In this document: positions 1-35,654 of the stretch, in pieces
Numbering within the stretch: position 1 is the stretch's first letter
Layout of the letters: each line of letters starts with the position of its first letter
Source: Candidatus Desulfobacula maris
Lineage (GTDB): Bacteria; Desulfobacterota; Desulfobacteria; Desulfobacterales; Desulfobacteraceae
NCBI GenBank assembly: GCA_014383445.1
Contig: JACNHV010000223.1
Coordinates: 1 to 35,654, forward strand
Direction: 5' to 3'
DNA length: 35,654 bases
Translations under genes and position numbers: made by a program
The notes under the pieces: model-generated
The model's input: only the letters and a program-made list of their open reading frames with translations
What the model was told of the DNA's origin: nothing
Database searches by the model: none

Positions 1-14
1 AGGAGGTGATTATT

Positions 15-1511
15 ATGATCAGAGGACTTCAACCCGGTATCAGTACTATGGATGGCTGGGGGTTGAGCATGTTCACCAATGATGAATTGACCGAAATTCA
101 TCTGGCCACCTTAGACGTGCTGCAAAATTATGGTGTCGGAGTTTATTGTGACGAGGCCATGGATATTTTTGAAAGCAGCGGGGCTTATGTGGACCGTGAA
201 AAAAAACATGTTCGCATCCCTCCACACCTGGTGGAAGATGCCATTAGATCTGCTCCCAGCACCATTCTGATGGCTGGGCGAACCCCAAAATATGATGTAA
301 CGCTTCAGGGAGGCAGGATCGGATACACCTGCTTTGGCGCAGGAGTCATGGTCGTGGATCCCTTTACCGGTGAGCACCGGGAATCCAACAAAATAGATGT
401 CGGCCATACCGCTTTGGTATGTGATGCCATGGATAATGTGGATATATACTCCAGTGCAGTGGTTGCCAGGGATATCGAGCGGGCTACCGATTTAAATGAA
501 GCCGAAGCGTTTTTAAGCAACACGCTCAAGCACTGCCACCATATTGATTTGACTGGCGGTGAAGGAGCAAAAAAGTTTTTTGAAATGGCTGCTGCCATTG
601 TTGGTGGAAAAGACGAGTTAAGGAGACGGCCCCTGGTTTCTGCTCTGGTGTGTCCAACCAGTCCGTTGGAGCTGCACACGCATACCGCAGAAATCATCAT
701 TGAGTGTGCCAAGGCAGGCATTCCGGTGAACGTTCTTTCCATGGCCATGTCCGGGGCTTCTGCCCCTGTCACCATTGCTGGAACTTTGGTAACCCACAAT
801 GCAGAAGTGTTGTCCGGAATTGTTCTGGCCCAGTTGACTGCTAAAGGAGCTCCGGTTATTTACGGCAGCTCCACTACAACTTTTGATTTAACCTATGCCA
901 CCGCTCCGGTCGGTGCACCGGAACTTGGAATGATCAGTGCCGGCGTTGTGGCGTTGGCACGCAAGTATATGTTGCCCAGTTATGTGGCGGGTACATAGGC
1001 TGACAGCAAAATTTCCGATTGCCAGGCAGGACATGAGAAGACTATAACTTCTCTGTTGCCGGCATTGGCGGGCGCAAATATCATTTACGGGATGGGTATG
1101 TTGGAGTTAGGTGTGACTTTCAGCTTTGCCCAGCTTGTTATCGACAATGAAATTGCCCGGATGTGTAAAAGAGTGGCTATGGGAGTACCAATCAATGATG
1201 AGACTTTGGCGGTTGAACTCATAAAGGAAGTTGGGTCCGGAAAAGATTTTCTGGCTAAGAAACATACCCGGCAGTTTATGGGACAGGAACAGTCCAAGGT
1301 AAAATTGATCGACCGGAGAATGAGAGGTGCCTGGCAAAAACGTGGCGGCAAAGATATGGCCGAGGCGGCTGCAGACGAAGCTCGCTACATTTTGGAAACA
1401 CATAAACCAGAACCACTTTCAAAAGAAGTTTTGTCAAAATTGCGCTCCATAGTTGAAGAACAGGAGGCTTTGGAAGCGGAACAAGCCGCAAAAGCCGAAA
1501 GAGAAGGATAA
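15..1511 (+). CDS. mttB: Trimethylamine:corrinoid methyltransferase MttB, pyrrolysine-containing (UAG read through)
   Basis: Transfers a methyl group from trimethylamine to the Co(I) corrinoid of its partner protein. The reading frame is interrupted once, by TAG at 996-998, and continues in the same frame to TAA at 1509-1511. Residues on both sides of the TAG belong to one MttB-family protein: upstream ends PSYVAGT, downstream begins ADSKISDCQAGHEK, and the C-terminal half follows without a gap. Read through, the protein is 498 residues with Pyl at 328; from memory, Methanosarcina MttB is about 495 residues with Pyl near 334. ATG 15 is chosen because AGGAGG at 1-6 sits 8 nt upstream; the GTG at 6 overlaps that ribosome site. 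The promoter lies left of the window. The Liv-type importer genes follow after a 318-nt gap. The alternative, a nonsense mutation, is unlikely given pylT, pylSn and pylB in the same window. Confidence 0.95.
996..998 (+). other. In-frame UAG decoded as pyrrolysine in mttB
   Basis: TAG in the mttB frame, between the Thr codon at 993 and the Ala codon at 999. It lies where MttB-family enzymes carry the Pyl that binds and activates the amine. The frame after it has no stop for 170 codons. Position and context are seen; decoding as Pyl is inferred from the family and from the tRNA-Pyl gene at 24724-24796. Confidence 0.93.
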
Positions 1512-1557
1512 ATCAGCCAGGTAACGTATAATATGTATTAGATACAGACGAAGAGTG

Positions 1558-1705
1558 TCGATGATACTTCTAATCGGGTATTTTGATGGAGACGGAATTT
1601 GGTAAAGAACACGGAGAGATTTCCGACCAAGGAGGCCGGTGAAACTACCCGACACTATTTACAGGATTCACACACCCTCTCCTTTCAGGCTGGGTGTATC
1701 ATCGA
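1558..1705 (+). promoter_or_regulatory. Candidate structured RNA element between mttB and the binding-protein gene
   Basis: Several complementary segments nest here. TCGATGATAC (1558-1567) pairs with GTATCATCGA (1696-1705). TCGGGTA (1574-1580) pairs with TACCCGA (1646-1652), extended by further pairs inward. Inside these, CGGAA (1593-1597) can pair with TTCCG (1621-1625) and TTGGT (1599-1603) with ACCAA (1626-1630), which are interleaved like a pseudoknot. ACACCC (1672-1677) can instead pair with GGGTGT (1692-1697), which competes with the outer helix. No riboswitch consensus I know matches. The rest of the gap (1512-1557, 1706-1754) shows no gene. Confidence 0.35.
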
Positions 1706-1754
1706 TCAACTTGAAGCAACAAGATAGTTAATTGAATTTTTCATTATTGGGAGC

Positions 1755-1789
1755 GCTTGAATGGAATCCAATCGGGTTTCCATTCAAGC
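1755..1789 (+). promoter_or_regulatory. Perfect 12-bp hairpin in the leader of the first binding-protein gene
   Basis: GCTTGAATGGAA at 1755-1766 is followed by an 11-nt loop and its exact reverse complement at 1778-1789. No T-run follows, so it does not look like an intrinsic terminator. It ends about 40 nt before ATG 1830. It may stabilise the downstream mRNA, act as a processing site, or bind a regulator. Confidence 0.5.
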
Positions 1790-1829
1790 CCCTAAACTAT
1801 ACGGAATGCTGTAAAAAAGAGGGGGTCCA

Positions 1830-3098
1830 ATGAAGATTACACGAAGAGATTTCTTGAAAAAAACGGCAACGGGTGTGGTACTTGCCGGTGTCGCAACAGG
1901 ATTACCCGTTAATGTATTCGCAAATGAAAAGACCGTCAAGATTGGCATGAATATCCCAATGACGGGTGATTATGCGCCATGGGGCCTGCCAGGCCTTTAC
2001 GGGTGTGAAATCATTGCCGATGACATCAATGCTGCCGGTGGTGTCAAGATCGGCAATACTAACTACAAAATTGAAATGGTATCATTTGACCATGCCTATG
2101 ATACTGAAAAGACGATTCAGGGGTATAAAAAACTGGTTCTTGAAGATGATGTTAAGATGGTCATGATGCTAGGGGGGTCGACTGTTTCGTCTATACTGCC
2201 CTGGGCACAGCGAAAGAAGATGCTGACAACAACCTTGTTACCCAGTGATATCACCCCCAAGTCAGAATACGTGATCGCAACCTGCGAAAGCCACCCGCTC
2301 TACAATGTAACGGGTGTCGAATGGCTGGCTGAAAATTTTCCTGAGGCGAAAACCGCGGTCATCGTAACCAATAACGATGTAGAATGGGGTCTGCAATCCG
2401 CCTCTACCTATAAAGCAGCTTTTGAAGTGGCGGGTATTAAAGTGGTTGATGTCAATCTGCACGGGTTTGATGTCACTGATTTTGCGCCCATCGTAAGCTC
2501 GGTACTGGCCAAAAAACCGGACATCTTCTGCATGGCCACCAGCTTTTACACGACACCATTGATGGAACAACTTTACCATCAGGGTTATAAAGGTAAGATC
2601 ATTTCCTGCACACTGGATTACTATAATGAAATCATCGCCAAGACCAGCAAGGAATTTGTTAACGGAACGATTTTCCAATTCCCTGATTTTGATGATCCGG
2701 CACTTTTGCAAGAGGGAATTCACTTTCCGGATCCCAATGGTTTCGATGCTAAGTTCAGAAAAAATCATCCCAATGACTGGTCTGCTGTTGCCTGGGAATA
2801 TCCTGCGATTCTGCTGAACTGGATCGAAGGTGCCAAAGCAGCCGGCAGTGTCGAGCCCACTGAGGTTTTGAAAGCCTTGAAATCCAACAAAAAACCCAAT
2901 TTTGTATTTGGCGGCGGTCGCTGGTGGGGTAGCGAACTCTGGGGTCTTGACAATGCCATTGTGGGTCGCTGGCCCGTGGTTGTCATTGAAGACGGCAAGG
3001 CTCGCATCAAGGAATTCAGAAGTCTTACCGACTGGCTTGATAAGAACAATGATATCCTTAAAAAGAACATGAAAGCACTCGGCCTTCGTACGGTCTGA
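1830..3098 (+). CDS. Liv-type ABC transporter substrate-binding protein, Tat-exported
   Basis: Periplasmic binding protein of the branched-chain amino acid (type I, receptor-ligand-like) family, 422 residues. The N-terminus has a twin-arginine signal: TRRDFLKK at residues 4-11, a hydrophobic stretch, and a likely cleavage after VFA at residue 31. Mature residues start KTVKIGMNIPMTGDY, typical of the family. GAGGGGG lies just upstream of ATG 1830. The four other subunits of the importer follow on the same strand. It resembles the second binding protein at 14957, including the shared WGLPGL segment near the ligand-contacting N-terminal lobe. The ligand cannot be read from the sequence; a methylated amine or a betaine-like precursor is inferred from the position between mttB and mtbB. 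Tat export suggests folding before secretion. Confidence 0.88.
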   Translation: MKITRRDFLKKTATGVVLAGVATGLPVNVFANEKTVKIGMNIPMTGDYAPWGLPGLYGCEIIADDINAAGGVKIGNTNYKIEMVSFDHAYDTEKTIQGYKKLVLEDDVKMVMMLGGSTVSSILPWAQRKKMLTTTLLPSDITPKSEYVIATCESHPLYNVTGVEWLAENFPEAKTAVIVTNNDVEWGLQSASTYKAAFEVAGIKVVDVNLHGFDVTDFAPIVSSVLAKKPDIFCMATSFYTTPLMEQLYHQGYKGKIISCTLDYYNEIIAKTSKEFVNGTIFQFPDFDDPALLQEGIHFPDPNGFDAKFRKNHPNDWSAVAWEYPAILLNWIEGAKAAGSVEPTEVLKALKSNKKPNFVFGGGRWWGSELWGLDNAIVGRWPVVVIEDGKARIKEFRSLTDWLDKNNDILKKNMKALGLRTV

Positions 3099-3122
3099 TT
3101 AGTCAGTTCCGGATAATAATCG

Positions 3123-3147
3123 GAGAAGGAGCAAACGGCTCCTTCTC
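3123..3147 (+). terminator. Hairpin between binding-protein and permease genes (attenuator or mRNA stabiliser)
   Basis: GAGAAGGAGC (3123-3132) and its exact complement GCTCCTTCTC (3138-3147) enclose a 5-nt loop and are followed by TTCTT. It lies 25 nt after the binding-protein stop. Hairpins here usually let the binding protein be made in excess over the permease. A similar element follows the second binding-protein gene. Confidence 0.5.
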
Positions 3148-3191
3148 TTCTTAGACTTGATGCAAAACATCTATAAGAATTGAGGTGTTAC

Positions 3192-4061
3192 ATGGAGCTG
3201 ATTCTCCAATCTATAGTCAATGGCCTGATTCAAGGCGGCTTTTTTGCCTTGTTTGCCGTGGGACTGGTGCTTATCTTCGGCGTCATGGGGGTTGTGAACT
3301 TTGCCCATGGAGAGCTGGTGATGGTTGGTGCCTACACGGTTTGGGTTTTACACGCACAAAACGGTGTTCCCTTTATACCTGTTGTCATGATCGCAATCAT
3401 TGTTGTGACTGCGATTGGTTTACTGATGGAGCGTTTCCTGTTTAGACCCACCTGCAACGATCCATTGGCAGGTCTGATATGTTCCATAGGGATATTGTTC
3501 ATCCTACAGGTTCTTGCAACCGTAGTGGGTGGTGACGGCCCCTCAAAGCAGGTTCCGCCGCCATACCACGGTACGTTGGTTCTATTTGATTTTTTGCATG
3601 TTCCCTATCAAAGAGTGTTCAGTTTTTTCATATCTGCTGCCGGGTTGGGGACGCTCTGGTATTTCCTTACCCGGACCAAATTTGGCTGGGCGCTCAGAGC
3701 TGTTGCCCAGGATCGTGAGGCCTCGGCCTTACAAGGGATAAATATTAACCGCATCTCCATGATTGCTATTGGTGTCGGCGCAGCGCTTGCCGGTCTTGCC
3801 GGTGCATTAATGGCACCCTTGGCCAATATCAATCCGCATATGGGTCATAACGTCATCATAACGGCGTTTATTGTGACCATTGTGGGGGGCGTAGGCAGTT
3901 TGTCGGGTGCTGTTATGGCAGCAGTGATATACGCAATGTTCCATACATTTATTACTGTCTATTTCGGTGGTGTCATCGCAACAATCTGTGGGTTGCTATT
4001 GATGGTGGTTGTTCTGATTATCAAGCCCACTGGAATCATGGGCGTAAAGGTGAGTGAATAA
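3192..4061 (+). CDS. Liv-type ABC transporter permease, LivH family
   Basis: Integral membrane permease of the branched-chain amino acid uptake family, about 289 residues and strongly hydrophobic throughout, the usual LivH length. The N-terminal stretch IVNGLIQGGFFALFAVGLVL and the later GVVNFAHGE segment are LivH hallmarks; NPHMGHN lies near the C-terminal half. ATG 3192 is chosen over the TTG at 3180 because GAGG at 3182-3185 is spaced 6 nt from it. It should pair with the LivM-like protein at 4066 to form the channel. The end nearly abuts the next gene, so the two are translationally linked. Confidence 0.88.
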   Translation: MELILQSIVNGLIQGGFFALFAVGLVLIFGVMGVVNFAHGELVMVGAYTVWVLHAQNGVPFIPVVMIAIIVVTAIGLLMERFLFRPTCNDPLAGLICSIGILFILQVLATVVGGDGPSKQVPPPYHGTLVLFDFLHVPYQRVFSFFISAAGLGTLWYFLTRTKFGWALRAVAQDREASALQGININRISMIAIGVGAALAGLAGALMAPLANINPHMGHNVIITAFIVTIVGGVGSLSGAVMAAVIYAMFHTFITVYFGGVIATICGLLLMVVVLIIKPTGIMGVKVSE

Positions 4062-4065
4062 CAAG

Positions 4066-5040
4066 ATGAAAATCATTATAAGACTACGAAAAATAATTGC
4101 TCTCATTATTCTCCTTGCAGGCCTCATTGTTCTCCCACACTATCTGGAATTTCACTATCAGGATTTGTTGATTTTTCTGATCGTGAACGTGCTGGTTGTA
4201 GCCAGTTACAGAATTGTGACCTTAACAGGTGAATGGTCGCTGATACATGCGGTAATGATGGGTGTGGGTGCCTATACGGCAGCCCTGCTGTTCAAAAATT
4301 ATAATGCGGCTATGTGGTTTACCTTGCCGCTGGCTGGTGGCGCGGCAGCATTAACCGCTGCATTATTGTCTTTTCCTTTATTCAGGATGACACAATTTTA
4401 TTTTCTGATCGGGTCCTTTGCCGCGGGGGAGGCCATTCGCCTGACCTGGATGCAATTCATTTTCCCCTTTGGCGGTTCCGGTGGCCTAAGCGGTATCGAG
4501 CCACCCATAATCGGCAGTATCGATTTCATGGACCCGATTCCCTATTACTACCTGGCTCTGGGTGTCGTTCTAATCTGTCTTTTTATCCTCTATCGGATTG
4601 AAAATTCCAAAATTGGTATGACGCTGCATGCGATACACTGGAAGGCACCCCTGGCTGAGTCGGTGGGTGTTGATACCTGGCGCTACCGGGCACTGGCTTT
4701 TATTATCGGTTCTTTTTTTGTTGGTATTGCCGGTGCCCTTAAAATTCACTATTTAGGCACCATTACTCCCAATCAATTTGGTATCGGGTTTATGGTGTTT
4801 ATCCTGATATGGGTAATCGTGGGCGGCTATAAAACGATATATGGACCGCTTATCGGTGTTGTCGTGTTAACCATATTTGATGAATCTGTCCGGGGGTTTG
4901 GTGAGCTTAGACCGGCAATTTATGGCGGAGTGTTAATCATTTCCATTCTTTTTTTACCTTTAGGTCTGGAAAGTATTTACCCCAAAATTCTTACCTGGTG
5001 TGGAATTGGCAGCAATTCCAGCGACGGGCCGCCGCCTTAA
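4066..5040 (+). CDS. Liv-type ABC transporter permease, LivM family
   Basis: Second membrane subunit, about 324 residues, with repeated hydrophobic segments and the LivM-type segments SYRIVTLTGEWSL, GAYTAALL and FFVGIAGALKIHYLG. ATG 4066 is 4 nt after the livH stop; a GTG at 4054 that overlaps livH is an alternative start adding four residues. A purine-rich site, AAAGGTGAG at 4047-4055, precedes it. Followed after 88 nt by the ATPase genes. The substrate is unknown; see the binding protein at 1830. Confidence 0.87.
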   Translation: MKIIIRLRKIIALIILLAGLIVLPHYLEFHYQDLLIFLIVNVLVVASYRIVTLTGEWSLIHAVMMGVGAYTAALLFKNYNAAMWFTLPLAGGAAALTAALLSFPLFRMTQFYFLIGSFAAGEAIRLTWMQFIFPFGGSGGLSGIEPPIIGSIDFMDPIPYYYLALGVVLICLFILYRIENSKIGMTLHAIHWKAPLAESVGVDTWRYRALAFIIGSFFVGIAGALKIHYLGTITPNQFGIGFMVFILIWVIVGGYKTIYGPLIGVVVLTIFDESVRGFGELRPAIYGGVLIISILFLPLGLESIYPKILTWCGIGSNSSDGPPP

Positions 5041-5128
5041 CAAATTCATGAGGGTTGATATCAGGCGTGAAGAATGTACATTTTCACAATTACCATGGCA
5101 AATCATTTAAGTTTAAAGCGAGACTTTC

Positions 5129-5884
5129 GTGTCAATATTAGAAGTTAGAAAACTAACAAAACAGTTTGGCGGGTTGACAGCACTGAATAACATCAGTTTT
5201 AAGGTTAAAGAAGGTGAGATTCACGGCTTGATCGGGCCCAATGGTGCCGGCAAGAGCACCGTGTTCAAAAATATTGCCGGTTTCTACACACCCACAAAAG
5301 GTGAGATTGTTTATCAGGGAAAAAAAATTTCCGGTAACCAACCCCACATCATCGCTAAAATGGGCATTGTCCGTACTTTTCAGGAAACAACCCTATTTCA
5401 GGAAATGACTGTGTTTGAAAATGTGCTGATGGGCAGCCTTGCCAAATCAGACATCAATTTATTTTCTGCCATTTTGGGTCTGGACAAACAGCAGCAGAAG
5501 GCCGCCAGGGAAAAAGTACTGGAAGTGCTTGAATTTATGGGCTTAACTGATCGTAAAAATCAGCTTGCCTCTGAACTGCCTTTGGGATCTCAGCGTACCT
5601 TGGCCATCTCCATTGCATTGGCATCGGAACCTAAGCTGATGCTGATGGATGAGCCTTTTGCGGGTATGAACATGGAAGAAACAAATCATATGATGGACCT
5701 GACCCGAAAAGTACAGGAATCAGGGATTACGATTGTGCTTGTGGAACATGATATGAAAGCGGTTATGGGGTTATGCCATTTTTTAACCGTGTTGAATTTT
5801 GGACACTTACTAGCAGAAGGGACACCAGAAGAAATACGGCATAACGAACAGGTGATTGAAGCTTATCTGGGTGGAGCAAAATAA
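5129..5884 (+). CDS. Liv-type ABC transporter ATPase, LivG family
   Basis: Cytoplasmic ATPase, 251 residues. Walker A is GPNGAGKST near residue 36, Walker B is LMLMDEP near residue 170, and the H-loop lies in VLVEHDMKAV. The signature is LPLGSQRTLAIS rather than the LSGGQ form, a departure typical of LivG proteins. C-terminal EAYLGG is characteristic of LivG/LivF. Start is GTG 5129, with only a weak ribosome site (AAAGCGAGA). The livF stop-start spacing downstream is 3 nt, so both ATPases are co-translated. Confidence 0.88.
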   Translation: MSILEVRKLTKQFGGLTALNNISFKVKEGEIHGLIGPNGAGKSTVFKNIAGFYTPTKGEIVYQGKKISGNQPHIIAKMGIVRTFQETTLFQEMTVFENVLMGSLAKSDINLFSAILGLDKQQQKAAREKVLEVLEFMGLTDRKNQLASELPLGSQRTLAISIALASEPKLMLMDEPFAGMNMEETNHMMDLTRKVQESGITIVLVEHDMKAVMGLCHFLTVLNFGHLLAEGTPEEIRHNEQVIEAYLGGAK

Positions 5885-5887
5885 ATT

Positions 5888-6595
5888 ATGTTGTTAGAAA
5901 TTAAAGATATGCATGTTCATTATGGTAATGTGGCAGCACTTAAAGGGATTTCCATAGAAGTTGGGGAAGGCGATTTTGTGACCCTGATTGGTTCGAACGG
6001 CGCAGGGAAAAGCACGACATTACGCGCCATATCAGGCCTGGATCACCCGAGTGCCGGTGTAATTGTCTTCGATGGCAAACGGATCGAACAAATGTCTCCC
6101 GACAAGATCCTGAAACTGGGCATTGCTCATGTGCCGGAAGGGCGGCGGGTATTCAAGGATTTATCCGTGAAGGAAAACCTGCTTCTCGGCGCATTCGTCC
6201 GGAATGATGAAGAAGAGATTAAAAAAGATCTGGAAGCCATATTTCTACATTTTCCTATTTTGCAGGGACGTAAGAATCAATCCGCCAGAACCATGAGTGG
6301 TGGCGAGCAACAAATGATCGCCATCGGTCGTGCTCTGATGTCCCGGCCAAAACTGCTTTTGTTGGATGAACCCTCACTGGGGTTGGCACCGGTCATCGTG
6401 CAGGAAATTTCACGCATCCTTGTTGATATTAACAAGCAGGGAGTTTCCATTGTTCTGGTGGAACAAAATGCTGAACTCGCGCTGGAACTGGCACAGCACG
6501 GATATGTACTGGAAACAGGTACCATTGCTTTGGACGGTGAAGCCAAAAGCCTTATGGACAACGATCATGTGCGTAAGGCATACCTCGGTATATAA
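5888..6595 (+). CDS. Liv-type ABC transporter ATPase, LivF family
   Basis: Second ATPase, 235 residues. Walker A is GSNGAGKST, the signature is TMSGGEQQMIAIGRAL, Walker B is LLLLDEPSLGLAP, and the H-loop region is VLVEQNAELAL. All are canonical for LivF. Start ATG 5888 is 3 nt after the livG stop, using GGTGGAG inside the end of livG. It closes the first importer set; the UroD-family methyltransferase gene follows 58 nt on with its own strong ribosome site. Confidence 0.88.
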   Translation: MLLEIKDMHVHYGNVAALKGISIEVGEGDFVTLIGSNGAGKSTTLRAISGLDHPSAGVIVFDGKRIEQMSPDKILKLGIAHVPEGRRVFKDLSVKENLLLGAFVRNDEEEIKKDLEAIFLHFPILQGRKNQSARTMSGGEQQMIAIGRALMSRPKLLLLDEPSLGLAPVIVQEISRILVDINKQGVSIVLVEQNAELALELAQHGYVLETGTIALDGEAKSLMDNDHVRKAYLGI

Positions 6596-6606
6596 TCTCA
6601 ATGAGT

Positions 6607-6629
6607 ATAAGAAATTTAAGACAAACTAA
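6607..6629 (+). repeat. Copy A of a 23-nt leader motif shared with 14839-14861
   Basis: The 23 nt here match those at 14839-14861 with one difference (G versus A at the 14th position). Each copy lies shortly before a strong GAGGAGG or AAGGAGGTG site. Copy A precedes the UroD-family methyltransferase gene, copy B precedes the second binding-protein gene. Confidence 0.6.
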
Positions 6630-6653
6630 ATAGAATGAGGAGGGAATTATCAA

Positions 6654-7667
6654 ATGAATTCAAAAGAACGCGTGATGGCGGTAATAAATCATCAAAAGCC
6701 TGACCGAATGCCTTGCTTTGGGGCCAATTGTATGGTGACTTACGAGCAAATGGAGGCGGCTCAGGCCTTCTGGCCAAAAGGGCATGAAGACGGAGAAACT
6801 ATGGCCAGACTGGCACTTGCTTCTCATACCGTCCTTGGGTTTGATGCGGTAAGAGTTCCTTTTTGCCAAACGTTTGAAGCACGCGCTTTAGGCATTAAGA
6901 TAAAACCGGGAAAACTTCCGGGCAACATGGAAGGAATCCCAGGAATCGATCATCCGCCCCTTTACAAGCTTGATGACACACCCGTATTCCCGGATGACTT
7001 TCTTTCCCGGGGTTTTATTCCGGAGCTGCTCAAAGCCGTTCGTATTTTAAAAAAGGAACTGGGCGATGAGGTGCCGGTGATTGCCGGGATTATAGGTCCT
7101 TTTACACTTGCAGGGTCTCTCATTGATACGGTTCCCCTTCTTAAGGCAACCTTTAAGGCGCCCGATAAAATACGACCTTGGCTGGAAATAGGGGAAAAGG
7201 CCGGTACTGCTTTGGCAAAAGCACTCATTGATGCCGGGGCAGATATTATTTGCTGTGAAGATATGACGGCCTCGCCGGAACTGATTGCTCCTAAAACCTA
7301 CAAAGAGTTAGAGCTTGAATTTCAGACCAAACAATTTGATGCCATCTCTGTTCCAACGATCCTGCACATTTGTGGCAAGGTCGATCCTATTGTGGAATGG
7401 ATGGCGCAAACCGGGCCGAATATTCTAAGCCTGGACACTAAAACAAAGCCCCATATTGTCAGGGAAAAATGCGGGCCGGATGTTGTTCTGTTGGGTGGAG
7501 TAGATGTGGCTACTACTCTTTTTTTGCATGGGCCTGATGAGGTTAAACGGGAAGCAGAAGAGGCTATTGCCGATGGGATTCAGATCCTGGCACCGGGCTG
7601 TGCAGTAGGACCGGGTACACCTACGGAGAACCTTTTGGCTATGCTGCAAGTGGCCAAGGGGCATTAA
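6654..7667 (+). CDS. UroD-family methylcobamide methyltransferase (MtbA/MtaA/CmuA-like)
   Basis: 337-residue member of the uroporphyrinogen-decarboxylase fold family that includes methylcorrinoid:coenzyme M methyltransferases. The zinc-binding set seen in MtbA/MtaA is present: H238 and C240 in LHICGKVD and C316 in PGCAVGPG. It begins NSKERVMAVINHQKPDRMPC, the usual N-terminus. GAGGAGGG at 6637-6643 places the start at ATG 6654. Next to ramA, the corrinoid protein and mtbB, it is the likely second methyltransferase, taking the methyl group from the corrinoid protein. The acceptor is uncertain because sulfate reducers are not known to use coenzyme M in this role. It could be a thiol or tetrahydrofolate, or the enzyme may demethylate another substrate. 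A paralogue with zinc residues at almost the same positions lies at 28733-29782. Confidence 0.85.
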   Translation: MNSKERVMAVINHQKPDRMPCFGANCMVTYEQMEAAQAFWPKGHEDGETMARLALASHTVLGFDAVRVPFCQTFEARALGIKIKPGKLPGNMEGIPGIDHPPLYKLDDTPVFPDDFLSRGFIPELLKAVRILKKELGDEVPVIAGIIGPFTLAGSLIDTVPLLKATFKAPDKIRPWLEIGEKAGTALAKALIDAGADIICCEDMTASPELIAPKTYKELELEFQTKQFDAISVPTILHICGKVDPIVEWMAQTGPNILSLDTKTKPHIVREKCGPDVVLLGGVDVATTLFLHGPDEVKREAEEAIADGIQILAPGCAVGPGTPTENLLAMLQVAKGH

Positions 7668-7774
7668 TCGATCTTTGGTCATTAATTCTAAAACAAGATT
7701 TGAAAAATTGATATCATAAAAAGTTTGAAATCGAATAGTAAAAATAACGATAGCTGAAAGGAGATTCAAAGAAT

Positions 7775-9505
7775 ATGGCAAGAATCGGGATTGCATTGGA
7801 TCTGGGTACTAGTGGATTTCGTGGGCAAGCCCTGGATCTGGATCAGAACGGAATGATTATATCCACCGCAGTGACCACCCGGCATCCCCTTCCTGGCGCC
7901 AATGTTATGGATCACCTTCATTTTGCCATTGAGCTGGGCCTTAATCGGGCCCATGAGATTATGGTTCATGCTGTCAACAAAGTGATTGATAATTTAAAGA
8001 TTAAAAATGATGAGGTGGTGCGACTAGCCGTCTGCGGTAATCCTATCCAGCTTTCTCTTTTCCAGAAGATCGAAATCAGGGATCTTGCATATGCGGGAAA
8101 GAGGAAGTTGGAAGCTTTGGGAGTAGTTGCCCCCAAAAGAGACGCTCAAATCCTGAAAGCTTGCGAAATTTCAGGACTCAATCTACCGACCAAGACAGAT
8201 ATCCTGATTCCTCCGGCGGTTCGGCATGAAATCGGAGCCGATGCCCTGGCCATGATGATCCAGACCGGCATGCTGGAAAAGGATGAAATCGCCATTGCCA
8301 CGGATTACGGTACGAATGCTGAGATGGCGCTCATTGTAAAAGGTATCGTTTACACCGGTTCAACTGCAGCCGGCCCGGCCTTGGAAGGGCAACATATCCA
8401 GGATGGTCTGCTGGCCCTTCCCGGAGCCATCTGTGATGTCGAGTTCGAGTCAGAAAATGGCTCATATCCAGACGGCTCAGATACACCGGAGAAAAATCAA
8501 CCCCTATACAAAGGCCTGAAAACTTTTGTTCTCAATAATGACATGATTGTTCAGCCAGGGGATACGGTGGACCCAGCCACAGGAAACCGTCTTGAAAAAG
8601 GGGTGGAAAAGGCTGTAGGTATAACAGGGACCGGAGTTTTGGCCTTGATCAGCCAGGGTATTGAAGCAAGGCTCATTCAAATTCCAAAAATCATTACTTC
8701 GGATGCAAAAATTCATTTGTCTAACGGGATCACGTTTACGGAGAAAGATCTTGAAGAGGCCGGCAAGGCCATTGGCGCAATCAGAGCCGGCCATATTTCT
8801 TTATGCCAGGAAGCTGGAATTAATCTTGACGATATTGAAACCGCATACATGTGCGGAGCTTCCGGTACTTATGTAGACGCGCTCAAGGCCCAGAAAATTG
8901 GTATGATACCAAAGGGGGTAAAAAAAATCTACCAGGTGGGCAATTCTTCTCTGGCTATGGCCGGAGATATGGTCAGGAACGTGGATGAACTCTGGCACAT
9001 GAAGCAGATTGCCAATGATTTAAGACAGCATCACTGCATGTTTGCCGATTCCAAGACATTCGAAAAAGTTTATATCCTGGAACTCTCTTATTGGACAGAG
9101 GGGATGTCCATGGAGCAATATCATAAGTTTTTGAAAAAATTTGGTCTTCCTCCTTTAAAAGAGACTATGGCTATTTCCGAGGTTATTAAGACTGTTAAGC
9201 AGGATATTCCAGAGTTGGGAATCAAGGGTCTCAGGATTATCTCCGATATCGGTGAACAAAAAACCATAGTTTTCGAGGGTTGCATAGGCTGCGGTAGCTG
9301 TGTTGAGGAATGTCCCGAAAATGCTCTTTGTTTAGAAGATAAGGAAGGATGTTTTTCTATCACCATGGACCTTGCCCGATGTAACGGGCTTGCATGCAGA
9401 AGATGTGAAAAAGTATGCCAGGAGAAAGTTTTTGTCCAAAAAAAAATGTATAGTGCTAAAAACGAACAATACTCAGAAATAAAAGGAGGCTATTATGATA
9501 GTTAA
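7775..9505 (+). CDS. ramA: RamA-type reductive activase of methylamine corrinoid proteins
   Basis: 576-residue ATP-dependent iron-sulfur protein that returns oxidised Co(II) corrinoid to Co(I). The N-terminal part is the ASKHA-like corrinoid-activation domain (ALDLGTSGFRGQ near residue 8; later ATDYGTNAEMAL and GITGTGVLALIS). The C-terminus carries two cysteine sets typical of 4Fe-4S clusters: C503, C506, C509, C513 and C536, C541, C544, C548. A GAAAGGAG site precedes ATG 7775. Archaeal RamA is about 540 residues; here about 28 residues extend past the last cluster. It lies between the UroD-family enzyme and the corrinoid protein, as expected for a methylamine operon. Confidence 0.92.
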   Translation: MARIGIALDLGTSGFRGQALDLDQNGMIISTAVTTRHPLPGANVMDHLHFAIELGLNRAHEIMVHAVNKVIDNLKIKNDEVVRLAVCGNPIQLSLFQKIEIRDLAYAGKRKLEALGVVAPKRDAQILKACEISGLNLPTKTDILIPPAVRHEIGADALAMMIQTGMLEKDEIAIATDYGTNAEMALIVKGIVYTGSTAAGPALEGQHIQDGLLALPGAICDVEFESENGSYPDGSDTPEKNQPLYKGLKTFVLNNDMIVQPGDTVDPATGNRLEKGVEKAVGITGTGVLALISQGIEARLIQIPKIITSDAKIHLSNGITFTEKDLEEAGKAIGAIRAGHISLCQEAGINLDDIETAYMCGASGTYVDALKAQKIGMIPKGVKKIYQVGNSSLAMAGDMVRNVDELWHMKQIANDLRQHHCMFADSKTFEKVYILELSYWTEGMSMEQYHKFLKKFGLPPLKETMAISEVIKTVKQDIPELGIKGLRIISDIGEQKTIVFEGCIGCGSCVEECPENALCLEDKEGCFSITMDLARCNGLACRRCEKVCQEKVFVQKKMYSAKNEQYSEIKGGYYDS

Positions 9506-9625
9506 GGTCTTTATCAAGAGGGAAATAAAGACCGGCAAGCCCATGAAAGCAAAATGGTCCAGTACCTGGAGAAGCCCACCGAGTATGAGGTATATGTTTT
9601 AGGGGCATACAGTCATAAAAAGTAA
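9495..9625 (+). pseudogene. Broken small ORF between ramA and the corrinoid gene
   Basis: AAAAGGAGG at 9481-9489 is ideally placed for ATG 9495, which begins MIVKVFIKREIKTGK but runs to TAG at 9600 through unconvincing sequence. Two frames on, the same stretch reads coding-like: QAHESKMVQYLEKPTEYEV and then YVLGAYSHKK, ending in TAA at 9623-9625. The simplest reading is a protein of about 45 to 50 residues broken by a small indel, or a sequencing error. I do not recognise the family. The good frame is also the ramA frame after its TAA stop. Confidence 0.4.
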
Positions 9626-9673
9626 AGACAAAAAAATAATCAAACGTTAACCAGGAGAGGAGGTGAACAAAAG

Positions 9674-10318
9674 ATGGAAAAAGCAGAATATATGGAAAAG
9701 GCTGCCCAGCACATTGTTGATGCAGATGAGGAAGCAGTAGAAAAACTGGCACGTGAATATTTAATTGAGGGCTTTGATCCGATTGAGATGATCGAAAAAG
9801 GTCTTTCTGAAGGCATCCGGAAACTTGGGGTTCTCTTTGATCGCGGCGAGATTTTTTTACCGCATCTGATCATCGCATCAGAAGCAATGACTACAGCGGT
9901 AAAGATACTGGAGCAGGCCATGCCTGCAGACCAGGTTGGCAAAAAGCTCGCCAAGGTTGTTATTGGAACCATTGAAGGCGATGTACATGACATTGGCAAA
10001 GGCATTGTTGCCACCATGCTAAGGGTTTACGGCTTTGAGGTCTTTGATCTGGGTCGAGATGTACCGATTGCTACTTTTGTGGAAAAAGCAAAAGAAATCG
10101 GCGCAGACGTTGTTGGCTCATCCGCTTTGATGACAACGACCATGGTGGGACAAAAAGCCCTTGAAAAGGCATTAAAAGATGCTGGACTTCGAGATAACCT
10201 GATAACCATGTTGGGTGGTGCAGCGACCACCGAGCATTGGGCTGCCAAAATCGGTGCAAATTTTTGGGCAGAAAGTGCAGGTGATACTGTGATGAAACTC
10301 AAAGAGATATTCAGTTGA
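9674..10318 (+). CDS. Methylamine corrinoid protein (MttC/MtbC family)
   Basis: 214-residue methyl carrier. Residues 1-90 are the helical cap domain of methyltransferase corrinoid proteins; residues 92-210 are the B12-binding Rossmann domain. The DxHxxG motif is GDVHDIGKG, with H105 as the lower cobalt ligand, followed by the SSALMTTTM and MLGGAATT segments that surround the cofactor tail. GAGGAGGTG upstream supports ATG 9674. It is the only corrinoid protein in the methylamine half of the window, so it either serves both MttB and MtbB, or a separate mttC lies left of the window. Its position directly before mtbB makes MtbC the better guess. Confidence 0.9.
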
Positions 10319-10332
10319 AAGGAGGGAATTAT

Positions 10333-11733
10333 ATGAAAAAACACTTAACCAGGCGAGGGGACGGGGCGCTCATAGAAATGACTTCGGAGGAAATAATGAT
10401 CGCCCTGGAAGCGGGTACCGAAGACGCCGCCGACAGAGGTAAGATAGCCCCTTTATCGAAAGATGACCTGGAATGTCTGCTTGACATTTTTATGGATACC
10501 AACAGAGTTGTGAGCGTGGCACACGGGGAAGAAGTTGTGGTCACGCACGACATTGGTACCTTACGATTGATGGGAGACCAGGGCAACAGCGGTGTCGGTA
10601 TCCCTTTGAGCAGGCTACAGGGCATCCAGGTCCATGAAAGGGCATTTTGTTCCGATACCATGGAGCTTGGACATATTGATTATAGCTTTAAACCAGTAAA
10701 ACCGGTTATCGCTATGGAACAGCAGGAAATGGAAAGTGCTCTTTTGTCAACCATTATCCCTCTGTTTTACGGTGCCATGCCCAATCTGGGCACGTACTAC
10801 AGCCCGGACGGGCCCTTTGGAAATCCTTCTGATTTGTTGCCGGCAGGCAAGGTCAAGGAGGCCTATGAGGCCCAGGAAAGTGCTGTGGAGCATGCTACTC
10901 GAGATATGGTGTATGTGGGCCAAAAGCTTGCACAAGTCGGTTGTGACGGGATCAATTTTGATACCACCGGGGCAGCGGGGGATGCAGATTTTAAGGCCAC
11001 CCTGCACGCGGTGGAAAAGTTGAAAAAAACCACTGACTTGACCGTTCAAGTCGGGATGGCCGGGGAATTTGTACTGGGTATGCATGGCGGTCTTGAATAT
11101 GGTGGTCGGAGACTCGCAGGTTTATACTGTCATGATCAGGTTAAACTTGCTGAGAAAGCCGGGGCCGATATTTTTGGTCCGGCGGTTAACACGAAGCCCA
11201 GCAAAGACATGCCGTGGAATTTGGCCAGAGCGGTGACCTTTGTAAAAGCCTGTGTTGAAGTCTCCAATATTCCTGTTCATGTGAACATGGGAATGGGTGT
11301 GGGCGGAATACCTGTATTTGAAACACCGCCCATCGACGCAGTCAGCAGAGCGTCAAAAGCCATGGTGCAAATTGCCAAGGTAGACGGTTTGTAGATAGGC
11401 GTTGGAGACCCTATGGGAATGTTGATAGCTCACGGTGTAGCAGCAGGAATGGGTGGAATAAGGACTGCCGGAGATCTGGTAGCCCGCATGCAGATGACCC
11501 GCAAGATGCGGATCAACGAAGCAAGAGCCTATGTTGCCACAAAGCTAAAGATATCCCCATCCGACCTGTCGGATGTATATGTAATGAGAGAGGTCCGCGA
11601 GGAGCTGGACATCGGGATCATTACATCCGTCCCTGGTTGTGCCAAGGGAATTGAAGCAAAAGCAAGAATTGCTCAACTGCTTGATATCGAAATTGCAAGC
11701 GTAAATCGATTAAAGAATAAGATAAATTTTTAA
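10333..11733 (+). CDS. mtbB: Dimethylamine:corrinoid methyltransferase MtbB, pyrrolysine-containing (UAG read through)
   Basis: Demethylates dimethylamine and methylates the corrinoid protein. Begins [23 protein letters not shown] 10333 is 6 nt after GGAGGG at 10321-10326, so the in-frame TTG at 10315 is not used. The frame meets TAG at 11392-11394 in the context [16 protein letters not shown] and continues with no break to TAA at 11731-11733. That context is the Pyl site of MtbB. Read through, the protein is 466 residues with Pyl at 354; from memory Methanosarcina MtbB is about 467 with Pyl near 356. Without readthrough the last quarter would be lost. A strong terminator follows. Confidence 0.96.
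11392..11394 (+). other. In-frame UAG decoded as pyrrolysine in mtbB
   Basis: TAG between the Leu codon 11389 and the Ile codon 11395. The surrounding residues (DGL before, IGVGDPMGM after) match the conserved MtbB Pyl site. The frame stays open for another 112 codons before TAA. Decoding is inferred from the family and the linked tRNA-Pyl gene. Confidence 0.95.
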
Positions 11734-11745
11734 ACTGTTTGATTC

Positions 11746-11778
11746 AACAGGCCCCGGTTAATGCCGGGGCCTGTTTTA
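11746..11778 (+). terminator. Rho-independent terminator after mtbB
   Basis: AACAGGCCCCGG and CCGGGGCCTGTT form a perfect 12-bp GC-rich stem with a 6-nt loop, followed by TT and more T's at 11782-11787. It lies 13 nt after the mtbB stop and marks the end of the methylamine operon. Confidence 0.92.
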
Positions 11779-11815
11779 TGGTTTTTTAATATAAGATTAG
11801 AGGGTTAATCATAAA

Positions 11816-12382
11816 GTGAACAAATTTAAGCAAAATGATTACGAAATTTTAAAAAGCTCTTTTGAGGCAGTGGCCCATAAGAGGGGAGCTCATATTTACC
11901 CTCTGGATATTAAAAAAATATGCCCCATGCAGAGTATCCGGTTAAAGTGCCAGATTCCTTTGTGTGAATACTACGATGTTTGCAAGACTTGCCCTCCCCA
12001 TATTCCAGGTGTTGTAGAATTCAAAGAGGCTTTACTCAGCTACAGCTTGGCCTTTTTAGTTGTATTGCGGGAAAAAATTAAAAGCATTGATGATTTTCGT
12101 AAAGATTTCAGTGCAGAACTAAAACTGGCTGAAATTGTGTCCGATCTGGAACTTTCTGCTTTTCAACACGGATTTTATCAGGCATTAGGTCTAGGTGTGG
12201 GCGGATGTAAATTATGCGAAACCTGTGCGCCCCGGGGAGAACCCTGTCGTCACCCCTTTAAAGCGCGCCCCAGTCCCGAGGGGTTCGGTATTGATATCAC
12301 CGAACTGGCCAGGGAGGCTGGTGTGGAGGTAGAATGGCCGCCAAAGCAATATGTCAATTTTATAGGACTTGTACTTGTCTGA
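11816..12382 (+). CDS. DUF2284 cysteine-rich, predicted metal-binding protein
   Basis: 188 residues with a cysteine pattern typical of DUF2284: CPMQSIRLKCQ, CEYYDVCKTCPPH in the N-terminal half and CKLCETCAPRGEPCRHP in the C-terminal half, followed by PEGFGIDI. No experimentally assigned function is known to me; the paired cysteine groups suggest a metal or Fe-S centre and an electron-transfer or maturation role. It starts with GTG 11816 (weak ribosome site) just after the mtbB terminator, so it probably belongs with moxR and the VWA gene. A second DUF2284 protein (25176-25820) closes the other corrinoid operon, which points to a role in corrinoid methyl transfer. Confidence 0.75.
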   Translation: MNKFKQNDYEILKSSFEAVAHKRGAHIYPLDIKKICPMQSIRLKCQIPLCEYYDVCKTCPPHIPGVVEFKEALLSYSLAFLVVLREKIKSIDDFRKDFSAELKLAEIVSDLELSAFQHGFYQALGLGVGGCKLCETCAPRGEPCRHPFKARPSPEGFGIDITELAREAGVEVEWPPKQYVNFIGLVLV

Positions 12383-12437
12383 AAATACTATGTGATATAT
12401 TATAATTGCTGACAGAATTCCTAAGGAGATGAGTACA

Positions 12438-13379
12438 ATGGGACAAAAACCTAAATTTGATGAAATCTATCGTAAAGCCAGTAAAGAGGTGGTCGGTCGA
12501 CAGATCGAAACAAGATCGATTCTGACAGCCATGGATGTTGGAAAACATATTCTTTTGGAAGGACCCCCTGGGACATCAAAGTCAACCTTACTGCGCTTAA
12601 TAGCCAAAACCGCAGGTATCCCTTTTTATATTATTGAGGGAAATATAGACCTGACGCCAGCTAAACTGGTTGGTCATTTTAATCCGTCCAAAGTGATGGC
12701 TGACGATTACCGGCCTGAATATTTTGAGAAGGGTCCACTTACAAGAGCTATGGAAAAAGGTGGTATTCTTTACATTGAAGAATTCAACCGGATGCCGGCT
12801 GATGTTTCCAATGTACTGATTTCTCCAATGGAGGAAGGAGAAATATTTATTCCCAGATATGGTTCGGTAAAGGCTGTAGCTCCGTTTACAGTGATAGCAG
12901 CCCAAAATCCCTATGACGATGTTGGAACCGTCAGAGTCAGCAGAGCTTTTATGGACCGTATCTGTCTGATCAAAATGAATTACCAGAACGAAGATGAGGA
13001 ACGGGATATCGTTCGTTACAGGACCAATTCGGATGCCCCTGAAATTATAGAAGTAGCAGTCAAGATGGTGCGGGAGACACGAAATCATCCAGATATCAAA
13101 CAGGGCGCATCAATTCGGGCAGCTATCGATTTGGTTGATTTATTTGTCGGTATGCAAAAATTGATGGATCAACCGGAACAAAATTTTTTAACATCAGCCT
13201 TGATGGCCATGTCCAATAAAATTTGGCTAAATGAAATGGCCTCTAAATCCGCCGATGAAATTATCGAGGAGCTTTTGAAACACCATGGTGGATGGGATAT
13301 CGACACAACAACAAAATTAAAGAGTGAAGAAAAAATTTCAGAGGAAGCCTTTAAAAAAAAAAATCCGATCACTACGTAG
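12438..13379 (+). CDS. MoxR-family AAA+ ATPase
   Basis: 313-residue MoxR/CbbQ/NorQ-type ATPase, a class that works with a VWA-domain partner to remodel or activate metalloenzymes. Walker A is GPPGTSKST at residues 42-50; Walker B is ILYIEEFNR at 110-118, with Glu where Asp is usual. NPYDDVGTVRVSRAFMDR carries the sensor and arginine-finger region. AAGGAG at 12423-12428 favours ATG 12438 over ATG 12429, which it nearly touches. It ends in TAG (13377-13379), the only UAG terminator in the window, with TAA four codons further on. An A11 run at 13353-13363 lies eight codons before the stop. The VWA gene follows in the -1 frame. Confidence 0.88.
   Translation: MGQKPKFDEIYRKASKEVVGRQIETRSILTAMDVGKHILLEGPPGTSKSTLLRLIAKTAGIPFYIIEGNIDLTPAKLVGHFNPSKVMADDYRPEYFEKGPLTRAMEKGGILYIEEFNRMPADVSNVLISPMEEGEIFIPRYGSVKAVAPFTVIAAQNPYDDVGTVRVSRAFMDRICLIKMNYQNEDEERDIVRYRTNSDAPEIIEVAVKMVRETRNHPDIKQGASIRAAIDLVDLFVGMQKLMDQPEQNFLTSALMAMSNKIWLNEMASKSADEIIEELLKHHGGWDIDTTTKLKSEEKISEEAFKKKNPITT
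13353..13363 (+). other. A11 run, candidate -1 frameshift site joining MoxR to the VWA protein
   Basis: Eleven consecutive A's near the end of moxR. A -1 slip here leaves the moxR frame and enters the VWA frame, which is open from 13355 through 14233. Slippery A-runs of this kind are used, for example, in dnaX-type frameshifting. A polymerase error in the homopolymer is the competing explanation. Confidence 0.45.
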
Positions 13380-13429
13380 GTAACGCATTTTTAAGCGAAG
13401 AAACGGAAGATTATTCTTATTTCTATCGT

Positions 13430-14233
13430 GTGGCTCAGTATCTTAACACCAATCCCGACGAGCTTGACCTTTTTTTTGAAAAACAAGATTCATTGGAAAT
13501 ATTCGCCAATGTCTTTACCATGTTGAAAGAAAACGTGCGACTTTTGGCTGTGAAAATAGCGAGTCGCATCATTATTAAAATAGCCAAACAAATTGCGGAC
13601 ACAGGGTGTCATTCAGGAAAGCTTAAACTGATAAATGGTTTTTCCAACTGTGCTGAAATCGAATTGGATCGCAGTCTTGAAAGATATATTGAGCAACCGG
13701 AATTAGGGATTTTGGATAATCTTGTATCCTTTGTCAGGCAACAAGAAAAAAGTGCATTTGTTATGATGTTTGATCACAGTTATTCAATGAAAGGGATGAA
13801 GATAATTCTAGCTGCCATTACTGCGGCTGCCATTGCCCAACATTTTAAAAAAGATTACGGTGTTTTGGCTTTTAGCAACCAGGTTACAGTTCTAAAAGCC
13901 ATTGATGAACCCACAGGGCCTGAAGAGGTTCTAAAAAGATTGTTTGCTTTGGAGTTGTGCGGTGATACAGATACTCGTCTGGTTTTAGAAACAGGTTTGA
14001 ATCATTTAGTCAAGTTTGAGGAGAAGAGAGGGCTGCTTCTGACAGACGGGGCATGGAATAGGGGAGGAGATCCACTGGAGGCGGCAGCCCGGTTCGATCA
14101 ACTTGGCGTTATCGGTTTTCCACCGGCAAAGCAGGAGAAAATCCGCCAATTGGCCCTTAAAGGAAAAGGAAACTTTTCGTTTGTTGAAAATGAGACTGAA
14201 ATTGCCTGTGCTATTTTAGACTGTTTAAAATAA
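13430..14233 (+). CDS. VWA-domain protein, partner of the MoxR ATPase
   Basis: 267 residues from GTG 13430. The VWA domain occupies the C-terminal half, with a metal-ion-dependent adhesion motif in FDHSYSMKG (D115, S117, S119), a Thr in GDTDTR and an Asp in LLLTDG. The N-terminal half is helical and of unknown fold. CoxE, NorD and CbbO proteins pair with MoxR ATPases in this way. The start is uncertain: no ribosome site is visible at GTG 13430 and there is no other start codon between the in-frame TAA at 13352 and 13430. The 25 codons upstream (DHYVGNAFLSEETEDYSYFY) nevertheless look coding. Either the protein is made as a frameshift fusion with MoxR or it starts at GTG 13430. Confidence 0.8.
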   Translation: MAQYLNTNPDELDLFFEKQDSLEIFANVFTMLKENVRLLAVKIASRIIIKIAKQIADTGCHSGKLKLINGFSNCAEIELDRSLERYIEQPELGILDNLVSFVRQQEKSAFVMMFDHSYSMKGMKIILAAITAAAIAQHFKKDYGVLAFSNQVTVLKAIDEPTGPEEVLKRLFALELCGDTDTRLVLETGLNHLVKFEEKRGLLLTDGAWNRGGDPLEAAARFDQLGVIGFPPAKQEKIRQLALKGKGNFSFVENETEIACAILDCLK

Positions 14234-14741
14234 AAAACTTGCGGGCATTCGAATTGCCCCGGCCCGGTGCAATCTGGAAAGTTGATCTCTTCTCCTTTTC
14301 CGGGAAGATTGTGACCTTTTGCTCCTTTATTATTTAAATAAGTTACGATTGTAACAATTCCTCAATTCTGAGTTTGTAAATTTTTGGAATAATTTCTCTG
14401 GTATTAATATATCGCTTTGTAGTAAGTATAAAATAATGGACATGGATTATTAAAAAGAACTTTCATGTCCGTTTTTTTGTAAAAAGAAAAACATTCAGGG
14501 TTACAAAATCAATTTAAAATGCTTTGGCTGTGGCTCTTTACCCGGAAACCCTATATGTTGAACCGCACAAACTATATAAAAAGAACGGTCACGTAAGTCC
14601 TTTCTTTTAAGTATGCATAGTTAAAATGGTTTGATTTTTTTAATCTTTGGGAAACGGATTCAGACCACCTAATCTTTAAAAAATTATATAAATTCAATAG
14701 GATAAATACTTTTGACCTATATATAGTGTTACTATATCAAG
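14234..14741. other. AT-rich intergenic region without a gene; two hairpins
   Basis: No convincing ORF on either strand. GGGCA at 14243-14247 and TGCCC at 14255-14259 form a small hairpin 10 nt after the VWA stop. GGACATG at 14438-14444 pairs with CATGTCC at 14464-14470, followed by GTTTTTTTG, a candidate terminator. The rest is AT-rich and may hold activator sites for the sigma-54 promoter that follows. Confidence 0.5.
14438..14478 (+). terminator. Candidate intrinsic terminator, end of the moxR-VWA transcript
   Basis: A 7-bp stem (GGACATG with CATGTCC) with a 19-nt loop, followed by seven T's at 14472-14478. The long loop weakens the case, but the T-run is clear. Confidence 0.45.
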
Positions 14742-14756
14742 TGGCACAAGTTTTGC
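14742..14756 (+). promoter_or_regulatory. Sigma-54 (RpoN) -24/-12 promoter
   Basis: TGGCACAAGTTTTGC matches the consensus TGGCACG-N4-TTGC except at one position, with the GG and GC doublets at the required spacing (14743-14744 and 14755-14756). Transcription would start near 14768, leaving a leader of about 190 nt before the second binding-protein gene. Sigma-54 needs an AAA+ activator; none is encoded in the window. Confidence 0.8.
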
Positions 14757-14838
14757 ATTTTTATGTAGTGCTGAACGTTAATAATTTTTTATGCACGATT
14801 TATTTTGTGCCAGATAGACGTCCAGTCTGTATAATAAG

Positions 14839-14861
14839 CATAAGAAATTTAAAACAAACTA
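14839..14861 (+). repeat. Copy B of the 23-nt leader motif shared with 6607-6629
   Basis: Matches copy A with a single difference and is followed by a strong AAGGAGGTG at 14877-14885. It lies inside the transcribed leader if the sigma-54 promoter is used. Confidence 0.6.
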
Positions 14862-14956
14862 ATATGAAAAAAATCTAAGGAGGTGATAAATACCCTTTCA
14901 AAGCGTAACGTGCTAGAAATAAAATAAACCAAATTGCATATATGGAGGAGTTTACG

Positions 14957-16264
14957 ATGAACAAAAGAAAAATATTTAGTCTTTTTGTACGTATCCAGCT
15001 ATCATTAGCATTAATAGTTACTTTTTCCATAATGAGCAGTATAACCGCTCATTCGGCAGAAAAAACTATTAACATTGGTTTTCTGGCGGCTTTATCCGGA
15101 CCCGATGCCGGTTGGGGTCTGCCAGGTCTTACCGGAAATCAGATATTTATCGACAGGGTCAACGCCGAGGGGGGTCTCTTGGTTGGCGGTGAGCGATATA
15201 AGCTTAAGATGTATGCATTTGATGATGAGGCGATCGGCAGCAAGGCCCTGCAAGGTGCCAAGCAACTTGTCTTGGAACATGATGTAAAATTCATAAGCGC
15301 CATTGGTGGAAACCCTGCTGATGCTACACACCCGTTTCTCACTAAGAAGAAAGTCTTTTATGCTTCGCTGATATCGACGGATATCATGCCGGATAGGCCC
15401 TATCTGATAGGCGGGGGGGATGTTACACCTCGAATTGATATGTTAAGGCCCATGTATCACAAAATGAATAATCCTGCTCTAAAGAGGTGGGCCGTAACTT
15501 CTCAAGATGACACAATAGGCCTCACCTGCCAGGCCTGGGAGGTGGGATCAGCCATAGCCGAGGGTTGGGACATCGTTTATGACAAGCATTTTTCCGGGGA
15601 AACCGAGGATTTTGCACCGGTGGTGACAGCTATTTTGGCAACCAAGCCCGATGTGGTCAGCCTTAACCTTACATATCCCACGTATGTTACACTGATCATA
15701 GAGCAGTTATACCTCCAGGGCTTCAAGGGGATCATATCGGCCAACTATATCGACACAGAGTCCGTTATGCAGAAGGTGCCTATTGAGTATATGGCGGATA
15801 GAAAATGCACAAACAGCTTTCCCCTGTTCGATGATCCATGGTGGGGGGAACCCTCCTGGCAGCACGAGTTTATCAAAGAGTGGAATGTCAAATACGGGCC
15901 GGGGACCCCCGGTGATGTGCACCGTAAAATAACCGGAATAGACTGGGACCACGTGATCATGCTCAAGCTGTGGGCCCATGGGGCACAGCTTGCCGGCTCC
16001 TTTGACCCGGATGAGATCTTAAAAGCGCTCCGGGCTGCACCGTCGATTCCCACCATTTTGGGACCGGGCGTAATGTACGGAAAGGATATGTGGGGCATAG
16101 ATAACATGATATCACCCCCTATTCCTATCGCCGAGGTAAATGCGGACTGCAAATGTAAGCGTATTCAAGCCCATCTTAAATTCGAACAGTGGTTCGAATC
16201 GAGAAAGGATACGATAATCAAAGTGGTTAAAGAAAAAGGGCAGTATTTTGACCAGCGGAAATAA
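14957..16264 (+). CDS. Liv-type ABC transporter substrate-binding protein, Sec-exported
   Basis: 435-residue paralogue of the binding protein at 1830. The signal peptide is of Sec type (MNKRK, a long hydrophobic stretch, AHSA at 31-34), unlike the Tat signal of its paralogue. The mature part begins EKTINIGFLAALSGPDAGWG and shares WGLPGL. GGAGGAG at 14944-14950 sits 6 nt before ATG 14957; the ATG at 14942 overlaps this site and is rejected. First gene behind the sigma-54 promoter. It is followed by its own hairpin and by the permease genes. The ligand is unknown; a methylated nitrogen compound is an inference from the neighbourhood. Confidence 0.88.
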   Translation: MNKRKIFSLFVRIQLSLALIVTFSIMSSITAHSAEKTINIGFLAALSGPDAGWGLPGLTGNQIFIDRVNAEGGLLVGGERYKLKMYAFDDEAIGSKALQGAKQLVLEHDVKFISAIGGNPADATHPFLTKKKVFYASLISTDIMPDRPYLIGGGDVTPRIDMLRPMYHKMNNPALKRWAVTSQDDTIGLTCQAWEVGSAIAEGWDIVYDKHFSGETEDFAPVVTAILATKPDVVSLNLTYPTYVTLIIEQLYLQGFKGIISANYIDTESVMQKVPIEYMADRKCTNSFPLFDDPWWGEPSWQHEFIKEWNVKYGPGTPGDVHRKITGIDWDHVIMLKLWAHGAQLAGSFDPDEILKALRAAPSIPTILGPGVMYGKDMWGIDNMISPPIPIAEVNADCKCKRIQAHLKFEQWFESRKDTIIKVVKEKGQYFDQRK

Positions 16265-16279
16265 CAGGCTGAAACACAT

Positions 16280-16302
16280 GGGGCGGCATCTTTGCCATCC
16301 CC
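16280..16302 (+). terminator. Hairpin after the second binding-protein gene
   Basis: GGGGCGGCA (16280-16288) pairs with TGCC and CCCC (16293-16302) with a small internal bulge, followed by TGTTTAAT. Its place matches the hairpin at 3123-3147 in the first importer set, so it probably sets the binding-protein to permease ratio. Confidence 0.4.
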
Positions 16303-16354
16303 TGTTTAATAGGTCCCAGGGTAGTAAAAACTATCTTAAAGGGTAGAGAAAAAT

Positions 16355-17224
16355 ATGGAGCTGACAACTTTTGTACAAACGATGGCTAATTCCGTGGTCT
16401 CAGGATCTATTTACGCCACAGTTTCCGTGGGATTGGCCTTAGCTTTCGGGGTCATGAAAATGGCGAATCACGCCCACGGCGAATTCTTCATGTTAGGGGC
16501 CTATGTGGTATACGTATTCTATGCTTTGGCTGGGATGCCTTTCTTTCTCGCAGTACTGGCAGCCATTCCAACTATTGCAGCTCTTGGTTTATTGACCGAG
16601 CGATTAATTTTTCGACCCACCAGGGGAAACGTCCTGGCCGGTTTTATGGCAACGGCAGGGTTAACATGGATTCTACAGGTTCTCGCAGGGCGGATTTGGG
16701 GGTTGGGGTTTATGAAAATGATACCTACGCCTTACATGGGGGCAGCAAACATTGCCGGTGCCCAGATAGGTCTGCAAAGGGTTCTGATAGTACCGGCTGC
16801 CGTCATCCTGCTCGGGTTTCTATGGTTCTTCCTGCATCGGGTCCGGCTGGGCAAGGGGTTACGCGCCTGTGCTCAAGACCCGGATGCTGCTGCGTTGCAA
16901 GGGATCAGCATTAACAAAATGACGTCCCTTGCCATGGGCATCGCCGGGGCATATGCCGGGGTGGCCGGAGCCCTCATGGCTCCCATACATGCCGTTACCC
17001 CTTATATGGGACGCGATCTTCTTATTACAGCTTTCATCGTAGTCATTGTAGGGGGGATGGCAAGTATCGAAGGTGCTGTTTTAGCCGCTTTTATTTTGGG
17101 TTTTATACACACCTTTGTCACTACCATATTCGATGCAACTTCGGCTATTATGGTCGGCGTTGCGTTTATGGCTTTCATCTTAATCGTTAAACCAACGGGG
17201 TTAATGGGTCGTGCTAAAGCATAA
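16355..17224 (+). CDS. Liv-type ABC transporter permease, LivH family (second set)
   Basis: 289 residues, same length and segment order as the permease at 3192. Characteristic parts are SVVSGSIYATVSVGLALAFG at the N-terminus, MANHAHGEFFMLGAY, and AVTPYMGRDLLITAFIV. ATG 16355 follows a weak AAAGGGTAGAG. The end overlaps the next gene by 14 nt. Confidence 0.88.
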   Translation: MELTTFVQTMANSVVSGSIYATVSVGLALAFGVMKMANHAHGEFFMLGAYVVYVFYALAGMPFFLAVLAAIPTIAALGLLTERLIFRPTRGNVLAGFMATAGLTWILQVLAGRIWGLGFMKMIPTPYMGAANIAGAQIGLQRVLIVPAAVILLGFLWFFLHRVRLGKGLRACAQDPDAAALQGISINKMTSLAMGIAGAYAGVAGALMAPIHAVTPYMGRDLLITAFIVVIVGGMASIEGAVLAAFILGFIHTFVTTIFDATSAIMVGVAFMAFILIVKPTGLMGRAKA

Positions 17225-18212
17225 GGTACTATCAATAATCGGTGTAGTGGCATTGATTGCCGTCATGAGTATTCTGCCGTTTTTTGTCAGAGAATACTAT
17301 GTTGAAATTCTGATCATATTCCTGATTAATGTCATCCTCGCGGTCAGCTACCGGCTGATAGCAACGACAGGAGACTGGACGCTTTGTCATGTAATTTTGA
17401 TGGGTGCCGGCGCATACGCGAGCGCCCTCATGGCCAAGTATTTTGGTTGGCCCTTTTTCATGACCGCGCCACTGGCAGGCGCAACAGTATGCTTGGTTGG
17501 GTTGGGAATTGTGTATCCTCTGCTTAGGACCGTGGGTTTCGGCTTTTTTATTACGTCTTTAGCTGTCGGGGAATTCATTAGGCTGAGCTGGATCAAATTC
17601 CACATCCCTTTCGGAGGTCCCCGCGGTATGATAGACATTCCAGAGGTGGGAATAATAGGACCGATAGATTTCTATGAGGCTATCCCTTACTACTTTATGA
17701 CGCTGGCAATTACTTTGGTGTGCCTATTCATTTTGTATCGAATTGACAGGTCTCGCATCGGAAAAGCCTTTAAATCGATTTACGAAGACGATATTTTGGC
17801 AGAGTCTATCGGTATCAATGTCGGGCGATACAGAACCTTCGCTTTTGTCATCGGCTCTTTTTTCGCAGGAATCGCCGGTGCTCTCCTGGCTCATCGGCTC
17901 GGTGCCATAGACCCACATATATTTGCCCTAGATGAGATGGTGTATCTCCTTGTCTGGGTGATTGTAGGGGGCTCGGCCACCTTTGCAGGACCCATAATCG
18001 GTGTTGCCGTCATGACATTGCTCTTTGAATGGACGCGTCCGCTGCTGGAATGGCGGCCCTTATTCTTTGGTATTATCTTGATCGGATTTTTGATATTTAT
18101 GCCGGGCGGACTCGAGAGTTTGATTCCGAAATTTACACGCCTGTTTGGAAATCGAAAGGCTGCTCAAGCGAAGGCGGAGCAACCTGGAGGAGCGGAAAAG
18201 TCCGTTGTTTGA
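17211..18212 (+). CDS. Liv-type ABC transporter permease, LivM family (second set)
   Basis: 333 residues, hydrophobic throughout. SYRLIATTGDWTLCHVILMG and SFFAGIAGALLAHRLGAI are LivM-type segments that align with those of the first set. GTG 17211 lies inside the end of the LivH gene, so translation is probably coupled. The C-terminal 20 or so residues are polar and rich in Ala, Lys and Glu, which the first-set protein lacks. Confidence 0.86.
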   Translation: MLKHKVLSIIGVVALIAVMSILPFFVREYYVEILIIFLINVILAVSYRLIATTGDWTLCHVILMGAGAYASALMAKYFGWPFFMTAPLAGATVCLVGLGIVYPLLRTVGFGFFITSLAVGEFIRLSWIKFHIPFGGPRGMIDIPEVGIIGPIDFYEAIPYYFMTLAITLVCLFILYRIDRSRIGKAFKSIYEDDILAESIGINVGRYRTFAFVIGSFFAGIAGALLAHRLGAIDPHIFALDEMVYLLVWVIVGGSATFAGPIIGVAVMTLLFEWTRPLLEWRPLFFGIILIGFLIFMPGGLESLIPKFTRLFGNRKAAQAKAEQPGGAEKSVV

Positions 18213-18258
18213 CTTGAGATCATTGTCTACTTCAGACAAGGAAGGGGAATAAGCGCTT

Positions 18259-19035
18259 ATGGCTATGTTCGAGGTGAGAAGTCTATGCAAAAATTTCGGT
18301 GGCTTGGCAGCAATAAGCCAGCTGAATCTGGAAGTGGATGAAGGAGAAATAAGAGGTGTCATCGGACCGAATGGGGCGGGGAAAACAACCCTGTTTAACG
18401 TCATCTGTGGGGTTTATAAACCCACAAAAGGAAAAATTGCATACCAGGGAAAAGAAATATCCGGCCTAAAATCAAGTCAAATAGCGGAAAGAGGCGTCGT
18501 GCGAACTTTTCAAAGGACTGCCCTTTTCCATCATTTTACTGTTCTGGACAATGTGTTGGTGGCCCGTCATTTGCAAGCCAGAGGGGGATTTTTCAGGACC
18601 ATATTCGGAACAAACCGGCGCATTGACATAGAGCAGGAGAAAAAGGCTTTGGAAATAATCGATTTCATGGGTCTGTCGGACCTCAAGGACGAACTGGCCG
18701 ATAACCTCCCGCATGGCCATCAAAGGGCATTGGGTATTGCAGTTGCTCTGGCTTCTGAACCCAAACTGCTCATGTTGGATGAACCGGTTACAGGCATGGA
18801 TCCCACGGAAACCCAACACATGACTGGCTTAATCAAAAAAATACGTGATGAACGGGCAATGACCATTTTACTGGTAGAGCATGATATGAAGGTGGTGATG
18901 GGCATCTGTGACAAAATAAGTGTTCTGAACTTCGGGAAAAAATTGGCCGAGGGTTTGCCCAAGCAGATACTAGAGAATCCGGACGTCATCGAGGCCTATC
19001 TGGGCGGAGAAGACGTTGTGGCCCTATTGGGCTGA
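18259..19035 (+). CDS. Liv-type ABC transporter ATPase, LivG family (second set)
   Basis: 258 residues. Walker A GPNGAGKTT, signature region LPHGHQRALGIAVAL, Walker B LLMLDEPVTGMDP, H-loop LLVEHDMKVVMG, and EAYLGG near the end. GAAGGGG about 10 nt upstream supports ATG 18259. It resembles the first-set ATPase but has a longer tail after EAYLGG. Confidence 0.88.
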   Translation: MAMFEVRSLCKNFGGLAAISQLNLEVDEGEIRGVIGPNGAGKTTLFNVICGVYKPTKGKIAYQGKEISGLKSSQIAERGVVRTFQRTALFHHFTVLDNVLVARHLQARGGFFRTIFGTNRRIDIEQEKKALEIIDFMGLSDLKDELADNLPHGHQRALGIAVALASEPKLLMLDEPVTGMDPTETQHMTGLIKKIRDERAMTILLVEHDMKVVMGICDKISVLNFGKKLAEGLPKQILENPDVIEAYLGGEDVVALLG

Positions 19036-19069
19036 GAAAAGTTTGTAGCCTAACGAGGAGGGAGAAAAA

Positions 19070-19777
19070 TTGCTGCTCAATGTCAAAGACATTACTGTTC
19101 ATTATAATAAGGTGGACGCTATTCGTAACATCTCCATTGAAGTAGAAGAAGGCGAAATTGTTACCCTTATCGGTTCCAACGGGGCGGGCAAGACGACCAC
19201 TTTAAGAACCATTTCCGGACTTAATCATCCGACAACTGGAGAAATCTGGTTTGAGGATCAACGCATCGATCAATTACCTCCGGAAAAAATAAACAAAGCC
19301 GGAATTGCTCAAGTCCCGGAAAACAGGAGGGTTTTTCCTTATATGACGGTTGCGGAAAACCTGGAAATGGGGGCATTTTTGCGAAAAGACGAAGAAAAGA
19401 TGAATAGGGATCTGGAAGGGGTTTTCAAGCATTTTCCCATATTGAAGTCACGCCAGAAGCAGATGGCAGGCACAATGAGTGGCGGTGAACAGCAGATGCT
19501 GGCTATGGGCCGCGCCCTGATGTCCAATCCAAAACTGCTGCTATTAGATGAGCCTTCATTGGGTTTATCCCCTATTATGTGCCTTGAAATCGCCAAGATC
19601 ATAAGAGACATTCACAGCGAAGGTAGGACAATTGTCCTAGTCGAGCAGAATGCCCGCCTCGCCTTGGCTTTGGCCCAGAAGGGCTACGTCCTGGAGACCG
19701 GGAACATCGTCCTAAAAGGTGAAGCGAAAGAGTTACGTGACAATGAGGAAGTGAAGAAAGCTTATCTGGGTGGATGA
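19070..19777 (+). CDS. Liv-type ABC transporter ATPase, LivF family (second set)
   Basis: 235 residues, the same length as its paralogue at 5888. Walker A GSNGAGKTT, signature TMSGGEQQMLAMGRAL, Walker B LLLLDEPSLGLSP. Starts with TTG at 19070, justified by GAGGAGGGAG at 19056-19065 and alignment with the first-set N-terminus (MLLEIKD versus MLLNVKD). Last gene of the second importer. Confidence 0.88.
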   Translation: MLLNVKDITVHYNKVDAIRNISIEVEEGEIVTLIGSNGAGKTTTLRTISGLNHPTTGEIWFEDQRIDQLPPEKINKAGIAQVPENRRVFPYMTVAENLEMGAFLRKDEEKMNRDLEGVFKHFPILKSRQKQMAGTMSGGEQQMLAMGRALMSNPKLLLLDEPSLGLSPIMCLEIAKIIRDIHSEGRTIVLVEQNARLALALAQKGYVLETGNIVLKGEAKELRDNEEVKKAYLGG

Positions 19778-19830
19778 AACACACCAGAGCAGGCGAGTGC
19801 ACATAACGGCTACCGGTAAATGGCAGCCCT

Positions 19831-19882
19831 ACATTCCTTTTCATCGGAATTCGAAGACTAGGTTTCAAAAGCTAAGGAATGT
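19831..19882 (+). other. Hairpin in the gap between the importer and the receiver gene
   Basis: ACATTCCTT (19831-19839) and AAGGAATGT (19874-19882) are exact complements separated by 34 nt. No T-run follows. The remaining gap (19778-19989) contains only the ribosome site AAAAGGAGGGG for the receiver gene. Confidence 0.35.
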
Positions 19883-19989
19883 AAGCGCGGATATTTGAAT
19901 ACTGGGCAACCTCCGGCTGAATACCCGGAAAGTATGAGCTATATATCACCGAGAGTCTTGATTTACACCTAAAAGGAGGGGAAAAAACA

Positions 19990-20502
19990 ATGACAACGGA
20001 AACCATTCTGAAAGGCAAGGCAATCCTGATTGTTGATGACGAGCCCGATGTGCTCGAAGCGGTTGAAGAAGAACTGGATATGTGTATAATCCGCAAGGCA
20101 CAGGATTACAATACCGCCCTTCAGTATCTCGCAAGCTACAACTTCGATATTGTCATTCTCGATATTATGGGTGTAAGGGGGTTTGAACTTTTAAAAGAAG
20201 CTGTATCCAGGGGGTTTCCAGCCGTCATGCTCACTGCCTATGCTGTTTCACCGGAATCGGTGAAACAATCCATTAAGCTCGGCGCCGTTTCTTTCCTTCC
20301 AAAAGATAAAATTGTGGAACTCAGATCATTTCTTGAAGATGTGGTTCTGGGTGGCGGTAAGCCCGTCTGGCATAAGGTTTTTGATAAATTAGGCGAATAT
20401 TTCAAAAAACGTTTTGGCCCCGATTGGGAAGAAAAAGATCAATTCTTCAGGGAGTTAGAAGAAAATTTAACAAAGAGCAAAGGCAAAGGTGGTCAACCCT
20501 GA
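19990..20502 (+). CDS. Stand-alone response-regulator receiver protein
   Basis: 170 residues. The receiver domain spans about 8-125 with the acidic pair D16, D17, phosphoacceptor D58 in VILDIMG, a conserved Thr in VMLTAYA and Lys in FLPKDK. The remaining 45 residues are charged and helical with no DNA-binding or AAA+ domain, so it acts through protein contact or phosphorelay. AAAAGGAGGGG precedes ATG 19990. Its 3' end overlaps the convergent histidine kinase gene by 10 nt; the kinase is a likely partner. It cannot itself activate the sigma-54 promoter upstream. Confidence 0.82.
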   Translation: MTTETILKGKAILIVDDEPDVLEAVEEELDMCIIRKAQDYNTALQYLASYNFDIVILDIMGVRGFELLKEAVSRGFPAVMLTAYAVSPESVKQSIKLGAVSFLPKDKIVELRSFLEDVVLGGGKPVWHKVFDKLGEYFKKRFGPDWEEKDQFFRELEENLTKSKGKGGQP

Positions 20503-22847
20503 CCTTCTTCTGTGACAGGTGGGAAATAGAAGCAAAAGGTGGTTGCACCGGAATGATAGCAATCCTCTTTTGTTTTGCAATAGGTGCATTTGTTGATGTT
20601 GCCAGGGCAAATAGCACTCTTTTGCAGTAAATATCCGCACCTCGATGAGTCCATATCTATTTTAAAATTATAGCGTTCCGCAAAGATATTCATCCGCAGT
20701 AGGTCCGCTCCTTTGCCTCCGGCATTGAAGTCAAAGGGTTTTTTGGTTGAATAGGCCATTGTTTCCTGGGTTGTAAAAAAGCCCTCAAATATCCGTTTTT
20801 TGTATTTTTCCGTAATGCCGACACCGCAATCACGAACCACAAGAGCAGCACCTGGCCCTTTTTTTTGGACACCCACCATTACCTTCCCTTCATCGGGGGT
20901 GTTTTCCACAGCATTCCTAATTAGACCATCAATAATTTTTTGGAGAACATTTACAGGAATAGATATGGCTGGCACCGGGTCAAGTCGACTGCTGATGTCT
21001 ATTTGGCGGTGGGAAAAAAAAGGGCTCAAATGCTCAAGCCTTTGCTTGACAAATTCATCCAGAAGGATGGTTATAGAAAAAAAATCGTTGGAGCTATATA
21101 TCGCTTTAATCTTATCCCTCACACGCTCTATGGTAGGCTCATCGCTGCCTTCTTCGATGAACATGGCTTCCAGTTCATCGATGCATTGATCGAGTATGTT
21201 TGAAAGCACCTGATGATATGTAGTATATTGCGTATTTCGCATGATGTCTTCCACAACATATTGAATCTCCATAATGCGATCCAGATTCCGTCGGGCTCTT
21301 TCCATTATGCTCGTCCAATTCTTTGGAGGTAGGTCTGCCATTTTTTTTGCCAGAGAACTCAAGGAAAGAGAGAGGACGGAGACGGGGGTTTTCAATTCAT
21401 GCGATAAGTGACTAATAACCTTGTCTTTGGCCCGATTCAAACTCATAACTTCTCCGTGGGCTTTCTTTAGTTCCTCGGAAAACCTGGCGTTCTCAATGGA
21501 AAGGGCGACGATTCCAGATATCATACTCAACTGCTCAATATCGTTTTGGTCAAAACCGCGTTCCTTCTTATTGATGGCGCATAACACCCCAATCGTACGA
21601 TCGCTGCTTTTTAAAGGTACCCCAAGAAAATTTCTGGTATGGTATCCAAATTTTCTATCTCTCTCTGGATAAAGATCGGAGTCCTTGGAGGCATCTGAAA
21701 CAATAATCGGTTTACCAGTCTTGATGACCTTTCCAGCTATCATTTGATCCGTATGGAAACGAGTTCCTTTGACCCTTTTTTGGGTGGTTGTATCGTCATA
21801 AGCTGCGCCTGGGAAAAAAAGCTCCTGGCTATCTTCATCCAGCAATATAACAAGGGCGGCTTCGGAGTCCAGAAGCCGCTTGACCTCGCTGCTAATATAA
21901 TCCAAAAGCCCCTCCAGATCGGGATGTTCCGGAAGTGCCATGCTGATTCGGCGCATCACCCCTTTGTTTCGAGCCATAATCTTTTCAAGGGTTATATCCC
22001 TGAGGATAATGAGCGTCCCGGCCGGTTCGCCTTTGGATTCGGTATACACCACACCCCTTGTCACCACGTCCAGAACTCGACCATCTTTTGTCATCCGCTT
22101 GGTTTCGTAGGGAACGAGCCCTCCTTCTTCGAGGATTCTTCTGAAGCTTTCACCAGCTTCTATCTCAATTTCAGGCGATCCATAGGGTAGATGCTTTCCT
22201 TTTAATTCCTCAATGGTCCATCCGAACAGTTTTGTGAAAGCTGGATTCAGATAGGAAACCAAGCAGTCAAGGGTAAATACCATGATTGGGCTGGGAACCA
22301 CATCCAACAAAGACCTGAATCGTTTCTCCGATTCGCGCAGAGCCTCCTCCCCAAGAATTCGTTCCGTGATGTCGGTGATGAAGCCCTCTATTGCCAGCAA
22401 GTCGCCGTTCTCCACAAACACCCCTTGACCCTGCTCCCACACCCATTTTTCCTGACTTGTAGCAGTTTGAATGCGGTACACCATCCTAAAGGGCTGACAT
22501 TTTACCAGAGCTTGCTGTACCTGCTCCCAAGCAAGATAACGATCATCGAGGTGAATTAGTTCATTGTAAGAAAGAATTCGATTTCCAATGAGCTCCGCCG
22601 GTGTATATCCGGTTAGATCATGGCAGCCCTCGCTGATGAATTCCATGGTCCAATTATCATCATTCAGACAGCGATAGGCCATGCCCGGAAGGTTGCCTAT
22701 CAAAGTGGACAACATACGTTCGCTCTCACGCAGCGATTCCTGGGTTCGAGCATACTTGATTTCACACTTTTCCAACTCGGAAATCCGCCGACGCAATTCG
22801 GTCAGCTCATTTTCGAGTTGGTCTTTGGATTTATCTTTATTTTTCAT
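20493..22847 (-). CDS. PAS-PAS-GAF sensor histidine kinase with cysteine-rich C-terminus
   Basis: 784 residues, no membrane segments, so probably cytoplasmic. An N-terminal coiled coil (1-45) is followed by PAS (about 40-165), PAS (about 170-290), GAF (about 300-455), and a HisKA domain with H483 in SHLSHELKTP. The ATPase domain has an N-box at about 645 and DCGVGI at 673-678. Near the end of the catalytic domain lie C737, C747, C754, C757, C763 and C772, including CPGNINKCTYCKTKEDC, which could bind a metal or sense redox state. No ribosome site is evident before ATG 22847. The segment at 21018-21067 is duplicated at 25011-25060. It lies downstream of pylB on the same strand. Confidence 0.87.
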   Translation of the reverse strand: MKNKDKSKDQLENELTELRRRISELEKCEIKYARTQESLRESERMLSTLIGNLPGMAYRCLNDDNWTMEFISEGCHDLTGYTPAELIGNRILSYNELIHLDDRYLAWEQVQQALVKCQPFRMVYRIQTATSQEKWVWEQGQGVFVENGDLLAIEGFITDITERILGEEALRESEKRFRSLLDVVPSPIMVFTLDCLVSYLNPAFTKLFGWTIEELKGKHLPYGSPEIEIEAGESFRRILEEGGLVPYETKRMTKDGRVLDVVTRGVVYTESKGEPAGTLIILRDITLEKIMARNKGVMRRISMALPEHPDLEGLLDYISSEVKRLLDSEAALVILLDEDSQELFFPGAAYDDTTTQKRVKGTRFHTDQMIAGKVIKTGKPIIVSDASKDSDLYPERDRKFGYHTRNFLGVPLKSSDRTIGVLCAINKKERGFDQNDIEQLSMISGIVALSIENARFSEELKKAHGEVMSLNRAKDKVISHLSHELKTPVSVLSLSLSSLAKKMADLPPKNWTSIMERARRNLDRIMEIQYVVEDIMRNTQYTTYHQVLSNILDQCIDELEAMFIEEGSDEPTIERVRDKIKAIYSSNDFFSITILLDEFVKQRLEHLSPFFSHRQIDISSRLDPVPAISIPVNVLQKIIDGLIRNAVENTPDEGKVMVGVQKKGPGAALVVRDCGVGITEKYKKRIFEGFFTTQETMAYSTKKPFDFNAGGKGADLLRMNIFAERYNFKIDMDSSRCGYLLQKSAICPGNINKCTYCKTKEDCYHSGATTFCFYFPPVTEEGQG
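21018..21067. repeat. 50-bp direct repeat, copy inside the histidine kinase gene
   Basis: These 50 bp are identical to 25011-25060 in the same orientation. On the minus strand they encode the LLDEFVKQRLEHLSPFF part of the kinase. The identity stops abruptly on both sides. Confidence 0.95.
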
Positions 22848-23163
22848 TTAAGTTCTCGACAACCTGAGAATGTTCCATTTTGATTCTTTTATCCTACATT
22901 TTTGAGGTTATTTCAAGCACAATAAGCCTAACCATAAAAATTTGGCTTGGTGGATAACACAACTGCTTTCATCATTATGAAATTTGTTTTCTGTTATTTA
23001 CCAGCTGTAAGGTGCATCGTAAAAAGGTTGGAACAACTCTTTTAAATTTTTTAAGCCAACTGTGATGGTTCCGGTGGAAATGGGTAAATCCAACTCTGCA
23101 TACTTATTTTTTTTTTGTCGAGATAGTGCAGATATCACTCGATGACAGCAATCAGCAAGCTAT
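22848..23163. other. Intergenic region between pylB and the histidine kinase gene
   Basis: No convincing gene on either strand. On the minus strand GTTGG (complement of 23057-23061) can pair with CCAAC (complement of 23028-23032) and is followed by CTTTTT, a weak terminator candidate for pylB. TCGAG, AGTG and CACT, CTCGA segments near 23117-23143 form another small dyad beside a T10 run. Confidence 0.4.
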
Positions 23164-24264
23164 TCACCCTTTCTTTGCAGAGGAGCGGATCAATGTTTTT
23201 TGTCTGGCCACTGTCCAGGACAGGTATTCTTCCGGTCTAGCAGGTAAAAGTCCGCAGGCTTTCACGATTGGTAAAATATGATCCAGGGTCCTTCGTGAAT
23301 CTTCAATATCAAGGGAATGGTTGGCAACTCCTGCAAGACCTTTTTCGGGAGGGACAATAGATGTCACAACATTGGCGCCTGCAGTAAGTCTTGCTTTTAA
23401 GCCGGAAAGTCCGTTAACATCCAAAGAGGCAGGAATAAGCCGGTCCGGAAGTACCAGCCGCATGACGGCAATGATGATTAGTTCCATCAAATTATTCTGG
23501 GGCGTTGTTTTGGCCATGGGTGTGCCTGCCTGGGGAACAAAGGTCATTACCCGGGCCTGGTCTACGGAAAAGTCCCTCATCCAGATAATGGAGTCGGCCA
23601 GGTCATCCAGTGTTTCTCCAACACCGGTGAGAATACCTTCTTCAATGAGCATCCCAAGACTTTTGGCCAATTGTTTTTTTGCCAGCCTTTTTTTAAATCC
23701 CTGTCCCTGCCGCAGGGCTTTATACAGGGTCTCATTATGTGTCTCCTGGTAGCAGGCATACCAGGAGACTTGCGCCGCTGCCAGTTCCACAATGACTTTG
23801 TCAGGCAATGTGCCCGGAGAAATCATCACGGGAAGTTTTGTTTCATTTTGGACAATTTTGATCATGCTAACCAAGTGATTGAATCCATTCTCCCCTAAAG
23901 AATAGAATTCCGGGTCCTCACCCATGGTCAGGTCAATAAGATGTACCCCGGCATCTGTCATTTCTCTAGCAGCCGTTAGGATTTCGTTTTGGGTTTTTCG
24001 ATATCGGGGAAGCATGGTATTGGACTGCCTGTATTGGCAGAAGTTACAATTGTTCCGGCAGTGTGTGGAAAAATACAGAAATCCGTACAGAAAAATCTTG
24101 TTTCCAAAATATCTGGTCCGAACATTTTGGGCTGCCTCAAAAAGCAGGCTGGTGTCTTCTGGATCAGAAAGCCCGAGAAGATATTTTATTTCGTTTTTTT
24201 CTACAGGATGACCTTTTAATAAATGATCTAAAATTCCGGTTAGATTTAAATCTGCCTGCTGCAT
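23164..24264 (-). CDS. pylB: PylB, radical SAM 3-methylornithine synthase
   Basis: 366 residues. It isomerises lysine to 3-methylornithine, the first step of pyrrolysine synthesis, with SAM and a 4Fe-4S cluster. The cluster motif is C69, C73, C76 in STHCRNNCNFC. Other PylB signatures are LTMGEDPEFY, MISPGTLPD, YQETHNETLYKALRQGQ, ILTGVGET, RVMTFVPQAGTPM and RLIPASLDVNG, all close to the archaeal protein as I recall it. A sound AAAGGAAAA site precedes ATG 24264. It lies 75 nt after pylSn on the same strand. BioB-like enzymes are the nearest alternative but lack these segments. Confidence 0.93.
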   Translation of the reverse strand: MQQADLNLTGILDHLLKGHPVEKNEIKYLLGLSDPEDTSLLFEAAQNVRTRYFGNKIFLYGFLYFSTHCRNNCNFCQYRQSNTMLPRYRKTQNEILTAAREMTDAGVHLIDLTMGEDPEFYSLGENGFNHLVSMIKIVQNETKLPVMISPGTLPDKVIVELAAAQVSWYACYQETHNETLYKALRQGQGFKKRLAKKQLAKSLGMLIEEGILTGVGETLDDLADSIIWMRDFSVDQARVMTFVPQAGTPMAKTTPQNNLMELIIIAVMRLVLPDRLIPASLDVNGLSGLKARLTAGANVVTSIVPPEKGLAGVANHSLDIEDSRRTLDHILPIVKACGLLPARPEEYLSWTVARQKTLIRSSAKKG

Positions 24265-24339
24265 GATATTTTCCTTTACTACAATTAGTTATCAGCTCAA
24301 AGGTGGCACATAGGAGCATGAATTTAAGATAGCAGTACA

Positions 24340-24690
24340 TTAATCTTTATTTTTTAACAACATGGATCCCTGGTGCCTTTTAAATAGTGTTGAAGAATAT
24401 TTTTCAAGTTTCCAGTCCGGGACTCGGCATTTCGGGCACACCTGCACAAACCATTTGTTCCTCAACCAACGTCCCGCCCGACTGTTCAAAGAATTACTGA
24501 TAAGAAACTCTTTGTTGCAATGGGTTGTTAGCTTGGCAGTGTCACCCATGATTTCTATTGTCCGAATTCCATGGAGTTTTCCTGTTCGGGAGGGCCACAG
24601 CTTGATCTTGTCGATCAGGTTGAAAATCCGTACTCTTTTTCGATAATACCGTTTTTTAACCGGTTTTATTTTATTTTCTTCTGTATCCAT
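24340..24690 (-). CDS. pylSn: PylSn, separate N-terminal tRNA-binding domain of pyrrolysyl-tRNA synthetase
   Basis: 116 residues. In bacteria the N-terminal tRNA-binding part of PylRS is a separate protein, and this is it: KLWPSRTGKLHGI, NSLNSRAGRWLRNKW and QVCPKCRVPDWKLEKY follow the archaeal PylRS N-terminus segment by segment, including the paired cysteines of the zinc site (CPKC). It binds the small-cornered tRNA-Pyl and raises aminoacylation by PylSc. The gene starts 33 nt after pylT on the same strand, so the two are likely one transcript. No Shine-Dalgarno sequence is visible in that AT-rich spacer. The catalytic half pylSc is not in the window. Confidence 0.93.
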   Translation of the reverse strand: MDTEENKIKPVKKRYYRKRVRIFNLIDKIKLWPSRTGKLHGIRTIEIMGDTAKLTTHCNKEFLISNSLNSRAGRWLRNKWFVQVCPKCRVPDWKLEKYSSTLFKRHQGSMLLKNKD

Positions 24691-24723
24691 GAATCATTCA
24701 ATTTATTTATTTTTAATTTTTAA

Positions 24724-24796
24724 TGGCGGAGAGTCCGGGAGTCGCACCCGGCTGCATGGATTTAGAGTCCATGTGATCCCATCCGATCCACCCTCC
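24724..24796 (-). tRNA. pylT: tRNA-Pyl, anticodon CUA
   Basis: Read on the minus strand (5' end at 24796): a 7-bp acceptor stem (GGAGGGT with ACTCTCC), one base before the D stem, a 4-bp D stem (GATC with GATC) and a short D loop. The anticodon stem has 6 bp (CATGGA with TCCATG) with loop CTCTAAA and anticodon CTA. A 3-nt variable loop CAG, T stem CCGGG/CCCGG, discriminator G and encoded CCA complete it. The one-base junction, 6-bp anticodon stem and 3-nt variable loop are the hallmarks of tRNA-Pyl, and the layout matches the Desulfitobacterium tRNA as I recall it. 73 nt in all. Confidence 0.97.
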
Positions 24797-25175
24797 GCAA
24801 TATATAAAGGGATAAGGGATAAGGCTATAGCGCTCATCAAAACTGAGACACCCATGCTCAGATAAATTCAGACACCATGATATTCATGTTTTCGAGATTG
24901 CCATGATGCCTTATCGCATCATATGCAGTTATTCAATTTAAAAAATAACATTCTTTGTCCTTGATTCGATTATGATCGCCCGAAGGTCACACGTAAAAAA
25001 GGTTAGGGATAAAAGGGCTCAAATGCTCAAGCCTTTGCTTGACAAATTCATCCAGAAGGAAATACCGTCTGTTGTTACATGGTCGCTACTGCCCCCTTAT
25101 TGTGCTAATTAAAAGTCAGCAGTTATAATTTTATTATCCAATGGATAGCCTTAATAAAATAAAAACATGAGTGTA
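24797..25175. other. Intergenic region between pylT and the DUF2284 gene; holds a histidine-kinase fragment
   Basis: No gene found. Near pylT there is a short tandem GGGATAA (24809-24822). At 24842-24874 two similar octamers, GAGACACC and CAGACACC, lie in one orientation and could be an old transposon end, but nothing else supports that. At 25011-25060 lies the exact 50-bp copy from the kinase gene. It should also contain the pylT promoter, though I could not assign one. Confidence 0.55.
25011..25060. repeat. 50-bp direct repeat, intergenic copy
   Basis: Identical to 21018-21067, same orientation. Here it is non-coding and cut off from the rest of the kinase gene. The two copies bracket most of the kinase N-terminal part, pylB, pylSn and pylT, a span of about 4 kb. 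Confidence 0.95.
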
Positions 25176-25820
25176 TCAATCCAGCAAAATAATGGAATAA
25201 TACTTGAATGTTTCATTTAATTCCATGGCAACCCGGGTACGAATATCAAGATTTTTCAAGGTTCCAAAAAGATCTATGCAAAAAGATTCCACGGTAGGCC
25301 TTTTTTCCATGGGAAATCTGCAGGCCTCTGGATAGGCACATTTTTTACAAAGGGAACAGGCACCGCTGACAAGGCTTATGGCTTTATCATATCCTTTAAG
25401 AAACAGCAGTCTTTCAAGACTGACAATTCCTTTCCAGTACTTGACCTGATCTGTCCTGTTCCGGTTGCTGTCCTTGTAAAAATCATTTCGGTTCTGGTTG
25501 CCCACAAGCAGCAGGGCCGTTGAGTATTCACTCAAAATGGTGCGGGCTTCATAAAGATCCGGCGTTGCAGGGGGACAGGACCAGTTGGCCTTGTACTGGG
25601 AACAGCCGTACCGGCATTTTAAATTGACCCACTGGGCCGTGACAATATCGTTAATACTGAAGGGCAGGATGGACTCAAGACCATATTGACGGCCTTTTTC
25701 ATGCAGCAGATCAAGGGTTTCTTTGGATATGCCGATATGAGAACGAAAGGTTACAGGCTCTTTTAATTCAGGCTGTTCCAGGCAGACAAACGGTTTTAAG
25801 GTTACAGCAGTATTCCCCAT
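25176..25820 (-). CDS. DUF2284 cysteine-rich, predicted metal-binding protein (second copy)
   Basis: 214 residues, last gene of the minus-strand corrinoid operon. Cysteine groups: LKCRYGCSQYKANWSCPP near residue 75 and CSLCKKCAYPEACRFP near 160, followed by VESFCIDL. The order and spacing match the DUF2284 protein at 11816 with a longer N-terminus. AAGGAAAA lies upstream of ATG 25820. Function is unknown; recurrence beside corrinoid activators suggests a link to redox maturation of corrinoid systems. Confidence 0.75.
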   Translation of the reverse strand: MGNTAVTLKPFVCLEQPELKEPVTFRSHIGISKETLDLLHEKGRQYGLESILPFSINDIVTAQWVNLKCRYGCSQYKANWSCPPATPDLYEARTILSEYSTALLLVGNQNRNDFYKDSNRNRTDQVKYWKGIVSLERLLFLKGYDKAISLVSGACSLCKKCAYPEACRFPMEKRPTVESFCIDLFGTLKNLDIRTRVAMELNETFKYYSIILLD

Positions 25821-25858
25821 GCATTTTCCTTATGATTTCATGTCAAGAGCCACAGAAA

Positions 25859-25887
25859 CAGGGCAGGCCGGTTAATCGCCTGCCCTG
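25859..25887 (-). terminator. Hairpin between the activator and DUF2284 genes
   Basis: CAGGGCAGGC and GCCTGCCCTG form a perfect 10-bp stem with a 9-nt loop. On the minus strand it is followed by TTTCTG. It may partly terminate transcription after the activator gene, lowering DUF2284 expression. Confidence 0.55.
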
Positions 25888-25932
25888 ATCAGCAGCAGTG
25901 AAAAGCCAATTCATTGACTTTTTTTGATCGGG

Positions 25933-28023
25933 TTATTCCGGTTTTACCGGTCCTTTGGGACCCTGGTTCAACACATGATCCGGTACAATACCTTCAAGAT
26001 GAGGGAATTTATCGGTCATGTGAGGCATCTGCATGGCTTCCATAAATTCCTTTTCAAAGGTGGGTTCAACCGTGAGTTCAAGGTATTGAACGTTTCGGGC
26101 ACACCAATTGGCTTCATCGCGTTTTTTCTTATTCAGGAGTGCTGCCCGGCAGCCGTCACCGGCTGCGTTGCCTATTCCATGGATATTTTCGATCTCGCAA
26201 TCCGGAAACAGTCCCATGACCAGTGCTTTTTCCCTGTCCACATGGGTACCGAAAGCACCGGCAATTTTTACGGTGTCCACTTTTTCAATGCCCATGCGTT
26301 TCATCATCAGCTTGCAGCCGGCATATAATGCTCCTTTTGCAAGTTGAATCTGCCGGACATCTTTCTGGGTGATCACGATATCTTTGCCAATGGAAGAATC
26401 TTCTTTCCATGCCAGAACAAATTCAGGCTGGCCCGTATCGGCATTTTTTCTAAAGCGGGGATTATCTTGTAAGAATTTTTTATTGAAAACCCCGGTTTTG
26501 GTAATAACGCTTGCGCGGTAAAGTTCTGCCAGAACATCCAGGATACCGGACCCGCATATCCCTTTAACCTTCATGTCTTCAGGCTTGGAAAATTTGCGGG
26601 ATTTGTCATGGCCGATCACCCGGTAGTCCACTTCCTGGGTTTCCGGATCAATTTCAATACGTTCAATGGCTCCGGGAGCCGCCCGCATGCCAAAGGCAAG
26701 CTGGGCACCTTCCATGGCAGGTCCTGTGGCACAGGAGGATGAATACAACTTATGCCGGTTACCCAGGATCAACTCGCCATTGGTCCCGATATCAATAAGC
26801 AATTGGATCTCATCGCTTTTGTAGGGTTCTTCAGCCAGCAGCACACCCACATTGTCTCCGCCCACAAAGCCTGCTTCATTGGGCATGACAAAAACATAGG
26901 AGGAAGGATTGATATCAATGCAAAGATCCCTGGCCTTGATATCCAGGCTGTGATGAATCACGGGCGGGAAGGGCGCAAGGCCGACGGGTTCCGGATCAAG
27001 CCCCAGAAGGATATGGTGCATGGCTGTGTTGAATCCCATGGTGACATCTTCAATATCTTCTTTTTTGATCCTTAAGTATTCAACCCCTTCTTCGATGATC
27101 TCCCGGTATTCATCCGGGCCGTCCTCCCCTTTTTTCTTTTTGATTTTTTTCTTTTTGGGATGGGTGAGGCTGATGGCTTTATCAATCAGGGAGTTGATCC
27201 CTTCAATGATGTCATCGCTCATCCGCTTCAGACCACCGGGTGTTGTCATGTGAAAGGTGATCCGGGCCATGACGTCTTCACCATATTTACACTGGGGATT
27301 CATTAAAGAAGAGGTCCCGATAACCTCCATGGTTGTCAGATCGCACAGATAACCTGCACAGGTCGTGGTGCCAACGTCAATGGCAATGCCATAGGCACGT
27401 TTCACCACACCCGGCTGGATGCGGATGACTTCCTTATCGTCCCACACACTGACGGTCACCACCCATTTTTCGGCCCGCAGAGCGCCGGGAAGTGTTCTCA
27501 GGGTGACAATATCAATGGAGAGTCCCATCAGGCCATATTCTCTTGCAAGGCCATTGCACAGACGCTCCCAGTCCCCGGTTTTGTCATGAAAATCCGGTTG
27601 TTTCAGCTCAACGGTATACAGTCTGATGGTGGGATTAAAATCAATATGGATATCCCGGGCATCCTTGGAAACCACCTGCTTGCCGGCACGGGACTCTTCA
27701 GGAACAAACACCAGGATATCATCCTGTATTTTGGCCACACAACCTAAGCGGAATCCTTTTTCCCGGTTTTCAGGGTTGATGAATTTTGCCTCAACATCCT
27801 CTTGCCAGGCAGATACATGATCCATGGAAGACTGGATATTATATTTTTCAAAATGGCCTTCTTCAATACGGACAATACATTTTCCACATACTCTTGTTTC
27901 ACCGCAAAGCGCTTCGATATCCACACCCAGAAGTCTTGAGGCCTCTATGATGTTGCACCCTTTCGGAACTTCGCCACGGCGGCCCGAGGGTTGAAATATC
28001 ACATTTACTGTTTCTTGTGCCAT
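25933..28023 (-). CDS. Reductive activator of corrinoid enzymes (2Fe-2S ferredoxin domain plus ASKHA domain, DUF4445 type)
   Basis: 696 residues. An N-terminal 2Fe-2S ferredoxin domain has C40, C46 and C49 in CGETRVCGKC and C95 in LGCVAK. A linker region follows, then an ASKHA ATPase domain starting about residue 210 (AIDVGTTTCAGYL; later LIDIGTNGEL and ICGSGILDVL). A lysine-rich insert (KKKKIKKKK) lies near residue 298. It uses electrons and ATP to bring the corrinoid from Co(II) to Co(I). This is the O-demethylase and CoFeSP activator type, unlike the 2x4Fe-4S RamA at 7775. Starts 20 nt after the corrinoid protein gene; AAAGGAG lies upstream of ATG 28023. Confidence 0.9.
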   Translation of the reverse strand: MAQETVNVIFQPSGRRGEVPKGCNIIEASRLLGVDIEALCGETRVCGKCIVRIEEGHFEKYNIQSSMDHVSAWQEDVEAKFINPENREKGFRLGCVAKIQDDILVFVPEESRAGKQVVSKDARDIHIDFNPTIRLYTVELKQPDFHDKTGDWERLCNGLAREYGLMGLSIDIVTLRTLPGALRAEKWVVTVSVWDDKEVIRIQPGVVKRAYGIAIDVGTTTCAGYLCDLTTMEVIGTSSLMNPQCKYGEDVMARITFHMTTPGGLKRMSDDIIEGINSLIDKAISLTHPKKKKIKKKKGEDGPDEYREIIEEGVEYLRIKKEDIEDVTMGFNTAMHHILLGLDPEPVGLAPFPPVIHHSLDIKARDLCIDINPSSYVFVMPNEAGFVGGDNVGVLLAEEPYKSDEIQLLIDIGTNGELILGNRHKLYSSSCATGPAMEGAQLAFGMRAAPGAIERIEIDPETQEVDYRVIGHDKSRKFSKPEDMKVKGICGSGILDVLAELYRASVITKTGVFNKKFLQDNPRFRKNADTGQPEFVLAWKEDSSIGKDIVITQKDVRQIQLAKGALYAGCKLMMKRMGIEKVDTVKIAGAFGTHVDREKALVMGLFPDCEIENIHGIGNAAGDGCRAALLNKKKRDEANWCARNVQYLELTVEPTFEKEFMEAMQMPHMTDKFPHLEGIVPDHVLNQGPKGPVKPE

Positions 28024-28043
28024 TTATTTTTAAGCTCCTTTGA

Positions 28044-28715
28044 TTACTTGATCTCGCCTTTCTGGTATTCTCTCAGCCGTCCGATCATTTTAATGCCTTC
28101 AGATACGGCATTACCCGCAGACTCGGCATAGCCGTCCGCACCAAACAGGTTGGCAACGTCACGGGTTACAGGAGCGCCACCCAGCATGATCAGGCAGTCT
28201 GGATTTTTTTCCTTGACCATGGCAATAACTTTTTTCATGCCCATCATGGTGGTGGTCATCATGGCAGACATGGCCAGAACATCTGATTTGACATCCAGCT
28301 GTTTTTCAACAAAGGTTTCCAGGGGCACATCCCGGCCAAGGTCATGGACATCCCAACCGGCTACGTCAAACATCATCTTGACAAGGTTTTTACCGATATC
28401 ATGGACATCACCCTGGATGGAGCCAATGACAACGGATGCCTTGGGTATATCCGCATCCAGTTTAATATGGGGACGCAGGATATCAAGTCCTTTATAAAGG
28501 GCATCTGCGCACATCAGTACTTCAGGAACAAAATATTCGTTGGTATCAAACAATACGCCGACTCTTTCCATGCCTGCGGCCAGGCCATCCAGAACAGCGA
28601 CCATGGGGTCCATGCCCGCATCCAGTGCTTCCTGGGCTGCATCAGCACAATCATCTTCTTCATACTCAACAACGGCTTCGATTAATTTTGCCAGAATTTC
28701 TTCATGTGTAGACAT
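28044..28715 (-). CDS. Methyltransferase corrinoid protein (second system)
   Basis: 223 residues, with a helical cap domain (1-90) and a B12-binding domain (94-215). GDVHDIGKN places the lower-ligand histidine at residue 105, the same position as in the protein at 9674. MSAMMTTTM and IMLGGAPVT are the matching cofactor-contact segments. AAGGAGAT lies upstream of ATG 28715. It lies between the UroD-family methyltransferase and the activator, so it should carry methyl groups between that enzyme and the MtrH-like protein. Confidence 0.9.
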   Translation of the reverse strand: MSTHEEILAKLIEAVVEYEEDDCADAAQEALDAGMDPMVAVLDGLAAGMERVGVLFDTNEYFVPEVLMCADALYKGLDILRPHIKLDADIPKASVVIGSIQGDVHDIGKNLVKMMFDVAGWDVHDLGRDVPLETFVEKQLDVKSDVLAMSAMMTTTMMGMKKVIAMVKEKNPDCLIMLGGAPVTRDVANLFGADGYAESAGNAVSEGIKMIGRLREYQKGEIK

Positions 28716-28732
28716 TTTTTATCTCCTTATAT

Positions 28733-29782
28733 TTAAATTCTTCCCACTGCGGGTGAAGGGTTTTTGCCATATTTGCGGACGGTTTTGACATAGGTTTCCA
28801 TGTTTTCCTGTCTGATATCAGGCCAGATGTCACATCCCGGCCACACGGCATCCTGGCCATCATCAATGCATTTTTTAATGGCTGCTTCCACCTCGCCCAT
28901 ATCTTCAAGCTGGGTCAGGGTTTTATACGGGTCAAAATTTCCAAATATGAGAACATCATTGCCCAGTTTTTTACGGGTTTCAGCCGCATTGTTTTTCTGA
29001 TCCACGGACAATGCATCAGCACCGCATTCATGCATCATCTCAATAATCATGTCTGTTGAACCGCAGATATGGTTTACAGAGGGCACACGGGTGATGGAGT
29101 CAAACACTTTTTTTAAATTGGGCCCGATCAGGGTTTTCCACATGCGGGGGGATAAAAGATCCGTCCCGGAACCCATCTCCCGGACAGAGATAAAATCCAC
29201 ACCCAGGTCCTGATAATGCTTGCACATATCAATGGTCACCTTTGTGACCTGCTCCAGAAATGCTTCTGTCTTATCTTTATTCTTTTTAAGCCCTTTCAGG
29301 AGAATATCCAGTTCCATGATCTGGCCGGCAAGTGTAAACGGTCCTAATACCCATGCGCCCACAGCCAGATCCGGTGCCTTTTCTTTTATGATTTTAAAGG
29401 CTTCGTCAACCATGGGAAGACGTCCCTGGCTCATGTAATTTTCCGGGATATCAATCTCATCCAGGTTTTTCCATTTGTTTGGAACAGTGGGGTAGATAAT
29501 GCCGTCTGCCTTTTCATAAAGAGAAATGCCGCGGCCCATGGCTTCTGCAACCGTTGCCATGTCATAGGGGATAACAACGCCATCCATATTGAACAGTCTT
29601 GCCGATGTGATGGCAGATTCAGCCATGAGTGCTGCGTCCGTGTGGATTTTGGCAAACCGGGTTCCCATTTTTTCAATGGCCTGGACCACCACGGCTCCCT
29701 GACCGCTGAAACAGGGCATTGTGTCAATGGGTTCACGTTTGAACAGCTTTTGGACTCTTTGTTTTCCGGTAAGTTCTGACAT
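28733..29782 (-). CDS. UroD-family corrinoid methyltransferase (second system)
   Basis: 349 residues from ATG 29782 (GAGAGGAAAA just upstream; the in-frame TTG 15 nt earlier is rejected). Same fold family as the protein at 6654, with zinc-type residues H238 and C240 in NHICGSTD and C317 in PGCDIWP. In three-component demethylases a protein of this family can be the substrate-specific methyltransferase, as in some aryl-methyl-ether systems. Since no MttB-like protein is in this operon and an MtrH-like acceptor subunit is, that role fits better here than a coenzyme M methyltransferase. Substrate unknown. Confidence 0.82.
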   Translation of the reverse strand: MSELTGKQRVQKLFKREPIDTMPCFSGQGAVVVQAIEKMGTRFAKIHTDAALMAESAITSARLFNMDGVVIPYDMATVAEAMGRGISLYEKADGIIYPTVPNKWKNLDEIDIPENYMSQGRLPMVDEAFKIIKEKAPDLAVGAWVLGPFTLAGQIMELDILLKGLKKNKDKTEAFLEQVTKVTIDMCKHYQDLGVDFISVREMGSGTDLLSPRMWKTLIGPNLKKVFDSITRVPSVNHICGSTDMIIEMMHECGADALSVDQKNNAAETRKKLGNDVLIFGNFDPYKTLTQLEDMGEVEAAIKKCIDDGQDAVWPGCDIWPDIRQENMETYVKTVRKYGKNPSPAVGRI

Positions 29783-29830
29783 AAATTTTCCTCTCAATTA
29801 TTCTGTTATATATTAAGCGTAATCTTCTGG

Positions 29831-30793
29831 TTATTTTTTCGATGATTCAATATTTTTAATGTTCTCCACAAAATCGGGAAATAATTTGAAAAGCGGATGG
29901 TTTGAATCTTTGGGCAGACGGCCGGTCTCACTGAAAACGGCCGTTGCCTGGAAGGCATTGGACATGGCAATGGCCGGCATGATTCTTTCGGCTCCCACCA
30001 TGGGACCTGAAAAAATAATATCATGGTTCATGAACGCCGCCAGAGATTCAAGGGCTGCATCTGCTGCTGCCCATCCTTTAAATCCCCATTTTTCACGCGC
30101 TTCCTTCCACATATAAGAGCCATTGGAAGGCGCAGAACCCGTGGGCAGACCCCATTTTTCTTTTATCATTCGGTTGGCAATGCCGCAAAGGGCCGTGGCA
30201 GGACCGTTCATAACAGAAGTATCTACAAAGACATTTTCAAATTTGGCTCCATTTTTTTCAATGGCATCCAAGAGTTTCTGGGTCCCTGTGATTCTGCCTG
30301 TGGGCATCTGATCATCCTGGTCAAAGGCCACCAGAAGAACATTTTTAACACCGATTTTGACCATTTCAGTGATTTCCGTGTCAAGATCCTGCTCCCATAC
30401 CGTAATGCTGTTATAGAACATCCGGTCAAGAAGTCCTTTTTCCGCGCAATAGGCGGCTGCTTCCAGTTTGGGTTTTAAAGTCCAGGCATCAATACAGAAC
30501 GGCATATCCGTGTTAGCCACCACAAAATCGATAAAGGTCTTGAATTCAGCACCCGTATTGGCAACAATATCCGCCATTCCCGGAATCCCTGTTTCCTCGG
30601 TCAGCCGGTCCTGGGTTTTTAAAAGGCCTGCAGCTTTTTTCTCATCAAAACCGTCTTTCCGTTTTCCGGGAAAGATTTTATCTCCCTTTTGAAATATTGA
30701 GTTACAGACAACAGTAGCGTAATCTCCTGGCTGCCCGCCGAATTTTACGCCACCAATTTCACATACTTTTTGCTCTTTTTGAAACTGAAACAT
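29831..30793 (-). CDS. MtrH-family methylcorrinoid:tetrahydrofolate methyltransferase
   Basis: 320 residues. Homologue of the H subunit of tetrahydromethanopterin S-methyltransferase; bacterial members (MtgA, MtvA type) move the methyl group from the corrinoid protein to tetrahydrofolate. Typical segments are VCEIGGVKFGGQPGDYATVV at the N-terminus, PFCIDAW, NSITVWEQD and VNLLVAFDQDD-like VLLVAFDQDD. ATG 30793 follows GCAGGAGGAAAG, an excellent ribosome site, so the longer in-frame start at 30841 is rejected. It links the minus-strand demethylase to the Wood-Ljungdahl pathway, and may also serve the methylamine system, which has no MtrH homologue of its own in the window. Confidence 0.87.
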   Translation of the reverse strand: MFQFQKEQKVCEIGGVKFGGQPGDYATVVCNSIFQKGDKIFPGKRKDGFDEKKAAGLLKTQDRLTEETGIPGMADIVANTGAEFKTFIDFVVANTDMPFCIDAWTLKPKLEAAAYCAEKGLLDRMFYNSITVWEQDLDTEITEMVKIGVKNVLLVAFDQDDQMPTGRITGTQKLLDAIEKNGAKFENVFVDTSVMNGPATALCGIANRMIKEKWGLPTGSAPSNGSYMWKEAREKWGFKGWAAADAALESLAAFMNHDIIFSGPMVGAERIMPAIAMSNAFQATAVFSETGRLPKDSNHPLFKLFPDFVENIKNIESSKK

Positions 30794-31118
30794 CTTTCCT
30801 CCTGCATTGAATAATATGTTAATATTTCTTGTCATTCTCAAAGTTTAAAGATTAATAGAATTTATAGACCATATCAAAAGGAAGCAAGATGTGTAAATCG
30901 TCCAGAAGATGATTTTTAGATAAAAAAAGTTTTTTTTGTCGGCTGTGATTATCAAGGGGATTGATGTTTTTCAAGACCGGGGCCGTTCAATGAAAAGCGC
31001 TGATGGGCAGGGGTTTTATATCTTTGTTGATTCGTCCTTCAGACCCGGAAATCAGGCATGTGTGTTTACACTCGACATAATCTATAGTCCAAAGGACGAG
31101 TTAAGGCAGCCACCAGGC
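30794..31118. other. Intergenic region between the aldehyde dehydrogenase and MtrH-like genes
   Basis: 325 nt without a supported gene. The plus-strand open frame across it continues antisense through the dehydrogenase gene and is taken as a shadow. The gap is long for an operon interior, so a promoter for the MtrH-like gene and the genes after it probably lies here; no clear -24/-12 or -35/-10 pair was found. Confidence 0.45.
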
Positions 31119-32546
31119 TCAGATGGAAAAGCCCCCCAGTTTTGTTTCAAGGTATTCGTTGATACCTTCTTTGGAACCTTCCCGGCCCATACCGCTATCT
31201 TTCATTCCGCCAAAAGGTGCAGCAGCAGAAGTGGGATTGATATCATTGATTCCGATGATGCCGAATTTGAGACGTTCAAAAGCGCTCATTGCCCGGGACG
31301 TGCTTTTGGTGTACACATAGGCGGCAAGTCCGTAAACCGTGTCATTTGCCATTTCAATGACATCATCATCCGGATCATAGGCAATGATGGGCGCCACGGG
31401 GCCAAAGGTTTCTTCCCGATAGATCCGCATTTCCTTTGTCACATGGGTGAGCACGGTGGGGGCATAAAAATACCCTTTTTCAAGGGGGCCTTCAGTAAGC
31501 CTTTTTCCGCCGGTGATGAGGTGTGCGCCTTTTTCCAGGGCATCTTTGACCTGGTTTTCAACTTTTGAAACGGCATCCGGTCCGACAAGGGGGCCGATCC
31601 TGACATCCTTGTCCATCCCATTGCCGGGTTTCATGGCGTTGACACGAAGGGTGAACTCTTTTGTAAATGCATCCACCATGTGACGGGGGACAAAAATTCT
31701 GTTGGGGCTGATACAGGCCTGGCCCGTATTTAAAAATTTTACCAGGACTGCTCCCTTGGCCGCATGGACAGGATCAGCATCATCATACACAATAAAAGGG
31801 GCATGGCCGCCCAGTTCAAGTGAAATCCGCTTCATATGCGCTGCCGCTTCCTGTGCCAGCATTTTGCCCACCCGGGTGGAACCGGTAAAGGTCAGTTTCC
31901 GGATGATGGGGTTGGATACAAACTGGGCGCCCACGGGTTTGGGATCAAGGGTGGTGACCAGGTTGACCACTCCAGAAGGTATTTTTGCTTCTTCAAAAAT
32001 TTTAAACATTTCCATGGCACAAAGCGGGGTTGCCTCGGCCGGTTTCAACACCACGGTACATCCGGCAGCAAGAGCAGGGGCCAGTTTTCGGGTGATCATG
32101 GATACCGGATAATTCCAGGGGGTAATGGCACCCACCACACCCACAGGCTGTTTTAAAACAATGAACCGCTGATCCGGTCTTGCAGACGGAATGGTCTGTC
32201 CGTAAACCCTTTTGGCTTCTTCAGCAAACCATAACAGAAAATCTGCACCATACTGAACTTCGTTGCGGGCTGCAGCAATGGGTTTGCCCTGTTCCCGGGT
32301 CATGATCCTGGCAAGGTCTTCTTTTTTATCCAGCATGATTTTCCAGGCCGTGTATAAATAGTGTGAGCGCTGGTAGGCTGTCAACGCTGACCAGGAGGAA
32401 AACGCCCTGTCTGCTGCTTCAATGGCAAGGGATATGTCTTTATCGCTTCCATCCGGCACCTGGGCTAAAACCTCACCCGTTGCCGGATTAAATACATCAA
32501 ATACCGCATTGTTCTGTGCGTCTCTCCATTTTCCATCAATAAACAT
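31119..32546 (-). CDS. NAD(P)-dependent aldehyde dehydrogenase (succinate-semialdehyde dehydrogenase-like)
   Basis: 475 residues, the standard length of the family. The catalytic Cys lies in NTGQACISPNR, the general-base Glu in LELGGHAPF, the NAD-binding segment is TFTGSTRVG, and the amide Asn lies in TPWNYP. AAAGAGGA lies 7 nt upstream of ATG 32546. Overall it resembles semialdehyde dehydrogenases of the GabD group, but the aldehyde cannot be deduced. Within this operon it could oxidise the aldehyde left after demethylation of a methylated substrate. Confidence 0.85.
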   Translation of the reverse strand: MFIDGKWRDAQNNAVFDVFNPATGEVLAQVPDGSDKDISLAIEAADRAFSSWSALTAYQRSHYLYTAWKIMLDKKEDLARIMTREQGKPIAAARNEVQYGADFLLWFAEEAKRVYGQTIPSARPDQRFIVLKQPVGVVGAITPWNYPVSMITRKLAPALAAGCTVVLKPAEATPLCAMEMFKIFEEAKIPSGVVNLVTTLDPKPVGAQFVSNPIIRKLTFTGSTRVGKMLAQEAAAHMKRISLELGGHAPFIVYDDADPVHAAKGAVLVKFLNTGQACISPNRIFVPRHMVDAFTKEFTLRVNAMKPGNGMDKDVRIGPLVGPDAVSKVENQVKDALEKGAHLITGGKRLTEGPLEKGYFYAPTVLTHVTKEMRIYREETFGPVAPIIAYDPDDDVIEMANDTVYGLAAYVYTKSTSRAMSAFERLKFGIIGINDINPTSAAAPFGGMKDSGMGREGSKEGINEYLETKLGGFSI

Positions 32547-32567
32547 GGCAGGTCCTCTTTCTAAATA

Positions 32568-32921
32568 TTAGTTTAACTCAGTTGAATCCTTTGTCAGCCA
32601 TGAATCCTCTCCTGAGGTGACTTTTTCCTTGAACAGGATGGCACCGATATCCAGAACGGTTGTTTCAGGCGTGCACCCATATTTTTCAGGAATAATCCGT
32701 TGCCATCGATCTGATTGGATATACGCATCCAGTTGCGTTTGTGAGTTGAAGATGTACATGGCACCCCATTCGTTTTTTTCCTCATTCACCCACCAGGTTT
32801 TGGCATACAGGGAGGTCATCTCTTTAAAATGGGGATAAGATCCCATATACAGGTCTCTCATTTTTTTCAGGCTTACCGGATCTTTGGGTCGAAACACCAC
32901 CCAGAGTGCTTTTTTTTCCAT
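32568..32921 (-). CDS. Small YdhR/monooxygenase-like dimeric alpha-beta barrel protein
   Basis: 117 residues. The layout KALWVVFRPKDP, a helix with LYMGSYPHFKEM, then AKTWWVNEEKNEWGAMYIF and TQLDAYIQSDRWQRI resembles YdhR-type and antibiotic-monooxygenase-like proteins, which form dimeric barrels. The second ATG (32921) is preferred because AAAGGAG is 8 nt upstream of it; the first ATG at 32927 is too close. Lies 21 nt before the aldehyde dehydrogenase. Function is not established; the family call is tentative. Confidence 0.55.
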   Translation of the reverse strand: MEKKALWVVFRPKDPVSLKKMRDLYMGSYPHFKEMTSLYAKTWWVNEEKNEWGAMYIFNSQTQLDAYIQSDRWQRIIPEKYGCTPETTVLDIGAILFKEKVTSGEDSWLTKDSTELN

Positions 32922-33002
32922 GATCATTGCTCCTTTTTATCTGGCGGTTTTAATCTATTGGTCTGGTCGCCGGATCAATCATTCAAATAGTCATTCAACC
33001 AA

Positions 33003-33998
33003 TCATTCAATCCGGCCTTTATACCGGATACCCGTGATTTCATCGGTTTTAAAGTCAAATAAAACCCTGCAGGTTTGTCCCTGTTCCAGAACCACCTGGT
33101 CATTCTGGGTTACGTTTCCAATAATATTGGCATCAATATTCCGGCTTGCGAACAGTTCCAGCACTTTTTTTGAGTTTTCAGGCTTGACGGCAAGGATAAA
33201 GCCAAAACTCTGGAAACAATGGAGCCAGTCTTTAAGTCCGATGGAGGCAGGTCTTGGGATGTCATCCAGACGAATGTGACCTCCTTTTCCTGAATTTTCC
33301 ATAAATATTGAAATCGTGCCCAGAATACCGGCATTGCTGATATCCTTTGCCGCACAGGATAAGTTTTGTTCTGCAATCAGCGGCAATATGTCAAGGCGGT
33401 AAAGCAATTGCTCCGGGGTTTTACCGGAATTTGCATCCCAGCTTACCACAGAGTGGCATCCGGGTCGACCCGTCAGATCCACGGCCAGGATCAGGTCATC
33501 GCCATTTTCTGCCAGGTGGCTTCTTAAAAGTTTTTTGGCCTTACCCAGGATGGCCACGCTCAATGAAGGGGTTTTCATATCCGGATCAGGATGGAGATGG
33601 CCACCCAGCATGGGAACCCGAAGTTTATGGCATCCTTTTTCAATGCCCGCAACAATCAGGGAGCGCTGTGTTTCATCTCCGCTGGCCAGAACATTGACCA
33701 TGCCAATGGGCCGGCCGCCCATGGAATAAATATCGTTCACCGTCACCATGACCGAGGCTTTGCCGGCAGCATAGGGTTCGTTGATGATCAGAGCGGTCAT
33801 CATTCCGTCTGCAGCAAGCAGCAGGTATTCATCCTTAAAGGGTATGACGGCGGCATCATCACCGAAATTGGGCAGGGCTTCTCCGTATGTGCATGTGGAC
33901 TTCAGTTTTTCAACAACCTTTTTTATCGGGTGTTTACGCACAAGGCCGACATAGTTTCTGACTGCCTCGACAATCGGGTCTAAGTTTATATCATTCAT
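33003..33998 (-). CDS. AIR synthase-like protein of the Sll0787 family
   Basis: 331 residues with the PurM/HypE/SelD-type ATP-binding fold: FGDDAAVIPF near residue 42, VNDIYSMGGRPIGMVN near 107, and DISNAGILGTISIFMENS. It belongs to the AIR synthase-like group found in the Nit1C (Sll0783-0788) cluster. The gene overlaps the preceding radical SAM gene by 4 nt (ATGA), so they are translationally coupled. The reaction is unknown; related proteins use ATP to activate amide or carboxyl groups. Confidence 0.72.
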   Translation of the reverse strand: MNDINLDPIVEAVRNYVGLVRKHPIKKVVEKLKSTCTYGEALPNFGDDAAVIPFKDEYLLLAADGMMTALIINEPYAAGKASVMVTVNDIYSMGGRPIGMVNVLASGDETQRSLIVAGIEKGCHKLRVPMLGGHLHPDPDMKTPSLSVAILGKAKKLLRSHLAENGDDLILAVDLTGRPGCHSVVSWDANSGKTPEQLLYRLDILPLIAEQNLSCAAKDISNAGILGTISIFMENSGKGGHIRLDDIPRPASIGLKDWLHCFQSFGFILAVKPENSKKVLELFASRNIDANIIGNVTQNDQVVLEQGQTCRVLFDFKTDEITGIRYKGRIE

Positions 33999-35590
33999 AT
34001 CTGGATATCTTTCGGAACAAGGTTCAGATTTGCCTCCATTTTTTGATGGGGGTGTCCCAGATGGGATTTAACGGGTCCGACAGGCTTCCAGCCAAGCTCT
34101 GAAAAAAAGGGGACATTTTTTTCCTGGATATGGGCCGTAAATACCCGGCATCCTTTTTTTTGCACCCGTTTCATGGCTTCCTTGACCAGGGCCGTGCCGG
34201 CATGGGTGGATCTTGAATTCTTTTCTACGGCCAGTCTGCCACCGACCCAGTGATCCAATCCCGTATCGGTTTTATAAATCCGGACGGTTCCGATCACCTT
34301 TTCGTTCTGGGTGGCAACCAGGTGAATGGCGTTTTGGTCATTTTCATCCCGATCAGACTTGTCAAACAAGCCCTGTTCATTGACAAAGATCTGCTTTCTG
34401 ATCCTAAAGGCTTCGGATGTTTCATCCGGGTTTCTGGCCGAGTGACAGATCAAATCCTCTTCCTTGTTTTCATAGGCGGACAGTGCAGAGCAGGCACCGC
34501 ATCTGGCACATCCTGCCAGAATTTTATGTGTGGCAATCCCTTTGGTTTGAAGAATTTTACCAACAGCTTCATAAACCTGCTTCATCATATCCGGATGGGG
34601 CGGTGTTGATCGTTTGAGACTTGAGCCCGGGATAGGACGAAGGGGCACAACAAAGGGATACACTCCCAGATCTGCAAGGAATTCACTTCCCCAGGCAATG
34701 GAGGTGATGGTTTCTCCCAGGCCTGCAATGATAAAACTGCTGACCTGGTTCACGCCAAATAATTGAACTGCCTTTTTCCAGGCTCGCTCATAATGGTTTA
34801 AACCGATTGCCGCTTTGGCAGGGGCCATTTTTAAAAGAATATCTGCATCAAAACTTTCAATATGGATACCAATGGATTCTACTCCGGCATCCTTTAGCTC
34901 GTCAATAAGGCCAAGGTCTTTTGGGGGGGCAATCTGGACCTGCAGCGGTATATTTGCTTCTGCTTTTATGGCCCTGGCACATTGAGCCAGATACGGGATT
35001 TCGCTTCCCGGGGGATCACCGATACCGGATGTGAGTATCATATGGGTCACACCATCCATATCCCGGGCAGCCCGGGCAACCTGGGCAAGTTGTCCCGGTG
35101 TTTTTCTGGCAATGGTATGATTGTTGGAAAGAGAGGATTCTGTTGCACAAAATTTGCATTTTTGTGAACGCTTCCAATGAACACATCTTTGCAGAACGGT
35201 TGTGGCCAGGCAGTCTTTGCCGTGGAGAAGGGCAATCTGCCTGTAAGAAATGCCCTCATCTGTGGATTTGCTGTAAAATCGGGGTTCCGGTACAACATGA
35301 AGGGATGAAATGGGTTTGCCGTTTTTTAAGAGAAGATATCCTGCAGCGGTTTCTTTCAGGGTAAAAGGTGACGTTAAGACATAGTCTGCCGCAATGGGAA
35401 CGCTCACAGGCACACCATTGATCAGGAATGCACGGCCCTCGGCAGGCCCTGCTCCCCCATTTCGTCCCGTAATATCTTTCTGGACCTGGATACCCAGGCT
35501 CTGTATCTCAGTTATGAGATGGTGCAATGTACCACCTGCTGCGTTGACTGCGGTCGTTCCTCCCTGCGGAGTATGACTTATACGCCTCAC
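33995..35590 (-). CDS. Radical SAM (MSMEG_0568/Sll0785-like) fused to GNAT acetyltransferase (Sll0786-like)
   Basis: 531 residues from GTG 35590. Residues about 22-380 are a radical SAM domain with TGRNGGAGPAEGR near 41 and cluster cysteines C136, C145, C148 (CX8CX2C, wider than the standard CX3CX2C); a further CARCGAC lies near 365. Residues about 385-525 are a GNAT acetyltransferase (RIRKQIFVNEQG, GTVRIYK, GTALVKEAMKR). In the Nit1C cluster these are separate neighbours, so this is a fusion. GTG 35590 has AAGGAG upstream, but the first 20 residues lie in repeat-like DNA, and TTG 35527 with AGGTGG upstream fits the family N-terminus better. The cluster has been linked to cyanide assimilation in other bacteria. 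Confidence 0.75.
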   Translation of the reverse strand: MRRISHTPQGGTTAVNAAGGTLHHLITEIQSLGIQVQKDITGRNGGAGPAEGRAFLINGVPVSVPIAADYVLTSPFTLKETAAGYLLLKNGKPISSLHVVPEPRFYSKSTDEGISYRQIALLHGKDCLATTVLQRCVHWKRSQKCKFCATESSLSNNHTIARKTPGQLAQVARAARDMDGVTHMILTSGIGDPPGSEIPYLAQCARAIKAEANIPLQVQIAPPKDLGLIDELKDAGVESIGIHIESFDADILLKMAPAKAAIGLNHYERAWKKAVQLFGVNQVSSFIIAGLGETITSIAWGSEFLADLGVYPFVVPLRPIPGSSLKRSTPPHPDMMKQVYEAVGKILQTKGIATHKILAGCARCGACSALSAYENKEEDLICHSARNPDETSEAFRIRKQIFVNEQGLFDKSDRDENDQNAIHLVATQNEKVIGTVRIYKTDTGLDHWVGGRLAVEKNSRSTHAGTALVKEAMKRVQKKGCRVFTAHIQEKNVPFFSELGWKPVGPVKSHLGHPHQKMEANLNLVPKDIQI

Positions 35591-35654
35591 TCGTCACTCC
35601 TTGTCGCCTTGCATCTGGCACCTTGCTGATGGCCAGGGATGGTGCACAACCCAT

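Follow-up and report, generated by a model that had tools for sequence, protein, structure and literature searches.

We confirmed a genuine, intact gene for tRNA-Pyl (pylT), the tRNA by which UAG, otherwise a stop codon, is translated as pyrrolysine, the 22nd amino acid, on the minus strand of the window, the 35,654-nucleotide stretch analysed here, which is contig C24 of a 4.85-Mb assembly (400 contigs, completeness 94.2%, contamination 1.76%) from a member of the Desulfobacula group. The unexpected part lies at the level of the genome, in which two differing tRNA-Pyl sets accompany a single detected PylSc, the catalytic subunit of the split pyrrolysyl-tRNA synthetase. Probably, the window gene encodes a functional bacterial tRNA-Pyl that is charged via PylSn and a PylSc encoded elsewhere in the genome and shared by both sets, and that reads the UAG codons of the methyltransferase genes mttB and mtbB.

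The sole tRNA gene that ARAGORN reported for the window lies at 24724-24796 and was called tRNA-Pyl (anticodon cta). A sequence-only reading had proposed a complete tRNA-Pyl gene with a CUA anticodon there, and the ARAGORN call, the fold and two covariance models bore it out; the minus strand is added here. At minimum energy the tRNA is predicted to adopt the expected cloverleaf (−30 kcal/mol, z −1.98); 7 of 200 shuffles reached an equally good fold, and the fold energy, taken alone, is weak evidence. From the 5′ end, the structure comprises an acceptor stem of 7 bp, 1 nt, a D stem of 4 bp with a 6-nt loop and 1 nt, followed by an anticodon stem of 6 bp, a 3-nt variable loop, a T stem of 5 bp, G73 and CCA. 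The features named beforehand as special to tRNA-Pyl (one base between acceptor and D stem, a 6-bp anticodon stem and a 3-nt variable loop) are thus all present in a fold parsed with tolerance for an anticodon stem of 5 or 6 bp, an acceptor/D spacer of 1 or 2 bases and a variable loop of 3 to 5 nt. The anticodon loop reads CUCUAAA, with CUA as the anticodon.

The covariance-model search proposed as a check was carried out with two models, R1, built from 16 tRNA-Pyl of other groups (one of them, L182, from a record titled Desulfobacteraceae), and R2, for which we took 8 tRNA-Pyl from records with Bacillota, Clostridia, Thermoleophilia or similar names in their titles. Across the 35,654 bases of the window, on both strands and up to E 10, each model returned pylT as its sole match (89.0 bits, E 1.3e-20 for R1; 87.4 bits, E 5.3e-19 for R2). 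Among 28 other tRNA-Pyl, 99.0% of 616 cells were paired and 11 of 22 pairs had changed on both sides, values as high as which were seen in 0 of 500 shuffles; the weakest covariation measure, that of further pair types, was matched by 12 of 500 shuffles. A chance cloverleaf was rejected on the grounds of the single model match in the window and the covariation. It had also been foreseen that a tRNA model might score the element as an unrelated amber suppressor or as no tRNA; ARAGORN and both covariance models call it tRNA-Pyl instead. That the element is an amber suppressor of a general type, or tRNA-like without being tRNA-Pyl, has next to no probability: we found no support for it, a Tymo_tRNA-like hit that scored 13 bits against a gathering score of 40 (E 2.3) being at chance level, and the held-out models, the tRNA-Pyl geometry and the neighbouring pylSn and pylB speak against it. 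We rejected the generic suppressor on the ARAGORN call, the held-out models and the neighbour genes. The remark that such a gene is easily missed by tRNA finders held for the general tRNA family of Rfam, which was absent from the five matches obtained up to E 10 in 24600-24900; it did not hold for ARAGORN, which finds the tRNA.

By-eye comparison with the identity elements drawn from PMC11764691, a list that may be incomplete, located G73, G1:C72, G10:C25, G51:C63, U33 and A37 in the window tRNA. Its T-loop, UGCGACU, lacks TPsiC since position 55 is a G, and C56 is kept; the same review gives an altered T-loop motif for tRNA-Pyl, with T54U and C56A. The D-loop is given as five bases for split-type tRNA-Pyl (PMC11764691), whereas 27 of the 28 compared tRNA-Pyl, the window's included, combine a length of 73 nt with a D-loop of six bases, the remaining one having seven; the difference is lineage-wide and no defect. 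Letter for letter, the window tRNA is identical to those of two other genomes, G053 and G035, and it shows no damage of the kind seen in two genomes of the Desulfotignum group, G061 (L249:2864-2936) and G062 (L250:2975-3047). These hold a lone pylT with an intact anticodon arm and a broken T arm and 3′ end, and searches for PylSn and PylB in both genomes gave no matches; this lone pylT is a relic. Since ARAGORN still calls the relics tRNA-Pyl and they still reach 60.4 bits with R2, a model score alone is no proof of function.

The window contains the following features of the pyrrolysine system and of methylamine metabolism:

24724..24796, minus strand: pylT, tRNA-Pyl with CUA anticodon (ARAGORN, fold, held-out covariance models)
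24340..24690, minus strand: pylSn, tRNA-binding subunit of split pyrrolysyl-tRNA synthetase, 116 aa (TIGR03912, 133.9 bits, cut-off 51.15)
23164..24264, minus strand: pylB, methylornithine synthase, 366 aa (TIGR03910, 494.7 bits, cut-off 348.2)
6..1511, plus strand: mttB, trimethylamine methyltransferase, in-frame TAG at 996-998 (TIGR02369, 736.1 bits with 1 TAG inside)
996..1095, plus strand: PYLIS_3-like stretch starting at the mttB TAG (Rfam RF02510, 79.5 bits, gathering score 38)
7775..9505, plus strand: ramA, reductive activase of methylamine methyltransferase corrinoid protein (TIGR04270, 762.7 bits, cut-off 500)
9674..10318, plus strand: cognate corrinoid protein, MtbC-like, named by eye (ORF, 81% identical to a copy on contig C377)
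10315..11733, plus strand: mtbB, dimethylamine methyltransferase, in-frame TAG at 11392-11394 (TIGR02368, 653.8 bits with 1 TAG inside)
11392..11491, plus strand: PYLIS_2-like stretch starting at the mtbB TAG (Rfam RF02509, 81.3 bits, gathering score 36)

On the same strand as pylT, pylSn begins 33 nt past it and encodes a protein that matches the solved PylRS chain 5ud5 (E 1.6e-10), and pylB begins 75 nt past pylSn, giving the order pylT-pylSn-pylB with pylT first. No pylC, pylD or pylSc follows pylB in the window, where the next long ORF on this strand is a PAS/GAF histidine-kinase-like gene. Scans for promoters (8 found versus 4.8 in shuffles) and terminators (3 versus 2.4) yielded nothing usable. 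The two UAG codons linked to the tRNA by the sequence-only reading proved real, each opening a PYLIS match and lying in a frame that stays open, for 170 codons beyond the TAG in mttB and 112 in mtbB. TAG ends 3 of 30 non-overlapping ORFs of the window (at least 120 aa, mechanically picked): mttB, mtbB and one more, whose frame stays open for 4 codons beyond the TAG. Elsewhere in the window (33995-35590, minus strand), a 531-aa ORF carries a radical SAM and then a GNAT acetyltransferase domain and adjoins an AIR-synthase-like gene.

That the window tRNA directly explains these two UAG codons was upheld in part: judged from sequence, it would be a sufficient decoder, yet not the sole possible one, because the genome contains a second tRNA-Pyl and further UAG genes. 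The mttB family has 17 matches in the genome, and those listed include full-length genes with one TAG on contigs C24, C114 and C180 and a partial match with a TAG on C26; mtbB genes with a TAG lie on C24 and C377. Contig C377 also carries, on its minus strand (L007:5706-7454), an AOR-like ORF that ends in TAG and is followed by 356 open codons into a LacI-like gene (both named by eye), probably two neighbouring genes that share a frame by chance.

The second tRNA-Pyl lies on contig C16, is 88% identical to the window tRNA over the matched part and differs from it in having 74 nt, the acceptor GGGGAGU and a 7-base D-loop. C16 also carries a thioesterase-like gene, a second PylB, PylD and a second PylSn. 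C377 encodes the genome's only PylSc match above the cut-off; residues 4-280 of the 280 in this protein align with the PylSc of D. hafniense (2zni, E 1.6e-89), which is known from the structure of an enzyme-tRNA complex (PMC9071458). Within a second mtbB, C377 and C16 overlap at their right ends by 55 identical bases, and the two contigs are therefore neighbours in one region. The matches over cut-off in the whole genome thus come to two PylB, one PylD, two PylSn and one PylSc. No PylC exceeded the cut-off on any of the 400 contigs, an ATP-grasp-like match on C134 scoring 45.9 bits against a cut-off of 248.3, so that the assembly lacks a complete pathway to pyrrolysine. A gap in the assembly would account for this absence more simply, because in two relatives (G037 and G032) PylC directly follows PylSc, whereas here the contig ends 294 bases after pylSc (L007:1-294, C377), with no ORF of 70 aa in between. 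Within these 294 bases there are two pairs of 50-55-base repeats, which probably explain why the assembly stopped at this point; pylC might lie in the gap.

The two tRNA-Pyl of this genome belong to different cluster types, for which we coined the labels type I and type II in this analysis. The type I order, common in the window's family, is pylT-Sn-(B)-C-D-Sc, often with a corrinoid protein gene inside; the type II order, found in many other Desulfobacterota records, is pylT-Sc-B-C-D-Sn. The window's pylT is of type I (73 nt, acceptor GGAGGGU, 6-nt D-loop, CCA encoded). In G037, G038 and G054 the tRNA-Pyl also has 74 nt, the acceptor GGGGAGU and a 7-base D-loop, and such 74-nt tRNAs resemble many type II tRNAs. 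In the tree, the genome's PylSc is sister to that of G037 (84% identical) and stands apart from the type I clade (bootstrap 100, SH-aLRT 99 for this split); it is 46.7-51.8% identical to 22 type I rows and 53.3-61.5% to the other named rows (L183 and L172 apart). AU tests rejected topologies in which it was joined to type I with its sister G037 left behind (p 0.00039), together with L172 while G037 stayed outside (p 0.000044), or together with L172 and L183 while G037 stayed outside (p 0.00038). With G037 moved along there was no rejection (p 0.193; p 0.175 with G037 and G032 moved along). We dropped the p value of 0.00039 as proof of a non-type-I PylSc since that test parted PylSc from its sister sequence. 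Sequence comparison makes a non-type-I descent of the genome's PylSc likely, not established. In quick trees, the PylB of C16 falls with L158, from a cluster of type II order (SH-aLRT 94), and the window's PylB falls within its genus.

Two sets of different type in one bin could arise if the C16/C377 set had come from a different organism through misbinning, with the PylSc, PylC and PylD that belong to the window's set lying in unassembled DNA. The assembly statistics given above leave room for this, no contig joins the two sets, GC differs (0.412 for C16 versus 0.459 for the window), and tetranucleotide frequencies cannot exclude a close relative, the correlation with the window being 0.966 for G053 and 0.935 for Desulfocicer. 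Against these points, C16 and C377 form one region, their tetranucleotide correlations with the window (0.935 and 0.961, respectively) stand well above that of Desulfospira (0.655), three further genomes from the genus (G037, G038 and G054) have a type II tRNA-Pyl, and the G037 bin likewise unites a type I PylB with a type II tRNA. We regard the binning error as unlikely.

The second alternative, to which we give somewhat more weight but still consider doubtful, is that pylT-pylSn-pylB in the window is what is left of an ancestral cluster, now redundant and in the course of being lost, with the second tRNA-Pyl doing the decoding. Many relatives have the whole pylT-Sn-(B)-C-D-Sc cluster, of which C, D and Sc are missing past pylB here, and G061 and G062 have the broken lone pylT described above. 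G037, at a locus with flanking genes common to the window, keeps pylB and, as a stub, about 34 codons of pylSn; the search detected no pylT at that place, the sole tRNA-Pyl match of that genome being of type II, and its type II tRNA-Pyl, PylSc and PylC lie elsewhere, a state that also counts against the functional reading of the window's set. Desulforapulum (Desulfobacterium) autotrophicum HRM2 (G057; L042, L260) retains pylT-pylSn-pylB, and searches of its two-contig genome for PylSc, PylC and PylD found none; no TAG occurs in the 3 mttB-family matches listed of 11, and there is no mtbB match. Table 1 of PMC3639795 lists D. autotrophicum with pylS and an MtxB gene, which would disagree with our result unless the pylS of that table is pylSn. 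What speaks against a remnant is that the window tRNA is without defect and identical to that of G053, where the operon is complete, and that pylSn and pylB are open, with dN/dS against G053 of 0.156 and 0.161, respectively. The corresponding values between two complete operons (G053 versus G036) are 0.176 and 0.198, and window pylB gives higher values against G051 (0.248) and G037 (0.233). By these figures the window's pylSn and pylB look constrained, with the proviso that pairwise dN/dS also records substitutions older than the loss of a type I PylSc, should one have occurred.

Our preferred reading is that of a functional window tRNA, for which we propose the following course. pylT, pylSn and pylB are probably co-transcribed; PylSn would hold the window tRNA while the PylSc encoded on C377 charges it with pyrrolysine, and the charged tRNA-Pyl would then read the in-frame UAG of the mttB and mtbB mRNAs. 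The single PylSc match was computed directly, as were the tRNA, its features, its neighbours, the UAG genes and the second set. Since the search gave a single PylSc beside two tRNA-Pyl and two PylSn, this one protein would most likely serve both sets; a second PylSc could be missing from an assembly of this fragmentation and completeness.

A survey of the family put this arrangement in context. PylSn exceeded the cut-off in 27 of 86 genomes, with two copies in five (the window's genome G000, G032, G041, G049 and G060), and R1 detected tRNA-Pyl in 33 of 86, with two in five (G000, G017, G041, G060 and G081). PylSc, searched in 28 genomes (E up to 1e-15), was present as one copy over the cut-off in 24, partial in 1, absent in 3 and never present as two; G041, with two tRNA-Pyl and two PylSn, was among those searched and yielded none. 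Two tRNA-Pyl, two PylSn and a PylSc occurred together only in the window's genome and in G060, Desulfospira joergensenii DSM 10085, which has one PylSc. Since the latter is a cultured isolate with a doubled set, a binning error is unlikely as a general explanation. We tentatively suggest, at rather less than even odds, that both here and in D. joergensenii one PylSc serves two tRNA-Pyl and two PylSn, a mix-and-match split synthetase with interchangeable tRNA-binding modules. Other arrangements were seen in the course of the survey. Desulfotignum S09.Bin188 (G069; L067/L153) has a pylT-Sn-D-Sc cluster with an amber mttB on the same contig, and PylB and PylC, searched for throughout its genome, were not found. 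G081 has two tRNA-Pyl in one cluster (L062:5016-5088 and 7842-7914), one before pylB and one before pylSn-C-D-Sc. L173, L177 and L185, which include the Olavius symbiont Delta 1, show pylT-Sc-Sn with B, C and D not found in the stretch, that of L177 being only 3,241 bases long.

The window tRNA adds one genome to the known pyrrolysine-using sulfate reducers. Pyrrolysine use, including tRNA-Pyl, has already been published for the Desulfobacula-related Deltaproteobacteria bbl-31 and bbl-16 (PMC8318568), which share with the window a related host group, a CUA tRNA-Pyl with a longer anticodon stem and a shorter acceptor/D junction, and a trimethylamine methyltransferase with UAG. The window differs from them in that its cluster is cut to pylT-Sn-B and in the second tRNA-Pyl set, which is not reported in the parts of PMC8318568 consulted; the words pylT and PylSn are absent from the main text of that paper. 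The closest counterpart among the genomes is G053 (Desulfobacula sp. CSMAG_2491, L050 = L136), with an identical tRNA-Pyl, PylSn 86% and PylB 79% identical; unlike the window, it has pylC, pylD and pylSc after pylB. D. autotrophicum HRM2 has the pylT-pylSn-pylB block in common with the window and, unlike the window's genome, yielded no PylSc, PylC, PylD or mtbB match, which makes the role of a tRNA-Pyl without its enzyme directly testable in that organism. The block looks like a separable unit, duplicated or left alone in several relatives. A limited search of literature titles, weak as evidence of absence, returned none on two bacterial tRNA-Pyl/PylSn sets. Should a single PylSc function with the two sets, the split PylRS would be modular in nature, which would bear on how a bacterial synthetase finds its tRNA and on the use of several PylRS pairs per cell. 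According to the part of PMC9071458 consulted, two distinct PylRS are known from two archaea and from no other organism. Those archaea resemble the present genome in having more than one pyrrolysine synthetase set per organism; their enzymes are without PylSn and comprise two catalytic proteins in each organism, whereas the present genome encodes a split enzyme, for which a single catalytic subunit was detected.
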